Positions 1-64,000 of a stretch of 64,000 nucleotides of DNA are shown one piece after another (within the stretch, counting starts at the first letter, position 1; each line of letters opens with the position of its first letter). Under the pieces are notes generated by a model that saw only the letters and a program-made list of their open reading frames with translations, was not told the origin of the DNA and did no database searches. The position numbers and the translations under genes are program-made. Source of the stretch: Rhodothermia bacterium (GTDB lineage Bacteria > Bacteroidota > Rhodothermia > Balneolales > Balneolaceae); contig JAUICM010000008.1 of NCBI GenBank assembly GCA_030427885.1, positions 62,001 to 126,000 on the forward strand, in the 5' to 3' direction.

Positions 1-238
1 AGAAGCCGACTTACTCCGTGCTGACCTTATTGCAAAAGCAAAGGATGATGCAAATCAGATCGTAGAGCAGGCAAAAGCCTCTATTGAGCAGGAAAAAAAG
101 CAAGCCCTAACAGAGCTTCGACAGGAAGTTGCACGCCTTGCTATTAAATCTGCCTCTATGATCATCGATTCAGAGCTCGATAACGATAAAAACAGCAAGC
201 TGGTCAATAACTTTATTGACGACTTGTCAAAAAATTAA
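1..238 (+). CDS. atpF: F0F1 ATP synthase subunit b, C-terminal part
   Basis: This is the C-terminal 78 residues of the membrane-anchored peripheral stalk subunit b; the 5' end lies outside the window. The readable frame begins at base 2 and stops at 236-238. What remains is a charged, alanine-rich, heptad-like helix (for example KAKDDANQIVEQAK), as expected for the b-subunit coiled coil that links F0 to subunit delta. The identity rests mainly on this composition and on position, 11 bp before atpH. It belongs to the same operon as atpH, atpA and atpG. Confidence 0.85.
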   Translation, partial: EADLLRADLIAKAKDDANQIVEQAKASIEQEKKQALTELRQEVARLAIKSASMIIDSELDNDKNSKLVNNFIDDLSKN

Positions 239-249
239 CCTGACACTGT

Positions 250-804
250 ATGTTGGTATCTAAAGCAGCGCGACGTTACGCTATAGCCTTACTTGAGATC
301 GCTCAGGATCAAAAGGCTGTGGAAGACACGCTTAAAGATATCCTGTTTATCAAAAACACGATTGACGATTCAAGGGAACTAATGTTGTTTCTGAAGAGTC
401 CTGTGATCAAACCACATGATAAACAGAAAGCACTTACTACGATCTTTTCCGAACATGTCGGTGAACTGTTAAACAAGTTCCTGGTATTGATCGCTGAAAA
501 AGAACGATCCGGTATTCTTCAAAGTATTGCTTCATCATTTGTGGATGAATACAATAAATATGCAGGTATCATTGAAGTGGAAGTGCGCACCGCGAAAGCG
601 CTCACCGATGCTCAGGTAAATGAATTGAAGTCAGTGCTTGAAAAAAATACTGCCAAAAAAGTGAATCTTGATCTTAAAGAACAAGCAGATCTGAAAGGTG
701 GTTTATTTGTGAAGATCGCAGATACCGTGATCGATGGAAGTATCAAGCATAAATTAGAGCAGCTTGAAAATACACTCCTCGATAATACCGTGGAATTGAA
801 TTAG
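250..804 (+). CDS. atpH: F0F1 ATP synthase subunit delta
   Basis: Subunit delta (OSCP) caps the F1 alpha/beta hexamer and holds the b-subunit stalk. The 184-residue length is normal for the family. The N-terminal helical domain opens with SKAARRYAIALLEIA, a typical delta start. The C-terminal region carries the conserved QADLKGGLFVKIADTVIDGS stretch near residues 144-163, followed by a last helix. The start is an ATG 11 bp after the atpF stop. It is the second gene visible in the atpF-atpH-atpA-atpG order; 24 bp separate it from atpA. Nothing is odd in the sequence. Confidence 0.95.
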   Translation: MLVSKAARRYAIALLEIAQDQKAVEDTLKDILFIKNTIDDSRELMLFLKSPVIKPHDKQKALTTIFSEHVGELLNKFLVLIAEKERSGILQSIASSFVDEYNKYAGIIEVEVRTAKALTDAQVNELKSVLEKNTAKKVNLDLKEQADLKGGLFVKIADTVIDGSIKHKLEQLENTLLDNTVELN

Positions 805-828
805 AACAGACTCAGAAAATTAAATACA

Positions 829-2445
829 ATGAGCCAAGTCAGACCCGACGAAGTTTCAGCCATATTAAGAAAACAACTTGCAGGCTTTGATACAGAAGCC
901 GATGTATATGATGTAGGTACCGTACTTGAAGTAGGTGACGGTATTGCACGTGTATATGGCCTATCTAAAGTAGAAGCTGGTGAGCTTGTAACTCTTCCTG
1001 ATTGTAAGGATGAGAACGGCGATCCGGTAACAGGTATGGTACTTAACCTTGAAGAAGATAACGTAGGTATCGTTCTTTTCAGTTCTTCCAGCTCTGTTGC
1101 AGAAGGAAGTACTGTGAAACGTACTAAAGATATCGCTTCTGTTAACATAGGTGACGGCCTTCTGGGACGTGTTATCGATCCTCTTGGTATTCCTGTGGAT
1201 GGTAAAGGCCCGATAGCCGGTGAAACCTTAAGACTACCTATTGAGCGTAAAGCGCCTGGGGTTATCTACCGTGAACCAGTAGCTCAGCCTCTTCAAACAG
1301 GTATCAAAGCTATTGACTCCCTTATCCCTATCGGACGAGGACAGAGAGAGTTGATCATCGGTGACCGCCAGACAGGTAAAACTTCTGTGGCTATTGATAC
1401 TATTCTGAACCAGAAAGCAACACAGGACACTGATAATCCTGTATTTTGTATTTATGTTGCTGTTGGTCAGAAAGCATCTACAGTTGCTGGTATCAAAAAA
1501 GTGTTGGAAGAGAACGGAGCAATGGAATACTCTGTGATCATCAATGCTCCTGCCAGTTCCGCTGCACCTCTTCAGTATATCGCACCATTTACCGGTGCTG
1601 CTGTGGGTGAATACTTCCGCGATACAGGTAGACATGCTCTTGTGATCTATGATGACCTTTCAAAGCAGGCAGTGGCTTACCGTGAACTTTCATTGCTTCT
1701 TAAACGCCCTCCGGGACGTGAAGCATACCCTGGTGACGTATTCTATTTACATAGCCGTCTGCTTGAACGTGCTGCTAAGATCATTAATGATGATAAGGTA
1801 GCTCGTGCTATGAATAACATACCTGATGAACTAAAACCAAAAGTGAAAGGTGGAGGATCATTAACTGCACTTCCGGTTATTGAGACTCAGGCTGGTGACG
1901 TATCTGCATATATCCCAACCAACGTGATTTCTATTACTGATGGACAGATCTTCCTGGATACTGACTTGTTTAACTCAGGTATTCGTCCTGCGATTGATGT
2001 GGGTATTTCGGTATCTCGTGTGGGTGGTTCTGCTCAGGTTAAATCAATGAAGAAACTATCCGGTACTTTGAAGCTTGACCTTGCTCAGTATCGTGAACTT
2101 GAAGCATTTGCAAAATTCGGTTCTGATCTTGATGCTGCCACTCAGGCACAGCTTCGTCGTGGTGAGCGTACTGCAGAACTATTGAAGCAGGATGTCTATC
2201 AGCCGCTTCCTGTTGAACAACAGATCGTATTGTTGAAGATCAACTCTGTTGGCCTTCTCGACAAACTTCCTGTAAGTGCGATCAGTGAGTTCCAGGCTCA
2301 GTTCCTTGAAACAGTTCTAAGCAAATACTCAAAAGAAATGCAGGGACTTGCTGACAGTGGAGTACTGAGTGATGAGTTTGGCGATAATATTGTAGAGACT
2401 GCAAAAACAGTAATTGATCAAATTCTCGCATCTGTAGAAGCATAA
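829..2445 (+). CDS. atpA: F0F1 ATP synthase subunit alpha
   Basis: Subunit alpha is the non-catalytic nucleotide-binding subunit of F1. The 538 residues contain an N-terminal beta-barrel, the Walker A motif GDRQTGKT at about 178-185, the Walker B strand LVIYDD at 271-276, and the family signature [10 protein letters not shown] at 387-396 followed by the arginine-finger region (R397). It is slightly longer than the roughly 510-residue E. coli protein, mostly through loops in the N-terminal domain. Only 3 bp separate it from atpG, so the two are surely co-transcribed. An antisense reading frame at the start is a shadow. Confidence 0.98.
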
Positions 2446-2448
2446 ATC

Positions 2449-3342
2449 ATGGCCAATTTACGCGACATACGTAACAGGATCTCAACGGTAAATAATACCC
2501 AGCAGATCACTAAAGCCATGAAAATGGTTGCTGCTGCAAAGCTGAGACGTGCTCAGGACCGAATGGTTCAAACACGCCCATATGCAACTAAGATTCAGGA
2601 CGTTGTTGGCCGTTTGGTTGGCAGCAGTTCAGCGACGAATCCAATAATGAGAACAGCTGACAGTGTTGATAATGTTGTGATGATCGTTGTTGGTTCTGAC
2701 AGAGGTCTTTGCGGTGGATTCAATAACAACTTGTTTAAGACTGTTGAGAAAACTATTGAAAAAGATCTGAGCAGTTATAATGATTCTGGAAATCTTGCTC
2801 TTATAACTATTGGTAAGAAAGCGACAGCGTATTTCAAGAAAAGGAAATACAACGTAACGGAATCACATCCAGGGTTCTTTGATTCTATTGAATACGGAAA
2901 AACCTCAGATGTAATGACTGCAGTAACCGGGAGTTTCATTGATGAAACTTACGATGAAGTATACATTGCATATAATGAATTCAAATCTGTAATAGCACAG
3001 AACAGAAAGGTTGTAAAGGTACTTCCAATCGATAAAGAGCAAATTTCAGACGAATCTGATGATGCTTCTAAAGATGCAATTGATTATATTTTCGAGCCCA
3101 ATTCGGAGGAGATTTTAGCACGGCTTTTACCTCTGCATTTAAACATGCAATTATGGAGAGCTATACTTGAATCCAATGCTTCGGAGCAGGGCGCACGGAT
3201 GTCGGCAATGGATAGTGCAACTGAAAACGCGAAAGAACTTGAGCGTGAATTGAAATTGAAATATAACCAGGCACGTCAAAGTGCTATTACTACGGAGATC
3301 TCCGAAATCGTGTCTGGTGCTCAGGCACTTCGGGATTCTTAG
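2449..3342 (+). CDS. atpG: F0F1 ATP synthase subunit gamma
   Basis: Gamma is the rotating central shaft of F1. The 297-residue protein has the conserved N-terminal coiled-coil helix ([18 protein letters not shown] near residues 21-38), the Rossmann-like middle domain with the [12 protein letters not shown] motif near 83-94, and the C-terminal helix ending [15 protein letters not shown]. It is the last ATPase gene here: no beta (atpD) or epsilon (atpC) gene follows, and a serine tRNA begins 10 bp after the stop codon. An atpA-atpG cluster with atpD-atpC elsewhere is common in Bacteroidota and relatives. Confidence 0.97.
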
Positions 3343-3351
3343 AAATTTACT

Positions 3352-3436
3352 GGAGAGTTGGCAGAGTGGTCGAATGCGGCGGTCTTGAAAACCGTTGAGG
3401 CGCAAGTCTCCGGGGGTTCGAATCCCTCACTCTCCG
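3352..3436 (+). tRNA. tRNA-Ser(UGA)
   Basis: An 85-nt class II tRNA. The acceptor arms GGAGAGT (3352-3358) and ACTCTCC (3429-3435) pair, with G3436 as discriminator. The anticodon stem CGGT/ACCG encloses the 7-nt loop CTTGAAA with anticodon TGA at 3386-3388. A long variable arm and the T-arm GGGGTTCGAATCCC follow. CCA is not encoded (GCA follows the acceptor stem). It starts 9 bp after the atpG stop with no clear promoter in between, and is closed by a strong terminator. Confidence 0.97.
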
Positions 3437-3440
3437 CATT

Positions 3441-3473
3441 GAAATAGCCCCGTTTGGGGCTATTTCTTTTTTT
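3441..3473 (+). terminator. Intrinsic terminator after tRNA-Ser(UGA)
   Basis: A perfect 11-bp stem (GAAATAGCCCC / GGGGCTATTTC) with a GTTT loop is followed by seven T residues. It ends the atp-tRNA transcript. The next start codon lies only 17 bp further on. Confidence 0.93.
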
Positions 3474-3490
3474 AAATAAATACATCGTGC

Positions 3491-4924
3491 ATGCGTTTAA
3501 AGCTTCATAATACAATATCTTCTATGATCGCACGAAGTTCCCTTTTCATCGCAATTCTATTCGCTTTACTGTCTGTTAATGTCTATTCGCAGGATACATT
3601 ACGGATCAGTTATGATGATTTTGTAAGCAGGATTATGGAAAGTTCGGGACAGGTCAAATATGCCAGAGAGAATATTGAGTTGGCTGAGAACCGGATCGAT
3701 CAGGCTAAAGCGCAACGTTTTTTGCCTAATATAAGATTTGAATCTCAGCATGGTCTGGTACCGGGGGTAGAAAGTGACAGCACATTACCAGGTGGGCGTC
3801 CATTACCAAGAGATCAGTATTATCTGGATCCAAATCTTACCAACGACTGGACCAACTGGGCTATTTACACCAAATTCAATATTTCAGTAGCACAGCCGGT
3901 TTTTCTTTGGGGTGGCATTAATAAAAGCATTGAAGCAGCACGTAAGGGAGCTGAAGCCGTTCGTTTTCAGACAGAGGCCAAGGAGTCTGATCTGGAGTCG
4001 AGGCTGTTTGATCTGTACTTCAGTTATGTGCTGGCATTTGAAGTGGAACGGTTACTGAGAGAAGCAGACGATATGATCCGTCAGGTTGATGATCAGATCG
4101 AGAATATGAAAAACGATGAAGACGCCGACCTGGATGAATCTGAGGTTTTCAAGTTCGATATCTTTAAATCTGAATTTGATATACAGAAGGAAGAAGTATT
4201 CCGGAATATGGAATTTGTTCGTGAAACCTGGAATTTCTTATTGAATGATGGTACAGGAAATGTCTACGAACCAAAAATGAGATTTTTGGATCCTATTCCG
4301 GCGAATATTGAACCTATCGGCTTTTACCAGAATTCAGCATTCAATAACCGGCCAGAGATCAAAGCCTTGAAGGCAGGTAAGGATGCGACAGAAACATATA
4401 TCGATGCTATAAAGAGGAGAAATCTTCCTGGTATCTATCTTGGAGGATATATCAACTTTGCATATACCCCCAATCGACCGTATCAGGACAACCCCTTTAT
4501 CATTAACTCCACGAACTACTTTAATGGGGGAGCGGCCTTTGTTATCCGCCAGAATCTGAATTTCTTTTCTATGAAAACTAATTTGGAACGAAGCAGGATC
4601 GAGTTAAGAAGAATGGATTATGCCCAGGAAGCGGCAAAGGAGGGAATCCTGCTGGAAGTTAATGAAAGCTATAGACAGGCTACACTGGCCGATGTTAAAG
4701 TTGAAAAGACAGACGAAGCACTGGTAAAAGCAAAAAACTGGGTGCGTTCAGAGCAGCTGGATTATGATCTGGGATTTGGAGAAGTAAAAGACCTTACCGA
4801 TGCAATGAAGAAGGAATTAGAACTTAAACTACAACTGGTACAAAGTATCTACGATCTGAATACTTCACTTGCGAAACTTAATAAATCGGCTGGTTTGCCG
4901 TTACATAGTTTGTTAATCAAATAA
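3491..4924 (+). CDS. TolC family outer-membrane protein
   Basis: A 477-residue TolC-type outer-membrane efflux channel. After a charged N-terminus, a hydrophobic signal segment (residues 15-33, ending SVNVYSQ) suggests export. The mature part is mostly long charged helices with alternating tyrosine-rich strands, including [18 protein letters not shown]-like helix and [11 protein letters not shown] turn features near the C-terminal repeat of the family. The ATG used here has no clear Shine-Dalgarno sequence; a second ATG at codon 12 would leave a more compact signal peptide. It precedes the MlaC-like gene by 7 bp, so the two probably form an operon, but no inner-membrane or adaptor partner is adjacent. 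The substrate is unknown. Confidence 0.85.
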
Positions 4925-4931
4925 AGGATTT

Positions 4932-5528
4932 ATGAAACTTGTTAGATTTTATAGTTTGATGCTGATTGCCATATTAGGGCTTAGTATTTCAGGTTTTGCT
5001 CAAAAGACAGAATCAGACATCAGAAATATGCTCGAAGAAAGAGATGTGGAAATAAAGAAACTGCTCGGGCCTGAAGGCAGTGATTATACTGACGCACAGC
5101 GAGAGGAATTGAAACAGATCATCAATGGGGTAATTGACTTTGAAGCAATGTCGATGCAAGCTCTCGAGGGCACCTATGATACTCTTTCAGAAGCTTCCAG
5201 AAACGAATTTGTGGATCTGTTTTCAACAATTGTAAGTGACAACTCTCTCAAAAAACTGGATATTTACCGGGCTACTGTCAGATATAATACAATCGGTATT
5301 GACGGGGATGAAGCTACAGTGGAAACGATGGTATATCTGGATGATGTTAGAACACCTGTTGATTATAAAATGAGCTTTGAAGATGGAGAATGGGTAATAG
5401 TAGACATGAGTATTGATGATGTTTCTACAGTGGATACTTATTATGGACAGTTCTCCCGAATTATTAAAAAAAGGGGCTTCGACTCGCTAATGGAGAGTCT
5501 AAGAAAAAGAGCCGCCCGGGATAAATAG
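4932..5528 (+). CDS. MlaC/Ttg2D-like phospholipid-binding protein
   Basis: A 198-residue exported protein of the MlaC (toluene tolerance Ttg2D) family, which carries phospholipids through the periplasm between outer- and inner-membrane Mla complexes. Residues 1-23 form a signal peptide (SISGFAQ cleavage region). The rest has the family pattern: a helical part with VIDFEAMSMQAL near residue 68, the late YRATVRYNTIGIDGDEATVE strand region, and GEWVIVDMSIDDVS followed by Y-x-x-x-F near the end. It follows the TolC-like gene by 7 bp, and a glycosyltransferase begins 11 bp after its stop. No MlaF, MlaE or MlaD gene is in the window, so it is an orphan here. Confidence 0.85.
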   Translation: MKLVRFYSLMLIAILGLSISGFAQKTESDIRNMLEERDVEIKKLLGPEGSDYTDAQREELKQIINGVIDFEAMSMQALEGTYDTLSEASRNEFVDLFSTIVSDNSLKKLDIYRATVRYNTIGIDGDEATVETMVYLDDVRTPVDYKMSFEDGEWVIVDMSIDDVSTVDTYYGQFSRIIKKRGFDSLMESLRKRAARDK

Positions 5529-5539
5529 ATCTAAGGGTT

Positions 5540-6664
5540 TTGAATAAAATTGTATTCGTATCTGATCAATTTTATCCCCGAACTTCTGCTGATTCAGAAC
5601 AAATTGTATCATCATTAACCGGGTTGCACAAACTGTGTCCGGTTACCTTACTATCAGCTAAACGTCCGCTCTCAGATCCGACTACAAATACTCGTCTTAA
5701 TGAGTATTACAATGTGGCAGCTGACTTTTCTCTGGATTTCATTCCGATCTCACCAAATATCAGAGGTTTTGAAAAGCTGATCTTTTCCGTAAAAGCGGCT
5801 TTCAGCATCCGGAAAGAAGATTTCTCCCTTGTTTACACCCGGAATATCCCGGTGATCATTGCGGTGTTACTATTTACTCCAAAACCAATTCTATTTGAAT
5901 CGTACCGGCCCTGGCCATCCCGTAATTTTTTGGCCAGATGGTTTTTTAAACAAATGAAGAACTCAAGGAGGTTTCTTGGGGTTGTTCTGCATTCTGAATT
6001 TGCGAAGAAGAGTTATTCGGAGATCGGCTTCGAAGATAATCAGCTACTTGTAGCTCATAATGCTATAGATCCGAAGGAATTGGAAACAACAAAGAGTTCA
6101 CGGGCAGATCTGGGTTTACCTGAAGATAAGATCATCGTATGCTATTCCGGAAGAGTTTCTACTTCAAAAGGAGTAGGGCGATTACTAGCAGTTGCAAGAG
6201 AATTTCCTGATGTGCAATTTCTGATCATTGGGTCTGAAGGAGAAGGAGAAATAGAGCAGGAAGCCAGTAAAATTACGAATGTGAAAGTTCTGAAATGGAT
6301 GAGCAGGGCCGAAATTAATGCATATCTCAGGGCATCAGATATCCTGTATATCCCTACTTCGGTTCAGGCAAGAGATAAAGCTGGAAATACGGTTCTGCCA
6401 TTAAAAACCTTTATTTATAAAGCAAGTGGCACGGCAATCTTAGCGCCGGATATTGATGATATCAAAGAGGTACTAACCCACAATGAAACAGCTATTCTCG
6501 TTGAACCTGATAATGACGAAGCAGAGTTCAGAGGCTTCAGGACGCTTATCGATAGTTCTGAGCTAAGAAGAAAGATTGGTTTGAAAGCAGCAGAAGAAAT
6601 GAAAGGAAATACCTGGAATCTTAGAGCGGAAAGAATATTGAAATTTATTTCCTCTAGGTTTTAA
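5540..6664 (+). CDS. GT4-type glycosyltransferase
   Basis: A 374-residue GT-B fold glycosyltransferase. The start appears to be TTG (5540), giving MNKIVFVSDQFYPRTS, a normal beginning for GT4 enzymes that handle the acceptor in the N-domain. The C-domain begins near residue 195 with IVCYSGRVSTSKGVGRLLAV (the usual G-R-x-x-x-x-KG donor-binding turn), then FLIIGSEGEGE and an SDILYIPTS strand. A classic EX7E is weak: the segment near DIDDIKEVLTHNETAILVEP shows only the second half. The start codon follows the mlaC-like gene by 11 bp. The 3' end overlaps the convergent flippase gene by 4 bp. Donor and acceptor cannot be told from sequence. Confidence 0.85.
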   Translation: MNKIVFVSDQFYPRTSADSEQIVSSLTGLHKLCPVTLLSAKRPLSDPTTNTRLNEYYNVAADFSLDFIPISPNIRGFEKLIFSVKAAFSIRKEDFSLVYTRNIPVIIAVLLFTPKPILFESYRPWPSRNFLARWFFKQMKNSRRFLGVVLHSEFAKKSYSEIGFEDNQLLVAHNAIDPKELETTKSSRADLGLPEDKIIVCYSGRVSTSKGVGRLLAVAREFPDVQFLIIGSEGEGEIEQEASKITNVKVLKWMSRAEINAYLRASDILYIPTSVQARDKAGNTVLPLKTFIYKASGTAILAPDIDDIKEVLTHNETAILVEPDNDEAEFRGFRTLIDSSELRRKIGLKAAEEMKGNTWNLRAERILKFISSRF

Positions 6665-8139
6665 ATCTTAGCTTTTACTTTCAGGATCAGGTCTTTTCCA
6701 ATGAAAAGTGCAAAAACTGTTAATACTATTGCTGCCAGGCTAAATTCACCGGTTAAAGAATCAGTAAACCAGGGCATGGTCTGAAATAGCAGTGCAAAAA
6801 CAAGAGCTGAAGATATTCCAGCCAGATGGGGGCGTAACATATCCCTGAGATAAAACCGGGTAGATGCCACCACTTTTGCTTCAACAACTTCGAATCCATT
6901 CAGAATAAACATGGCTATTGAAGACGCAATAGCAGCACCAACGATTCCGTAGTCGGGGATCAGGATCATATTAAGAACAGTATTTGTTGATGCAACAATA
7001 AAACTATTCATTAAAGTAAGTTTTGAATGTCCGGTCATGGAAACCACATTCCCTGCTAAACTGAATGAACAAAATAAATAAGGGATGGGGAGCAGATAGT
7101 ACATAAAGCTGGAATCTCCCCCATATTCCGGATGTATGAATACCAGCAGATAGTCTTTGAAGATGGCCATCAAAAGAATGATAGGTATAGCAATAGTGGC
7201 AATCCAGGCAGCCGTTTTTGAAAAGTGATGGGATAACTCTTCATATTTTTTCAGTTTGTGAAGACGTACAATATGCGGTGCAAAAGCAGATGAAAATATA
7301 AACTTCACGGATCGGATCTCACGGATCAGCATGCTACCGGCACCGTAAAAACCAACAGCGGTTGCGCTGAAACCAAAAGCCGGTAGCATCAATACATCAA
7401 TACCCGTAATAAACCGGTTAAGGGTCATATTGATATTTTGCGGGATCGCGAAGTCAAGGAGTTCTTTATCAATGCGGAATTTTTTGAATGCCTGAAATAA
7501 TCCTTTCCAGCTTAACTCTCTTGAAAATATATAAATTGAAACAACGAAGAGAAGGATCTGGGTTGCCAGATATGCCACAGCCATTCCTGTTTCTGTTGGG
7601 TCAAAAAACCAGAAAAAAATGGAAAATACCAGCAGAGCTAATGGCCGCAGCCATCCATTACTCAAAGCCTCATACTTCATAATCTTTAACCCTTGCGTGG
7701 CAGCCAAAACAACTTTTTCAAAGGCCATGATCGGGATACTATAGATCATGATCGAGAACATGATACTCAGACCATCCGTGAATTCATCTCCATAAACAGA
7801 TTCAAGTAAGTTGTCGCCAAAGGAAATGTATAACAGAAGAACTATTCCTGAGATGCCGACGCTCCATAAAAATGAATTTGATAGGGAGGTATAAAGGTCC
7901 TCATGTTCTTCCTTATTGTCTGCAAAACGGGAAACAAAGATCATGGCTCCATCTTTGAAACCGGAGGTGAGGAAAGCGATTATGATCTCGATGGCTATGT
8001 TTGCAGTTATAAAGAAACCGAATATGTCCGGGCCAAAAAGACGGTTTACAGATACAAGAAATGCAGGTGCAGCCATTTTGCCCACAACACCCACAAAATT
8101 AACGAGAGCACCTTTCTTTAATTCATTAGATACACTCAT
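6661..8139 (-). CDS. Polysaccharide flippase (MOP/Wzx-like)
   Basis: A roughly 492-residue membrane protein with 12-14 predicted hydrophobic helices, typical of the MOP superfamily oligosaccharide flippases that move lipid-linked glycans across the inner membrane. The N-terminus MSVSNELKKGALVNFVGVV has the usual amphipathic lead-in, and FGPDIFGFF matches the RxLGPexfGxf-type first loop of the family. I chose the ATG at 8139 rather than the TTG two codons upstream. The gene lies 27 bp downstream of a GT4 gene on the same strand, so the two probably form an operon acting on one glycan. The 3' end overlaps the convergent glycosyltransferase by 4 bp. Confidence 0.87.
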   Translation of the reverse strand: MSVSNELKKGALVNFVGVVGKMAAPAFLVSVNRLFGPDIFGFFITANIAIEIIIAFLTSGFKDGAMIFVSRFADNKEEHEDLYTSLSNSFLWSVGISGIVLLLYISFGDNLLESVYGDEFTDGLSIMFSIMIYSIPIMAFEKVVLAATQGLKIMKYEALSNGWLRPLALLVFSIFFWFFDPTETGMAVAYLATQILLFVVSIYIFSRELSWKGLFQAFKKFRIDKELLDFAIPQNINMTLNRFITGIDVLMLPAFGFSATAVGFYGAGSMLIREIRSVKFIFSSAFAPHIVRLHKLKKYEELSHHFSKTAAWIATIAIPIILLMAIFKDYLLVFIHPEYGGDSSFMYYLLPIPYLFCSFSLAGNVVSMTGHSKLTLMNSFIVASTNTVLNMILIPDYGIVGAAIASSIAMFILNGFEVVEAKVVASTRFYLRDMLRPHLAGISSALVFALLFQTMPWFTDSLTGEFSLAAIVLTVFALFIGKDLILKVKAKI

Positions 8140-8166
8140 GCTCAACCCGATATATCATGCTTAATG

Positions 8167-9300
8167 TCATTTACGACTAATTGCCTCTTCGTAGTAGCTC
8201 TCCAGCAATGCAACTTGTTTCTGAAGGTTGAATTCATTTTCCATCTTGATACGTGCATTTTTTCCCATCTCAGAACGTAACTCAGGATCATCGATCAATG
8301 TGGTTATCCGGTCAGCAAGGGTATTGATATCACGTTCAGCGACAAGGAACCCAGTCTTTCCATCTTCGATACATTCCCAGATTCCGGCATGATAGGTTCC
8401 GATCACAGGTATTCCACTGGCACTGGCTTCACGAATTACGGTAGGGCTGCCTTCACGGTCATGATCATCGGCAACAATACTTGGAACCAGCAACATATCT
8501 GTTTGTTTCAGGTGATCAGCTATTTCCTTTTGGGTCATAACTCCCGCAAAGTTAACGTGGTTTTCTATATTATTCTCCCGGACATATTTCCGACAGTTTT
8601 CCATCAGATCGCCATCACCAATAAAGGTCAGCTTTGCCTGTCTGCCTGAATCAAGTACTTTTTTGAAGGCTTTAAGTGCAACGATATGACCTTTTTTTTG
8701 AGTGAATCTGCCAATGAGTAGGATATTAGCAGGTCCATCAGATGAGAAAGTGCCAGGGCTGAAATTAGTAAGGTCGATTCCCTGGTGATATAGCCGGGTT
8801 TTGTGTTCCACATCTGCGATCTCAGACAAGATCTGCTTCATTTCGTTGCTAACTGCCAATACAATATCTGCACGCTCTAAGATCTCAGGAGCTTTAAGAA
8901 TATAGCGCCATCGGTTAGGATCGTATCGCTGTTTTCCCATCAAAGCAGATACATCATTTCCCCAAAAAGTTACCACGAATGGAAGGTTAAACTTCTTCAC
9001 ATATGGCAAAGCATAAACCGCACCAGTTCCAAAATGTGCATGGATCAGGTCAAAGTTTCCTTTTTTTATGATCCTGTTGAATGATGGAGAATAGGCCACA
9101 TTCTGATACACATATTCAGCTATTTTTCCTTTTGGATTATGGTAGTTCTCAAATGGAAAACGATCCTCGTTTAGTCTGCTTTTACAAAATACTTCTATCT
9201 CATAATCAGAAGAATGAGAAGTGATCTCGTCGTATATGAAAGTTTGGGAGTAAGCCAGAAAAGAAGTAGAAAATAAAGCTATTTTTCTTTTTGGAGGCAT
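8167..9300 (-). CDS. GT4-type glycosyltransferase
   Basis: A 377-residue GT-B enzyme of the GT4 family. The N-domain starts KRKIALFSTSFLAYSQTFIY, and the DLIHAHFGTGAVYALP segment near residues 82-97 is the typical acceptor-domain HAH/FG motif. The C-domain has ILLIGRFTQKKGH (donor-binding turn, about 193-205) and the catalytic EX7E region EGSPTVIREASASGIPVI near 281-298. An antisense frame inside it is a shadow. It is the first gene of a two-gene minus-strand unit with the flippase. A TAnnTTTG-type promoter element sits 28-35 bp upstream. It probably builds the oligosaccharide moved by the flippase; the sugar is unknown. Confidence 0.9.
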   Translation of the reverse strand: MPPKRKIALFSTSFLAYSQTFIYDEITSHSSDYEIEVFCKSRLNEDRFPFENYHNPKGKIAEYVYQNVAYSPSFNRIIKKGNFDLIHAHFGTGAVYALPYVKKFNLPFVVTFWGNDVSALMGKQRYDPNRWRYILKAPEILERADIVLAVSNEMKQILSEIADVEHKTRLYHQGIDLTNFSPGTFSSDGPANILLIGRFTQKKGHIVALKAFKKVLDSGRQAKLTFIGDGDLMENCRKYVRENNIENHVNFAGVMTQKEIADHLKQTDMLLVPSIVADDHDREGSPTVIREASASGIPVIGTYHAGIWECIEDGKTGFLVAERDINTLADRITTLIDDPELRSEMGKNARIKMENEFNLQKQVALLESYYEEAISRK

Positions 9301-9327
9301 TGTATTCGTTTGCAGTTAAATTTTGAC

Positions 9328-9335
9328 CAAAGATA
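9328..9335 (-). promoter_or_regulatory. TAnnTTTG-type -7 element for the GT4-flippase unit
   Basis: On the minus strand the octamer TATCTTTG matches the Bacteroidota -7 consensus TAnnTTTG exactly and would give a leader of about 20 nt. A TTTTG lies only about 14 nt upstream, shorter than the usual 19-21 nt spacing, so the -33 assignment is uncertain. Confidence 0.5.
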
Positions 9336-9437
9336 GAAAAATGAGTTTGCAAAAGGATTTATATTTTGATGACTAAATACTTTATCTTTTGCCGTGTTTT
9401 TCCGCTTTGTAACCAGAAATCATACTAACCGGCGTAT

Positions 9438-10613
9438 ATGAATATCCTCATAAAGGCATCAACCTTTGGGGCTGATCTGTTTTGGTTGACCCATTATCTG
9501 GACAACCTGCCGGGCGTTAATATTAAAGTTCTCCTTTCTGATCCTGATAAGTTTACGGAAGAAGGAGTGTATAAACTCTTTCCATTAAAAGCGGAGTTGT
9601 TAAAAAAGAGTCTCAAAAGCTATTGGTTCAAACCAAAGGCTTTTAAGCCTGATGTGACTATCATGGACAATAAGCTTCCGATCAAGGCTCCATCACCAAA
9701 TGGATTTATGCTTTGGCACGGGTTCGGATGGAAAGGACCTAACGACAGGGAAGAATTCAGCTGGATGCATCGCGCCATCAAAACGGCATGGGGAAGTGCA
9801 CTTGAGCCAAACCCACATTTTCTTTGGCAATGTTTCGGGGAATGGGATTATGAACATCGTACTAAAATCAGCGGGTTTCATCCCGATAATTGTAAAATAC
9901 TCGGTGCTGCCAGTCATGATCTGTTGAGGGATCCGGTTTCTAAAGAAGATATGCAGCCATATTTTCCCTTTGATATTGTTAACCGGAAAACGGTATTAAT
10001 AGCTCCGACCTGGCATTATGGAGAGGTTTTCGCTCATTGGGGAAAGGACAAGGAATTATTTGAGCAACTCTTCCAAAAAATTGAAAGCTACGATGCTAAT
10101 GTAATATTACGCCTTCATGATTCATTCAGGTTCGATTCGGATTATGTGAAGTTTCTGGAAGATCTTTCAGAACGTCATCCAAACGTGTGGCTTAAATTCA
10201 AAGATCGGAACCCTGATAACCTGCTGGATATCATGGCCTCAGATATACTGCTAACCAACTTCAGTAGCATAGCCAATCTGTTTTATGCAACCCTGAGGCC
10301 CACGATCCATATTTACCCTGTCAGAAATGAGGACGAGGAATTCCAGTGGAGACAAAGTACTGTTATAGGAATGAGAAGTAAGAAAGTGGATTCGGTTAAA
10401 TATATCTGGAAGCTATCACCAGAGGAGAATGGAGGGCTGCTTGCAAGAAATTTCCAGATGCTGTTATCACAGTTAGATCAGGCATTCAATGATCCGGATT
10501 GCTGTAAAGAAAAATCACAGGCTTTTCTTGATAAATACATGCTGGGAGCAGATGGCAGAAGCTGCGAAAGGATTTGGAAAGCGCTGCGGGAAATGGTAGA
10601 AGCAAATAAGTAA
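9438..10613 (+). CDS. CDP-glycerol glycerophosphotransferase-like (TagF/TagB family) protein
   Basis: A 391-residue soluble enzyme resembling the CDP-glycerol:polymer glycerophosphotransferase family, which transfers polyol-phosphate from a CDP-polyol to a glycan or teichoic-acid chain. Family landmarks are LWHGFGWKG (92-100, the usual LWHG active-site His), VLIAPTWHYGEV (186-197), ILRLHDS (223-229, second His motif) and LLTNFSSIANLFY (271-283), which replaces the usual TDYSSIxFDF with an Asn at the Asp position. It lies 99 bp upstream of inositol-phosphate synthase and a CDP-inositol-forming enzyme on the same strand. By inference the CDP-polyol used here may be CDP-inositol. It could also be a glycerol- or ribitol-phosphate transferase, or a GT-B enzyme of unknown donor. 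Confidence 0.75.
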   Translation: MNILIKASTFGADLFWLTHYLDNLPGVNIKVLLSDPDKFTEEGVYKLFPLKAELLKKSLKSYWFKPKAFKPDVTIMDNKLPIKAPSPNGFMLWHGFGWKGPNDREEFSWMHRAIKTAWGSALEPNPHFLWQCFGEWDYEHRTKISGFHPDNCKILGAASHDLLRDPVSKEDMQPYFPFDIVNRKTVLIAPTWHYGEVFAHWGKDKELFEQLFQKIESYDANVILRLHDSFRFDSDYVKFLEDLSERHPNVWLKFKDRNPDNLLDIMASDILLTNFSSIANLFYATLRPTIHIYPVRNEDEEFQWRQSTVIGMRSKKVDSVKYIWKLSPEENGGLLARNFQMLLSQLDQAFNDPDCCKEKSQAFLDKYMLGADGRSCERIWKALREMVEANK

Positions 10614-10712
10614 GCTTTTCTAAATTTGCTTCATTCCGAGCTCGATAAATGGCTCAAAAAAAGTTATCTTCTCTGAGCTTTGCAGACGAGTAATAATTAA
10701 TAGATAATTTGT

Positions 10713-12035
10713 ATGAATAAGCCTTTTATAAAACCTCACGAAGGTAAGTTATTAGTATTAACACCCGGAATGGGAGCGGTTGCCACCACATTTATGGCTG
10801 GGGTTGTATCTGCCCGCAAAAATTTAACCAAGCCATTTGGTTCTCTCACACAGTTACAAACCATTCGATTGGGTGCTCGTTCTGAGAACAGGAATCCTCT
10901 TATTAAGGATTTTCTTGACCTGGCCGGACTTGATGATATTGTTTTCGGTGGTTGGGATGTAATTGATGATAATGCTTATGAAGCAGCCAGAAGAGCAGAA
11001 GTATTAAAACCTCAGGATCTTGAACCGTTGAAGGAAGAGCTTGAAGTTGTAAAGCCAATGAAAGCAGCCTTTGATCAAAAGTATGTTAAATTACTGGTTG
11101 GAACGAATGTAAAAGACATTAAGAATAAAATGGAGCTTGCTGAAGCTCTGAGAGAAGATATCAGAACCCGCATCAAAGAGACTGGTGCTACCCGCGCAGT
11201 TATGGTATGGTGTGGTTCTACCGAGGTGCATATGCATCCGTCAGCTTGCCATCAAAGTATTGATGCGTTTGAGGAAGGTCTTCGTAACAATGATGATTCG
11301 ATCGCACCATCTCAGCTTTATGCATATGCTGCCATCAAAGAAGGAGTGCCATATGCTAACGGAGCTCCGAATTTATCAGCTGATTTCCCTGCGCTTGAGC
11401 AATTAGCAGAACAAGAAGGCGTGCCTATTGCTGGTAAAGATTTTAAAACCGGACAGACTTTAATGAAAACTATTCTGGCGCCGGGCTTCAAAACCAGAAT
11501 GCTGGGTATCAGAGGTTGGTTCTCAACTAATATTCTTGGAAACAGGGATGGTGAAGTACTTGATGATCCCGATAGCTTCAAATCAAAAGAAGTAAGTAAG
11601 ACAGGTGTTTTGGATTCTATTCTTCAGCCGGATGTATACCCTGATCTGTACAAGGATCTTTATCACAAAGTAAGGATCAATTATTATCCACCAAGAGGGG
11701 ATGCCAAAGAAGGCTGGGACAATATTGATATCTTTGGATGGATGGGATACGATATGCAGATTAAAGTGGATTTTCTTTGCCGTGATTCAATTCTGGCCGC
11801 ACCTATTGTACTTGATCTTGCTCTGTTCCTTGATTTTGCCAGCCGTGCCGGTAAAACGGGTATTCAGGAATGGTTATCATTCTATTTTAAGAGTCCACAA
11901 GTTAAAGCAGGACATATTCCGGAGCATGATATCTTCATTCAGCATTTCCGTCTGAAGAACACTCTGAGAGTTCTTGGTGGAGAGAAACCAGTTACTCACC
12001 TGTCTGAAAATTTTGTTGAAGACGTAGTAAGCTGA
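10713..12035 (+). CDS. ino1: Myo-inositol-1-phosphate synthase (inositol-3-phosphate synthase)
   Basis: Converts glucose 6-phosphate to inositol phosphate using tightly bound NAD+. The 440 residues fit the bacterial/archaeal length class. The N-terminal Rossmann glycine motif LTPGMGAVATT is at 16-26; the catalytic block GKDFKTGQTLMKT is at 241-253; the signature STNILGNRDG is at 271-280. The C-terminal part contains the conserved VDFLCRDSILAAPIVLDLA segment. The next gene starts 2 bp after the stop, so the product is evidently channelled to the cytidylyltransferase. It is the de novo source of inositol for lipids, solutes or glycans. Confidence 0.95.
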   Translation: MNKPFIKPHEGKLLVLTPGMGAVATTFMAGVVSARKNLTKPFGSLTQLQTIRLGARSENRNPLIKDFLDLAGLDDIVFGGWDVIDDNAYEAARRAEVLKPQDLEPLKEELEVVKPMKAAFDQKYVKLLVGTNVKDIKNKMELAEALREDIRTRIKETGATRAVMVWCGSTEVHMHPSACHQSIDAFEEGLRNNDDSIAPSQLYAYAAIKEGVPYANGAPNLSADFPALEQLAEQEGVPIAGKDFKTGQTLMKTILAPGFKTRMLGIRGWFSTNILGNRDGEVLDDPDSFKSKEVSKTGVLDSILQPDVYPDLYKDLYHKVRINYYPPRGDAKEGWDNIDIFGWMGYDMQIKVDFLCRDSILAAPIVLDLALFLDFASRAGKTGIQEWLSFYFKSPQVKAGHIPEHDIFIQHFRLKNTLRVLGGEKPVTHLSENFVEDVVS

Positions 12036-12037
12036 GG

Positions 12038-12778
12038 ATGTCAAAAAATAATGAGCGCAAAGGTTTGATCCTTGCAGCCGGATATGGATCCAGGCTGCAG
12101 GGAGCCAGCGCACTTACAGAGTTTAAACCTCTGACAGAAATAGCAGGTAAGCCCCTGATATTTCGAACAATCGAAAGCCTTGAAAAAGCAGGTTGTTCAG
12201 AAATAATCATAGTTCTGGGTTACGGGCATGAAGAAATAAAAACTGCTATCAAAAGTTCCTATTCGGGCAATACGCCACTTCAGTTTGTATTCAATAAGGA
12301 TTACCACCTCAGCAATGGGGTATCTGTACTTTCTGCGAAAGATATCCTTAGCGAGGTCTTTATCATGACCATGGCAGATCATATTCTTGGTGATTCATTG
12401 ATGGAAAAAGCTGGAGAATTCACCCCGGCAGACGGAGCCGCTGCACTTCTCGTTGATTACAAAGTGGATAGCATTTTTGATATGGATGATGCGACCAAAG
12501 TGCTTTCTGAAAACGGAAAGATCGTTTCAATTGGAAAGCAGATCGAAGATTTTAATTGCATTGATACCGGAGTGTTTGTTTGTACTTCAGGATTATTAAG
12601 ATCCCTCGAAGTGCATTACAAAGAACATGGGGATACCTCGATATCCAATGGGGTACAGGATCTGGCGGAAGTGGGTAACATGTATACCGTTGATATTGGA
12701 GATGGATTCTGGCAGGATGTTGATACTCCGGAAATGCTTGACTACGCTAACAAAATTCTAAGTAAAGGTTCAGTCTAA
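12038..12778 (+). CDS. CTP:inositol-1-phosphate cytidylyltransferase-like enzyme
   Basis: A 246-residue NTP-transferase-fold protein. ILAAGYGSRL (11-20), EFKPLTEIAGKPLI (28-41) and VLGYGHEEI (59-67) are the nucleotide- and sugar-binding motifs. The NGVSVLSA motif (93-100), MADHI (112-116), the DMDDATKV segment and FNCIDTGVF are what I know from the IPCT domain of archaeal/Thermotoga IPCT-DIPPS proteins. The DIPPS membrane domain (CDP-alcohol phosphatidyltransferase) is absent, so this is a stand-alone IPCT. The start ATG is 2 bp after ino1. A choline-phosphate (LicC-like) or other sugar cytidylyltransferase is possible, but the ino1 coupling favours inositol. The 3' end overlaps the convergent gene by 9 bp. 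Confidence 0.82.
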   Translation: MSKNNERKGLILAAGYGSRLQGASALTEFKPLTEIAGKPLIFRTIESLEKAGCSEIIIVLGYGHEEIKTAIKSSYSGNTPLQFVFNKDYHLSNGVSVLSAKDILSEVFIMTMADHILGDSLMEKAGEFTPADGAAALLVDYKVDSIFDMDDATKVLSENGKIVSIGKQIEDFNCIDTGVFVCTSGLLRSLEVHYKEHGDTSISNGVQDLAEVGNMYTVDIGDGFWQDVDTPEMLDYANKILSKGSV

Positions 12779-13825
12779 AACAGTAATACTGTAAAATACC
12801 GGTCTTGAACCATTACGCCGAGCCATTCCTCTAAACTCGACCAGATCACCACCCAGAAATCGTTTGGCAATCATTTTTTTAAGACCGCTGAGTTCGTCCA
12901 GCATTGCCACTTTCTCCTGAATTTGATTGATCGAAATATTCTCACAGGGAGAGGATTCAAAGCAGATCTCTATCAGATCAGGTATAGTTTCTCCCAGAAA
13001 TTTCTTTCTGGAAAGAATCTTTACGGTCGAGGGCTTTTTCAGTTTGATCGATCCATTCTTTTCTTCGAGAATATATCCAACTACTTCAGATTTACTATCC
13101 TTCGGAATAAAGAACAGGCCGGAGGAAGCTCCAGTTTCATGATGATCCACAAAACTGAACCCGGTATCAAATAAACGGGTTCCCACATTAGATTGATAAG
13201 TGTGTACCATATATCCTTTTCCTGATATCCTGGTGCTATCACCATTCAGAGCAATAAACCCACCCACTTCAGAGAAAGGAATGCTGGTACTAATGCCTAC
13301 TTCATCATCCGATCCGAGTTTGAAAACCCCATCACCCCAGGTAACCCCAGGCTCAATATTCATGAAATCTATATTGATATCATAGAATATATCATCCTTG
13401 TTGGTTTTGAAGACGATCTTATGTTCTTTCGGGAGTATTCCTTCAAACCAGATACTTCTGTCAGGATTGAGATCCAATTTATTATTGCTTTCATCGAAAA
13501 CCATTTTGGTCAGGTCGTATTCTCTTGCCACATCATAGTTATTTCCCTTCCAGTTAAGTAAAGAAAGACGTCCGCCGGTAACAGCATCTCTTAATCCACC
13601 AAAATGAGTAACAGAATAATTCACATAGATCTGAGCTCCGTTATCTAATGCAATATGATATCTCCAGAACTCATTGTAATAGGCTCCCTTTTGTTCATTA
13701 GGCCCAATAGATCCAATGGAGAGCCGGTTAAGATCACCTACGGGTTTTCTCACATAGTTTTGACCGAGAACAGGTTCAATGAATGTGATCAAGAGAAATA
13801 ATAGTAGAATTACAAATCTGTTCAT
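12770..13825 (-). CDS. Secreted double-lipocalin-like (CrtC/Svf1-like) protein
   Basis: A 351-residue protein with a clear signal peptide (residues 1-21, ending VLGQ). It is beta-rich throughout. The motif EFWRYHIALDNGAQIYVNYS near residues 52-71 and later D/G-rich strands resemble the AttH/CrtC/Svf1 double-lipocalin fold, but I do not recognise a precise family. There is a single Cys pair near the C-terminus (ICFESSPCENIS). It is convergent with the IPCT gene and overlaps it by 9 bp. It may bind a lipid or isoprenoid; a carotenoid-hydratase role would be guesswork. Confidence 0.5.
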   Translation of the reverse strand: MNRFVILLLFLLITFIEPVLGQNYVRKPVGDLNRLSIGSIGPNEQKGAYYNEFWRYHIALDNGAQIYVNYSVTHFGGLRDAVTGGRLSLLNWKGNNYDVAREYDLTKMVFDESNNKLDLNPDRSIWFEGILPKEHKIVFKTNKDDIFYDINIDFMNIEPGVTWGDGVFKLGSDDEVGISTSIPFSEVGGFIALNGDSTRISGKGYMVHTYQSNVGTRLFDTGFSFVDHHETGASSGLFFIPKDSKSEVVGYILEEKNGSIKLKKPSTVKILSRKKFLGETIPDLIEICFESSPCENISINQIQEKVAMLDELSGLKKMIAKRFLGGDLVEFRGMARRNGSRPVFYSITVLD

Positions 13826-14040
13826 TTATAATACCGGAAGCAGATGATAGTTTATTTTCGCCCTAAAGTTTTCGACGGTATAAAATAGAAGCTTAAGCTT
13901 CGGTTGTATTGGAAATAACGGGTAAAACTCGATTTTCTTTCAATAGTTTAAGACTACGATGATATTTAATTAAAATCAGCTCCGAATTATTAGTTGTTTA
14001 TTTGTTAATTTTACTGAAAAATAATAGGTAAAAGTATTAC

Positions 14041-16533
14041 ATGAAGTACATTCTGAGGTTATTCAAACCTCTTCTTGATCTAAACATCAGACACCCGTTT
14101 ATATTACTATTCGTTTGCTTGGGGTTAGCTGGGGTTAGTGGTTATTATGCTTCTAAGTTAAAAGTGGATACAGATATTGCCCATTTGCTTCCGGAGGACA
14201 ATCCTAATGTTCTTGCTCTGGAAAAACTGCAGGAGTCGGTAGGAGGGGAAACCGAAATGCAGGTAGCGATCAAATCTCCCAGCTTTGAAGCGAATAAAGC
14301 TTTCGCTGAGGCTCTGATCCCGAAAAGTCTGGAACTTTATTATTCGCGTTCAAAAGATTACTACTTCAAAAGAGCAGAGTACCGAAGGAATACTGAAGTA
14401 CTGAAAGATAATGCATTGTACCTGGCAAGTAATAAAGAACTGGAGGATATCACCACGTGGCTGGAAGATGAGATCGAAAAGGCGAGGGAAGAAGCTAATC
14501 CATTTTATTTTGACCTGGATGAAGATGAAGAAGATGATTCAGGGGAACAGGCAGAGAAGTTTAAAGAAAGTTACGATGTTCTGGTTCCATCAGAATACCC
14601 TGTGAATAAAGACAGCACCATTATGGTGTTAAAATTTTTCCCCACCGGTTCCAAAAGTGATATCAGGTACCTTGAAGATATGTTTGCAGCATACGATTCA
14701 CTGATCACATCACTGGATCCCAGCTCTTTTCATCCGGAAATGCAGGTTCAATTCGGTGGGCGGCTAAAACGACATCTGGAGGAGCTGACCTCTATTATGA
14801 ATGATGTGATTGGTAGTTTCGCCTCCGGTATCAGTAGTGTGATCTTATTGGTGATGTTCTACTTTTTTATTAAGAAGTATATTCACTTCAGAAGAGGGAG
14901 CGATCATGGAGGATATACTCTGTTTAGCCATGTTATCAGGATGCCGATCCCTATTTTAATTATCGGAGTACCTTTACTTATAAGTCTGGTGTGGACCTTT
15001 GGTATTACCTATTTCCAGCTGGGTATGTTAAATACTATGACGTCGGTATTATTTGTGATACTGTTTGGACTCGGGATCGATTATGGTATTCATTTTTATG
15101 CGCGATATATTGAGTTACGCTCATCAGGAATGACCGTAAACGAAGCTATTTATGCTACCAATGCGAAGACCGGTGAAGCTATCATAGTAAGCGGGCTAAC
15201 AACTGCTGCAGCTCTTTTTGTATTGATGTTCGCTGATTTCCGGGGGTTTTCAGAATTTGGATTTATATCAGGAACCGGGATCATATTAGCTCTGGTAACG
15301 ATGTTGTATGTGCTTCCAGCTCTTTTAGTGATCTTCGAAAAGTATAACCTGATCTTATTTAATGAAGATGACCCTGTTGAAACACATAAAGTAAAGCGTT
15401 ATCCATTAGCCCGCACTATTGTTCTGGTAGGATTATTGGCTTCTGCAATTGTAGTTGGCTTTAGTGGTGATCTCAAATTTCAGTATGATTTTGGTAAACT
15501 GGAGCCCACCTTTCCGGAATATGAAAAATTCAAAGCGGTAGCCGGACAAGTAGGAGAATCCTCCAAAAGAAACCCAGCCTATATCATTGCTGACAATGAT
15601 ATGGATGTGCAGGCTGTTGCTGAGGTACTGAGAGAGCGTGCAGAGTCTGATACAACTTCACCTACTATCGAGAGTATTGAGCTTCTTCAGGAGCGATTTC
15701 CAAGTTCACCTGAAGAGGAACAGGCGAAACTGGAAGCAATAGCTGGAATCAGAGAGTTATTGAATAATAGTTTTATTGTTTCTAAAGAGGATGAGGACCT
15801 GGATAAACTGAGAAGAGCTTCACAGACCAGAAAACCTCTTACAATAGATCAGATCCCGGATTATCTGAAGTCCCGTTTCATTGACAAGAACGGTCAGGTA
15901 GGTAGATTTGTGATCATATATCCTTCGGTTGGTTTGTCTGATGGACGTTTATCTATTGCTTTCAAAGATGATGTTGGAGAAGTGATCCTGAATAATGGTA
16001 AGAAGTATTATTCTGCCAGTACCAGTATTGTGGCGGCTTCTATGCTGGACTTAATGCGCACTGAAAGTCCGTATATGGTTGGAGCTACGTTTGTGATGAT
16101 CTTCATATTCATGCTTTTCACCTTTCGATCATTCCGATGGTCATTAATTGCCATGCTGCCCTTACTTATTGGTCTGCTTTGGTTATTCGGGACCATGTTG
16201 ATCTTCGGGCTGCAATTTAACTTCTACAACCTGGTAGTGTTACCTGCAATTTTAGGGATAGGAGAGGACAGTGGAGTTCATCTGGCTCACCGTTACCGGG
16301 AAGAAGGTAAAGATAGTATGTGGGATGTACTCTCCAGTACAGGTCAGCATATCACAATGGGTTCACTGACCACAATGCTTGGTTTCTCAGGACTGATATT
16401 CACAAACCATCCGGGACTTCAGTCACTTGGGATAATGGCTGTAATCGGCATAGGAATGACACTGCTTACTTCAATCACGTTTCTTCCTGCGTTGATACAG
16501 TGGCTTGAGGATAAGCAATGGCTTAAGTATTAG
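14041..16533 (+). CDS. MMPL/RND family predicted exporter
   Basis: An 830-residue inner-membrane exporter of the MMPL/HpnN-type RND group. Two similar halves each have a first helix (FILLFVCLGLAGVSGYYASK near 18-37; a second after residue 455), a large periplasmic domain and five further helices. The diagnostic proton-relay motifs are GLGIDYGIHFYARY in the first half (about 343-356) and GIGEDSGVHLAHRY in the second. An acidic loop near 158-172 (DLDEDEEDDSGE) is unusual. No adaptor or outer-membrane gene is adjacent, and it stands alone between opposite-strand genes. Hydrophobic lipids or hopanoids are known cargo in the family; the actual cargo is unknown. Confidence 0.88.
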   Translation: MKYILRLFKPLLDLNIRHPFILLFVCLGLAGVSGYYASKLKVDTDIAHLLPEDNPNVLALEKLQESVGGETEMQVAIKSPSFEANKAFAEALIPKSLELYYSRSKDYYFKRAEYRRNTEVLKDNALYLASNKELEDITTWLEDEIEKAREEANPFYFDLDEDEEDDSGEQAEKFKESYDVLVPSEYPVNKDSTIMVLKFFPTGSKSDIRYLEDMFAAYDSLITSLDPSSFHPEMQVQFGGRLKRHLEELTSIMNDVIGSFASGISSVILLVMFYFFIKKYIHFRRGSDHGGYTLFSHVIRMPIPILIIGVPLLISLVWTFGITYFQLGMLNTMTSVLFVILFGLGIDYGIHFYARYIELRSSGMTVNEAIYATNAKTGEAIIVSGLTTAAALFVLMFADFRGFSEFGFISGTGIILALVTMLYVLPALLVIFEKYNLILFNEDDPVETHKVKRYPLARTIVLVGLLASAIVVGFSGDLKFQYDFGKLEPTFPEYEKFKAVAGQVGESSKRNPAYIIADNDMDVQAVAEVLRERAESDTTSPTIESIELLQERFPSSPEEEQAKLEAIAGIRELLNNSFIVSKEDEDLDKLRRASQTRKPLTIDQIPDYLKSRFIDKNGQVGRFVIIYPSVGLSDGRLSIAFKDDVGEVILNNGKKYYSASTSIVAASMLDLMRTESPYMVGATFVMIFIFMLFTFRSFRWSLIAMLPLLIGLLWLFGTMLIFGLQFNFYNLVVLPAILGIGEDSGVHLAHRYREEGKDSMWDVLSSTGQHITMGSLTTMLGFSGLIFTNHPGLQSLGIMAVIGIGMTLLTSITFLPALIQWLEDKQWLKY

Positions 16534-16556
16534 ATGATCCGGAACTAATTCAGATC

Positions 16557-16594
16557 CAATAAAAAAGGCAGATACTAAACAGTACCTGCCTTTT
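16557..16594 (-). terminator. Intrinsic terminator of the MFS gene
   Basis: A 14-bp stem with one mismatch (AAAAGGCAGATACT / AGTACCTGCCTTTT, loop AAAC) is followed on the minus strand by TTTTTTATT. It lies 18 bp beyond the stop of the MFS gene. The A-rich left side gives much less of a T-run on the plus strand, so termination of the MMPL gene is less certain. Confidence 0.85.
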
Positions 16595-16612
16595 GAAAAA
16601 GCTTCTCAATAT

Positions 16613-17836
16613 TTAGTGAGCTTCACCATTGGCTGATTGTTTCCTCATATAGAAGAACAAGCCAAGGAATACCACACTAAGGATCAAAGGCAGAATTGCA
16701 ATATTTGCCAAAGTAGCCTGACCTGCAGCGAGTTCAAGAGCATCACCGCTTAACCCTAATTGAGCCTGAGCGGCACGGTGTCCTTCGATCCAGCTACCGA
16801 TAATAGGCTGAAAGATCGAAAGGCCTAACATACCCACACCACCAATTAGCGACATTCCGAGTGCCCCTGTCGAAGGGGTATATTCTGCAACAAAAGAGAT
16901 CATATTTGGCCAGAAGTAGCACACTCCAATAGCAAAAAGGATCGCTGCTACATAAACCATAGCTCCTGTTGCAGAGCTCATCATGAAAATAGCCACAGTG
17001 GAGATCACTGCTGAAGCAAGCAGTACACCTGTGATATTCAAACGGTGAATAAGTGGACCTGCAAAAGTTCTTCCCACAGCCATGATACCAGTCACCAGGG
17101 CTAATACCAGAAGTGGCTGAGCACCTGAGTTAGCTAGAATTCGTTCTACCCAGGATTGTGTTCCAAGTTCAGTTGTGGCAGTCAGGGCCATACATACAAG
17201 CATCAGCCAGTACAGGGGAGAAGACAAAATTGCTTTGAAATTATCAGCAGTAGACATTGTAGTCTCTTTTGGTGCTTCAGGGAATGTTTGTCCTCTGAAC
17301 ATGAAGAAGTAAATAAAGGCTGGAACATACATGATACTTAGTTTGATATGCCATCCTCCGCCTAAATTAGCCACTACTAATGCAAGTACCGAACCGATAG
17401 CTATACCACCCGGAAACCAGACATGGAACAGGTTCAGCATCTTGGCTCTTTTTTCAGTGTACATTGAAGCGATCATCGGATTATACGCTGCTTCAACCAT
17501 TCCATTACCAAAACTAATGAAGAATGTTGAGAAGAAAAGGGTGTAAAAGCTTCCTGAAAGAATTGAAAATGTGATCCCGAGAATATGACTTATAAACGCA
17601 ATATCACCAATTTTTTTTGGTCCCAGCGAGTTGTAAAGGGGACCTCCGACCAGGGTAGCTATCGGGAATCCGAAAATCCCCATGAAGTTGATCCATCCCA
17701 GCTGAGTATCTGACATACTCATATCGGCAACGAGATCGTTCATGATCCCGGCCCTGATCCCGAATGCAAAAGCTGTGGTTAGAAGAGCAAAGCAACTGGC
17801 TATGAAAAGCCGGTTACGGTTGATTTGGTTATCCAT
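16613..17836 (-). CDS. MFS transporter
   Basis: A 407-residue major facilitator with 12 predicted helices. Helix 1 (CFALLTTAFAFGIRAGIMNDLV) is followed by MSDTQLGWINFMGIFGFP and GGPLYNSLGPKKIGD, a variant of the loop 2-3 GxxxDRxGxR motif. The second half contains GRTFAGPLIHRL. FHVWFPGGIAIGS in helix 5 resembles the fucose/sugar-permease branch (FucP/NagP type). No sugar-utilisation gene is next to it, so the substrate is not assigned. A strong terminator follows; the 129-bp upstream gap carries an inverted repeat. Confidence 0.87.
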   Translation of the reverse strand: MDNQINRNRLFIASCFALLTTAFAFGIRAGIMNDLVADMSMSDTQLGWINFMGIFGFPIATLVGGPLYNSLGPKKIGDIAFISHILGITFSILSGSFYTLFFSTFFISFGNGMVEAAYNPMIASMYTEKRAKMLNLFHVWFPGGIAIGSVLALVVANLGGGWHIKLSIMYVPAFIYFFMFRGQTFPEAPKETTMSTADNFKAILSSPLYWLMLVCMALTATTELGTQSWVERILANSGAQPLLVLALVTGIMAVGRTFAGPLIHRLNITGVLLASAVISTVAIFMMSSATGAMVYVAAILFAIGVCYFWPNMISFVAEYTPSTGALGMSLIGGVGMLGLSIFQPIIGSWIEGHRAAQAQLGLSGDALELAAGQATLANIAILPLILSVVFLGLFFYMRKQSANGEAH

Positions 17837-17912
17837 ATTATTCCGCTAGTTAGTTAAGGTATGGTTGTTTTGAGCGATCCTACTCATTTGATCGGGACAA
17901 CGTACATTTTTC

Positions 17913-17940
17913 CGGTAAATATTGAAAAAGTATTTTACCG
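17913..17940. repeat. Inverted repeat between trkH and the MFS gene
   Basis: CGGTAAA (17913-17919) and TTTACCG (17934-17940) are perfect 7-bp arms, extendable to 9 bp with one bulge. No T-run follows on the minus strand, so a simple terminator for trkH is unlikely. It sits 77-104 bp upstream of the MFS start and could be an operator. Confidence 0.45.
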
Positions 17941-17965
17941 AATAAATAGCAAAAATCTGAAAGGT

Positions 17966-19480
17966 CTACTGTTTCCAGAAAGAAGGAGAGAAGATGATAA
18001 GAACAGTAATGACTTCCAGGCGACCAATCATCATTAGCATGATAAGAACCCATTTACCCACAAGGGGAAGAGCGGAAAAGGTATCCGTTGGCCCGAAGTC
18101 ACCCCAACCCGGACCGATATTTCCAAGCGCAGCTATACTGGCACCAATTGAAGACATTATATCATATCCGAATAAGCTTATGATAAATGCACCTGTTGCA
18201 AATATGGCCATATAAAGGATAAAGAAACTCAGAACCGTTCTCTGGATATTAACATCAATAGCCTGTTCACCTATACGAACAGGAAGTATTGCTTTCGGGT
18301 GAATGATCTGTTTGATCTCACGTCCGGTATTGCGGATAAGGATCATCCAGCGAATCATTTTAATTCCACCACCTGTAGAGCCCGCACAGCCTCCCGCAAA
18401 GAATAAGAGAAAGAGAAAGAAAGCTCCGAAGGAGTACCAGAGCTCGTAATCATCAGTACCGAAACCTGTAGTTGTTACGATAGATACTACCTGAAAAGCA
18501 CCGTACCTGAATGCGTTTACAATAGATTCACCATCAAAATACCAAAGTGAAAATGAAACACCCAGAATTCCAATAAGCGTGACCAAGGCATAGAATCGTG
18601 TTTCTCGATTTTGGAAAAACGAATGTTTATCACCCCTAAGAAGTCTGAAATGCATGGCAAAGTTAATTCCTGCCAAAAACATGAAGAAGGTAATTACCCA
18701 ATCGATGTAGGCAGAGTCAAATGCCTGAACGCTGGCATTTCGGGTTGAAAATCCTCCAGTTGCCAGGGTGGCAAAAGAGTGATTGAGCGCTTCAAACCAA
18801 TCCATTGCCGGATGGGCCCATAACAAAAGAAATTCTAATGCCGTGAAAGCAAGATATACCACCCATAGCAGTTTTGCGGTTTCCTGCACACGTGGGGTCA
18901 GTTTATCAGTTGTGGGTCCGGGCGATTCGGCCTGGAATAACTGCATGCCTCCAATACCTAAGAGGGGAAGAATAGCTAGTGAAAGCACAATAATACCCAT
19001 TCCACCAAGCCAGTGGGCCAGTGACCTCCAAAAAAGGAAACTTTTAGGTAGCTCCTCGATCATGGGGTTAAAAATACCGTTATGGCTTGTACCCCCCATT
19101 ATTGTTGATCCTGTGGTGGTAAGGCCACTCATTGTCTCAAAAACGGCATCGGTATAATTGGGGAGAACACCTGAGATCACAAAAGGCAGACCACCCACCA
19201 GGGAAAGTATTAGCCAGGTCAAACTTACAACCAGAAACCCCTCCCGGATACGGATCTCATATTGTGGTTTGAAGAAATACCATAGTGATCCTCCGCAAAC
19301 AAAAGCAATACCGGCAGAAATGAGGAATGCATGCCAGGTATTTTCACCATAGATCAAATCGATAACCACAGGCAGGAGAAGAGCAAATCCCATAAAGAAT
19401 ATGAAGGAACCGAGAATGCCTAAAACGATCAGGAAATCAATCTTAGGTCGGTTTAGAGAGCTAATGGGACTTTTTAACAT
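17966..19480 (-). CDS. trkH: Trk/Ktr potassium uptake membrane subunit TrkH
   Basis: A 504-residue K+ channel-like transporter subunit. It has four MPM repeats whose selectivity loops are seen as FETMSGLTTTGSTI near 114-127, SFATLATGGFSTRN, QVVSIVTTTGFGTDDY and a last GASIAALGNIGPGWG. These glycine-centred filters (TTGS, ATGGFS, TTGFGT, NIGPG) are the TrkH signature. It abuts trkA directly (no bases between trkA stop and trkH start), so the channel and its gating subunit are co-translated. The C-terminus ends ITVLIIFSPSFWK, the usual ending of the family. Confidence 0.96.
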   Translation of the reverse strand: MLKSPISSLNRPKIDFLIVLGILGSFIFFMGFALLLPVVIDLIYGENTWHAFLISAGIAFVCGGSLWYFFKPQYEIRIREGFLVVSLTWLILSLVGGLPFVISGVLPNYTDAVFETMSGLTTTGSTIMGGTSHNGIFNPMIEELPKSFLFWRSLAHWLGGMGIIVLSLAILPLLGIGGMQLFQAESPGPTTDKLTPRVQETAKLLWVVYLAFTALEFLLLWAHPAMDWFEALNHSFATLATGGFSTRNASVQAFDSAYIDWVITFFMFLAGINFAMHFRLLRGDKHSFFQNRETRFYALVTLIGILGVSFSLWYFDGESIVNAFRYGAFQVVSIVTTTGFGTDDYELWYSFGAFFLFLLFFAGGCAGSTGGGIKMIRWMILIRNTGREIKQIIHPKAILPVRIGEQAIDVNIQRTVLSFFILYMAIFATGAFIISLFGYDIMSSIGASIAALGNIGPGWGDFGPTDTFSALPLVGKWVLIMLMMIGRLEVITVLIIFSPSFWKQ

Positions 19481-20833
19481 TTATTGAAAGAGTAGAGTTA
19501 CCTTATCAACGGCTTCAGGCATGCAAAATACCATGACCCTGTCGTTAGGCTTAATAACGGTTTTACCGGTAGCAATCTCAACATCTCCATTACATAAAAC
19601 TCCACCTATCACACAGCCATCAGGAAGTTTAAGCTTTTGAATTTCTTTATCGATGATCTTTGATTTATTAGATGCCTGAAGCTCGATAACCTCCGCTTTG
19701 ATCCCTCTGAGTTCAGTAACTGAGATCACACGACCTTTTCTTACGTACCGGTGAATTTCATTTGAAGCAGCTACTTTCTTATTTATAACCGCATCCAGCC
19801 CAATAGTTTGGCTTAATGGTATAAAATCAGGTTTAGATACCAGTGCTACCGTTTTCTTTACATCCAAATGCTTGGCCATGAGGCAGGAAATGATATTAGA
19901 TTCCTCATCATCAGTTACAGCGATAAAGGCATCCATTTCACTGATTCCTTCAGTAGCAAGAAGATCAGGATCAGTGGGATTCCCATGAAGGATCATGGCA
20001 TTTTTAAGTTCAATTGCCAGTTCTTCTGCAGTATCGTAATCAGGTTCTATCAGTTTAATTGACCAGTTTTTGCTTTGGTCATTACACAAGATCCGTGCTA
20101 TCATGGATCCGATAGCGGAACCACCAGCGATCATAACTCTGTTTATCTCAGTCTCTTTCTTACCGGTTGTAGCTACGATCTTAGGAATATCCTCGGTCTT
20201 TGCCAGGACAAAAATCTGATCAAAAGACTGCATTTTAACAGGCCCTTTTGGGATCAGGGTCAATCCGCGTCGGCCAATAGCAACTACACGGAAAGTGATA
20301 TCTGAGTACTCGGATGCATAGTCGATAAGGGATTTACCTATGAGCGGGGAGTTTCTTTCTAAACGGATCCCAATCAATTGCATTCTGTTTTCAGCGAGGT
20401 TGATCACGTCACTGGCAGCAGATCTTTTAAGAAGATGTGCGATCTCACGTGCTGCACTCAACTCAGGATGTATCATCACATCAATGCCGAGGTCAGAAGG
20501 GGTGAGAGGAGAGTCGGGATGAGAGAACTCATCACTGCGGACACGTGCGATCACCATTTTAGCTCCTAAGCGCTTACTCATCATGGCTGTGATGATATTC
20601 ACTTCATCGATACTGGTCACACAAATAATGATATCAGCGTCCGAAACACCTGCTTTTACAAGATCGGTAGCAGAGGTGGCGTTCCCTTCCAGGGTTAAAA
20701 CGTCGAGTGTCTCGGAAGCTTTGGAGAGGCAATCCTTTTCACGATCAAGTACAGTAACATCGTGCTTTTCTTTGGATAATACGCTTGCCAGATCATACCC
20801 GATTTCACCAGCACCTACAATAACAATCTTCAA
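19481..20833 (-). CDS. trkA: Trk potassium uptake regulatory subunit TrkA
   Basis: The cytoplasmic NAD(H)/nucleotide-binding subunit that gates TrkH. The 450 residues contain two RCK units: the first Rossmann motif is GAGEIG at 7-12 with the acidic end of strand 2 (VTVLDRE) near 28-34. A TrkA-C domain follows at about 145-215. The second Rossmann motif GGSAIG is near 237-242, and a last TrkA-C domain follows. The start codon is TTG; an upstream in-frame ATG is not available. It is the first gene of the trkA-trkH operon. Confidence 0.95.
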   Translation of the reverse strand: MKIVIVGAGEIGYDLASVLSKEKHDVTVLDREKDCLSKASETLDVLTLEGNATSATDLVKAGVSDADIIICVTSIDEVNIITAMMSKRLGAKMVIARVRSDEFSHPDSPLTPSDLGIDVMIHPELSAAREIAHLLKRSAASDVINLAENRMQLIGIRLERNSPLIGKSLIDYASEYSDITFRVVAIGRRGLTLIPKGPVKMQSFDQIFVLAKTEDIPKIVATTGKKETEINRVMIAGGSAIGSMIARILCNDQSKNWSIKLIEPDYDTAEELAIELKNAMILHGNPTDPDLLATEGISEMDAFIAVTDDEESNIISCLMAKHLDVKKTVALVSKPDFIPLSQTIGLDAVINKKVAASNEIHRYVRKGRVISVTELRGIKAEVIELQASNKSKIIDKEIQKLKLPDGCVIGGVLCNGDVEIATGKTVIKPNDRVMVFCMPEAVDKVTLLFQ

Positions 20834-20926
20834 ATGAAAAGATATTCGTGAGTGATTAAATATTCACCAAAACTACCACCTTTTTGAGTGAAAAGAAAGA
20901 AGCAGACATCTTACTGAAACACCTGC

Positions 20927-23900
20927 TTATTGAGTATTCACCGTAATATTTGTACTTATAGGGGTTGATTGAGCCACTTTGAGATCTTTGATCTCAACAG
21001 TGAAATTATTGGTTCCTTTAACAAGATTTGTTTGAAGTTGTAAACCTTTGCCAATGATTTGTCCGTTCTGTTTCCAGGTTATTTCGATTTGCATCGGGTC
21101 CCGGTTTATGGAAGGTGCTTTAAGAATGGTAGTTGGATTTGAAGGATTCCATTGCAGTACATATGGGCTAATATCTTCGGTAAACTTAAGCGGCTCAATC
21201 ACTTCAATACTGTATTTCGATTCACTTAATACTATGCCTCTTGGAATCCAGCCTAATGTAAACGTAGAAGTCCCTGCTCTTTCAGCTGACCATTGATCCA
21301 CTGTAGAACCATTCACTACAAACTTCCAAGGACCGTTTATCTTGAGGTCACTTATGGTTATAACGCCACCTGAATTTAATCTTGCAGGATAAACCGGGTT
21401 GATCTCTGGTATTTTAACCGGATTAACGCGGTAAATTGTAGAATCTATGGAATTAGGCAGTCCACGACCATCATTCTGTACCAAAGTGATCATATATGGG
21501 CGAGCTTCATTTGCGGTAAATTCAGGAGATGACACGACCTTTCCATCCAGTTTCCAAACCGAGGTGACAGTATCTCCATCTTTGTCTTTGGTTACTGAAG
21601 TAGAAACAGAGACATCTTCATTTTGATATACAATCTCAGGACCGACTATTACAGGCTTTGGAGCACTGTTTGCAAAAAATGAACGCTCCATTGCTGCATG
21701 ATTATTGGTGGCAGGGGAGTTGTCTTTCACCTCAACGCGAACAGTATGATTACCAGGGGTGATCGTTTTAATGATCTCTGTGGCATTAGAGCTTATCTCT
21801 TTGCCATCCATGAACCACCTGAATTGCTTTATGTACCCATCAGGATCGTTACTGCTGAGGGCATCAAGTTTAAGATCACCTCCGGCAGGTATATTCTTCG
21901 GAAGCTGCCATACTATGACGGGAGAAGCATTCACTTTTATGATCTTTGTAAGGCTGACCGTATTACAATCGGTGTCGGTATTGGTTTCTAAAGTAACCGT
22001 TACAAAATATTCTCCCGGTTCAGTAAATGTATGTTCTGTTATCATTCCTGATAATTCCTCGGAACTTGATTCAGTATCAATGGTCCATTTAGCTGACTTA
22101 AAGCCACCTGCGACGCTGGATGCAGAAGCGTCAAGTGAGACTGGCTCACCAGGTGCAATTGAAGAAGGCAGTTCGAATTCAGCTACAGGACCTTCGATAA
22201 CACGAACTTTCCCGGTTACCTGGCTTACATTACTACATTGGCCAGATCCGGAACCTTCCACGGTAAGTGATACGGTATATTCACCCGGTTCAGTAAAAAT
22301 ATGTCGGTATTTACCGCCTGTGGCTGAATTACCGTCACCGAAATCCCAGCTGAAAGAGGGGAGAGAACCGGAAGGATCAGTACTGGATGTACCATCAAAA
22401 TCCAGAGAAGAATTTACACAGATAGTGGTATCAGAGATATTGAATTTGGCCACCGGTGAGCCCTCTATGATAACCGGGATCCGGGCTACAGAATTCTCCC
22501 CGGAGAATCCGTCATCCAGAGTTAGTTTTGCTTCATAAACGCCGGGAACCTGGTAGCTGTATGAAGGGTTTGCCTCTTCGGAATTTTCTCCATTGCCAAA
22601 GTCCCACTGTACTTTGAATGCATCTCCATCAGGATCATAGCTTTGTGAGCTGTTGAATAAAACAGTTTGCCCCGTGCAGGAAGTAATCAATGAATCTACC
22701 ACTGCATGAACAGGACGATTGATCAGAACACGGATAGATTCTGTATTTACACTGTTGGCGAGTCCAAGGCCATCATTCAGGGTTAATCCAACAATATGCA
22801 CTCCGGGCTCAGGTGCTGCCCAGCTGAAACTGGATTCATATCTTTTAGAACCGTCGGGGAGTGTCCATTCAAAACTAACCGGATTGTCATCCAGATCGTA
22901 ACTTTCAGAGGCATCCAGTCTGACATCAATAGAATTTGAACGAACTATCGATTCAGTTACGATATAAGGCTGGTGATTCACATTAACTGAACCTTCAACA
23001 GAAGTAGATGAGTTATTTAATCCATCGTTATCGGTTACCGTAAGGGTAAAGTTTTTAAGTCCACCATCTTCAAATACTTTATCAATTGAAGCACCAGTAG
23101 CTGTGCTACCATCCTCAAATTCCCATTCGTATGAAGTTATTGTTCCATCGGGGTCATAAGATTCGTTTGCGATGAATCGAATATTCTCTCCGGGAACGAG
23201 CTCAACAGGTTCCGTTCTCCAAAGGCCAACAGGTGGAGTATTTACTCTGATCTGTTTACTGGAATGTCCTACAGCTTCTTCAAAGCCAGAGTCATCATTT
23301 ACAGCCAGGGTGAGTGTATGCAGTCCTGGGGTATCAAGGGAGATAGTATTTGTTACTCCTTCACCAGCAGGCATATCGTTAGTAAACCATGCGTACCTGG
23401 TTATCTTACCTTCATTATCTGAACTTTGAGACCCATCAACAGTGAAGGATTCACCAGGAGCTACCACTTCTGGTGTATTGAAACTTGCTACAGGGAAGCT
23501 GTTCACTACAATCACATGCTCGGAGCTTTGAACACTGTTTGCGAGAGCAAAGCCATCATCTACTGTTAATTTAACTGTATATGATCCGGTGGATTGATAT
23601 TGGTGGTTTACATTTGGGCCTGTGGCTGAATTACCATCCCCGAAATCCCAAACAAAAGACTTTAGTTCAGTTTCAGCATCAAGGCTATTAGAAGCTGAGA
23701 ATTCAACATTTGAGCTTGAAGTCATTGGTACTGCCGTAATAACCGGACTTGGTGCTGCATTTACATGAATCTTCCTTGAAAGACTTTGAACCGAGTTTGT
23801 AGTACCTCGCTGATCGTCAACGGTCAGCATCACTTCATAGTCGCCAGCTTCGTCTAGTGAAAGGGGATAGTTTGGTGAATTTGAAACTTCATTATCATTT

Positions 23901-25648
23901 ACCGACCAGCTGTATAGCAGTTCATCGTTGTTTTCATCTGATGAGGAGTCGGCATTTAAAGTAAAAATATCACCCGGTGCAACGATATCCGGAATTGTGA
24001 ATATGGGGATAGGAGCGGCATTTATTTCGTACGTCTTATTCACAGTGAATTCTGAGTTATTAGCTCCTGAGCTGTCATTCACAGCAAGAGCGATATCATA
24101 AAACCCGGCTTTTTCATGTGATACCACTACAGAGTCAGATGAAACTTTGCTTCGTTCTCCATTTACTGTCCAGAAGTAACTAAGATTATCATTATCAGAA
24201 TCCGATTGGTTAACAACCCTGAATGTGATGTCCTCATTGGTACCGGAAACTTCTGGAAATTGAATTTCAGCATAGGGCTGAGTATTCACCCGGATCAGTT
24301 GCTGACGCTGAGCAACACTACAACGAATGGAATTTCCTCCATCAGAAATCTGAACAGAAACATTGTACACACCGGATACCGTGCTCATAAATGTAAATGT
24401 AGGGCCGGTTTCACCGCGTCTGGTATTATTAACTAACCAGGTATAACGGAGTTCCTTTCCTTCCATGTCATAGGATTGGGAAGCATCAAATACGATACTT
24501 TCGGAAGGGGATATGATCAGTTTTGGTACTTCAAGTTTTGCAATAGGAGGAGTATTTACGAAAACATCATACTTGTAGTTCCAGAACCGGGGAAAATAAG
24601 CTCCTTCATTCGGAATAAGAATATCAACAGGAACCGTACCCCTGGACTTAAAGCTTATTGATGGCGAAGCACCTGAACCTATCTGAGTGTTTGAAGCAAT
24701 CCACTTTGAATTTCTCAGATCCTCTGGGTGGAATGAAGTGCCTGTTAATTCGAAATTCTTATCAGTACATCTTGATGCATCAGTCATACTAATATTGATC
24801 GCAGGTTTTTGATAGTCCGGGATCACCAACGGCTCAAATTCCCATAAAACTGGTTTATCTGTACCAAAAACAGTTAACGTATTCAGCCAGTCTTTGGAGC
24901 CTTTGATCTGGATTCCCCATGTATTTTCAGTACCAAATTTCTGTGGTGGTATAGAAGCACCTGAAGCCGCATATTCCTCGCCAAATGAATCGATCTTGGA
25001 AGTTTCTGAGTCTTCAGCACCATTAACAGTCAGATCAGGGTTGAAAGTATTGTCAGACAGAATATGAGGTTTTATCTGAAAACGATTGGTGGTTCTGGAA
25101 CGATACAGACCAATCGACAAGTCTATTGCAATGATCTTCCAATCCTTTCCATTAAGGATATCACCCCGGTCGTTAACAACACGAAAGTTAAAGCTATTGA
25201 TATCATCGCCATCATCGGTAGTAACACGTATGATATACCCATTTCCGTTGCCCTGCACATCAGCCAGAGGTACCCATCGATTTTTGAACCGTTCTTCATT
25301 TTTCGCAGTTAGTGCATTTAATTCTACCGGTGCGGAGGACTTGCTATCCAGTGAATTTCCATTCACCTGATAAATATCGTCAAAGTTATAAAGCCTGAAT
25401 GTGGTCGTTGTAATAGTCGAATCCTTGGTTACAAGGTCAACAGCTCCGCCAAGTCCTGCATCATAGATCTGGAGGCTTCCATTCCCTGACTGCTCTGCAG
25501 GTTTTATCCAGATATCATATTGGTGGCGGTTATCACCGCTTTGTATGTATACACTTTTACCCGAAATGGACATGTAAACTTCCTGGGCAAATCCCGAAAA
25601 ACTCATCAGGGAGAGAAATAAAGCGATCTGTACCGTTTTCTTAATCAT
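20927..25648 (-). CDS. Giant secreted protein with 12 PKD-like repeats
   Basis: A 1573-residue exported protein (signal peptide 1-21, SGFAQ). Residues 22-375 are a beta-rich region with no family I recognise. From about 380 to 1410 I count 12 tandem modules of 85-90 residues, each starting N-x-x-P and ending in a D-x-x-G...N(S/A)V strand; modules 4, 8 and 9 carry the canonical PKD core WDFGDGNSATG or a close variant, while others are K319/PKD-like variants with WxxN or WxLPDG. The last 160 residues form a different beta domain. No LPxTG, T9SS-type C-terminal domain or membrane anchor is evident. It is the third gene of the kinase-FecR-PKD operon; its start overlaps the FecR gene by 8 bp. Probably extracellular or periplasmic, for adhesion or ligand binding. 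Confidence 0.88.
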   Translation of the reverse strand: MIKKTVQIALFLSLMSFSGFAQEVYMSISGKSVYIQSGDNRHQYDIWIKPAEQSGNGSLQIYDAGLGGAVDLVTKDSTITTTTFRLYNFDDIYQVNGNSLDSKSSAPVELNALTAKNEERFKNRWVPLADVQGNGNGYIIRVTTDDGDDINSFNFRVVNDRGDILNGKDWKIIAIDLSIGLYRSRTTNRFQIKPHILSDNTFNPDLTVNGAEDSETSKIDSFGEEYAASGASIPPQKFGTENTWGIQIKGSKDWLNTLTVFGTDKPVLWEFEPLVIPDYQKPAINISMTDASRCTDKNFELTGTSFHPEDLRNSKWIASNTQIGSGASPSISFKSRGTVPVDILIPNEGAYFPRFWNYKYDVFVNTPPIAKLEVPKLIISPSESIVFDASQSYDMEGKELRYTWLVNNTRRGETGPTFTFMSTVSGVYNVSVQISDGGNSIRCSVAQRQQLIRVNTQPYAEIQFPEVSGTNEDITFRVVNQSDSDNDNLSYFWTVNGERSKVSSDSVVVSHEKAGFYDIALAVNDSSGANNSEFTVNKTYEINAAPIPIFTIPDIVAPGDIFTLNADSSSDENNDELLYSWSVNDNEVSNSPNYPLSLDEAGDYEVMLTVDDQRGTTNSVQSLSRKIHVNAAPSPVITAVPMTSSSNVEFSASNSLDAETELKSFVWDFGDGNSATGPNVNHQYQSTGSYTVKLTVDDGFALANSVQSSEHVIVVNSFPVASFNTPEVVAPGESFTVDGSQSSDNEGKITRYAWFTNDMPAGEGVTNTISLDTPGLHTLTLAVNDDSGFEEAVGHSSKQIRVNTPPVGLWRTEPVELVPGENIRFIANESYDPDGTITSYEWEFEDGSTATGASIDKVFEDGGLKNFTLTVTDNDGLNNSSTSVEGSVNVNHQPYIVTESIVRSNSIDVRLDASESYDLDDNPVSFEWTLPDGSKRYESSFSWAAPEPGVHIVGLTLNDGLGLANSVNTESIRVLINRPVHAVVDSLITSCTGQTVLFNSSQSYDPDGDAFKVQWDFGNGENSEEANPSYSYQVPGVYEAKLTLDDGFSGENSVARIPVIIEGSPVAKFNISDTTICVNSSLDFDGTSSTDPSGSLPSFSWDFGDGNSATGGKYRHIFTEPGEYTVSLTVEGSGSGQCSNVSQVTGKVRVIEGPVAEFELPSSIAPGEPVSLDASASSVAGGFKSAKWTIDTESSSEELSGMITEHTFTEPGEYFVTVTLETNTDTDCNTVSLTKIIKVNASPVIVWQLPKNIPAGGDLKLDALSSNDPDGYIKQFRWFMDGKEISSNATEIIKTITPGNHTVRVEVKDNSPATNNHAAMERSFFANSAPKPVIVGPEIVYQNEDVSVSTSVTKDKDGDTVTSVWKLDGKVVSSPEFTANEARPYMITLVQNDGRGLPNSIDSTIYRVNPVKIPEINPVYPARLNSGGVITISDLKINGPWKFVVNGSTVDQWSAERAGTSTFTLGWIPRGIVLSESKYSIEVIEPLKFTEDISPYVLQWNPSNPTTILKAPSINRDPMQIEITWKQNGQIIGKGLQLQTNLVKGTNNFTVEIKDLKVAQSTPISTNITVNTQ

Positions 25649-27428
25649 GATTTCTCTGGTTTTCTTCGACAGTGAATGATTTTGTTATGTAGGTTATTCC
25701 CGTACGTGCATTTTTAAATGAAACTTCGAGGGATCCCGGTTTTAAATTTGTGGTGATTCCCCATCTTCCTTTAGAATCAGTGAATATCTTACGCTCAGTT
25801 CCGGCATTCAGTACCACGACTTCCAATTCCGGATACGCCTTAGATGCCAATGTAACCGTAGGGCTGTTCAATTTTATCGGATCAGAACCTGAAGCACCGG
25901 TAAGGTTGAATTTGAATAAAACATCGTCAGTCAATTTAACAAGGCGTATACTCTTACTGGTTTTGTTACCCGAAGCATCGACGGCAACAATTTCCAGATC
26001 CTGGTCAGTGTCAATATCCTTCAATACATGTGAGAACTTGCCTGAAAGTTGAACTGTAACAGATTTAGCGTTGATAGTAAGCCGGGTATCTGGTTCACTT
26101 ACTCCTGTTATCTGATAATCTGTATTCAGTGTAAACAGGATATTACCGTTCGATCCATCCACAAACACCGGGGGAGGCTGATTATCAATATTTCTGATGA
26201 TTCGTGTTGGCTCAGAGAAAGGACCTCTCAGGCCAAGACTATCGATGGCCAGAACACGAACATAAGTGGTGCCCAGCGCCAGATCATCCAGATTAACTGA
26301 ATTCGAGGTAAGTGAAAGTTCTTCAATATCAGCATCAAAAGAAGGAGAAGAGCTTATCTGCGCCCGATAGCTTACAGCTCTGTCGACATCGCCAAAGGCG
26401 TAAACAATATCTTGCCGGTAGATGATCGTATCCCTGCTTTCCCAAACCAGATCTGGTGCTTCAAGCAATTTGATAGGAGCACTAGGTGCACGGCCTTCTT
26501 CTACAATAGTTCCTTCATTTTTTTTAATGGTGATGGTCACATCATTTGCACTGATATTTGCAATACCATCGTAATTAGTAAGCTTTACAGTAGTATTGCC
26601 GTCCGATTCGGCATAAAAATTTTGCGTTTTAAGCTCTGATGTGGAAGCCCCGGCATTTAGTATGTAATTGCTTTTCTCTTTGGCTGCTGCTGATAATTTA
26701 GCAAGTAAACCTCCTGAGACAAGACTGATCTCAGTATCAGAGCTCTGGCTGAGTTTATCAATGCGGGATTTTCTAATCACGGCTACCGTATTGGGATCAA
26801 CCATCACATAACTACCATCTGTAAAAGCGAGGTTTGCAAAACTTTCCTCTAAAGTTCTTACCCCATCAGCTTCTTTAAAAAGATCCCCCACAAAAGCATC
26901 ATTCCAATCTCCAAGCAGTCCCAGACGTTTATCAACAGTACCTACTTTTTTTGCTAATTGAGCCTGAACCTGAACCAGTCTGTTCGCCATGAGAGTGGAA
27001 TCCATCTCATCTACGGCAGGTTCGATCTTTGAGCCTATGTTCAAAACTTCCTCTAATTGCCCTTCCTGTATCCTTACTACATAATCAACGAGAAGGGTAT
27101 TAACCCGTTCAAGTGGTTTTTTTGCAAATATGGTAGCACCAGATGTAATTAGCTTTTTTACCCGATTCTGTTGCTCCATTACTTTTGCCGTAGTAGTAGC
27201 AAGCGCCTGCAGTTGAATGAAGTCAGAGGAGGAGAGGGTAAAAGTATTGTTTGGGATGTCGTGGTCTGCAATACTGATCAGTAAAGGCCAGTTGAGCGTG
27301 TTCCCTGTATACCTCAACGCCATCTGCTGTAATTCTGATGATTGAAAAGTCAGATCATCAGACTGGGCATAGGTTACGCTGGAATTTGTTGCAAGTCCTA
27401 ATAAAATTAGTAAGATGAATCTTTTCAT
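25641..27428 (-). CDS. Secreted FecR-domain protein with FnIII/Ig-like domains
   Basis: A 595-residue exported protein (signal peptide 1-22, VTYAQ). An N-terminal helical part (about 60-180) contains an extended heptad-like stretch. A FecR-type domain follows near 188-310: GVRTLEESFANLAFTDGSYV is the usual V-x-T-x-x-x-S-x-x-L-x-F-x-D-G-S pattern. An FnIII-like module (about 325-412) and two Ig-like beta modules (about 415-590) follow. No sigma/anti-sigma partner or transmembrane helix is present, so this is the structural FecR fold rather than a classical FecR regulator. It overlaps the kinase stop by 4 bp and the PKD gene start by 8 bp, so all three products are made together. Confidence 0.82.
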   Translation of the reverse strand: MKRFILLILLGLATNSSVTYAQSDDLTFQSSELQQMALRYTGNTLNWPLLISIADHDIPNNTFTLSSSDFIQLQALATTTAKVMEQQNRVKKLITSGATIFAKKPLERVNTLLVDYVVRIQEGQLEEVLNIGSKIEPAVDEMDSTLMANRLVQVQAQLAKKVGTVDKRLGLLGDWNDAFVGDLFKEADGVRTLEESFANLAFTDGSYVMVDPNTVAVIRKSRIDKLSQSSDTEISLVSGGLLAKLSAAAKEKSNYILNAGASTSELKTQNFYAESDGNTTVKLTNYDGIANISANDVTITIKKNEGTIVEEGRAPSAPIKLLEAPDLVWESRDTIIYRQDIVYAFGDVDRAVSYRAQISSSPSFDADIEELSLTSNSVNLDDLALGTTYVRVLAIDSLGLRGPFSEPTRIIRNIDNQPPPVFVDGSNGNILFTLNTDYQITGVSEPDTRLTINAKSVTVQLSGKFSHVLKDIDTDQDLEIVAVDASGNKTSKSIRLVKLTDDVLFKFNLTGASGSDPIKLNSPTVTLASKAYPELEVVVLNAGTERKIFTDSKGRWGITTNLKPGSLEVSFKNARTGITYITKSFTVEENQRNHD

Positions 27429-29569
27429 TTCGTATTCGTTGTACCCTTGTCTGGCAGTGTGATCGTAAACCTGCTACCGATCTCATCACCTGATTCAAGC
27501 AATATTTCCCCGTGATGTTTATGGATTATCTCTTTTACATAGGAGAGACCAAGTCCTGTACCTTTTTCTTTAGCGGATTTAATATTAGAACGTACCCGAT
27601 AAAACTTTTCAAACACTTTCTTCTGGTCTTCAATGCTAATTCCGTAGCCATGATCTGTAACACTGAGCTCAACATTTCCAGACTTCTGTTCGAGCTGAAT
27701 TTCAATAATTCGATTCGGGTCACCATATTTAACGGCATTACTTATAAGGTTTTGTACCGCATCAAAAAGTAATTCCTTGCTACCCGAAACGATAAAATCT
27801 GTACCTTTAGCACTGATATTGATTTTTAAATTCTTTTCCGATAGCAGGGCATTTGAAATGCTTTTTACCTCATTGACCAATTTAAACAGATCCACATCTT
27901 TGAACTCTACCGGAATGCGGCCATACTCAAGGCGTTGAACATCCAGAAAACGATTTACAAGATCATTCATTCGCTCACCTGACAAATAGATCTCTTTCAG
28001 CAATTCGTTGGCTTCTTCGGGGTCAAGCTCAGAATTATCCAGCATAAGTTTTGATAGTCCAACAACCCCTGTGATCGGGTTTTTAAGCTCATGGACGATA
28101 ATATTGATCATGTCAGTACGCTGCATGTCAACCAGACGATCGCGAGTCATATCGTGTAATACGATCAATGCTCCTTGCGAATGCCCGGTTTCATCCTCAA
28201 AAGCCACAAACTGATAATCGTAAAAGTAAGTGGTTTCTTCGTTTACAAAATGAGCAAGCTCTGCACGGTCGATCCTGATAGTATATGGATTAGGATAATG
28301 TACGTTCTGAGTGGTTTTTGAAAGTTTAAGTTTAGGATTGTTGAGAAGCTCTTTGAAAATAGTGTCTTTCGGATTCTGTCCAAATGCCTCAATAAATTCC
28401 ACGAATTGGTTATTAGCGAACCGGAATTTTCCATTGTTATCCAGGATACCAATAAGATCCTCGGTATAGGTCATCATATACCGGTTTTTCCACTCTTCCA
28501 GAATGATCTTCTCCACGTTGATCTTTTGATAACGGAGTAAAGTGATCCTGATATTCTCAAGAGTCTCTCTCATAAGGCCAAATTCCGGCAATTCCACTTC
28601 CCTGATCCGGTGATCAAAATTGAGTTTACTGATATGCTCAACATCATCCAGGATCTGCTCAATTGGTTTATTGACCCGGGCACTTACATACCAGCTGAAC
28701 AGAACCATTGTGAAGAGGATGCCTAATCCGGATATGAGCGAGAATAAGATAAGATTATGAACAGGCTGCAGAATGTAGGATTCCTCAACAGCAATCACAT
28801 GCCAGTAGGGTATACTTTCAAAGCGGGAGGACATGATAAACCAGTCGATGCCATTCAGTTCAGTTACAACCTCGTCAGAAAAACTGGCATTGCCAACCAG
28901 TTCCGCAGGGAAAGTAAGATCGGAGTCAGATATCAGGTTAATTCCGAGGTCGCTCACAATATTCGTTTCGTACACTCCTGCACCTAAGGGGATATCAATG
29001 AGTTCACGGGTGATCCGCTTAGCATCGAAATATAGATTAAGAGTGAAGATCAGCTGAATAGGTTCTCCTGCTCCATCAAAGGTATCGATCTGAATGGAGC
29101 GTTGAGTAATGAAGAAATCAACTGCTTGAGAAGTATCAGGTATCCAGACCGTATTGATGCGGGGGTCTAACCGGGAAGGATACCAGGTCTCGATCTGCTC
29201 TGGAAACTGGATATCCTGGAACACAGTACGGGTAAAGTCGATCAATTCATCAGATCCCGGTTCAGTGATGGTTATTCTGACCAAACCCGGAGTGTAATTT
29301 ATCGCCCTGCGCGCAATGTTTTCTGTTTCTCCGGGTTCTGTTCGTATGTCTTCCGCCAGAATGGTGGTCGTATTTTGCCAGTTGCTGATGCTCAGGTCAG
29401 CTCTGCGAAGCGAATACTCCTGCAATTGTGATACGATTGTTGTTCGCTCGCGTATGATCGCCTCTTTATACTTAGGGCGTACAAATACATAGATGAGTGC
29501 GAAAGCAACAACAATCAAAAGCGAAGTGATCGCAAAAATCCGGTTTCTAAGAGTTAAATTTTTGTACAT
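27425..29569 (-). CDS. Sensor histidine kinase with extracytoplasmic Cache-like domain
   Basis: A 714-residue membrane kinase. I start at the ATG giving MYKNLTLRNRIF; a TTG 8 codons upstream (29593) is an alternative. Helix 1 is at about 10-30, a 240-residue periplasmic sensor that looks double-Cache-like follows, helix 2 is at 272-296, and HAMP (297-345) and PAS (about 365-480, DLIGILDNNGKFRFAN) domains come next. The H-box VHELKNP has phospho-acceptor His493; the ATPase has N-box DAVQNLISNAVKYG, G1 DHGYGIS and G2 GTGLGLS near 670. No response regulator is encoded next to it. As first gene of the operon with the FecR and PKD proteins, it may sense or control that surface assembly. Confidence 0.9.
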   Translation of the reverse strand: MYKNLTLRNRIFAITSLLIVVAFALIYVFVRPKYKEAIIRERTTIVSQLQEYSLRRADLSISNWQNTTTILAEDIRTEPGETENIARRAINYTPGLVRITITEPGSDELIDFTRTVFQDIQFPEQIETWYPSRLDPRINTVWIPDTSQAVDFFITQRSIQIDTFDGAGEPIQLIFTLNLYFDAKRITRELIDIPLGAGVYETNIVSDLGINLISDSDLTFPAELVGNASFSDEVVTELNGIDWFIMSSRFESIPYWHVIAVEESYILQPVHNLILFSLISGLGILFTMVLFSWYVSARVNKPIEQILDDVEHISKLNFDHRIREVELPEFGLMRETLENIRITLLRYQKINVEKIILEEWKNRYMMTYTEDLIGILDNNGKFRFANNQFVEFIEAFGQNPKDTIFKELLNNPKLKLSKTTQNVHYPNPYTIRIDRAELAHFVNEETTYFYDYQFVAFEDETGHSQGALIVLHDMTRDRLVDMQRTDMINIIVHELKNPITGVVGLSKLMLDNSELDPEEANELLKEIYLSGERMNDLVNRFLDVQRLEYGRIPVEFKDVDLFKLVNEVKSISNALLSEKNLKINISAKGTDFIVSGSKELLFDAVQNLISNAVKYGDPNRIIEIQLEQKSGNVELSVTDHGYGISIEDQKKVFEKFYRVRSNIKSAKEKGTGLGLSYVKEIIHKHHGEILLESGDEIGSRFTITLPDKGTTNTK

Positions 29570-29662
29570 GATACCATTTTGCCCAAAGTTCAATTTATCC
29601 CTGATTAATTGCGATTAGAAACCTCTTATATTCACATTTCAATATTGTCCCGTGGATTTAGC

Positions 29663-29690
29663 TTAACAATTGCTTAACAATGATTTAACG
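29663..29690. promoter_or_regulatory. Three 11-bp-spaced TTAACA direct repeats (putative operator)
   Basis: TTAACA occurs at 29663-29668 and 29674-29679, and TTAACG at 29685-29690, all in the same orientation with an exact 11-bp period. Direct hexamer repeats with 11-bp spacing are the known binding pattern of PhoB/PhoP/OmpR-family response regulators (TTAACA-type in Bacillus PhoP). The site lies in the shared upstream region of the histidine-kinase operon and the winged-helix gene. Confidence 0.55.
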
Positions 29691-29695
29691 TTTTG

Positions 29696-30001
29696 GTGAG
29701 CTACAAAAGAGAGATTAGTGCTCAAATTGCACAGGGATTAAATATGCTGATCGGAGACGATTTTAATAAGAAAGGAAAGAATATTCTTAAGGAGCTGGCG
29801 GAGCTTACAGGGAAGGATACTGAGGTTAAAATTCCAGTTCAGAAGCTAAATGAAGTATTTAATTACGAGCGGAACGAAATGAAAAACCTGCTCGAATATC
29901 TTGAATCGAAAGAATGTCTGAAGATTGCCACCATAGGTGGTCCGTTTCTGTATGGACATATTACAATCACAGATAAAGGAATTGCAAGAGCTTCAAAATA
30001 A
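29696..30001 (+). CDS. Small winged-helix-like protein
   Basis: A 101-residue hypothetical. The sequence reads as helix-helix-helix-wing: KNILKELAELTGKDTEVKIP, VQKLNEVFNYERNEMKNLLEYLES (a likely recognition helix), then KIATIGGPFLYGHITITDKGIARA, the typical wing ending of winged-helix proteins. The start is uncertain: TTG at 29693 and GTG at 29696 follow the repeat operator directly and have no ribosome-binding site, while the ATG at 29744 has AGGGA 6 nt upstream and would give 85 residues. It is divergent from the kinase operon, and a terminator follows at once. Whether it binds DNA or protein is unknown. Confidence 0.65.
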   Translation: MSYKREISAQIAQGLNMLIGDDFNKKGKNILKELAELTGKDTEVKIPVQKLNEVFNYERNEMKNLLEYLESKECLKIATIGGPFLYGHITITDKGIARASK

Positions 30002-30028
30002 AAAAGGCCTCCAAATGAAGGCCTTTTT
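30001..30028. terminator. Bidirectional intrinsic terminator
   Basis: A perfect 10-bp stem AAAAAGGCCT / AGGCCTTTTT with an 8-nt loop between the convergent winged-helix and zinc-protease genes. The A-run and T-run flanks let it work on both strands. Confidence 0.88.
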
Positions 30029-30044
30029 GTATGATCTGCAATAA

Positions 30045-32510
30045 TTATTCTGTTTCCAGGATCTCATCAATTCGGTTTGAGATATCATCATAATGAGCTC
30101 TGGTTGACCGGCTCCGGATATTTGATCGTGCTCTTTGGATATCAGTTTGTAGTTGCATCAACTCTGCTCTCATAGCCCCCCTGATGTCAGAGTCCTTTAT
30201 GTCTACCTGGTTTGAGCCGAATCCGTAAGAATCGTTCTCGAAGAGAGAGGCAGTGTAGCTGATATATTCTCTTTGAAGGGAGCGTCGATAGGTATTAACA
30301 GATCTGTTTCGGTATACCTCACTCCAGATCCCTTTCCGAAGATCTTCAAGCATTTCATACAATGAGTAAGCGTCATTATCGAATGCTGATTGTTCTATGA
30401 GCCGGGACATATTTCCTGGATTCATAGTTGCAGACAACAAACCTGCCTGGAGATTCTTGATCCTTTCAACGGCTCCGGAAGCTTCAATTCTGCGCAGAAT
30501 ATCTTCATCAAGCAGCCAATCGGGACTACTGAATGCGTTCTCATTCATAAAAGCCATGGCTTTCTTCTGGTAAGCTTTTGGAACAGGAGTATAGTTGTAG
30601 CCTTCCTGATCAGAAGCTTTTCTGTTTTGGTACACACCCCCAATATTCGTTGCAACATGGCGGGCATACCTCGACCATTGCCCGATCAGTTCGCCATAGA
30701 TCTCTTCCAGGTCATCATAGCCTTCGCCTTCAGTTGAAGTCCATTCAACCAGGTTTGGTACTACGCGTTTAAGGTTCATTAATCCATAAGTACTGGCTTT
30801 TACCGGATCATCAGACAGATCTTCAATTTGTGCGGAAGGATCATAACCGGTGGATGAAGCAAATCTGTAGACCGGATCACCAGCTTTCTCTTCGATCCAG
30901 CTATCCAGTGTTGCTTTTTCGTCGTCTGGTGTTTCAGCTCCCTCAATTACACGATAACCCCAATTCACTGAGTAATTATCATATGGGCCAAGCTGACGAA
31001 TAAAACGGATGTTTTCATCACCAGGCTGTGCAACATAATTCTGACGTGCATATTCCATGATAGTGGTAGCAATTCCCCATTTCTGGGTGAATGTTCCTGA
31101 ACGAAGTGAATCAACAGGATAGGCTGAGCTGGCCTGCATATTATGAGGTAAGCCAATGGCATGGCCGATCTCATGGGAAATAACCCGGCGCATAGTTTCA
31201 CCGATCAGATCATCATCAAGTTTGAGCTTACGGGCAGCTGGATTAGCAGCACCTGTTTCTATCATCAGTCGGTTTCGATACGAGCGCATATGATTATGAT
31301 ACCAGACGATGTCACTTTCAATGATCTCACCGGAACGAGGATCCGATACACTTGGTCCTACGGCATTCCGGATGGTGCTGGCAACCCAGCGTACAGTGGA
31401 ATAACGAATGTCCTCAGGACTCCAGTCAGGATCTTCTTGCGGAGTGGGAGGGATCTTAGCCTGAATGGCATTTTTGAATCCAGCTGCTTCAAAAGCAACA
31501 TTCCAATCCTCAATTCCCTGGATTATATAAGAACGGTATTTTTCAGGGGTAGCAGGGTCCAGGTAATACACGATCGGTTTTTTGGGCTCTGTTAACTCAC
31601 CTCTGAAATAAGCTTCCGGATCTTTAGGTTCCAGTCTCCAGCGACGAATAAATTCTTTAGAAGCTGCTTTTTGTTCATCCAGTCCGTAATCGATCTGTTG
31701 GATGGTGAACCAGCCCACCCGGTAATCGTACGCTCTTTTTTGCATAGGTTCTTTTGGCAGCAAAACCATAGACTGACTCATCAGCATTGATAGGGTAGCT
31801 GTTTGTTCATCGGAAGGAGGATTAGAAGCAATGTAAGTCATTACATGACGTACTTCGATATTCTCAGGGAAACTCTTAGCGGATTCAATATAGCTTCGGT
31901 CGCTATCGAATCTTCGTACTGAATATTGTCTCCTAAGGAAACTGATCACTCCACTTATTGCTTCAATATCACCTTCATAGAAGTCCGTCATATCAATGAT
32001 AACACCTGAGCTGTCACTGTTATAAGCTTCAATATCGAAGGAAGCGAGAATAGGCGCGAAATTATTAGCCTTTACTGACTGATACACAGGCAGATCCTCA
32101 TCCGCAATGTTCTCGAAAGACATCTTCCGGATCAGGATCTTGTCTTTGTGGCGGGTGAATCTGAGTACCTGTTCCGCAGTTTTAGAACCAGCTGAGAAGA
32201 AACCATAATAGTCGGTAGGGACTTCAGCAATCCTGCTGACCATTAACATATCACGGTCGAGGAGGGAATCAGGAATAGAATAGTAAAGTTTATCTTCCTG
32301 CGAGATAAGGTCAAAAAGCCCTTCATCAGTTTCGGCATTACTTTTAATAAAATCTTTAAAGCTTTTAATTCCCTCTTTCTTTGAAGAAGGCCCCGGGCGT
32401 GATTGAGCAGGGGATGATGAATTTGAAGTATTCTTAGAACCGGCGCATCCGGCGCTAAAGAGCAATAATCCAAGTACGAGAATCATTGCATGTCTGAGTC
32501 TGAATAGCAT
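30045..32510 (-). CDS. Exported zinc-dependent metalloprotease (DUF5117/DUF4953-type)
   Basis: An 821-residue lipoprotein-like protease. The N-terminus has a signal with lipobox FSAGC (Cys22), then a Ser/Pro-rich linker. Residues about 70-250 are the DUF5117-type domain (FDLISQEDKLYYSIPDSLL; SMLMSQSMVLLP). The catalytic motif HEIGHAIGLPH (HExxHxxGxxH, His446, Glu447, His450, His456) is gluzincin/metzincin-like, followed by MQASSAYPVDSL and a late helical C-terminal domain. This large family is abundant in Bacteroidota and is probably outer-membrane or periplasmic. It is monocistronic, between a terminator and a repeat-bearing gap. The target is unknown. Confidence 0.9.
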   Translation of the reverse strand: MLFRLRHAMILVLGLLLFSAGCAGSKNTSNSSSPAQSRPGPSSKKEGIKSFKDFIKSNAETDEGLFDLISQEDKLYYSIPDSLLDRDMLMVSRIAEVPTDYYGFFSAGSKTAEQVLRFTRHKDKILIRKMSFENIADEDLPVYQSVKANNFAPILASFDIEAYNSDSSGVIIDMTDFYEGDIEAISGVISFLRRQYSVRRFDSDRSYIESAKSFPENIEVRHVMTYIASNPPSDEQTATLSMLMSQSMVLLPKEPMQKRAYDYRVGWFTIQQIDYGLDEQKAASKEFIRRWRLEPKDPEAYFRGELTEPKKPIVYYLDPATPEKYRSYIIQGIEDWNVAFEAAGFKNAIQAKIPPTPQEDPDWSPEDIRYSTVRWVASTIRNAVGPSVSDPRSGEIIESDIVWYHNHMRSYRNRLMIETGAANPAARKLKLDDDLIGETMRRVISHEIGHAIGLPHNMQASSAYPVDSLRSGTFTQKWGIATTIMEYARQNYVAQPGDENIRFIRQLGPYDNYSVNWGYRVIEGAETPDDEKATLDSWIEEKAGDPVYRFASSTGYDPSAQIEDLSDDPVKASTYGLMNLKRVVPNLVEWTSTEGEGYDDLEEIYGELIGQWSRYARHVATNIGGVYQNRKASDQEGYNYTPVPKAYQKKAMAFMNENAFSSPDWLLDEDILRRIEASGAVERIKNLQAGLLSATMNPGNMSRLIEQSAFDNDAYSLYEMLEDLRKGIWSEVYRNRSVNTYRRSLQREYISYTASLFENDSYGFGSNQVDIKDSDIRGAMRAELMQLQTDIQRARSNIRSRSTRAHYDDISNRIDEILETE

Positions 32511-32601
32511 AAGGGTTTATATTGGTTACGTATTGATAATGAAGGTAGATAATTACAAGATTGAACTTCCAAAAGTGGTTTAACAATTAATAACATGGAA
32601 A

Positions 32602-32694
32602 ACAAACAATGCCGAACGACGGATGACCAGCGAATAACGAATTCGAATAACGAAACCGTTCTTCTTTTGTCGTTGGTCTTTAGTCATTGTTTGT
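32602..32694. repeat. Long imperfect inverted repeat upstream of ald
   Basis: ACAAACAATG (32602-32611) and CATTGTTTGT (32685-32694) are perfect 10-bp arms; inside them ACGAC (32616-32620) can pair with GTCGT (32669-32673). The middle holds two copies of GAATAACGAA around a GAATTC palindrome. On RNA this could fold into a hairpin of about 90 nt. It lies between the divergent protease and alanine dehydrogenase genes. Confidence 0.6.
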
Positions 32695-32703
32695 CATTTG
32701 TCG
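32666..32703. repeat. Heptamer tandem repeat (TTNGTCN)
   Basis: Five 7-bp units run head to tail: TTTGTCG, TTGGTCT, TTAGTCA, then after a 3-bp TTG interruption TTTGTCA and TTTGTCG. The units share T-T-x-G-T-C-x. It overlaps the right arm of the inverted repeat and looks like a non-coding intergenic repeat family rather than a regulator site. Confidence 0.6.
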
Positions 32704-32783
32704 TAAAAATTAGCTCTTTCATTCCTCAAAATTGGCTACCTTTCGCGCTGTAAATTTTTAGCTGTAAATTAAATTATTGATCT

Positions 32784-33899
32784 ATGATTATAGGTGTTCC
32801 TAAGGAGATTAAACCTCAAGAAAACCGGGTAGCAATTCAACCTGGTGGAGTAATGCTTTTAAAGAGAAATGGTCATGATATTCTTATCGAGAAAGGAGCA
32901 GGACTGGGCAGCGGTTTTACCGATGAAGCCTACAAGAATGCTGGTGCAACCATTATCGATGATGTAGAAACCGTTTGGCAAAAAGCCGAAATGATCATGA
33001 AAGTTAAAGAACCTATCGCAGTTGAATACCCGCGTATTCGGGAAGGACAGGTACTTTTTACGTATTTCCACTTTGCTGCTGATGAAGCCCTGACAAAAGC
33101 GATCGTTGAGTCTAAATGTATTGCCATTGCGTACGAAACTGTGGAAAAAGCCGATCGTTCACTTCCTCTGCTGATTCCGATGAGTGAGGTAGCGGGACGT
33201 ATGGCAGCTCAGGAAGGTGCTAAATACCTGGAGAAACCATTGGGTGGTCGTGGTGTATTGATGGGTGGTATTCCGGGTGTTCCACCTGCAAATGTTCTGG
33301 TGCTTGGTGGCGGTATTGTAGGCGTTAATGCAGCCAAGATAGCTGCAGGAATGGGAGCTAACACTACTATCATGGATATCAATATGGCTCGTCTTCGTTA
33401 TCTCGATGATGTGATGCCAAAGAACATAACCACATTATTCTCTTCAGAAGCTCATATCCGTCAAATGCTTCCAACGGTAGATCTGATCATTGGAGCAGTT
33501 CTGAAGCCCGGTGCCAAAGCGCCTCATCTGATCACAAAAGATATGCTTAAAGAAATGAGACCAGGAACCGTTCTGGTAGACGTAGCTATCGATCAGGGAG
33601 GGTGTTTTGAAACTTCAAAACCAACTACTCACGAGAACCCAATTTACTTCATTGATGATGTAGTTCATTACTGTGTGGCCAACATGCCGGGAGCTGTTCC
33701 TTACACTTCCACACTGGGACTTACCAATGTGACACTACCTTACGCGGTGGCTCTGGCAAATAAAGGCTGGAAGCAAGCATTGATCGACGATCCTGAGTTG
33801 AAAATGGGACTTAACATCGCAAATGGCACCATTGTATATGATGATGTTGCAGAAGCATTTGGAATGAGTTGGGAACCTGTAGAAACTGTACTCAACTGA
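32784..33899 (+). CDS. ald: Alanine dehydrogenase
   Basis: Catalyses the reversible NAD-dependent oxidative deamination of L-alanine to pyruvate and ammonia. The 371-residue length is typical. IIGVPKEIKPQENRVAIQPG at the N-terminus is the AlaDH/PNT signature; FHFAADEALTKAI and the catalytic-region EGAKYLEKPLGGRGVLMGG follow. The NAD Rossmann motif GGGIVGVNAAKIAAGMGA is near residues 175-192. It is monocistronic. A TACCTTTC (one off TAnnTTTG) about 40 bp upstream may be part of its promoter. A bidirectional terminator lies between its end and the convergent permease gene. Confidence 0.96.
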   Translation: MIIGVPKEIKPQENRVAIQPGGVMLLKRNGHDILIEKGAGLGSGFTDEAYKNAGATIIDDVETVWQKAEMIMKVKEPIAVEYPRIREGQVLFTYFHFAADEALTKAIVESKCIAIAYETVEKADRSLPLLIPMSEVAGRMAAQEGAKYLEKPLGGRGVLMGGIPGVPPANVLVLGGGIVGVNAAKIAAGMGANTTIMDINMARLRYLDDVMPKNITTLFSSEAHIRQMLPTVDLIIGAVLKPGAKAPHLITKDMLKEMRPGTVLVDVAIDQGGCFETSKPTTHENPIYFIDDVVHYCVANMPGAVPYTSTLGLTNVTLPYAVALANKGWKQALIDDPELKMGLNIANGTIVYDDVAEAFGMSWEPVETVLN

Positions 33900-34054
33900 T
33901 AATTGATCTCCCAAAAAGGAGAAAACTACATAATCGGGTAGTAGCTTGATTGTGTCGTACTGACTATACTTGATTCATGTTCTCTCAGCCAGGTATCTAC
34001 GGATACATCATTCTGGCTTTTATCGGGGTTCATGTTGAGGAACATATACCACTT

Positions 34055-34089
34055 AAAAAGCCGTCTCTTTTTCGGAGATGGCTTTTTTT
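34055..34089. terminator. Bidirectional terminator between ald and the LolC/E-like gene
   Basis: A 13-bp stem with one G-T pair, AAAAAGCCGTCTC / GAGATGGCTTTTT, with seven T residues ending the plus-strand side and A/T-rich flanks on the other. It reaches the stop codon (34088-34090) of the minus-strand permease. Confidence 0.85.
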
Positions 34090-35314
34090 ATCTGCCGTAC
34101 GATATAACCTTCAGTGGATCTGTTTTAGCGGCAATTCGGGCGGGCAACCAGGATGCCAGTGCACATAAAACAAAAGTTACAATTGAGGTTATTATAAAAT
34201 CGAACAGGTGTGGTTCCACCGGCGCGTAACTCATATAATAGTTTTCCTCAGACAATGGGATGAGGTGGTATTCTGATTGTAACCACGCAAAAAGGAGGGA
34301 AATTATGATCCCTATGAATAGTCCCGCGCCAGCAACTAACAATCCTTCCATAAGGAATACTTTCCTGATAATAGCGGATCGGCTACCCATGGTTTTCAGG
34401 ATACCGATATCTCGTGTTCTTTCAAGAACCATCATTAGTATAGCTCCGATAAGGTTGAAGGCGGCAACTATGATCATTACACTTATCACCAACGGAATGA
34501 TGTTTTCCTGCATCTGTACCCAGGCAAAAATATTCCCATACACTTCTTCCAGAGGCTGCTCATAATAGGGGAAGGGGAAGTGCCCGTCTATCATCTGATC
34601 GAAAGCTTCAATTTGATTCGAATCCTTAAGTTTTATTTCAACAGCATGTGCCTGTGTGCCATTTAGTCCAAAAAGAGGCAGGGTGTAACTGATATCAGAA
34701 ACGGCATAAACAGCATCGAAAAGGTCTATTCCTGTCTGAAATATACCGGTTAGCCTGAATTGTTCTATTTCCGGGGAATTTCCCAGGGATGGAATCCCGT
34801 TAGTTGTATACACGGTGATGATACTTCCGATCTCTGCATCGATCTGGGTAGCAAGCTTGTGACCAATAACTATTCCCGGAAATCCTTCCTCATTCACACT
34901 CAGATCATAAGTACCTTCATGAATGTGAGCGGAAAGTCCGGAGAAATCCTGAGATCCGTCGATACCCTTAAGTACTGTCCCGGAAGCCGCATCTTTGGTT
35001 TGTATCATAACCTGTCCGGTAGTTACAATTTGCTTGGTCTCGATCTCATCAAATTGATTCAGGTGAGTAAAAACAGTATCAGCTCGGTTTATTGGGATAC
35101 TGGAGTACGTTGTGATGGTGATATGAGGAGCAAATCCAAGTATCTTGTCATTAATTGTAGACTTAAAACCGTGAACGACCGACAGAGCTATCAGTAGCCC
35201 GGCTGAACCAATCGCCACCCCGGTGATCGCCATCGTCTTAATGAATGAAAGGAATTTAGCTCCCTTTCGGGTTCCCTTGAAATAGCGTAGTGCGAGATAG
35301 GATTCGAATTTCAT
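34088..35314 (-). CDS. LolC/LolE-type lipoprotein-releasing ABC permease
   Basis: A 408-residue permease of the FtsX/MacB-like group that helps extract lipoproteins from the inner membrane. The start is MKFESYLALRYFKGTRKGAK, the classical LolC/E beginning. An in-frame ATG 8 codons upstream falls inside the heptamer repeat and is rejected. Helix 1 is near 24-50 (GVAIGSAGLLIALSVVHGF), a large periplasmic domain is at about 55-265, and three helices follow at the C-terminus, including FNLIGAILMMVLERTRDIGILKTMG, the conserved coupling-helix region. No LolD ATPase is adjacent. It follows lysS on the same strand with a repeat in the 74-bp gap. Confidence 0.9.
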   Translation of the reverse strand: MKFESYLALRYFKGTRKGAKFLSFIKTMAITGVAIGSAGLLIALSVVHGFKSTINDKILGFAPHITITTYSSIPINRADTVFTHLNQFDEIETKQIVTTGQVMIQTKDAASGTVLKGIDGSQDFSGLSAHIHEGTYDLSVNEEGFPGIVIGHKLATQIDAEIGSIITVYTTNGIPSLGNSPEIEQFRLTGIFQTGIDLFDAVYAVSDISYTLPLFGLNGTQAHAVEIKLKDSNQIEAFDQMIDGHFPFPYYEQPLEEVYGNIFAWVQMQENIIPLVISVMIIVAAFNLIGAILMMVLERTRDIGILKTMGSRSAIIRKVFLMEGLLVAGAGLFIGIIISLLFAWLQSEYHLIPLSEENYYMSYAPVEPHLFDFIITSIVTFVLCALASWLPARIAAKTDPLKVISYGR

Positions 35315-35318
35315 GGAG

Positions 35319-35383
35319 CAATATTCAACATTCAACACTCAACATTCAACCAATAAATATTGAATGTTCTTTATTGAATATTG
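35319..35383. repeat. ATTCAAC heptamer repeat with inverted complement
   Basis: Between lysS and the LolC/E-like gene. ATTCAAC occurs at 35323-35329, 35330-35336 and 35344-35350, with a one-base variant ACTCAAC at 35337-35343. Downstream, TTGAATGT and TTGAATATTG form the inverse, so CAATATTCAA (35319-35328) pairs with TTGAATATTG (35374-35383). The result is a potential hairpin in the lysS-lolC transcript. Confidence 0.7.
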
Positions 35384-35388
35384 AGTTT

Positions 35389-36918
35389 TTATTCCGGTTT
35401 CATCTGAGGAAAGAACAATACGTCCCTGATAGAAGCAGAGTTGGTCATGATCATAGCCAGACGGTCGATCCCGATACCAATACCTGCAGTAGGGGGCATT
35501 CCATATTCAAGGGCACGTATAAAGTCCTCATCTATGGTCATGGCTTCTTCGTCGCCACCATCACGCAGACTAGCCTGCTCTTCAAGCCTCTCACGCTGAT
35601 CGATAGGGTCGTTAAGCTCAGAATATGCATTTGCGATCTCTTTACCGTTACAAATACACTCAAAGCGCTCAACCAATCCTTCTTTAGAACGATGTTTCTT
35701 GGTAAGTGGACTCATTTCAACCGGATAATCAGTAATGAATGTAGGCTGGATCAATTTTGGTTCAACAAATTCACCGAAGATCTCATCAATGATTTTTCCA
35801 GCACCAAAACTCTCATCAACGGAGATATGTAGTTCTTTTGCTACGGTTTTTAATTCGTCAAGATCTTTACCATAGAGGTCATGCCCGGTTTCTTTTTCAA
35901 TGGCTTCAAACATAGGAACTCTTGGCCACGGTGCTTTGAAATCGATCTCATTCTTACCCACTGTTACTTTGGTAGAACCATGTAATTCAATAGCGATCTT
36001 TTCGATCATTTTTTCAGTGAAATCCATCATCCAGTTGTAGTCTTTGTAAGCTACATACAGCTCAACCTGAGTGAATTCCGGGTTATGAAATCTGGATAAC
36101 CCTTCGTTTCTGAAATCTTTTGAAAACTCATATACGCCATCAAATCCACCAACGATCAACCTCTTCAGGTACAATTCGTTAGCAATTCGCAGGTAAAGAT
36201 CCATATCAAGTGTATTGTGATGAGTCACAAACGGACGGGCAGAGGCACCTCCATACACAGGCTGAAGAATCGGGGTTTCGACTTCGAGGTAGCCGGAATC
36301 GTTCATGAAGTTCCTCATTACCTGAACCATGCGGGTACGTTTTTTAAACGTTTCACGCACTTCCGGATTTACAATCAGATCGACATAGCGCTGACGGTAC
36401 CGGAGTTCTTTATCAGAAAAGGCATCGAATCGTACTTTCTCACCAGCTTCGTTCTCAACTTCTTTAGGAGTAGGAATAGGGCGGATAGTTTTTGTGAGAA
36501 GCTCAAAATACTGAGCATGGATCGTGGTCTCACCGGTACGGGTTTTGAAAACAAATCCTTTGATACCTACAATATCACCGATATCAACCAGCTTTTTGAA
36601 CACTGTGTTGTACTCTTCCACACCAACATCATCCCGGGAGATGTAGATCTGAATGCTTCCTTCCGCATCCTGCAGATTGAAGAAAGCAGCTTTTCCCATA
36701 ATACGGCGGCTCATTACCCGTCCTGCAACAGCAACGGTTTCGGTATCCGGATTCGATTCTTCATCACGGATCAGTTTTGCGTCAGCCTTGATCTGTTTAC
36801 TGTGATGAGTTACTTCAAAAGAATATGGATATGGATTAACTCCAAGTTCATTAATTTGTGTAAGTTTCTCTCGTCTGATTTCTTCCTGTTCGGAAAGTGA
36901 GATTTCCTGGTTCGACAT
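35389..36918 (-). CDS. lysS: Lysyl-tRNA synthetase (class II)
   Basis: Charges tRNA-Lys with lysine. The 509 residues contain the N-terminal OB-fold anticodon domain (about 60-150, [19 protein letters not shown]) and the class II catalytic domain with motif 1 ([17 protein letters not shown]), motif 2 ([15 protein letters not shown]) and motif 3 ([17 protein letters not shown]). It ends [10 protein letters not shown], the standard LysS C-terminus. A large antisense frame inside is a shadow. A TATTTTTG element lies about 42-49 bp upstream. It is followed on the same strand by the LolC/E-like gene. Confidence 0.98.
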
Positions 36919-36959
36919 AAAATATTTTGGTTAACATGGATTGTGCGAATCAAAGGTTG

Positions 36960-36967
36960 CAAAAATA
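36960..36967 (-). promoter_or_regulatory. Possible -7 element of lysS
   Basis: TATTTTTG on the minus strand fits TAnnTTTG and would give a leader of about 35 nt for lysS. No clear TTTG is seen at the expected 19-21 nt upstream, so this rests on one element. Confidence 0.35.
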
Positions 36968-37020
36968 CCGAATTGTGCAGAAAATTGTGGCATTAACATC
37001 AACTTCTTTATCCTCTGTTT

Positions 37021-37674
37021 TTGAAATTTTTAGATACTTCCTCAATTCAGTCGTTTCCGGAGAATGTGCTTATTGCATGGTCCAAAATGGGGGATGACCA
37101 AGAAGCTGCCATGTTTGCGATACCTCAGGATGTGGTAAATAGTGTTCTGGATCTGAAGACTATTGAAGAATTCGGGAATGAACAGCGCAGGAAAGAGCAT
37201 ATTACTTCACGTATGCTCATGATATTAAGTTCAATGAAAAGAGCATGGAATCTTAAAGATCTTACATTGAATAAAACGGATCTTGGAAAACCATTTATTG
37301 AACTTGGAGATGAGCATAGATTTATTTCATTCAGCCATTCAAAAAATATGGTTATGTGTGCTACTTCTGATACACTGGATATCGGGTTGGATATTGAGCA
37401 CTGCGAGCGGGAGGTCAACCCGGCTATTGTAAAAAGGATCTTGAGCGAGAATGAATGGAAGCTCCATAGTGAGGAAGATCCTATTCGGCTATGGACCATG
37501 AAAGAAGCAGCAGTTAAGAGTCTTGGTACAGGTTTGAGAACCAACCTGAGAGAGCTTGAACTCCAGAAGATATCAGACAACAAGTTTATGATAACACTAA
37601 ATAAAGGGGATCAGTTGAATGTGATCAGTTTTAAGGCTGAAGCGCATTTCATAGCTGTTGCCTGGCCGGGATAG
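37021..37674 (+). CDS. 4'-phosphopantetheinyl transferase superfamily protein
   Basis: A 217-residue Sfp-like enzyme that moves the phosphopantetheine arm from CoA to carrier proteins. The signatures are FISFSHS (101-107, the S-H-S CoA-binding motif), GLDIEHCER with Asp124 and Glu126 as Mg ligands, and WTMKEAAVKSLGTGL (158-172, the W-x-x-K-E-A-x-x-K motif). The start codon is TTG; an ATG at codon 23 would remove part of the N-terminal half. It overlaps nothing, and the next gene starts 4 bp after its stop. The partner carrier protein is unknown; no polyketide or peptide synthetase is nearby. Confidence 0.88.
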   Translation: MKFLDTSSIQSFPENVLIAWSKMGDDQEAAMFAIPQDVVNSVLDLKTIEEFGNEQRRKEHITSRMLMILSSMKRAWNLKDLTLNKTDLGKPFIELGDEHRFISFSHSKNMVMCATSDTLDIGLDIEHCEREVNPAIVKRILSENEWKLHSEEDPIRLWTMKEAAVKSLGTGLRTNLRELELQKISDNKFMITLNKGDQLNVISFKAEAHFIAVAWPG

Positions 37675-37678
37675 TAAT

Positions 37679-38482
37679 ATGGATCATACAATCACGATTA
37701 TTGGTTATGGCAGATTGGGACAGGCACTGGAGAGAGCCTGTTTAAAAGCAGGATTTGAAGTAGCTCATATTTATAAGAACAGGGAAGAATTACACAAAAT
37801 GAAGAAGATCAGTGATCTGGTATTTATAACCCCACCTGATTCTGAGATAGCGGCCGTGTGTGAATATCTTCGGTTTCGGTTTTATGAGCTGGTGGGAAAG
37901 ACTGTTGCTCATTGTTCTGGGGCATTACCCTCAGACATACTGCTGGATCTTAAAGAAAAGGGAGCCTCTATTGCCTGTTTTCACCCAATGCAGTCCATAA
38001 CGCATAAAACTAAGTCCTTTAAAGGGATCACTTTTGATATAGAAGGAGATAAGAAAGCATTAAAAGTTCTGGAAGAATTTGCGAATCATATCGGTGCAAA
38101 TTCACTTCAGGTTTCATCAAAGCAAAAAGAAATGCTGCATGTTTCAGCGGTGATGGCTTCAAATTACCTGGTGACCCTGGCCCAATTAAGTTCCGAGATC
38201 TCCGCTGATTCCGGATTGAGTCCGCGTGAAGTATTGGATGCACTTCTTCCATTAATGAATTCAACGATTGATAATCTGAAAGAAATGAATCCATCACACG
38301 CTTTGACCGGCCCCATAGCCAGGGGAGATGTTGATACCGTTGAAAGGCATGTTAAATTTTTGAAAAACAGAGACAAATTGTTGAGTATCTATAAGAAAAT
38401 GGGTGTATTAACGCTTGACCTTGTTGATCGGGATGTGGTGTCCATTGAAACCAGAAAAAAGTTATTTGAATTACTGCGATGA
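37679..38482 (+). CDS. Rossmann/DUF2520 oxidoreductase-like protein
   Basis: A 267-residue protein with an N-terminal NAD(P) Rossmann domain (ITIIGYGRLGQALERACLKAG at the start, GxGxxG variant GYGRLG) and a helical DUF2520 C-terminal domain. FHPMQSITHKTKSFKGITF and MLHVSAVMASNYLVTLAQLS are characteristic of this family, which resembles ketopantoate/prephenate-type dehydrogenases. I use the ATG at 37679; the TTG upstream lies inside the previous gene. Its stop overlaps the next start by 4 bp (ATGA). The substrate is not known; the family is widespread in Bacteroidota. Confidence 0.87.
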   Translation: MDHTITIIGYGRLGQALERACLKAGFEVAHIYKNREELHKMKKISDLVFITPPDSEIAAVCEYLRFRFYELVGKTVAHCSGALPSDILLDLKEKGASIACFHPMQSITHKTKSFKGITFDIEGDKKALKVLEEFANHIGANSLQVSSKQKEMLHVSAVMASNYLVTLAQLSSEISADSGLSPREVLDALLPLMNSTIDNLKEMNPSHALTGPIARGDVDTVERHVKFLKNRDKLLSIYKKMGVLTLDLVDRDVVSIETRKKLFELLR

Positions 38483-38823
38483 GTTCACAAAGCTCCAATG
38501 ATTTTTACCACAGAGTTTATCAGGTGGTAGTGCAGATACCAATAGGGAAAGTGACCAGCTATGGTGCTATCTCCAGGTATCTGGGAGTAGAATCAGGCGC
38601 GCGGATGGTAGGTTATGCTATGAATAATTATTCTTCCGCTGAAATAGGATTCGAGATACCTGCACACCGGGTATTGAACCGACTGGGACAACTCACCGGC
38701 AGAGCACATTTTGAAGGAGATACCATGCGGGAACGCCTGGAACAGGAAGGCGTTGAGTTTACTGAAGAATATACTGTTAACATGGATAAACACTTTTGGA
38801 ATCCTTTTGAACTGGATAATTGA
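38479..38823 (+). CDS. Alkyltransferase-like (ATL/MGMT-type) protein lacking the active-site Cys
   Basis: A 114-residue protein of the Ada/MGMT DNA-binding domain fold. FYHRVYQVVVQIPIGKVTSYGAIS and the ARMVGYAM helix-turn-helix are clear. The alkyl-accepting PCHRV motif is PAHRV (61-65), so Cys is replaced by Ala62. ATL proteins bind O6-alkylguanine and flag it for nucleotide-excision repair instead of removing the alkyl group. It is too short for a full MGMT. It is translationally coupled to the DUF2520 gene, and the thioredoxin-like gene follows by 3 bp. Confidence 0.93.
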   Translation: MSSQSSNDFYHRVYQVVVQIPIGKVTSYGAISRYLGVESGARMVGYAMNNYSSAEIGFEIPAHRVLNRLGQLTGRAHFEGDTMRERLEQEGVEFTEEYTVNMDKHFWNPFELDN

Positions 38824-38826
38824 AAT

Positions 38827-39318
38827 ATGAATAGATTTGCTTTCTTATTAATGCTGGTGCTTTTAACAGGTTGTTCTTCACAAAAATCAGACCAGGTGTT
38901 GGTGGATGCAACTGCCGACGAGATCGTTTCGAAGATCAGATCGTATCAGGGGGATAAGCCGGTTTTGGTTAACTTGTGGGCTACATGGTGTGTGCCTTGC
39001 ATAGAGGAATTCCCATATATCATGGAAATGAAGAGAAAATACGGGGAAGAATTTGAACTGATCTTTGTGTCAGGTGATTTCCCGGAAGCTAAAGAAGAAG
39101 CAAAGACATTCCTTAAATCTCAGGATGTCAATTTTACAACCTACTACAAAGTAGGAAACGATAATGAGTTTATAACCACCTTGTCTGATACCTGGTCAGG
39201 TGCGCTGCCTTTCACGGTGATCTACGACAGGAATGGAAATATATCTTCTGAATGGGAAGGTAAAGCCGAATTAGAAACCTTCGAAACTGAACTTTTAAAA
39301 GTAATAAAAGCAGGATAG
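38827..39318 (+). CDS. TlpA/ResA-like thioredoxin lipoprotein
   Basis: A 163-residue periplasm-facing thiol-disulfide protein. The signal peptide has lipobox LTGC with Cys16. The redox motif WATWCVPC (Cys55-Cys58) is typical of the ResA/TlpA group; the GALPFTVIYDRNGN segment near 131-144 carries the cis-Pro loop. It lies 3 bp after the ATL gene and 4 bp before another thioredoxin-fold gene, so they share a transcript. It probably reduces or oxidises cysteines of secreted proteins or cytochromes. Confidence 0.92.
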   Translation: MNRFAFLLMLVLLTGCSSQKSDQVLVDATADEIVSKIRSYQGDKPVLVNLWATWCVPCIEEFPYIMEMKRKYGEEFELIFVSGDFPEAKEEAKTFLKSQDVNFTTYYKVGNDNEFITTLSDTWSGALPFTVIYDRNGNISSEWEGKAELETFETELLKVIKAG

Positions 39319-39322
39319 ACCT

Positions 39323-39934
39323 ATGAAAACACTTAAAATAGCCTTGTTAAGCATGGTGTCAGTTGTGTTGTTTACGGCATCAACCAATCAAATCCAGGAA
39401 CTCAAGATCGGTGATAAAGCACCAATGACCGCGCATAAAGTTCAGGATGTATCCGGCCGTTCGATCACACTTGCAGAAGTAGCTCAACAAAATGGATTAC
39501 TGGTGGTGTTCTCATGCAATACCTGTCCTTGGGTTATGAAGTGGGAAGACCGCTACCCGGATATGTCGCGTATAGCAAGAGCCAATAAGATCGGTATGGT
39601 TGCTTTGAATCCGAATGAGGCCTACAGAACCAAAGGGGATGGAATGGAGGATATGGTCAAGCGTGCTAAAAAGATGAATTATGATTTTGTGTATGCACTG
39701 GATAAAAATCATGAGATCGCAGATGCATTCGGTGCATCACGTACTCCACATGTGTTTCTGTTCAATGGAAATATGGAATTGGTGTATGTGGGGGCTATAG
39801 ATGACAATGCAAATGATGCTTCTGCCGTAAAGGAATATTATCTGAAGGATGCCATGGAACAAATGGTTGGCGGGCAGCAATTGACCAAACCCACAACAAA
39901 ATCTTTAGGGTGTACCATCAAGCGAATAAGTTAA
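39323..39934 (+). CDS. Exported thioredoxin-fold (AhpC/TSA-redoxin) protein
   Basis: A 203-residue protein of the peroxiredoxin/redoxin fold with a short hydrophobic N-terminus (MKTLKIALLSMVSVVLFTAS) that looks like a signal peptide. LKIGDKAPMTAHKVQDVSGR is the family opening, and VVFSCNTCPWVMKWEDRYP carries the C-N-T-C motif (Cys65, Cys68). The cis-Pro loop is GASRTPHVFLFN. It follows the TlpA-like gene by 4 bp, and a terminator lies 27 bp after its stop. It is probably a periplasmic oxidoreductase; the exact substrate is unknown. Confidence 0.87.
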   Translation: MKTLKIALLSMVSVVLFTASTNQIQELKIGDKAPMTAHKVQDVSGRSITLAEVAQQNGLLVVFSCNTCPWVMKWEDRYPDMSRIARANKIGMVALNPNEAYRTKGDGMEDMVKRAKKMNYDFVYALDKNHEIADAFGASRTPHVFLFNGNMELVYVGAIDDNANDASAVKEYYLKDAMEQMVGGQQLTKPTTKSLGCTIKRIS

Positions 39935-39960
39935 TTCTTTGCTAAAAAAGCCGTATTTTT

Positions 39961-39999
39961 AAATCCCTCATATAAGCAGTTGTGTGAGGGATTTTTTTT
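39961..39999 (+). terminator. Intrinsic terminator before queD
   Basis: AAATCCCTCATAT pairs with GTGTGAGGGATTT (two G-T wobbles), and the hairpin is followed by eight T residues. The queD start codon lies only 20 bp downstream. Confidence 0.88.
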
Positions 40000-40019
40000 G
40001 AAAGCTGATCTGGAATTTG

Positions 40020-40409
40020 ATGCCAACCTGGATATTACATACTGAATTTAAATTTGATGCCGCTCATTTCATTGAAGGTTATGATGGTAAATGCGGCCGA
40101 ATGCACGGACATTCATATAAAGTTAAAATGACGGCCAAGTCTCATAAGCTAAATCCATCAGCCTATTTGAATACGGATGATATGGTTTGTGATTTCAAAG
40201 AGCTTAAATGGCCGGCAAAAGACTCTGAAAAGGGTGGGTTTGACCATGGAAACCTAAACGAACTCATGCCGATGAATACTACAGCCGAACGAATTGCTGA
40301 ATTCATTCATCAGGAAACAAAAAAACGTATTCCGGACAATATTGACCTGACCGTTACAGTTTGGGAAACAGATAACAGCTGGGTTGAATACACTGATAAA
40401 AATGTTTGA
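40020..40409 (+). CDS. queD: 6-carboxytetrahydropterin synthase
   Basis: QueD of queuosine precursor synthesis: converts 7,8-dihydroneopterin triphosphate to 6-carboxy-tetrahydropterin. The start is taken at ATG 40020. The 129 residues hold the zinc ligands in AAHF and MHGHSYKV, the catalytic Cys in KCGRMHGH, the FDHGNLNE region (His) and VTVWETDNSW (Glu). It overlaps queE by 8 bp, so the two are co-translated; no queC or queF is seen in the window. A terminator lies directly upstream, leaving only 20 bp for a promoter. Confidence 0.95.
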   Translation: MPTWILHTEFKFDAAHFIEGYDGKCGRMHGHSYKVKMTAKSHKLNPSAYLNTDDMVCDFKELKWPAKDSEKGGFDHGNLNELMPMNTTAERIAEFIHQETKKRIPDNIDLTVTVWETDNSWVEYTDKNV

Positions 40410-41058
40410 AGCTTCAGTACATAACGAATCTGATTTAATGATCGATAGTGAAGCACTTCTTGAAGTTGAATATCCGGTCATGGAGCATTTCTATACCATA
40501 CAGGGAGAAGGAGCTCATACCGGAAAAGCCGCTTATTTTATCCGTACTGGCGGTTGCGATGTGCAATGCTGGTGGTGTGATGTGAAGGACAGCTGGGATG
40601 AATCCAAACATCCGGGAGTGAAAGTATCGGAAATAGTAAGCCTTGTGAAAGAAAGCGGGGCGCCCATTGCTGTGATTACAGGTGGAGAACCCCTTCTGCA
40701 TGATCTCAACGCCTTAACTATTTCCCTTAAAATGGCCGGAATTCAAACTCATATCGAGACAAGTGGTTCATCGCCGCTATCCGGAAATTTTGACTGGGTA
40801 ACTCTGTCTCCAAAAAGATTCAAGAAACCAACCGAAGAAATATTTCCATATGTGGATGAGTTGAAAGTAGTGGTTCTGACCAAAAAAGACCTGGCCTGGG
40901 CAGAAGAAAATGCAGCTAAATGTCCGGATTCAACAAAGCTATTACTTCAACCGGAATGGGACACACCTGGTTCAATCCCTCTTATCGTTGAATATGTCAA
41001 AAATAACCCTCAATGGGGGATCAGTTTACAGACCCATAAATTTCTAAATGTACCGTAG
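40402..41058 (+). CDS. queE: 7-carboxy-7-deazaguanine synthase (radical SAM)
   Basis: A 218-residue radical-SAM enzyme making 7-carboxy-7-deazaguanine for queuosine. The start is placed at ATG 40402; a TTG at 40384 is an alternative. YTIQGEGAHTGKAAYFIRTGG precedes the cluster motif CDVQCWWC (Cys52, Cys56, Cys59), the CX3CX2C arrangement of the family. VITGGEPLLHD binds S-adenosylmethionine, and IETSGSSPL and LQPEWD are conserved. It overlaps queD by 8 bp, and an SDR gene starts 4 bp after its stop. Confidence 0.95.
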   Translation: MFEASVHNESDLMIDSEALLEVEYPVMEHFYTIQGEGAHTGKAAYFIRTGGCDVQCWWCDVKDSWDESKHPGVKVSEIVSLVKESGAPIAVITGGEPLLHDLNALTISLKMAGIQTHIETSGSSPLSGNFDWVTLSPKRFKKPTEEIFPYVDELKVVVLTKKDLAWAEENAAKCPDSTKLLLQPEWDTPGSIPLIVEYVKNNPQWGISLQTHKFLNVP

Positions 41059-41062
41059 ATAA

Positions 41063-41767
41063 ATGAGTTTTAAGGATTCAAGTGTCGTAATAACAGGTGG
41101 TAGTAAAGGGATCGGACTGGCCATTGCTAAAGTTATCTCACGGTCAACCGAACACCCTTTGGTTCTGGTGGCCAGGGGAGAAGATGACCTTGAAAAAGCT
41201 AAACAAACATGTCTGAAACTAGGCGCCTCAAAAATTGATACAATCGTAGCTGATATCACCAATCCTGATGTGGTAAGTAAAATCGATTTTAAGGTTTATA
41301 ACCCGGGTATTCTTATAAATAATACCGGTACTTTTCTGGCAAAGAAACTCCAAAGCAGCAGTTTCCAGGAATTTGAGAATCAGTTCAAAGTGAATGTTTT
41401 CGGAGCTTTCAATATCACAAACCAGGTGTTGCCGGGACTATTGAATCAGGACAGAGGATTGATCGTCAATATCTGTTCAATAGCTTCTCTAAAGGGATAT
41501 GCGGGGAGTGGAGCATATACGGCTAGTAAACACGCAACCTTAGGTTATACCCGGTCACTGCGACAGGAGCTCATTGAGTCGAATGTGGCGGTTACAGCGG
41601 TGAACCTTGGAAATACCTATTCAACTTCATGGTATGATTCCGGGATAGATGAAAGCCGACTGATCGATCCGGAAGATGTGGGCAAACTAATCATTGCTCT
41701 TTCTGAGATCAGCCCGAGAACCGTAGTGGAAGAGATGACGATCTTACCAAGGGTAGGAGAGGTATAG
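41063..41767 (+). CDS. Short-chain dehydrogenase/reductase
   Basis: A 234-residue SDR. The cofactor motif ITGGSKGIGLAIA (TGxxxGIG) is at about 10-22, NNTGTFLAKKL follows the NNAG-type motif, and the catalytic S-Y-K triad is seen in ICSIASLKGYAGSGAYTASKHATLG with YTASK as the YxxxK. The substrate is not assignable. It follows queE by 4 bp and may share the queD-queE transcript, but a role in queuosine synthesis is not expected. It converges with the dipeptidase gene, 4 bp away. Confidence 0.92.
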   Translation: MSFKDSSVVITGGSKGIGLAIAKVISRSTEHPLVLVARGEDDLEKAKQTCLKLGASKIDTIVADITNPDVVSKIDFKVYNPGILINNTGTFLAKKLQSSSFQEFENQFKVNVFGAFNITNQVLPGLLNQDRGLIVNICSIASLKGYAGSGAYTASKHATLGYTRSLRQELIESNVAVTAVNLGNTYSTSWYDSGIDESRLIDPEDVGKLIIALSEISPRTVVEEMTILPRVGEV

Positions 41768-41771
41768 GACC

Positions 41772-42461
41772 TCATTCAATGATCTTAAATCTCGATTTTG
41801 TAAGCTCATCAGGAAAGGCATTGAAATGCCACCATTCTGAACTGATCGTTTGAAATCCGGCTTTTAGCATAGCTTCCCTCAGTATGAGTCTGTTTGCATG
41901 CTGATCTGCAGTAAGGGAGCCGGAAGAGATCAACTCTTCTTCATTGTCGATATGAGCCAGTGGAGTAAAATTGTCGTACTCTGTTCCCATATCAAGCGGG
42001 TTTCCGTTCTCATCAGCAACAGTCAGGTCAACAGCACAACCAAAATTATGAATGGATCCCTTTTTTGGATCGGCCACATATTTGGAACGTTCTTCTAAAG
42101 GAATATCAACCACATCCCATAAGATCTGTTGAATTCTGCGGGGCCTTGCTCCATCATATACCAGCAGTTTAAAGTGCGGGTATTCTGCTCTTAGTGAATC
42201 TGAAGCCAGGGCTAACATTTGTGCTACTTCAGGTTGTAAATACGCATTCTCCAGATCTCCATAGACATCCATATCCATGAAATTATTTGTTCCGGAATAG
42301 CGTAGTTCTACCAGAATAGAGGGGTCAATTTCCTGAATGTTAACCAGTCCCTGATCAGCCATGATCTTATCCCAGTTTTGCTTCTCCTGTTTGCCACAGA
42401 AACTGAGCATGGGTATCAAAACTGAGTAAACGATAAGCTTTGTAAATATGGGTTTCTTCAT
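41772..42461 (-). CDS. M15-family D-Ala-D-Ala dipeptidase (VanX/DdpX-like)
   Basis: A 229-residue exported zinc dipeptidase. A signal segment is present (IVYSVLIPMLSFC); Cys22 could be lipidated but the lipobox is poor. The VanX motif SIHNFGCAVD (136-145, ligands His138 and Asp145) and SEWWHF (catalytic Glu209, zinc ligand His212) are intact, with the Arg of YDGARP for substrate. It cleaves D-alanyl-D-alanine in the envelope and probably recycles peptidoglycan peptides; glycopeptide resistance is not implied, as no VanA/H genes are nearby. It is divergent from the PhyH gene. Confidence 0.92.
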   Translation of the reverse strand: MKKPIFTKLIVYSVLIPMLSFCGKQEKQNWDKIMADQGLVNIQEIDPSILVELRYSGTNNFMDMDVYGDLENAYLQPEVAQMLALASDSLRAEYPHFKLLVYDGARPRRIQQILWDVVDIPLEERSKYVADPKKGSIHNFGCAVDLTVADENGNPLDMGTEYDNFTPLAHIDNEEELISSGSLTADQHANRLILREAMLKAGFQTISSEWWHFNAFPDELTKSRFKIIE

Positions 42462-42514
42462 TCCATTTCCAGATCAGGATTTCATAACATCGGATCAAAA
42501 AGTTGGAATAAAGT

Positions 42515-43225
42515 ATGAAAGAAGATTTTTTAAAACAGGGTTATTCAAAATTAGAGCAATTGATATCGGAAAAGGAGGTTGAGAAGATAAGAGGAATATA
42601 TGATTCGTTGCTGGCTGACAAGGTTAGAACGGCAGGGTTGAGGAGTGATCTGGCCGGAGGTTCAGAAGAAAAACCAGTTGAAAAAATAACACAGATCATG
42701 AGGCCGAGTTTAGTAGAGCCGGAGCTCAGTGTAACAGAGACCTATAAACTTGCTCACAAAAAAGTATGTGAGTTATTAGGGGAAGACATGGAACTCGATT
42801 TCGATATGCTTATCAATAAAGCGCCCCATACGGATACCGAGACTCCTAAGCATCAGGACGCAGCTTACTGGATTGATATGCCCGATAACAGAGCGGTAAG
42901 TTGCTGGATAGCTCTGGATGATGTGTATGAAGAAAATGGATGCATGTGGTTTCTGCCTAAGGAATCGGATGTTGTTATGCCTCACCAGTCAATGCCGGGA
43001 GGAGGAGCTTTATTTTGTGATGCAGATGTAACCGGAGCAGAAAGTGTAGCTCTGAAACCCGGAGGGTGTACTTTCCATGATGGTTTCACACTTCATTTCA
43101 GCAGAGGGAATACCACCGATAGCCAACGCAGGGCTCTGATCCTGAATTTCAGACCAAAAGCCATGATCGAGTTTGAACGTAATCAGGGAGTGGATCACAC
43201 TGGTGACCGGAAGGTTCGTCAGTGA
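42515..43225 (+). CDS. Phytanoyl-CoA dioxygenase (PhyH) family protein
   Basis: A 236-residue Fe(II)/2-oxoglutarate dioxygenase. The 2-His-1-carboxylate set is H113-x-D115 in PKHQDAAYW and the distal His193 in TLHFSRGN; Arg205 in SQRRAL binds 2-oxoglutarate. Length and motifs fit bacterial PhyH proteins (close in style to EctD and phosphonate PhnY), but the substrate is unclear. Its TGA stop overlaps the ATG of the TIM-barrel gene (TGATG), so the two are co-translated. Confidence 0.9.
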   Translation: MKEDFLKQGYSKLEQLISEKEVEKIRGIYDSLLADKVRTAGLRSDLAGGSEEKPVEKITQIMRPSLVEPELSVTETYKLAHKKVCELLGEDMELDFDMLINKAPHTDTETPKHQDAAYWIDMPDNRAVSCWIALDDVYEENGCMWFLPKESDVVMPHQSMPGGGALFCDADVTGAESVALKPGGCTFHDGFTLHFSRGNTTDSQRRALILNFRPKAMIEFERNQGVDHTGDRKVRQ

Positions 43226-44034
43226 TGGAGAGATTGTTTATATATCCGCAATGGGGAAGCGCTCATCTGGATCTTCCTGTGTTTCTGGAAAAGATAAAAA
43301 AGGCAGGGTATGACGGGGTGGAATTAGGTCTTCCGATCGATAAAGGAGAACGAAAGTACATAGCTGAAACAGTAAGAGAATTCGATCTGATTTTAATTGC
43401 TCAGCATTATCATACTGACACCAGCGATTTCGAAAAACACCTGGATAGTTTCCAGCAGTATCTGAGATTTATGTCCGAAGAAGAGCCATTGCTGATAAAT
43501 TCCCACACAGGTAAGGATTATTTTAGTTTTTCGGAAAATGCTCAGTTGATAGAAACGGCTCAAAAAATCGAGGAAGAAACGGGGGTTCCGGTAACTCATG
43601 AAACGCACCGCTCACGATTTTCATTTGCAGCCCATGTTTGCCACCAGTATCTGAAGGAGTTTCCATTCCTGAAACTGACCTCTGATTTTTCTCATTGGTG
43701 CAATGTAGCCGAATCTATGCTTGAGGATCAGCAAGAGGCGGTAACAGAAGCAATTGAACACACTTATCATGTGCATGCAAGAGTTGGGTCTGCCCAGACG
43801 GCTCAGGTCATTGACCCAAGAGATGAGAACTATACAAACGAGCGGTCACAGTTTCTGGAATGGTGGAAGCAAATGATTACATCGGCTAAAGAGAGAGGGA
43901 TCAAAACGCTCACGATCACACCTGAATATGGACCAGCCCCATATCAGTTATTTGTGCCACATACGAATACCCCAATGGCGGATCAGTTTGAAGTGAATGA
44001 GTTTATAAGGAATGAGATCAGGAAAATAGCTTAG
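43225..44034 (+). CDS. Sugar phosphate isomerase/epimerase-like TIM barrel
   Basis: A 269-residue AP-endonuclease-2/xylose-isomerase-like TIM barrel. The start is ATG 43225 (a GTG one codon upstream is the other option). GYDGVELGLP near 30-39 is the usual second strand, VTHETHRSRFSF, LKLTSDFSHWCNVAE, VHARVGSAQ and ITPEYGPAPY supply the metal-binding acidic and His residues of later strands. The partner PhyH gene overlaps by 1 bp. A plausible pairing is oxidation of a hydroxyl by PhyH and isomerisation here, but no substrate is evident. It ends 20 bp before the convergent purC. Confidence 0.85.
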   Translation: MERLFIYPQWGSAHLDLPVFLEKIKKAGYDGVELGLPIDKGERKYIAETVREFDLILIAQHYHTDTSDFEKHLDSFQQYLRFMSEEEPLLINSHTGKDYFSFSENAQLIETAQKIEEETGVPVTHETHRSRFSFAAHVCHQYLKEFPFLKLTSDFSHWCNVAESMLEDQQEAVTEAIEHTYHVHARVGSAQTAQVIDPRDENYTNERSQFLEWWKQMITSAKERGIKTLTITPEYGPAPYQLFVPHTNTPMADQFEVNEFIRNEIRKIA

Positions 44035-44054
44035 CAGTCAGCTATGTTTAGAAA

Positions 44055-45017
44055 TCAATTGAACTTCTGGAATATCTCAGACAAGGTGGAATTGATATCG
44101 GTCTCAAGATGTGGTTTGAATGCAGATCCTGTAAGCATCTCGAACAACTCGGCATAGCGATTGTACACTTCTATTCTGAATTCATCAGGGAGATCAGGGA
44201 GGGTTTGTCCATCAAGGCCCTGAAACTTATTCGCCATCAACCATTCACGGAGGAATTCCTTCGATAGTTGTTTCTGAGATTCTCCTTTAGCTTGCCGGTC
44301 TTCATACCCATCCAGATAAAAGTAACGGGATGAATCAGTTGTGTGCACTTCATCAATGAGAGTTAGCGAACCGTTGTAGAGCCCCATCTCATATTTGGTG
44401 TCTACCAGTATAAGTCCCTGTTTGGCAGCAACTTCAGTACCCCTCTCAAAAAGTTTGAATGCTGTTTCCCGGATCTCATTCCAAAGTGATTTTTCTACAA
44501 TCCCGCGTTCAAGTATCTCCGCTTCAGAGATATCTTCATCATGACCTTCGGTTGCTTTGGTAGCAGGGGTAAGGATTGGTTCCGGAAATTTCTGATGTTC
44601 CACCATTCCTTCTGGCAAAGTTACTCCACACAATTCTCTGAGTCCTGATTTATAGGTTCGCCATGCGTGCCCTGTTAAATAACCCCGTACAACGATCTCT
44701 ATGGGAATAGGCTCACATTTTTTGGCAATGGTCACATTGGGATGAGGTACATCAATGATATGGGTAGGAACAATATCCTTAACCGTATCAAAGGAGAACT
44801 TTGCGAGCTGATTAAGGATCTGACCTTTGAAAGGAATAGCTTGTCTCATGATGTAATCGAACGCTGATATTCGATCGGTAACAACAATACCCAGAGAATT
44901 CTCGTTAAGGTCGTACACCTCCCTGACTTTACCTTTATAGGGAGCTTTAAGTCCGGGAACTTCAGTTGCTACAATACAATTATCCAGCGCTTCACGAGTC
45001 GAAAAGTCGGTATTCAC
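44055..45017 (-). CDS. purC: Phosphoribosylaminoimidazole-succinocarboxamide synthase
   Basis: SAICAR synthase of purine synthesis. The start is GTG at 45017. The 320 residues match the longer purC type. Visible are KGKVREVYDLNENSLGIVVTDRISAFD near the start, the ATP-site segment IPIEIVVRGYLTGHAW, and VDTKYEMGLYNGSLTLIDEVHTTDSSRY, the family signature. It follows the LacI-type gene by 3 bp, so it is the second gene of a two-gene operon, an unusual pairing. Confidence 0.97.
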   Translation of the reverse strand: MNTDFSTREALDNCIVATEVPGLKAPYKGKVREVYDLNENSLGIVVTDRISAFDYIMRQAIPFKGQILNQLAKFSFDTVKDIVPTHIIDVPHPNVTIAKKCEPIPIEIVVRGYLTGHAWRTYKSGLRELCGVTLPEGMVEHQKFPEPILTPATKATEGHDEDISEAEILERGIVEKSLWNEIRETAFKLFERGTEVAAKQGLILVDTKYEMGLYNGSLTLIDEVHTTDSSRYFYLDGYEDRQAKGESQKQLSKEFLREWLMANKFQGLDGQTLPDLPDEFRIEVYNRYAELFEMLTGSAFKPHLETDINSTLSEIFQKFN

Positions 45018-45020
45018 TAA

Positions 45021-46034
45021 CTATTTAGGTTTTTTAGTTGAACCTCTTTCTACGAGAATGGGGTTTATTGAAGTTTGGAAAAGCTTGTCATCAGTACTTT
45101 TGATGATAGCGGCTAAACGGGCTGTGGCCTGAATACCAATAGTATGCATCTGCTGATCGATGGTGGTCAGATCCAGATACTTACTCAATTTGATATTATC
45201 GTATCCCATGATTGCAATGTCATCCGGAACTTTCATTCCCAGTTTAGAAAGGGCATGATACGCACCGAGTGCCTGAGTATCGTTGGAACAGAAAACCGCA
45301 TCAGGGAATTTACCCATGGCTTCATATTTATAGATAGATTCGAAACCTGCTTCCTCGGTAAATCCGGCATGTTTGGTTGTATCACCGGTTACAAAAAGAT
45401 CTTTATGGATCTTCATTTTATAATTCTTGAGAGCATCTTTGAAACCACGTTCGCGTTCCGCAGAAGACCTTGTCTTAAGAGGGGTACTGATCATCCCAAT
45501 CCTTTCGAATCCTTGTTTTACAAGATGTTCGCCAGCCATATAACCACCCTGATAATCATTAACCATAAAATAGTTATAAGCTGGATGGGCGGAGTTAACC
45601 AGAACAACGGGTGTGCCTGATGACTGCAAATGTTTGTGAATTACATCACTTACATCAATAGAAAGAAGAATAAGTGCATCAGCGGTTCCGCGGTCAAAGA
45701 AATTTACAACAGCTTCTTCCGGGTCTTTTGAACCGGTGTTATACAGGATGATATCAAGATCCATCTTTTTGAGCTCATCTTTCACACCTTTCAAAACTTC
45801 GTTAAAGAAAGGGGTAGTGAATGAAGGCACTGCCACAGCTAACATTTGTGGCTCTTTACTGGCTAGTTTACGTGCACTTACCTGAGGACGGAAATTTAGT
45901 TCGTCTATTGCTTTTTGAACTTTCTTCTTAGTTTCATCAGAAACATTTGGAGAATCGTTCAGTACGCGAGACACTGTAGAAATAGCTACACCTGCATTTT
46001 TAGCTACTTCATATATCGTTATTTTCTTATTCAT
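45021..46034 (-). CDS. LacI-family transcriptional regulator
   Basis: A 337-residue LacI/GalR repressor. The N-terminal HTH (ITIYEVAKNAGVAISTVSRVL, then NVSDETKKKVQKAI) is textbook, with the hinge ARKLASKEPQ. The effector domain is periplasmic-binding-protein-like: VPSFTTPFFNEVLKGV, SIDVSDVIHKHL, MVNDYQGGYMAGEHL and AVFCSNDTQALGAYHAL. It lies 3 bp upstream of purC. The E. coli PurR also belongs to LacI, so purine control is a natural guess, but sugar-responsive members are more common. A 178-bp gap separates it from the divergent phytoene synthase gene. Confidence 0.93.
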   Translation of the reverse strand: MNKKITIYEVAKNAGVAISTVSRVLNDSPNVSDETKKKVQKAIDELNFRPQVSARKLASKEPQMLAVAVPSFTTPFFNEVLKGVKDELKKMDLDIILYNTGSKDPEEAVVNFFDRGTADALILLSIDVSDVIHKHLQSSGTPVVLVNSAHPAYNYFMVNDYQGGYMAGEHLVKQGFERIGMISTPLKTRSSAERERGFKDALKNYKMKIHKDLFVTGDTTKHAGFTEEAGFESIYKYEAMGKFPDAVFCSNDTQALGAYHALSKLGMKVPDDIAIMGYDNIKLSKYLDLTTIDQQMHTIGIQATARLAAIIKSTDDKLFQTSINPILVERGSTKKPK

Positions 46035-46212
46035 AAACCCTGACTATCAAATTAACTGCCATTATAAATTTAATACAGAGATGCCTTAAAACAACTCTAA
46101 ACCATTCATCGCAAGTATAATCAACTTATGCAGAATATGTAATCAGATTTAAAAAATTATTTATTTCATAAAATTGGGAACGATTTTTTAGTCAATAAGC
46201 ATTTATGACGGC

Positions 46213-47187
46213 ATGAGTGAAATACTTCGCATACCATATACTTTTTTCAGACCTTTGTACGAGAAAACCTCCTTTCACAGATCCGTGATAGAGGAACTGA
46301 ATGACCACGGTCTGAGAAGTGCTTACTCGCATTGCAGGGCCATTACTCGGTTTTATGCAAAGACTTTCTATATGGCTACCCGTTTTCTGCCAAACGAGAA
46401 GCAGCGTAGTATTTTCGCCATATACGGATTATGCAGATATATCGACAATCTGGTTGATGAGGCTACAGACCTGGTTGAGTTGAGTGCAATTAAAAACAAA
46501 GAGATCACAGAAAAGCTACAGGAATTCGAGCATAAGCTGACCGGAATCTATGAAGGGCGTAAAACAGAAGATCCCATACTGAAGGCTTTTTACGATACTG
46601 CTACAAAATATGATATCTCTCTGGAACTGCCGCTGATGTTGATCGAAGGGGTTAGAATGGATCTGACAAAATCCAGATATGCAAATTTCGAAGAACTGTA
46701 CGATTACTCCTATAAAGTAGCTTCGGTAGTTGGCCTCATGACAAGCCAGGTATTTGGCTACATGGATAAGAAGGCACTCGAATATGCTGTTGATCTGGGA
46801 ATAGCCATGCAGCTCACAAACATACTGAGAGATATTGGGGAAGACCTGGAGAGAGACAGAATTTATCTCCCGAAAGAAGATCTGGATCGTTTTGGAATAA
46901 CAGAGGAAGAATTATATGCAGGAGAAAAGTCAGATAAATTTATCGAAATGATGAAATTCCAGATCGAGAGAGCAAGAGAATATTACGTGAGGGCTGATCT
47001 CGGCATTACCATGCTCTCATCAGACAGTCGTTTACCTGTGTACCTTGCCAGGTATAACTATGGAAGAATTCTGGATAAAATTGAAGAAAACGGGTATAAC
47101 GTTTTCACTCAAAGAGCCCATCTCAACGGATTCGAGAAGTTCACAATACTACCAAAGATCTTAGTTAAAATGAAAGCCAGCGCCTGA
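46213..47187 (+). CDS. Phytoene/squalene synthase family protein
   Basis: A 324-residue head-to-head prenyl synthase. The first Asp-rich motif is YIDNLVDEATD near 76-86, and the second is QLTNILRDIGEDLERDRIYLPKEDL near 192-216 (DxxxD in RDIGED). The AYSHCRAITRFYAKTFY start and YSYKVASVVGLMTSQVFGY helix are normal for CrtB/HpnC/HpnD-type enzymes. Whether it makes phytoene (carotenoids) or a squalene precursor cannot be told here; no other carotenoid or hopanoid gene is visible except the distant MMPL exporter and lipocalin-like protein. Confidence 0.9.
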   Translation: MSEILRIPYTFFRPLYEKTSFHRSVIEELNDHGLRSAYSHCRAITRFYAKTFYMATRFLPNEKQRSIFAIYGLCRYIDNLVDEATDLVELSAIKNKEITEKLQEFEHKLTGIYEGRKTEDPILKAFYDTATKYDISLELPLMLIEGVRMDLTKSRYANFEELYDYSYKVASVVGLMTSQVFGYMDKKALEYAVDLGIAMQLTNILRDIGEDLERDRIYLPKEDLDRFGITEEELYAGEKSDKFIEMMKFQIERAREYYVRADLGITMLSSDSRLPVYLARYNYGRILDKIEENGYNVFTQRAHLNGFEKFTILPKILVKMKASA

Positions 47188-47243
47188 GCCTTTCGGGTGG
47201 AGAATCTGTTCCTAATTTGATACTATTAGAAAAAAATTAAGGA

Positions 47244-48731
47244 ATGGCCCAGATCAAGAAAATACTTATCGCAAATCGTGGTGAAATTGCTGTACGTGTA
47301 ATTCATACCTGTAAAGAACTGGGGATCAAAACAGTGGCAGTATACTCACGTCCTGATTCTTTTTCACCACATGTACAGCTTGCCGATGAATCCGTTTTTA
47401 TAGGAGAAGCTGCCTCCTCCGAAAGTTATCTTGTAATCGATAAGATAATTGATGCTGTTAAAACATCAGGTGCAGATGCCGTTCACCCTGGATATGGTTT
47501 CTTAAGTGAGAATGCTGAATTCGCTGAACGCTGTAAAAAAGAAGGTATCATCTTCATAGGTCCTGAGCCAAAAGCAATTAAACTGATGGGGGATAAAACC
47601 TCCGCAAGGGAATTGGCAACTAAGCACAACATTCCAACACCTCCGGGTTTGAAAAGTACCTTAAAGAGTATAGAGGAAGCTGCTGAGGTCGCAGAAGAGA
47701 TTGGTTTTCCTATTCTGATCAAAGCATCAGCCGGTGGTGGAGGAAAGGGTATGAGGATCGTACATGATCCCTCTCAGTTTGAATCGAGCATAAAAGCAGC
47801 CAAATCAGAAGCTAGAAATGCTTTTGGAGACGACCGTGTGTATATCGAGAAGTATCTGGAAGAGCCCCGACATATTGAGATCCAGATCATGGCTGACAAG
47901 CACGGTAATGTGGTTCATGTATTTGATCGTGAATGTTCGGTACAGCGTCGCCACCAGAAAGTAATCGAAGAAGCACCAAGCAGCTTGCTTACCGAAGATC
48001 TAAGGAAGCAGATCGCTGACTCGGCAATTAAAGCAGCAAAAGCATGTGATTATGTTGGAGCAGGTACGGTAGAATTTCTGGTTGATAAACATCTCAACTA
48101 CTACTTCCTTGAAATGAACACCCGCTTACAGGTTGAACATCCGGTTACCGAAATGATATCAGGTACTGATCTTGTTGCCGCTCAGATCGCTGTTGCCGAA
48201 GGAAAAGAATTGCCATTTACTCAGGATGACATCAAAAGGAATGGGCACGCTATTGAATGCCGTATCTATGCGGAAGACCCGGAAGAGAATTTCTTGCCAA
48301 GCACCGGGATGTTAATCAAACACAGAATACCAACGGGCACAGGGGTAAGAGTAGATGCCGGAGTGGAAGAAGGCCAGTCGGTAACGATTAATTATGATCC
48401 GATGATCTCCAAATTAACAGTACATGGAAGTGACCGAGAAGATGCTCGTAAAAAAATGCTAAGGGCTCTTGATGAGTACGAGATCGTGGGTTGTAAAACA
48501 ACAATTCCATTTTGTGCATATACCCTGAATCATGAAGCTTTCATAACTGGAAAGTACGATACTCATTTTGTGAAAGACCATTTTGACCCAAAAGCACTAT
48601 CAGCGGGAGTTGATCCTGAAACGCTTTCTATTGTGGCTTCATTGTTAAAATCAGAGTCTGAGAAAGACACAAATTCTGTAGCACTAACCGACGAGACTGA
48701 ATCCTCAGAATGGTGGAACAACCGGCGATAA
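47244..48731 (+). CDS. accC: Biotin carboxylase subunit of an acyl-CoA carboxylase
   Basis: ATP-dependent carboxylation of biotin. The N-domain IKKILIANRGEIAVRVIHTC and VHPGYGFLSENAEFAERC are conserved; the ATP-grasp glycine loop ASAGGGGKGMR and the MNTRLQVEHPVTE catalytic block are intact. At 495 residues it is about 45 longer than E. coli AccC. The extra C-terminal tail (from KDHFDPKAL) is acidic and ends WWNNRR, with no biotinyl AMKM motif. No accB is adjacent, so its carrier is encoded elsewhere. murQ follows by 1 bp. It may serve acetyl-CoA or another acyl-CoA carboxylase. Confidence 0.93.
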   Translation: MAQIKKILIANRGEIAVRVIHTCKELGIKTVAVYSRPDSFSPHVQLADESVFIGEAASSESYLVIDKIIDAVKTSGADAVHPGYGFLSENAEFAERCKKEGIIFIGPEPKAIKLMGDKTSARELATKHNIPTPPGLKSTLKSIEEAAEVAEEIGFPILIKASAGGGGKGMRIVHDPSQFESSIKAAKSEARNAFGDDRVYIEKYLEEPRHIEIQIMADKHGNVVHVFDRECSVQRRHQKVIEEAPSSLLTEDLRKQIADSAIKAAKACDYVGAGTVEFLVDKHLNYYFLEMNTRLQVEHPVTEMISGTDLVAAQIAVAEGKELPFTQDDIKRNGHAIECRIYAEDPEENFLPSTGMLIKHRIPTGTGVRVDAGVEEGQSVTINYDPMISKLTVHGSDREDARKKMLRALDEYEIVGCKTTIPFCAYTLNHEAFITGKYDTHFVKDHFDPKALSAGVDPETLSIVASLLKSESEKDTNSVALTDETESSEWWNNRR

Positions 48732-48732
48732 T

Positions 48733-49650
48733 ATGTCTCAATCAAAAAAGGATCTGTTTGAATCGCTCAGTAAACTCGATACTGAACAACGCAATAGTTC
48801 TACCATGTCAATCGATCTGGCCGATCCACTTGAGATCGTCAGACTGATCAATAATGAAGATCAGCTGGTAGCGAAAGAGGTTGAAAAAAAACTTCCGGTA
48901 ATAGCTGAAGCAGTGGATCTGGTAAGCCAGAGTTTTTCTGTAGGAGGGAGGCTGCTCTATTTTGGGGCAGGAACTAGTGGCAGACTTGGAGTGCTGGATG
49001 CAGCTGAATGCCCACCCACCTTTGGCTCAGCACCCGAAAAAGTTCAAGGGTTTATTGCTGGTGGAAAACAGGCGATGTTTCTAGCTCAGGAAGGAGCTGA
49101 AGATTCAGAAGAAATTGGAGCTGAAGATCTTATCAAATCTGAGGCTAAAGGAATTGATATTATTTGTGGAATTGCGGCGAGCGGCAGAACTCCGTATGTA
49201 TTGGGCGTGCTGAAAAAAGCAAAAGAACTGGGTATCAAAACGATATTTGTGACTACGGTACCAAAGGCACAGCTTTCAATAGAAGCTGATATCACAATAG
49301 ATGTACCTGTAGGACCAGAAGTTATTATGGGTAGTACTCGGATGAAAAGTGGAACTGCTCAGAAAATGGTGCTGAATATGATCACAACCGGAGCTATGAT
49401 CCGGCAGGGGAAGATCTATGAGAATGTGATGGTGGATCTGATGCTGACAAATCAAAAGCTGGTAGAGAGAGCTAAGCGTATTATTGTTACCTTTGCAAAA
49501 GTAGACTATAACACTGCTGGTGAATTTCTGGAGAAAGCAGAAGGTCATGTTAAAACAGCACTGGTTATGGCAATGGCTGATCTTGGCAAAGTAGAAGCAA
49601 CACAACTATTAGAACAACACAACGGCTTTATAAGAAGCGCATTAAAGTAA
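48733..49650 (+). CDS. murQ: N-acetylmuramic acid 6-phosphate etherase
   Basis: A 305-residue SIS-domain etherase that splits MurNAc-6-phosphate into GlcNAc-6-phosphate and D-lactate during peptidoglycan recycling. The signature LLYFGAGTSGRLGVLDAAECPP at 75-96 and GIAASGRTPYVLG are typical, together with VGPEVIMGSTRMKSGTAQK, which is the highly conserved MurQ block. It lies 1 bp after accC and 7 bp before plsC, an ordinary gene string. No MurNAc kinase or PTS gene is nearby. Confidence 0.97.
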   Translation: MSQSKKDLFESLSKLDTEQRNSSTMSIDLADPLEIVRLINNEDQLVAKEVEKKLPVIAEAVDLVSQSFSVGGRLLYFGAGTSGRLGVLDAAECPPTFGSAPEKVQGFIAGGKQAMFLAQEGAEDSEEIGAEDLIKSEAKGIDIICGIAASGRTPYVLGVLKKAKELGIKTIFVTTVPKAQLSIEADITIDVPVGPEVIMGSTRMKSGTAQKMVLNMITTGAMIRQGKIYENVMVDLMLTNQKLVERAKRIIVTFAKVDYNTAGEFLEKAEGHVKTALVMAMADLGKVEATQLLEQHNGFIRSALK

Positions 49651-49657
49651 TTCATTT

Positions 49658-50386
49658 ATGAAAAGAGCCCTATTCAGTATCTATGTCTGGATGTACTATT
49701 CGATATTATTTGCAGTTTTTTTCTTACCCATTCTGTTTACTTATATCATTGGCTATCCTTTTGATAAATATCATAAGATCCCAAACAGGGTGTTGGGGAT
49801 GATGGCCTGGTGTATGGTGCGTGCTACCCCGGGTTGGAAGATGGATATTCAGGGGGTTGAGAAATATGATAGGTCAGAGCCCACAATATTTATTGGTAAT
49901 CACGAAAGTTTTCTGGATATCCCGCTTACATTTCAACTTCCCTGGAAGATGAAATGGGTGGTAAAAAAGAGTATGGCTTTTATCCCTGTAATGGGATGGA
50001 TGGTGGGGTTAACCGGTCAGCTGACTATAGACAGAAAAAGTAAATCAGCACTCAAAAGGTTGTCCAATTTAGTGGATCCTATTAAAAATTTGGTGCCGGT
50101 TATGATATTTCCGGAGGGAACACGTTCTTTAGATGGCAAGGTTAAAGCATTCAAGAACGGAGCTTTTTTATTAGCCATGGAACATGGGTTTAAAATACAG
50201 CCACTGGCTATTGAAGGCGCTCATCAGGCGCTGGCTTCCGGATCGAAGTTATTCAGGACCAGAGCAGAACTGAAACTGCGGGTTCTGGATGCAGTGGATC
50301 CCGGAGATTTTGAAAATATGAATGCATTGAAGGAACATTGCCGGAATATCATCATAGATGAGGTTAACCGACTCAAAGGCATTTGA
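49658..50386 (+). CDS. plsC: 1-acyl-sn-glycerol-3-phosphate acyltransferase
   Basis: A 242-residue membrane acyltransferase making phosphatidic acid. It has N-terminal helices (ILFAVFFLPILFTYIIGYP), the NHESFLD motif (HX4D, His82-Asp87), and FPEGTRS (151-157) as the substrate-binding block. It could accept other lysolipids, as several PlsC paralogues do. The stop overlaps the TTG start of the TonB-like gene by 4 bp. It is part of the accC-murQ-plsC-tonB-like string. Confidence 0.93.
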   Translation: MKRALFSIYVWMYYSILFAVFFLPILFTYIIGYPFDKYHKIPNRVLGMMAWCMVRATPGWKMDIQGVEKYDRSEPTIFIGNHESFLDIPLTFQLPWKMKWVVKKSMAFIPVMGWMVGLTGQLTIDRKSKSALKRLSNLVDPIKNLVPVMIFPEGTRSLDGKVKAFKNGAFLLAMEHGFKIQPLAIEGAHQALASGSKLFRTRAELKLRVLDAVDPGDFENMNALKEHCRNIIIDEVNRLKGI

Positions 50387-51063
50387 AGAAACTCAAAATA
50401 GATACTTTTTTATCTGATATACATTACCAGCACAGGATCATGGCCGGGATTATCGTGTCTCAGATCATTCTGGTATTGCTGTTTAAATTATGGCCGGAAA
50501 CAGAAAAAGAGCCTCGTGTTTTCCGAACATTTGAAAATGAAGCCATCTCGGTAGAGGAAATGGTAATAACTAAGCAGGCTAATGCACCTGCTGCTCCACC
50601 CAAGCCGCAAACTCCGATCCCCGTTCCTAATGACGAAGTGATCGAAGACATCATTGAATTCCCTGAGTTCGAGGATTTCCTGAGTGAAGATCCATTGGGT
50701 ATTGAGCTGTCAACGGGGCAACAGGGGGATGAAGGGAAGATATCGGGTAATCCGGACCGGCCACCCCGCATACGAAGAATTGTGGAACCAGTAATACCGG
50801 ATGCTGCAAAGAAAGCAGAAGTGAAGGCAATGATCGCTGTAAATTTTACCGTTTCAAAAGAGGGCAGGGTTTTAGACGCGTATGTGTCTGAGATCAGGCT
50901 TTATGATAAAAAAGGTGAAGATTATGAGGTTGTAGACGATATCGGATATGGAATATTGGAGGCTACTCTCGAGGCTGCATACAAGTGGCAGTTCATTCCT
51001 GCAGAAGAGCATGATGAAAAAGTTGGGGCGTATTCGCAACAATTTTTCAGCTTTGGCTTTTGA
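50383..51063 (+). CDS. TonB-like energy transducer
   Basis: A 226-residue inner-membrane protein. The start is TTG at 50383, overlapping plsC by 4 bp. One helix (MAGIIVSQIILVLLFKLW, about 20-37) is followed by a Pro-rich linker (APAAPPKPQTPIPVPND, 68-84) and acidic stretch, then a TonB C-terminal domain (about 145-226) with VKAMIAVNFTVSKEGRVLDAYV and ATLEAAYKWQFIPAEE. It drives TonB-dependent receptors across the periplasm. ExbB and ExbD are not in the window. A tRNA follows 51 bp later. Confidence 0.87.
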   Translation: MKKLKIDTFLSDIHYQHRIMAGIIVSQIILVLLFKLWPETEKEPRVFRTFENEAISVEEMVITKQANAPAAPPKPQTPIPVPNDEVIEDIIEFPEFEDFLSEDPLGIELSTGQQGDEGKISGNPDRPPRIRRIVEPVIPDAAKKAEVKAMIAVNFTVSKEGRVLDAYVSEIRLYDKKGEDYEVVDDIGYGILEATLEAAYKWQFIPAEEHDEKVGAYSQQFFSFGF

Positions 51064-51066
51064 ACA

Positions 51067-51097
51067 TTGCTATGAGGCGCAAATAGTTCTATCTTTG
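51067..51097 (+). promoter_or_regulatory. Bacteroidota-type promoter of tRNA-Ser(GGA)
   Basis: TTG at 51067-51069 and TATCTTTG at 51090-51097 (exact TAnnTTTG), separated by 20 nt, as in Bacteroidota -33/-7 promoters. The expected transcription start is about 10-11 nt before the mature tRNA 5' end at 51115. Confidence 0.7.
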
Positions 51098-51114
51098 CCG
51101 CCCTTGTTTATCAA

Positions 51115-51203
51115 GGAGAGGTGCCGGAGCGGTCGAACGGGCTCGCCTGGAAAGCGTGTGTACCCTGAAAAGGGTACCGAGGGTTCGAATCCCTCCCTCT
51201 CCG
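51115..51203 (+). tRNA. tRNA-Ser(GGA)
   Basis: An 89-nt class II tRNA. GGAGAGG (51115-51121) pairs with CCTCTCC (51196-51202); discriminator G51203. The anticodon loop CTGGAAA carries GGA at 51149-51151. A long variable arm (TACCCTGAAAAGGGTA) and GGGTTCGAATCCC T-arm follow. CCA is not encoded. Its own promoter and terminator flank it. Confidence 0.97.
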
Positions 51204-51602
51204 CAGAATAAAGAAGAAAAGCTCTCATCTTATGAGGGCTTTTTTTGTTTTAACTGTCTTTAATCATCTTTTAAAGTACGATAGTTATGAAACTATGAGT
51301 ATTAGTAACTATGTAATTGGGCACTCTTCCTTTTTGTGGGTGAAATGGAGGTAATAAATATTTGACCCATCAGAATGCTTTGTTTTTCTGTTATAATGAA
51401 TATTATTAAATCATTATTGAGCAAGGTTTCTAAGAAATATTTTGATATTTTCATCAAACACAGAATTACAAAATAAAGAGCCGTACTCATACAATCGGTG
51501 GTACAGATTAAGTTACGTTATTTTAATTTTCTTTAATTAGACCCTTTCATAGGTTACGGCTAACATTGTCTGGTAAATAAATAAACTTAACAAACATAAC
51601 AG
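51204..51602. other. 399-bp gap after tRNA-Ser(GGA)
   Basis: AT-rich intergenic stretch. Apart from the terminator at 51217-51246 I see no gene: a short minus-strand frame (about 51302-51490) has no ribosome-binding site or recognisable product. It must hold the promoter of the large lipoprotein gene, but no TAnnTTTG match stands out. Confidence 0.6.
51217..51246 (+). terminator. Intrinsic terminator after tRNA-Ser(GGA)
   Basis: AAAAGCTCTCA / TGAGGGCTTTT (one T-G pair, loop TCTTA) followed by further T residues, 13 bp after the mature tRNA. Confidence 0.9.
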
Positions 51603-53924
51603 ATGAGCAATTACAAGCTGTTAACGGTTTGGTTACTGGTTGGTGCAACCTTCCTTGGTTGTGAACTCCCCGACAAACCAAATTTCAAAACATCACAGAA
51701 AGTAGAATCTCCATTACTATTCAACAAAACCTACCAGTTTATGGGTGATGGAAATGGAACAGAAGTATTGATAGATACTACCTCAGGTGACTTAGATTCA
51801 CTCTTTACAGTAGATGGCAATAACTTCATAACGATATCCAAAGAAGAGGAATTCGATTTTGGTGATCTTAATGACGCTATTCCTGCAATAAGTGCTACTG
51901 CAACAGATTTCAATTCACAAGTAGGTGAAATTCAACTTGGTAGTTTCTCTTCAGGTGCCGGATCTAATATTGGTGAAGCAAGTTTCACAGATCTTACTGG
52001 AATTCCTGACGGAACAGTAGGTTCAGGTGATCCTGTACCGGTCCAAACGATCAGCCCTGAAGTAACAATAAACCTTGACACTGATTTCTTCAGAAGCGCA
52101 ACGTTCAAGAGTGGTTCCATGGACATAGTCCTTGAAAACAATCTTGGGTTCAATCTGGATAACATTAATCTGACTTTGATCTCAGACCCCGACGAAAATG
52201 TAGGTGGGGATGAAATCGATGTTGTTTCTGATGCTACAGGAAGTGTTAATGATGGAGATCGGGCAACCATATCGCTACCATTCAACAATGGTGATCAACT
52301 AGCCAACCCGAATGTAAGGGTATCAATCAGCTGGACAGGTGGAACTCAAAACTTCCAGCGTACACCTGTTTCATTGGTCGTTGTTTCTGCCGATGGTAAC
52401 AACCTGTTAGCATCTCAGGTTCAGGCTGCGGTAGAAGGTCAGGATTTCTCTTCAAGTAGCACTACTACCATTGATGCAACGGAGTTTCAGTTTTCAGACC
52501 CCTCTCACTATGTAGAACTGGAATCAGGTACAATTGATATAGCCTCTATTACTAATGAGCTGGATATGGACATTGATTCGCTGATCATTTCATTCCCTGG
52601 CATTCGTAGAGCTCCATATCGCGAGCAAGATTCACTCCGAATCAGATATTTGATAGAGGGGGGAGTTGATGGAAGGATCCTGAGAAATACCGGGGCAGAT
52701 GCAAAACAACGCGATCTTGCCGGTTTCAGGATCTTTGCTATGAATAATGAGATCAATTATAACATTTATGCGGTTACTGAGAATTCTAAATTATCACCTC
52801 CAAGTGATCAGATCAGAGTGATCAATGAAGCGCATGAGATCAGTTCCAGCGTTCAGATAAATAACCTGATTATTGCTGAAGCTTTTGGAGAGATTCAGCC
52901 TCAAACCACTTTACTGGGAGATAATGATCCATCAAATGATGGAGCTACTGAATCGGTTGATCTCTATAATGAAACCGAGGTGTCCTTAACCGAGATAGAT
53001 GGGTTAAGTGATTTCTCTTCTCAGATTGAAGGCCTTGAGTTTACACAATCCACCATGAGTATCAGATATTCTACCACGATAGGAGTTCCCACAACGATCT
53101 ACGCTGCAATTCTTGGGGTAGATGGTGATGGAGAAGAGATATACCTGAAAGGTGATACCGGTACTGAGCGTGAAGTAGTATCTGGTGATATTACAGGCAT
53201 TTTGTCAAATGGTGTTGATCTGGGAGTTAATTCACCAGAAGAACTCGTTAAGTTTGAAATTACACCGAGTCCTGATGGCAGCTCAGTGGATGGGGTAATA
53301 GAATTCACTAGTGATAATACCAATGTGAATGAATTCCTGAACAATCTTCCGTCAGAGATCCGATTCGTAGGTAAGGCAATCGTTAATGAAGATGCTACCG
53401 AAGCGACGGTTAAAACACCGCTTGAATTCGATCCTACTTTTGGTATCGACATACCATTAGCATTTCAAACAGAATCAGCTGCAACATTTACTGATACAGT
53501 AGAAGTGGATGCGTTTGCTGATATACCAAGTAGTGAGAACGGAGATGATACTGAAGTCACAAGTGGTGAACTTGTAATAAATTATTCGAATGGTTTGCCG
53601 ATCGGCTTTGGATTAACCATGGCATTCGTGGATGAAAACAGCGATACCGTAACAGTGTTGCCTGCTCCGGGAGACCCTGAATATGATATACCAGGTTCCA
53701 GTGTGCTGCTTAGCGGGGTATCAGATCGTGATAATCCAAGTGCTGGAAACCTGACAATCGCTTTCACCGAGGAGCAACTAAAAGAATTGTATAAAGTTAC
53801 TTCAGTTATTGTATCCGCTTATATGAGATCAACCGATAACTCAGAAGTTATACTGAGGACCGACGATACGATCACACTAAGTGTGGGAGCTAAACTCCAG
53901 ATAGAAACACTTATTAATAATTAA
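51603..53924 (+). CDS. Large secreted beta-rich lipoprotein, unknown function
   Basis: A 773-residue lipoprotein. The signal is LLTVWLLVGATFLGC with lipobox FLGC (Cys20). The body is acidic, Ser/Thr/Asp-rich and almost entirely beta. Several segments repeat the theme of T-D-F...-S-G-x-M/L-x-I...N-L/I: for example SATFKSGSMDIVLENNLGF, HYVELESGTIDIASITNELDMDID and EVTSGELVINYSNGLPIGFG, suggesting 3-4 related beta domains. I recognise no family. An outer-membrane protein gene follows 12 bp later with a strong Shine-Dalgarno sequence, so the pair may form a surface complex. Confidence 0.75.
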   Translation: MSNYKLLTVWLLVGATFLGCELPDKPNFKTSQKVESPLLFNKTYQFMGDGNGTEVLIDTTSGDLDSLFTVDGNNFITISKEEEFDFGDLNDAIPAISATATDFNSQVGEIQLGSFSSGAGSNIGEASFTDLTGIPDGTVGSGDPVPVQTISPEVTINLDTDFFRSATFKSGSMDIVLENNLGFNLDNINLTLISDPDENVGGDEIDVVSDATGSVNDGDRATISLPFNNGDQLANPNVRVSISWTGGTQNFQRTPVSLVVVSADGNNLLASQVQAAVEGQDFSSSSTTTIDATEFQFSDPSHYVELESGTIDIASITNELDMDIDSLIISFPGIRRAPYREQDSLRIRYLIEGGVDGRILRNTGADAKQRDLAGFRIFAMNNEINYNIYAVTENSKLSPPSDQIRVINEAHEISSSVQINNLIIAEAFGEIQPQTTLLGDNDPSNDGATESVDLYNETEVSLTEIDGLSDFSSQIEGLEFTQSTMSIRYSTTIGVPTTIYAAILGVDGDGEEIYLKGDTGTEREVVSGDITGILSNGVDLGVNSPEELVKFEITPSPDGSSVDGVIEFTSDNTNVNEFLNNLPSEIRFVGKAIVNEDATEATVKTPLEFDPTFGIDIPLAFQTESAATFTDTVEVDAFADIPSSENGDDTEVTSGELVINYSNGLPIGFGLTMAFVDENSDTVTVLPAPGDPEYDIPGSSVLLSGVSDRDNPSAGNLTIAFTEEQLKELYKVTSVIVSAYMRSTDNSEVILRTDDTITLSVGAKLQIETLINN

Positions 53925-53936
53925 GGGGGCAGATCA

Positions 53937-55448
53937 ATGAAAACACTAAGAATACTTTTTACTATTTGTTTTGGACTTGTATCTGCTTCAGTAATGGCGC
54001 AGAGCAGACATTATAACTCAGCTACTCTAGGTATGGGTGCCGGAGGAACTGCTTTTGCTGATGGCTATCATGCTAATTTCATCAACCCGGCCAATCTTAT
54101 GGTGAATAACACCGGAAGAAAGCCCCGCACCAGCATTGGCCTGGCAGGCGGACTTGGTTTCAGGGTAGGTGGGGATTTTCTGAATCTTTCCGTTTACAAC
54201 GAATACCTTACCAAAGGTTTAACTATTGACGGTACTGTACGGGAAAATATGTTGAATGACTGGTTTGGAACCAATCAACAGAATTCCCGGGAAATGAGTA
54301 CTTCTCTTGGAGTAATACCTTTGGGTTTTTCTACCCGTGGTGATAAAATGGCTTTTAGTTTAGCTACAAGAGTCAGGGTTACCGAAGATCTGGAAGTTAA
54401 TAAGGGGCTCATGGAGCTGGTGTTCTATGGACTCGACTCAGATCAATTTTCTGGTGGAGTACCGGTAAATTTTAGTTCCAACACAGTGTCATTTGCTGAG
54501 GTCTCTCTTGGATTTGCGATGGAACTGCCACTTCCTATAACAGGATTAGTTGAAGCTATTCCTTTCGTTAACGGTATGAAGGTTTATGCCGGTGTTGCTC
54601 CTAAATATCTGGTTGGTTTACAAACTGCAAGGCTGGATTTTAATTCTACACTTACTGTAGATCCTATTACACAGGCGAATCCATCTATATCTCACCAATT
54701 TGATTACTCTCTGTATTCATTCGGAACACTTTCCGAGCAATTGTCAGCATATGCTGATGCAAAAGCATTAAATCCCGATGCCAGCTTCGATGACTATGTT
54801 GATTACACCGGTGATGATGTAGGATCAGTGGGTTCCGGATTTGGACTTGATATGGGGGTTACTGCAGAACTAGATGTTTCTTTACCAGCACTTGGTTTCC
54901 TGGGTAATAAACAGGTATTAAGACTTGGAATGTCTGTAACCGATCTTGGAAGTGTTAATTATAACAAAACTCCAAGCCGGGTATTTGCATCTGATACTTT
55001 CGTCTTTGACGGAGATATCGGAAACCAGAAATTTGGAGACTATTTCGATAATCTGTCAGATAGTTTACAGAATGATGTATATGGTAACTTCACCGCCCAG
55101 GAAGTAAGTGCAACCAAGCACAAACTGCCAGGAATGTATAATTTCGGAGCAGCATTATCGCTGGGTAAACTTACAGCTACTCTTGATTATGGATTTGGAT
55201 TTAATAATAACGGAACCAATTCTAAGAAAAGCTCAGTAAGCACCGGACTTGAATATCGCCTTCTGAACTTTATTCCAATAAGGGTAGGATACAGAGTTGG
55301 TGGATATTCTTCAGCATCTTACTCTGCAGGATTTGGTCTCGATTTCAGATTCTTTGAGTTTACTTTTGCTGCAGCTCAGGTTGCCAACTCTACCAGTAAT
55401 GGTACTTCAGCAACAGTAGCCTGGAGTGGATTGGTTATCAGATTCTGA
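53937..55448 (+). CDS. Outer-membrane protein of the DUF5723-like type
   Basis: A 503-residue exported protein (signal 1-21, ASVMAQ). After the cleavage site, LGMGAGGTAFADGYHANFINPANLM near 32-56 resembles DUF5723/PorV-like barrel openings in Bacteroidota, where the HANFxNPAN segment is frequent. The rest is amphipathic beta with aromatic ends and a final strand LVIRF, ending in Phe as outer-membrane barrels do. AAGGGGG lies 7 nt before the ATG, one of the better ribosome-binding sites in the window. It is coupled to the upstream lipoprotein and ends at a strong terminator. Confidence 0.78.
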   Translation: MKTLRILFTICFGLVSASVMAQSRHYNSATLGMGAGGTAFADGYHANFINPANLMVNNTGRKPRTSIGLAGGLGFRVGGDFLNLSVYNEYLTKGLTIDGTVRENMLNDWFGTNQQNSREMSTSLGVIPLGFSTRGDKMAFSLATRVRVTEDLEVNKGLMELVFYGLDSDQFSGGVPVNFSSNTVSFAEVSLGFAMELPLPITGLVEAIPFVNGMKVYAGVAPKYLVGLQTARLDFNSTLTVDPITQANPSISHQFDYSLYSFGTLSEQLSAYADAKALNPDASFDDYVDYTGDDVGSVGSGFGLDMGVTAELDVSLPALGFLGNKQVLRLGMSVTDLGSVNYNKTPSRVFASDTFVFDGDIGNQKFGDYFDNLSDSLQNDVYGNFTAQEVSATKHKLPGMYNFGAALSLGKLTATLDYGFGFNNNGTNSKKSSVSTGLEYRLLNFIPIRVGYRVGGYSSASYSAGFGLDFRFFEFTFAAAQVANSTSNGTSATVAWSGLVIRF

Positions 55449-55472
55449 TAACTGAGCCAGTTACGACTTTCG

Positions 55473-55504
55473 AAAGCCTGCTATTAGATTAGCAGGCTTT
55501 TTTT
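55473..55504 (+). terminator. Intrinsic terminator after the outer-membrane protein gene
   Basis: A perfect 11-bp stem AAAGCCTGCTA / TAGCAGGCTTT (loop TTAGAT) ending in seven T residues. It separates this gene from the convergent FAD oxidoreductase. Confidence 0.93.
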
Positions 55505-55506
55505 AT

Positions 55507-56595
55507 TTAATTGAAACGGTGAATTGATAGGTCTTTTGGAACAGGGTCTTCTTTTATAATAAAGGATCTCATCAATCCGGAGAGGTACGCACTATAGAGT
55601 AATCCTTTTGAACCTAACCCTGCAAAAACATATAGTCCGGGTTGTTCCGGGTGTTCCCCCATGATCGGTTTACGATTGGGAGTGGAAGCACGCACACCGC
55701 TCCACTGTAATAATAAAGTGGCCGAGTTCACAAGATCAGGCAATACTGATCCAAGTCTTTTCCTCAGATAATCGAGTCCTTCTTGGTCAGGATCTTCATG
55801 CTGAAACTTATGTTCATAGGTACTACCGGCTACAAAATGATCGGAAGAAAGAGAACCAATGTATCCAAGTGCAGATACGGCATGCTCAAAAGGAAGAGCT
55901 GCATCAGTCTTGAATACGGCAAGCTGACCTTTTACCGGATATAGTGGAATATCTTTGAAATAAGATATTTGGGAAGAGTTAATACCGGCACAAACAACAA
56001 CTTTCTCAGCTTTGATAGTGGTATTGTCTTCAAGATTTACCTCCCAGTAGTCGTTATTCTTTCGGAGCTTATATTCTTTCCCTGTTATAAACGGAGTTCC
56101 ATCAGTCTGGAGCTGGTCTGAAAAGGATTTCAGGTACGTGCCAATATCAACGGTTAGACCAATAGGTAGCCAAACTCCGCCACCCGTACATTCAATACCC
56201 GGATGAAATTCTGTAACAGATTCTTCATCCATCCATTCACACCATCCTTTCGGCCATTGTGTGGAATCGAAGTTTTCTTTCATTTTAGAAGCGATCTTTT
56301 CATCCAGAGCAGGGCGGATTACTCCTGATTTTTTGTAGAATTGTACAGGGGCTTTTTCCTGAACCCTCTCAAGGTTTTCCAGCACAGCATCATAACATTC
56401 CTTTGATCTCCAGCCCAGCGTTGCGTAACGGCCTGTAGCAGGATTAACAAGTCCAACAGGGGTTCCTGAGGCCCCACCAGCAACCCCGTTTGGATCAACT
56501 ACTGAAACGTAAAGTCCGCCCTTGGATAATTCATAGGCGAGCGACACTCCTGCAAGCCCGGCTCCAAGAATGCAAATATCGAAAGACTTGTTCAC
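55507..56595 (-). CDS. FAD-dependent oxidoreductase (DAO family)
   Basis: A 362-residue glycine/D-amino-acid-oxidase-like flavoprotein. GTG start at 56595. The dinucleotide motif GAGLAG is at 11-16 with the acidic residue at strand 2 (SVVDPNG). VVCAGINSSQI and the C-terminal GLGSKGLLYSAYLSG FAD block are normal; the middle resembles MnmC-type C-domains or amine oxidases. It sits directly behind pncA (no spacer) in the pncB-pncA unit. Whether it deals with an NAD-pathway intermediate (for example an L-aspartate oxidase-like step) is not shown. Confidence 0.82.
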   Translation of the reverse strand: MNKSFDICILGAGLAGVSLAYELSKGGLYVSVVDPNGVAGGASGTPVGLVNPATGRYATLGWRSKECYDAVLENLERVQEKAPVQFYKKSGVIRPALDEKIASKMKENFDSTQWPKGWCEWMDEESVTEFHPGIECTGGGVWLPIGLTVDIGTYLKSFSDQLQTDGTPFITGKEYKLRKNNDYWEVNLEDNTTIKAEKVVVCAGINSSQISYFKDIPLYPVKGQLAVFKTDAALPFEHAVSALGYIGSLSSDHFVAGSTYEHKFQHEDPDQEGLDYLRKRLGSVLPDLVNSATLLLQWSGVRASTPNRKPIMGEHPEQPGLYVFAGLGSKGLLYSAYLSGLMRSFIIKEDPVPKDLSIHRFN

Positions 56596-57219
56596 TTAGA
56601 GATACTCCTTAAGCTCAGCGGAAGTAATGAATTTAACCCCGGCATTTTTCATCTCCTGCATAGCAAATTCAACGGAGTTATTGAGGTTGATACCACGAAC
56701 AGCATCCGTAATCAAATAGGTTTCGAATTCGTGATTAATGGCGTCCAGAGCTGACCATTTTACACAGAAATCAGTTGCAAGTCCGGTAAGAAATAATCTG
56801 CTTATTCCAACAGATCTAAGAAAACCGTGTAACCCGGTACTTGTTTTCCGGTCGTTTTCAGTGAATGCAGAATAGGAGTCTATATTTCTGCGGAATCCCT
56901 TTCGAACTATCAGGGTACTTTTGGTTGTATCAAGATCCGGATGAAACTCAGCACCTTTGGAATTCTGAACACAATGATCAGGCCATAAAACCTGTTCTCC
57001 GTAATTCATATCAATAGTTTCATATGCTTGCTTACCAACATGGTTTGAGGCGAATGAGAGATGGTCTGAGGGGTGCCAGTCCTGAGTCTGAACCACATAC
57101 TCAAACAGCGAAAGTAATGCATTGATTGGCTTTATAATCTGATCACCTTCAGGTACAGCAAGTTTACCACCGGGGCAAAAATCGTTCTGAACATCAATTA
57201 TTAATAAAGCAGCATCCAT
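56596..57219 (-). CDS. pncA: Nicotinamidase
   Basis: Hydrolyses nicotinamide to nicotinate. The 207-residue isochorismatase-fold protein has the triad Asp9 (IIDVQNDF), Lys107 (IVRKGF) and Cys152 (ATDFCVKW). Metal ligands are in QDWHPSDH (Asp47, His49) and WPDHC (His82). The start ATG lies 1 bp after the pncB stop, and the next gene follows with no gap. Together with pncB this is the Preiss-Handler salvage route. Confidence 0.95.
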   Translation of the reverse strand: MDAALLIIDVQNDFCPGGKLAVPEGDQIIKPINALLSLFEYVVQTQDWHPSDHLSFASNHVGKQAYETIDMNYGEQVLWPDHCVQNSKGAEFHPDLDTTKSTLIVRKGFRRNIDSYSAFTENDRKTSTGLHGFLRSVGISRLFLTGLATDFCVKWSALDAINHEFETYLITDAVRGINLNNSVEFAMQEMKNAGVKFITSAELKEYL

Positions 57220-57220
57220 A

Positions 57221-58621
57221 TCAGTTTTTTCCGTTTACCAGTGTATCTCTTAAGGTTCTTAATTTTGAGCTAATTCCCACTTTATAAACATGAGGGTTAT
57301 CAAAGCGTTTGTGTTCGGGATTCAGTTTTTCCAGTTGATTCCGGGCATATTTGGCGCTCTCTGCAGCGCTGGGTAGTTCAATAGATAATTGACCTTTTTT
57401 AACTACCAACTGTATCAGTTCAACAAATTTCATACCTGTAACGTTTGTGGCTTTTCCTGGGAGGTAGGGGTGGTGAATGCTTTCGATCTCAGGCTCATCC
57501 AATAATGAGATGCCATCACAATTGAAAGTGCCATCAGCATTAAAAAAGCGAAGGATTTTTTTAGATCCGGGTAAGGTCACTTTTTCAACATTCTCAGAAA
57601 TTTTCAAGGTTGGCCGACCATTTACAGAACTGAGTTTATAAACACCGTCAAGAGCGGGATTATCATACGCAGTGACTAATTTAGTACCAACGCCATAAAG
57701 ATCGATAGGCGCTCCCTGTTCATTTAAACTCTTTATCAGGTGCTCATCCAGTTGATTGGAGACCGCTATCTTAACATAATTCAATCCGGCAGCATCAAGT
57801 TGTTTGCGGGCTTTTTTGGAAAAGTAGGCAAGGTCACCGCTGTCGAGACGAACAGCAACCATTTTATGTCCGGCCTTTTCCAACTCTTTTCCAACAGTAA
57901 TGGCATTCGGAATACCACTTTCAAGAGTGTTATAGGTATCAACCAGAAGCACACAGGAATCTGGGTAGAACTCAGCGTATTTACGGAATGCAGATAATTC
58001 ATCTTCAAAAGACTGTATCCAGGAATGGGCCATTGTACCGCTCACATTCAGTCCGTATTCAAGCCCGGCGTACACATTGGAAGTTCCATTCAGTCCACCG
58101 ATCACAGCGGCTTTACTGGCCTGGATTCCCCCAAACCCCTGAGAACGTCTCAGACCGAAATCAAGCACAAGCCTTTCACCGGCAACCTGTCTTATTCTTG
58201 ATGATTTTGTTGCGATCAGAGATTCAAAGTTTAGGATGTTTAAAAGCAGGGTTTCAATGATCTGTGTTTCTATTATTGAGCCCTCTACACGAACAATGGG
58301 CTCGTTTGGGAAAATAACTTCACCTTCTTTGGCTGAATAAATGTTCCCTTCGAACCTGAATTCTCTGAGATATTCAACAAAACCTGAATCAAATCCCTTA
58401 TTGATCAGGAATTCAAGTTCTTCCTCTTTGAAATGGTAGTTTTCGAGGTTCTCAAGGAAGTCTGTTATACCAGCAAAAAGTACAAAACCCCCGTTAAAAG
58501 GACACTTACGGAAGAAATAGTCGAAGGTGGCTTGTTCGTTCTGGCGACCACTCAGAAAATACCCCTGAGCCATGGTCAGTTCATAGAAGTCGGTATAAAA
58601 GGCCGGATGGGTAAGGAGCAT
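57221..58621 (-). CDS. pncB: Nicotinate phosphoribosyltransferase
   Basis: Converts nicotinate and PRPP to nicotinate mononucleotide. The 466 residues begin with TDFYELTMAQGYF, the family signature. GLRRSQGFGGIQASKAAVIGG, GTMAHSWIQSF (phosphorylated-His region), LLVDTYNTLESGI and VAVRLDSGDLAYFSKKAR follow, all NAPRTase blocks. A terminator stem ends only 22 bp upstream of the start, so its promoter must overlap or lie beyond that hairpin. pncA follows by 1 bp. Confidence 0.96.
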   Translation of the reverse strand: MLLTHPAFYTDFYELTMAQGYFLSGRQNEQATFDYFFRKCPFNGGFVLFAGITDFLENLENYHFKEEELEFLINKGFDSGFVEYLREFRFEGNIYSAKEGEVIFPNEPIVRVEGSIIETQIIETLLLNILNFESLIATKSSRIRQVAGERLVLDFGLRRSQGFGGIQASKAAVIGGLNGTSNVYAGLEYGLNVSGTMAHSWIQSFEDELSAFRKYAEFYPDSCVLLVDTYNTLESGIPNAITVGKELEKAGHKMVAVRLDSGDLAYFSKKARKQLDAAGLNYVKIAVSNQLDEHLIKSLNEQGAPIDLYGVGTKLVTAYDNPALDGVYKLSSVNGRPTLKISENVEKVTLPGSKKILRFFNADGTFNCDGISLLDEPEIESIHHPYLPGKATNVTGMKFVELIQLVVKKGQLSIELPSAAESAKYARNQLEKLNPEHKRFDNPHVYKVGISSKLRTLRDTLVNGKN

Positions 58622-58642
58622 AGTTTATTTATTTCCTGAAAA

Positions 58643-58675
58643 TAAAAAAGGCTTTCCGAAAAGAGAAAGCCTTTT
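58643..58675 (-). terminator. Intrinsic terminator of the LpoB gene unit
   Basis: Stem AAAAGGCTTTC / GAAAGCCTTTT (perfect 11 bp, 8-nt loop) followed on the minus strand by TTTTTTATTTT. It closes the COG3014-LPP20-LpoB transcript. Confidence 0.9.
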
Positions 58676-58693
58676 AAAAGAGTTAGATAATGA

Positions 58694-59299
58694 TCATCCG
58701 CGTAGTTTACTGCGTTCTATAAGTTTTTTGATCTTTTTATTTCCGATCCAGGCTTTTTGATTGGTTTCCACATTGATCAGTTCAAGATTAATACTATAGG
58801 AAATAGCGACCAGTTTGCCACTTACAGATTCATCAACAATTGAACTAATGTTACCGATCATGATGAAATCAGCACCTATTTCTTTAGCGAGGGCAGCGGC
58901 AGTTTCATAAGAAGCAAAACTCTGTTGATCCTGGCGCTCGGCACGGATCTGTTTCCGTTCTTCACTGTCTGCAACAACACTAACTTCACCGGAATTAACA
59001 AAAGCGCGCTCCATTTCTTTTGTGAACACATCGGTATCGATGTGCTCCATAGTTTCATTCCTGATACGACCAACCACTGCTACAGGTGGCTTGTCGTGCT
59101 GGTTTTTAAATCTGGCCAGCCAAACATTTGAAAGTGCGTCTGCGATCATATCCTCAGCCACTAATCTGGCATCCGTATCATTCCACCTGCCGGAGAGGTC
59201 GGTTTGAGTATCCGAGGCTACCCTTGAGACTGTTTGTGAAGGTCCGCATGCAGTAAAAACAGCGGCGATAAGAATCATAATTATACCTGAATGTCTCAT
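58694..59299 (-). CDS. Penicillin-binding-protein activator LpoB-like lipoprotein
   Basis: A 201-residue lipoprotein (signal ends FTAC, Cys18). DLSGRWNDTDARLVAEDMI near 35-53, PPVAVVGRIRNETMEHIDTDVF, RAFVNSGEVSVV and GADFIMIGNISSIVDES are the LpoB/YcfM fold. In E. coli LpoB activates PBP1b from the outer membrane; distant homologues in other phyla occur with LPP20 and COG3014 proteins, as here. It ends the trio and is followed by a terminator. The role in peptidoglycan synthesis is inferred. Confidence 0.87.
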   Translation of the reverse strand: MRHSGIIMILIAAVFTACGPSQTVSRVASDTQTDLSGRWNDTDARLVAEDMIADALSNVWLARFKNQHDKPPVAVVGRIRNETMEHIDTDVFTKEMERAFVNSGEVSVVADSEERKQIRAERQDQQSFASYETAAALAKEIGADFIMIGNISSIVDESVSGKLVAISYSINLELINVETNQKAWIGNKKIKKLIERSKLRG

Positions 59300-59311
59300 G
59301 TCATTTCCCGT

Positions 59312-60367
59312 TTAATTTTGTGCTAATAATTGTTGTTGTAAAAATTTTCTGAAATCAGTTTCAATTGCCTTTTTAGCTGAGAAGGCGGCTCTTTTCTTAG
59401 CATCGTCAAAGCTCAGAGCTCCATCACGACCATTTGCTGAAAATGTTTTAAAAGATCTGTTCGACTTGAGGTCTATCATCTCAATGATTAGTTCCCAATT
59501 TACGAATTCAGCATCATCACGATTGAGCTCAGCTTTCTGAGATCTGTAATCGACGTTTAACTTTATGATACTATTGTTTTCATCATCAGTAAAGCTAAAT
59601 CCTTCATTCTGAAATGTTTCAGTTATTGCTGAGTTAACAGTCTGGTTAGAATGGTTTGATGAAAGGTCGACCAAAGCAAGTTTTTTGGTATCATCAAACT
59701 TCTCCTGAATAGAAGCAACAGTCATCGCAGCACTTTTAGTATCGGCCATGCCAGAGTTAATAATGTTTAATTGCTGAGCAAGATTCTCATTTACTTTAGC
59801 GAGAACCAGAGCTTGTTTCAGGGTACTCAGATCTGAAAGTACATCTGAGCTTTCTTCGGTTCTGGAAAGCAGTTTTTCAACTTTGTCCTGATTGTTATCA
59901 ATTTCCTGAGTATAGATACTGCTCGACTCCATCCGGTCCATTCCTGCTAACGCATAATAAGTGCCATTTCCGCCAACTTCTGATTTAAGAATCTCAGTGT
60001 TCATGAGTTCCTGATTGGTTCCGATCTTTACATTATTCAGCAACTGAGTGGTTCCTGAAGAATAAAGTTCATTATTGGCAGTAGAGGTTTGCGTGAATTC
60101 AGAGATCACTTCAGAAGTGCTTTTTATCTCAGATCTGAAAATTGCAGAAAGACTGGAGAAGGCATTTCTACGTGCTTCTTCAAATGTATTTCCTGAACCT
60201 ACTGCCATCAGGTATTTTGCTTCACTGAATTCATTACCAGGATATTCAACCCAATTCGGGATTGTATTGGAAGTGTTATTACCGGAAAGGTTTGAGGAAC
60301 TACTGCATCCAAAAGAGAGGAGCAGACTCATAATCCCGAAAGCATATATTTTTATAGTTGATCTCAT
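59312..60367 (-). CDS. LPP20-family lipoprotein
   Basis: A 351-residue lipoprotein (LLLSFGC, Cys21). The LPP20 domain starts near NWVEYPGNEFSEAKYLMAVGSG (38-59) and continues with TFEEARRNAFSSLSAIF, the usual repeated helix. A helical middle and a last beta domain (IIKLNVDYRSQKAEL, NWELIIEMIDLKSNRSFKTF) follow. It is 12 bp from LpoB and 11 bp from the COG3014 gene. The Helicobacter LPP20 is an outer-membrane antigen; the function here is unknown. Confidence 0.87.
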   Translation of the reverse strand: MRSTIKIYAFGIMSLLLSFGCSSSSNLSGNNTSNTIPNWVEYPGNEFSEAKYLMAVGSGNTFEEARRNAFSSLSAIFRSEIKSTSEVISEFTQTSTANNELYSSGTTQLLNNVKIGTNQELMNTEILKSEVGGNGTYYALAGMDRMESSSIYTQEIDNNQDKVEKLLSRTEESSDVLSDLSTLKQALVLAKVNENLAQQLNIINSGMADTKSAAMTVASIQEKFDDTKKLALVDLSSNHSNQTVNSAITETFQNEGFSFTDDENNSIIKLNVDYRSQKAELNRDDAEFVNWELIIEMIDLKSNRSFKTFSANGRDGALSFDDAKKRAAFSAKKAIETDFRKFLQQQLLAQN

Positions 60368-60378
60368 AGATGTAAATA

Positions 60379-61698
60379 TTAGTTCCAGTACATAGATTCC
60401 ACAAGACTTAGGGAATTATACGGTTTTGCAGTTATGGTTTGTTCATCAGTGATCAGGAGTTGACCTGAGCTGGAATAGTATTTGATCTGAACAGTATGTT
60501 TACCGGGAGGAAGGCTTAACACTGTTGAATATGCTTTCCCGGGCATAGTTTGCCAGCTTCTCAGATCTGCTTTTTCTGAGGCTTCCTGAGCTACTTTACC
60601 TAATACATTTACCAGTCCGCCAAAAACATCGTCCTGTTTTTTGGATTCCTTTGCCAGCTTATTCGATGCCAGCATCTTCAAAAATGCCCGTACCATAGCC
60701 CTGGCATAAATGATCGGTTCTTTAACTTTATAGACTTCCTGAGCCACTTTGTCCATGTCCTCAATAAGATCTACTTTTTGAGTAAGGGAATCATTGTCAA
60801 CAGAAACGGATACTCTGGCTACACGGCTTTGAAATGGTACCAGCTTAGGGAAAGAGACCTTCAGATAAGTATCACTCTCTTCCAGATATAATCTGAAATC
60901 AACTGCTTCTTTGATCGGGGCACGACCACTGAAGGCAGTGATCAAAACATTGTAATTTTCAGTATCCTGAATCTTTGTAAGTTTCCTGGGGTCGGGTTTT
61001 TCAAAGTCATATACCTCTGGTTGATCATCATATGCTTTCATCAGATTATTGAAAGATATACGGGCGTCATCAGGTTTATTGCTTTTAGCATAGAGAATAG
61101 TAGAGAGGTAATGGCCAAGAGCACTATTCTGAAATCTTGTTTTACCTGATTTCCATTTATCCTTCTCAAAAGAGGTCGTATCTGCTTCAGAAAGAGCACT
61201 CACCAAGCCATTATATTTATCGTTGAGTCGCTCAAGTTTGTAGCTAATACGACGGGTCTCAACCAGGGCTCCTTCATAATCATTAAGATGCATGTAATTC
61301 AGAGATTTGAACACATTCAGATATATATCTTCATAGTCTTCACCATCATAAGCCAGGGTATTATCGTTTACCAGAAACGATTTGATAGCTCTGCTGATGC
61401 TTTTGGTGAAGAGGGCATCAATTTCATTTTCAGCATAAGTATAGTAATTACTGCTGGCATCATAGTTCCCGGCGAAGTGATTTATGGTGCCTTGCTCGAG
61501 CCTGAGTAATACTTTCTCTTTATCCTTATATACATTTTCATTTGCCAGTTTATCCATAAGGGCAGCAGTAGAAGTATAGTCCCCGGATGCAAATGAAGTT
61601 CTGAGTTGGTTTTGGGCAGAATCCAGAACATAGGCTGCGCATGATGTCAATAATGCAAAGCAAAATATAATCGACCAGAGAACATGATTATTTCTCAT
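60379..61698 (-). CDS. COG3014-family TPR-like lipoprotein
   Basis: A 439-residue lipoprotein. The real start is the ATG at 61698 (MRNNHVLWSIIFCFALLTSC): an in-frame ATG 33 codons upstream would bury the signal. The lipobox is LLTSC. The first half is helical with TPR-like pairs (AGNYDASSNYYTYAENEID; MHLNDYEGALVETRRISYKL), and the second half is beta-rich with KVSFPKLVPFQSRVARVSV and PGKHTVQIKYYS. It is the first of three lipoprotein genes (COG3014, LPP20, LpoB) with 11-12 bp gaps, and probably acts with them at the outer membrane. Confidence 0.85.
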   Translation of the reverse strand: MRNNHVLWSIIFCFALLTSCAAYVLDSAQNQLRTSFASGDYTSTAALMDKLANENVYKDKEKVLLRLEQGTINHFAGNYDASSNYYTYAENEIDALFTKSISRAIKSFLVNDNTLAYDGEDYEDIYLNVFKSLNYMHLNDYEGALVETRRISYKLERLNDKYNGLVSALSEADTTSFEKDKWKSGKTRFQNSALGHYLSTILYAKSNKPDDARISFNNLMKAYDDQPEVYDFEKPDPRKLTKIQDTENYNVLITAFSGRAPIKEAVDFRLYLEESDTYLKVSFPKLVPFQSRVARVSVSVDNDSLTQKVDLIEDMDKVAQEVYKVKEPIIYARAMVRAFLKMLASNKLAKESKKQDDVFGGLVNVLGKVAQEASEKADLRSWQTMPGKAYSTVLSLPPGKHTVQIKYYSSSGQLLITDEQTITAKPYNSLSLVESMYWN

Positions 61699-61770
61699 TG
61701 TTGCCCCGTAAATAAACCCTTTTGTTTTATGATAATTACCGAGGTTCATAATATATAGAAATATGCAAAA

Positions 61771-61783
61771 GTCGTAACACGAC
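61771..61783. repeat. Small palindrome in the divergent upstream region
   Basis: GTCGT-AAC-ACGAC is a perfect 5-bp inverted repeat about 75 bp upstream of both divergent start codons (61698 on minus, 61858 on plus). Too short to be convincing alone, but its place suits an operator. Confidence 0.3.
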
Positions 61784-61787
61784 GAAA

Positions 61788-61834
61788 ATATATTCAAGCC
61801 ATGATTAGACAGGTATATTCTATATATTCAAACC
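61788..61834. repeat. Direct repeat ATATATTCAARCC
   Basis: ATATATTCAAGCC (61788-61800) and ATATATTCAAACC (61822-61834) are near-identical 13-mers 34 bp apart. They lie in the divergent promoter gap of the COG3014 lipoprotein and the Ig-like lipoprotein. Confidence 0.45.
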
Positions 61835-61857
61835 GAATTTTAATGTAGGTCCAATTC

Positions 61858-63471
61858 GTGAATTTCAGGTTTTTGTTACATATCACTACGAGTGTGGTAG
61901 TGCTCTCTTTTTTATATGCATGTGCAACACCTATACCACCTTCTGGTGGTCCCAGAGACCAGACCGGACCCATTATCATGAAATCAGAACCAGTATCAGG
62001 TACCACTAATTTCAGGGGTAGAAAATTCGATTTTCATTTTGACGACTACATCAACAGAAGCAGTGTGGCAAAGGAAATCAATATTGAGCCTGATCTTGGT
62101 CTTGAGTATTCAATACGGTGGAAAAAGAAAAGAATGACCATAGAGTTTGATGAAGATCTCCCTGATTCAACAACCATAATCATCACACTCGGGAGTGATA
62201 TCTCGGATGTGAGAAATAACAAAATGGGAAAGCCTGTTACACTGGCTATCTCAACCGGAGATGATATTGATGAGGGAAAGATAACAGGACGCATTAAGAA
62301 TGCTCTCGATGGCACATCCGCAGGGAAAGTGAGGGTGTTACTTTACCGAGCCCCTGTTGATTTCGAAGCTTCTGCAAGCTATCTGGCTGAAACTGACACA
62401 GGGGGAGTTTTCGTATTTTCGTATTTAAGAGAAGGGACGTACAAAGCCATTTATGTAGATGACCGTAACCGGAATAAGATCTGGGAGAAAACTGAGTCGG
62501 CCCAGCCATTCGAACGGGAATACATAAGTCTCGAGAAATCGGGCGCCGATACCCTGGATACTATTTACATTATTCGCCGGGATACTCTTGCTCCGAAACT
62601 TCAGGGGGTAGGGCTCTTTTCATCCAACCGGATGAGGCTGCGGTTTAATGAGAATATTACAGTAGAAGATGATGCATCAATTACAATAACCGACAGCCTG
62701 AATAACACTTATTCAAGTGCGTATCCGCTTTATATTTCAAAAGAAGATCCATTCGTACTGTTTGCTCAAAGTGATAAGGCTTTAACGGAAGGAGTGAGTT
62801 TTGGTGTGCAACTCAGTGGCGTTACAGATGCAGCGAATAATGAGGCTCAGAGTGCTGGTATACAATTCCTGGGTTCTTCACAGGAAGATACTACCTCCCA
62901 AAGAATTATTGATTACAATACTGAAACAGGGGTTTTTCCGGATGAGCCTTTTGTGATCAGGTATGCGGCTCCAATTTCTGACCCGATGATTACTGATTCA
63001 GTTGTGATAGTAGAAGGGGATGTAAGCTTTGATGACTGGCCGGAAATAACCACCAACAGGAATAATTTGATCATTTCTCCACAGGATAACTGGATCGAGG
63101 GTGTTGACTATCAGCTTCTTGTTTGGAATCCTGTTACCAAACGCCGAAAACTATATAAACCGGAGGTCTGGGACCAGGTAGAATCGGGTGGACTGGAGAT
63201 CAGTGTGGTTGGAGATTCAACAGGGATCTATACCTTTGCACTTTCAAACGAAGATACAAGGATACAAATAGATTCCAGTTTTACCGGGAATGTGACTATT
63301 GAGAACCTTCCACCGGTTGGGTATACCTTGACAGTGTATAAAGATGAAAACGGTAATGGAATTTGGGATAATGGTGAGGTGATCCCATTTAAGGCTCCGG
63401 AACTGTACTACATTCAAAAGAATATTCGCGTACAAACAGGATTTACATCCGAAGTTAATATCAGATTTTGA
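61858..63471 (+). CDS. Ig-like domain lipoprotein (C-x-x-P-PP-x-GGP-x-D type)
   Basis: A 537-residue outer-membrane-type lipoprotein. GTG start. The signal is LLHITTSVVVLSFLYAC (Cys22) followed by ATPIPPSGGPRDQTGP, the fixed start of a Bacteroidota family whose first domain is Ig-like (Big_5/SbsA type, about 35-135). A carboxypeptidase-regulatory-like (CNA-type) module (GKITGRIKNALDGT to FVFSYLREGTYKAIYVDD) follows, then further beta domains and a last GYTLTVYKDENGNGIWDNGEV module. The function is unknown; possibly surface scaffolding. The MscS gene starts 1 bp after its stop. Confidence 0.88.
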   Translation: MNFRFLLHITTSVVVLSFLYACATPIPPSGGPRDQTGPIIMKSEPVSGTTNFRGRKFDFHFDDYINRSSVAKEINIEPDLGLEYSIRWKKKRMTIEFDEDLPDSTTIIITLGSDISDVRNNKMGKPVTLAISTGDDIDEGKITGRIKNALDGTSAGKVRVLLYRAPVDFEASASYLAETDTGGVFVFSYLREGTYKAIYVDDRNRNKIWEKTESAQPFEREYISLEKSGADTLDTIYIIRRDTLAPKLQGVGLFSSNRMRLRFNENITVEDDASITITDSLNNTYSSAYPLYISKEDPFVLFAQSDKALTEGVSFGVQLSGVTDAANNEAQSAGIQFLGSSQEDTTSQRIIDYNTETGVFPDEPFVIRYAAPISDPMITDSVVIVEGDVSFDDWPEITTNRNNLIISPQDNWIEGVDYQLLVWNPVTKRRKLYKPEVWDQVESGGLEISVVGDSTGIYTFALSNEDTRIQIDSSFTGNVTIENLPPVGYTLTVYKDENGNGIWDNGEVIPFKAPELYYIQKNIRVQTGFTSEVNIRF

Positions 63472-63472
63472 C

Positions 63473-64000
63473 ATGGAAGAAGAGATCATAAGTTTTATAC
63501 CTGAGATATGGCGGCTTCCCATTATGATTGGGGCAATATTAGTTGCTACGGTAGTTATTGCTTCCGTAACAGGACGTCTTTTCAACAGAACTATAAAGAA
63601 AGTAGAATCAGGTGAAGCTGATTCACATGATCTGACCAATCTGAGGTTCCTGAAAAGAGGTGTTTCTGTATTGATCTATCTGGCAGGGATAAGTTTTGCT
63701 ATTTATATGATAGAGCCACTCAGAGTGATAGCTACTTCACTGTTGGCCGGAGCTGGTTTACTTGCAGTTGCGGTGGGTTTTGCTTCTCAGCAGGCTCTGT
63801 CGAATGTGATAGGCGGTATCTTTATCGTGATCTTTAAACCTTATAAGATCAACGATCGTCTGTCTATCAGAGTTGACCTGAATGGGGTTGTAGAGGATAT
63901 CAATTTAAGACATACTGTGATCAGGAACTTTGAGAATAAGAGGATCATCATTCCTAATTCTGTGATCAGTAATGAGATCCTTATCAATTCTAACTATAAC
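63473..64000 (+). CDS. MscS-type mechanosensitive channel (5' part)
   Basis: The first 176 residues; the 3' end is outside the window. Three predicted helices are seen: LPIMIGAILVATVVIASVTG (15-34), LKRGVSVLIYLAGISFAIYMI (61-81) and the pore helix ATSLLAGAGLLAVAVGFASQQALSNVIGG with its Gly/Ala pattern, followed by the start of the beta domain (YKINDRLSIRVDLNGVVEDINLRHTVIRN) and IIPNSVISNEIL. The channel opens on membrane stretch. It starts 1 bp after the Ig-like lipoprotein gene. Confidence 0.93.
   Translation, partial: MEEEIISFIPEIWRLPIMIGAILVATVVIASVTGRLFNRTIKKVESGEADSHDLTNLRFLKRGVSVLIYLAGISFAIYMIEPLRVIATSLLAGAGLLAVAVGFASQQALSNVIGGIFIVIFKPYKINDRLSIRVDLNGVVEDINLRHTVIRNFENKRIIIPNSVISNEILINSNYN

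Follow-up and report, generated by a model that had tools for sequence, protein, structure and literature searches.

A conserved cassette of dCache kinase, FecR and PKD-repeat genes in Balneolales, and its possible role as an envelope receptor

Secreted proteins with a FecR domain recur beside CHASE2 kinases and cyclases. The question posed is whether a FecR domain can inform membrane receptors about the periplasm where no sigma factor is involved. A locus of a Rhodothermia bacterium offers a way to approach it: in the window, by which we mean the whole stretch of 64,000 nucleotides of contig JAUICM010000008.1 that was analysed, three minus-strand genes encode a sensor kinase, a secreted FecR protein and a very large secreted protein with PKD repeats. 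Overlaps of 4 and 8 bp had been claimed for the three genes, and the coordinates bear them out. The features are the following:

29607..29627, minus strand: conserved upstream element AAGAGGTTTCTAATCGCAATT, candidate promoter or regulator site, about 40-60 bp ahead of the kinase start
27425-29569, minus strand: sensor kinase gene, 714 aa
28739..29473, minus strand: dCache periplasmic sensor domain of the kinase, aa 33-277, from AlphaFold2 and PDB fold matches
25641-27428, minus strand: FecR protein gene, 595 aa
27204..27350, minus strand: LysM-like segment of the FecR protein, aa 27-75, degenerate in the window protein, from alignment with relatives
26580..26861, minus strand: FecR domain, aa 190-283, Pfam FecR
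20927-25648, minus strand: PKD protein gene, 1573 aa
24809..25585, minus strand: N-terminal beta-rich domain of the PKD protein, aa 22-280, AlphaFold2 pLDDT 89.9
21404..24553, minus strand: 12 PKD repeats in fixed register, aa 366-1415, PKD_4
20900..20928, minus strand: hairpin resembling a terminator, at the PKD stop codon and ahead of trkA, from a pattern scan only

The kinase is taken to start at the ATG at 29569, which the alignment of relatives favours over a longer open reading frame with a TTG start.

Domains of the three proteins

The kinase consists of TM1 (about residues 10-33), a periplasmic dCache domain, TM2 (about 270-297), a HAMP-like/PAS-like linker, HisKA (Pfam, 4e-15) and HATPase_c (2e-25), the two transmembrane segments being those given by hydropathy. 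It has both the phospho-acceptor histidine and the HATPase_c domain of a HisKA sensor histidine kinase: the phospho-acceptor motif is H493-E-L-K-N-P, the N and G boxes are conserved, and an alignment of 21 sequences shows no, or almost no, variation in this motif and in those for ATP binding. The sensor region had been called Cache-like, and a dCache fold is supported by the AlphaFold2 model of residues 1-348 (pLDDT 85.7), whose ectodomain matches many solved dCache domains in a PDB fold search (Z about 14-16). With this fold, a long N-terminal helix followed by two PAS-like subdomains, between its two transmembrane segments, the protein has the make-up of a dCache receptor. The dCache domain is the least conserved part of the kinase, with 19-24% identity outside the family versus 41-45% for the kinase core. 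CHASE2 (PF05226) is absent from the Pfam families of the window kinase, and it is not among the 25 of 26 families listed for the 21 kinases.

The FecR protein has a signal peptide, followed by the degenerate LysM-like segment, a helical segment, the FecR domain and Ig-like domains; like the PKD protein, it carries an N-terminal export signal, as judged by eye, and no transmembrane segment downstream. It had been described as a FecR/FnIII/Ig protein. The FecR domain stands (2.9e-6, over the Pfam cut-off), and no other extracytoplasmic part of the cassette is as well conserved, about 45% of its residues being identical between families and in other clades. Ig matches recur in 15-18 of 21 relatives (Pfam), that of the window protein itself falling short of the cut-off; FnIII has weak support. 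Pfam finds no LysM in the window protein. A clear LysM occupies the corresponding place in 5 of 42 FecR members, all five remote (E 6.6e-7 in locus L104), and the direct profile match between the window family and these remote members is marginal, with a probability of 34%. Two remote members have an OmpA domain, and a PDB sequence search with the N-terminal half of the window protein gave no useful match.

The 12 PKD repeats of the third protein, already noted in the preliminary description, are confirmed by Pfam (PKD_4, 4e-152, 12 stretches). They are position-specific: 322 of 324 repeats match best their same-position counterpart in relatives. For the N-terminal domain no convincing PDB match was found: nearly everything that the fold search returned matched the Ig part, and no Z reached 8, which does not by itself make the fold a new one, and a PDB sequence search with the N-terminal 372 residues gave PKD and Ig matches only.

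Conservation of the cassette and exchange of outputs

Full-length kinase, FecR and PKD proteins are all present in the same 25 of 58 relatives, and none of the three is present in the other 33. Order and strand are the same in 20 Balneolales loci, one of them cut inside the PKD gene by a contig end, and every untruncated Balneolales locus keeps the order; it is found in 22 named loci, in 3 loci interrupted by contig ends and, farther away in the phylum, in another 18 genomes. The preliminary description had staked its proposal on this order being conserved in relatives, which it strongly is. The three-gene arrangement is strongly non-random.

The trees of the kinase ectodomain and of the FecR protein have 26 of 31 splits in common, and the distances of kinase and FecR protein correlate with r 0.94; such agreement is also expected from plain vertical descent.

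Partial sets exist: PKD-family genes without kinase and FecR (L161-L167, L172), FecR without PKD (L101), and a receptor and PKD without FecR (L169). The parts of the cassette are thus separable, and the solo genes show this for the PKD protein with respect to the receptor.

Deep relatives have the FecR and PKD genes behind a HAMP receptor, in which Pfam detects a dCache in some cases and not in others. The output domains that precede them are HisKA/HATPase in L102, L103, L178, L179 and the second copy of L104, and a guanylate/adenylate cyclase in L105 and the first copy of L104. Since FecR and PKD are kept while the output swaps between kinase and cyclase, they seem to form the input part of a Cache-type receptor whose output is exchangeable. 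That both belong with the receptor is well supported by the phylum-wide linkage together with the output swapping.

No response regulator is encoded nearby, as had been remarked: the window has none, the closest receiver domain of the contig lies about 42 kb off, and the kinase lacks the adjacent cognate regulator of a two-component operon. The host genome has 52 receiver domain matches, and no Balneolales cassette locus has a linked response regulator. Only in deep relatives does a regulator adjoin the kinase: response regulator-SpoIIE in L103, L104, L169 and L178, and divergent NarL-type regulators in L101, L171 and L179; the NarL type was considered as the partner in Balneolales and rejected, no relative of it tracking the presence of the cassette there.

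Upstream of the kinase, the element AAGAGGTTTCTAATCGCAATT has no convincing second copy in the genome. A scan of four genomes with motif AAGATGATTCTAATCGCATTT gave the kinase promoter as best match in each, and no convincing second gene. PhoP-like repeats in the same region were set aside: relatives without the divergent small gene lack the repeats, which thus appear to belong to that gene.

Comparison with known systems

The coupling of a sensor kinase with exported proteins had been judged unusual. This is right in part. Receptors paired with a secreted FecR protein have been described for CHASE2 kinases and cyclases (PMC5192318, PMC9239204), and L160 of the host genome is a further such locus. 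The open-access literature yielded no paper on the three-gene set, and no description of the dCache receptor, of the PKD protein in fixed register or of the conservation throughout the phylum.

The BiofilmReg operon of Burkholderiales encodes a response regulator, a LysM-FecR protein (COG4254), a CHASE2 histidine kinase and a DUF4136 protein, and periplasmic sensing was proposed for the kinase and the FecR protein alike (PMC5192318). As in the cassette, a histidine kinase with a periplasmic sensor is encoded alongside a secreted FecR protein, and the LysM-FecR architecture is that of deep relatives of the window FecR protein. However, the BiofilmReg kinase has CHASE2 and several transmembrane helices, whereas the window kinase has dCache and two; and the operon has a response regulator and no PKD protein, the cassette a PKD protein and no response regulator.

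Clusters of Campylobacterota combine a CHASE2 adenylate cyclase, a FecR-domain outer membrane protein, a phosphodiesterase and a TPR protein (PMC9239204). They and L160, a CHASE2 cyclase-FecR locus, resemble the cassette in the conserved pairing of a transmembrane receptor with an exported FecR protein, but have a CHASE2 cyclase and no PKD giant; the L160 FecR protein, of 255 aa, is without the long N-terminal and Ig parts. The cassette thus has the secreted FecR protein next to a receptor that is typical of CHASE2-FecR clusters, without CHASE2 on the receptor. Fold and topology of the ectodomain are those of dCache-HAMP sensor histidine kinases and chemoreceptors of the Cache superfamily, from which the window kinase differs in that its gene has stayed linked to those of two large secreted proteins.

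A multi-part receptor and its alternatives

On balance, we lean towards a single multi-part envelope receptor as the product of the three genes. Its kinase would be a dCache receptor in the inner membrane. The FecR protein would reside in the periplasm, where the LysM-like part at its N-terminus would probably attach it to peptidoglycan; its conserved FecR domain may touch either the kinase ectodomain or the PKD protein. The latter, with its individually conserved repeats, would be a long rod by which the sensing complex reaches through the envelope or runs along it. An altered envelope, or a ligand bound to the FecR and PKD proteins, could then change the dCache domain and with it the autophosphorylation of H493, and the signal would go to a response regulator encoded elsewhere in the genome.

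There is also the possibility, which we hold to be real though clearly the less probable one, that the kinase senses alone through its dCache, which is complete, and that the FecR and PKD proteins build a structure of the envelope or cell surface, such as an adhesin or a matrix scaffold, that is merely co-expressed with the kinase as its regulator. PKD and Ig repeats are frequent in adhesins, and the solo PKD genes point to a life without a receptor. However, a FecR-PKD pair retained behind either a kinase or a cyclase suits an input module better than an effector, and the PKD repeats retain their individual identity. The adhesion option of the preliminary description becomes less probable, without being removed: a C-terminal T9SS sorting domain (TIGR04183/PF18962) was sought on the PKD protein and not found, whereas another protein of the host genome has one (L159:1073-2782), and the reading as a T9SS adhesin was rejected for that reason.

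It is unlikely that the dCache domain binds a small diffusible ligand delivered by the FecR and PKD proteins as solute- or polymer-binding helpers, a version of the ligand presentation first suggested. The solved dCache domains in the match list do bind amino acids and other small molecules, and an ectodomain that is the least conserved part of the kinase is to be expected with varying ligands. However, no solute- or carbohydrate-binding Pfam family exceeds the cut-off in either protein, the PKD protein having only PKD- and Ig-type families, and both are better conserved than the ectodomain that they would serve.

That three unrelated genes are held together by slow rearrangement is very improbable: the genes outside the cassette (alanine dehydrogenase, metalloprotease, trkA, trkH) are for the most part conserved too within family f1, but in families f2-f5 and the wider phylum they are wholly different while the three genes remain, and all three are missing together from 33 of the 58 genomes. 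A FecI/FecR/FecA-type anti-sigma factor, with an incidental kinase, has the FecR domain in common with the cassette and is rejected on protein architecture and gene context, since no sigma factor or TonB receptor gene was found in the conserved unit, the FecR protein has a signal peptide in place of the cytoplasmic anti-sigma part and no transmembrane segment that would make it an inner-membrane protein, and the two true FecI/FecR loci of the host genome, L158 and L159, look quite different.

The multi-part receptor may be taken one tentative step further, to a conjecture that we consider rather doubtful: a tripartite receptor found across the phylum, whose FecR protein, associated with peptidoglycan, and PKD rod of fixed length would report the geometry or tension of the envelope to a dCache receptor, with kinase and cyclase outputs freely exchanged.

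For the question of the FecR domain, the cassette adds an independent case: its receptor has another fold, there is a third partner, and the outputs can be exchanged, so that the element common to these systems becomes directly testable. If FecR domains do inform membrane receptors in this manner, uncharacterised receptors across the phylum would gain a common input mechanism, and the swap from kinase to cyclase would be a natural domain-exchange experiment.

The three genes and their surroundings

The preliminary description placed a kinase, a FecR and a PKD gene on overlapping coordinates, and our analysis recovers the same coordinates and gene identities, with overlaps of 4 bp (kinase/FecR) and 8 bp (FecR/PKD):

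27425-29569, minus strand: histidine kinase, 714 amino acids
25641-27428, minus strand: secreted FecR protein, 595 amino acids
20927-25648, minus strand: secreted PKD protein, 1573 amino acids, 12 PKD stretches
30028-30001: terminator-like hairpin upstream of the kinase region (pattern match only)
20928-20900: terminator-like hairpin at the PKD stop codon (pattern match only)

Export signals were assigned by eye and from hydropathy. Since hairpins flank the cassette on both sides, the three genes plausibly share a single transcript, and trkA and trkH (downstream) and the metalloprotease gene (upstream) appear to be separate units. The potassium uptake genes trkA/trkH (17966-20833) start 93 bp past the PKD gene, a placement kept in most loci of family f1, one of the Balneolales families f1-f5, and not elsewhere; an osmotic link with the cassette is possible. 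A small divergent reading frame (29744-30001, plus strand; 85 amino acids, possibly a winged helix) is kept in eight loci. Upstream of it, three repeats of period 11 bp (29661-29690, TTAACA-N5-TTAACA-N5-TTAACG on the plus strand) resemble a PhoP/PhoB-type box; relatives without the reading frame lack the repeats too.

Conservation of the order and of the proteins

The three genes were searched separately in 58 related genomes, presence requiring E < 1e-80 for a full-length FecR protein, and E < 1e-70 for a full-length kinase and for the PKD protein. All three occur in an identical set of 25 genomes; in the remaining 33, kinase matches are confined to the generic core, PKD matches are short, and full-length cassette proteins are absent. 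The genes are adjacent at 22 of the 25 named loci, the other 3 being interrupted by contig ends. The order, which the preliminary description proposed to look for in relatives, is kept: it is invariant across 20 Balneolales loci (in one, L049, the contig ends within the PKD gene), identical in 13/13 strongly matching non-Balneolales genomes of a phylum-wide sample (L088-L100), and found in five more genomes (L173-L177). The genome of the window is of Balneolales type, its named relatives being Balneolaceae, Balneola and Gracilimonas. Outer neighbours are mostly common to the loci of family f1; in families f2-f5 they vary, and the three genes remain together. Kinase-ectodomain and FecR trees agree; vertical descent could account for this, and the agreement contributes little beyond the linkage.

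The catalytic motifs of the kinase are intact and conserved among relatives. A fold search with a single-chain structure model of residues 1-348 (mean pLDDT 85.7) places residues 30-274 on dCache structures already solved in chemoreceptors and kinases, with Z about 14-16 and 3-4 Angstrom for most of the matches. This ectodomain is the least conserved kinase region, at 19-24% identity outside family f1 versus 41-45% for the catalytic core.

The FecR domain, at about 45% identity across clades, equals the kinase core in conservation. In five deep relatives, the region that aligns with the N-terminal part of the protein is a bona fide LysM; OmpA, which likewise binds peptidoglycan, is present in two remote homologues. 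Since the LysM signature of the window family is degenerate and its direct profile match weak, peptidoglycan binding by the window protein is inferred. The protein has no membrane segment past its signal peptide, and its gene no sigma factor neighbour. Of the other FecR genes of this genome, two belong to sigma/FecR/TonB-receptor loci of the classical kind, and the third shares a locus (L160:5244-12186) with a CHASE2 adenylate/guanylate cyclase. The FecR protein of this locus has 255 aa, and two further proteins are encoded there, one of 915 aa that matches nothing in Pfam and one of 397 aa that looks secreted.

The PKD protein measures about 1565-1629 amino acids in most species. The best match of 322 of 324 orthologous repeats is the window repeat at the same position, and for 318 of the 324 the score with that repeat exceeds the score with every other repeat in the protein they come from. 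Judged from these comparisons, every repeat is conserved as a distinct unit; a simple spacer of homogenised repeats would not give the position-specific matching seen in 322/324. The N-terminal domain (22-280) has a confident structure prediction and no convincing PDB match. A T9SS sorting domain, which another protein of the same genome carries, was looked for in the PKD protein and not found; this absence favours a periplasmic site for the PKD protein.

PKD-family genes also occur without kinase and FecR, as second copies in seven loci (L161-L167) and as the sole copy found in genome G313 (L172). The flanks of L172 resemble those of the complete cassette L176 in the related genome G642, which suggests that kinase and FecR were lost and the PKD gene retained. 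Locus L101 has no PKD gene, and L169 no FecR gene. As the solo genes show, the PKD protein can persist independently of the receptor. In four genomes of a single family (L161-L164), the second gene, of about 1580 amino acids, stands in a conserved setting. A 339-aa protein (L168:9104-10123) has the N-terminal domain without the full repeat array; its gene adjoins a PorP/SprF-like gene and genes for very long secreted proteins.

Exchanged receptors

The most remote relatives keep FecR and PKD and have other receptors. HAMP-HisKA-HATPase receptors are found in L102, L103, L178, L179 and the second copy of L104, and Pfam recognises a dCache domain in those of L102, L103 and L104; HAMP-nucleotide cyclase receptors are found in L105 and the first copy of L104, with dCache detected in L104. 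In L106, the FecR protein is beside a hybrid kinase carrying two receivers and an Hpt domain. In L103, L104, L169 and L178 the receptor follows a response regulator with a SpoIIE phosphatase. The kinase of L101, L171 and L179 has a divergent NarL-type regulator as its neighbour. On this gene-content evidence, the output of the pathway is exchangeable, and FecR and PKD are not. Since the output varies while these two stay, they would act on the input side, and the exchange is the main evidence for such a role.

L104:1646-19900 has, in tandem, response regulator-SpoIIE, cyclase-FecR-PKD and kinase-FecR-PKD. In L177:784-12272 a complete dCache kinase-FecR-PKD cassette has a CHASE2 cyclase immediately upstream, and both receptor types thus stand side by side. 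A BLUF blue-light sensor gene is directly upstream of the kinase in L089:13006-13443 (confirmed by Pfam) and L097:10307-10786; L089 further encodes two small proteins that resemble receivers, as well as a duplicated kinase fragment.

A candidate envelope receptor

In the Burkholderia BiofilmReg operon, a CHASE2 kinase is paired with a LysM-FecR protein, and an insertion disrupting the operon is reported to have abolished biofilm formation (PMC5192318); in Campylobacterota, FecR proteins cluster with CHASE2 adenylate cyclases (PMC9239204). The window cassette would work like these systems, yet it is not a member, since their CHASE2 receptor domain was tested for and not found in it, and since it adds a PKD protein. 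We found no description of the three-gene set in the literature searched, mostly open-access.

The strongest rival explanation is a co-regulated structural module that does no direct sensing. The best-supported model, in which linkage, fold and output exchange are observed and the contacts, the signal and the regulator inferred, is that the cassette is a multi-part envelope receptor: the PKD rod and the FecR protein would feed the dCache receptor, whose phosphorelay would act on a regulator encoded elsewhere in the genome.
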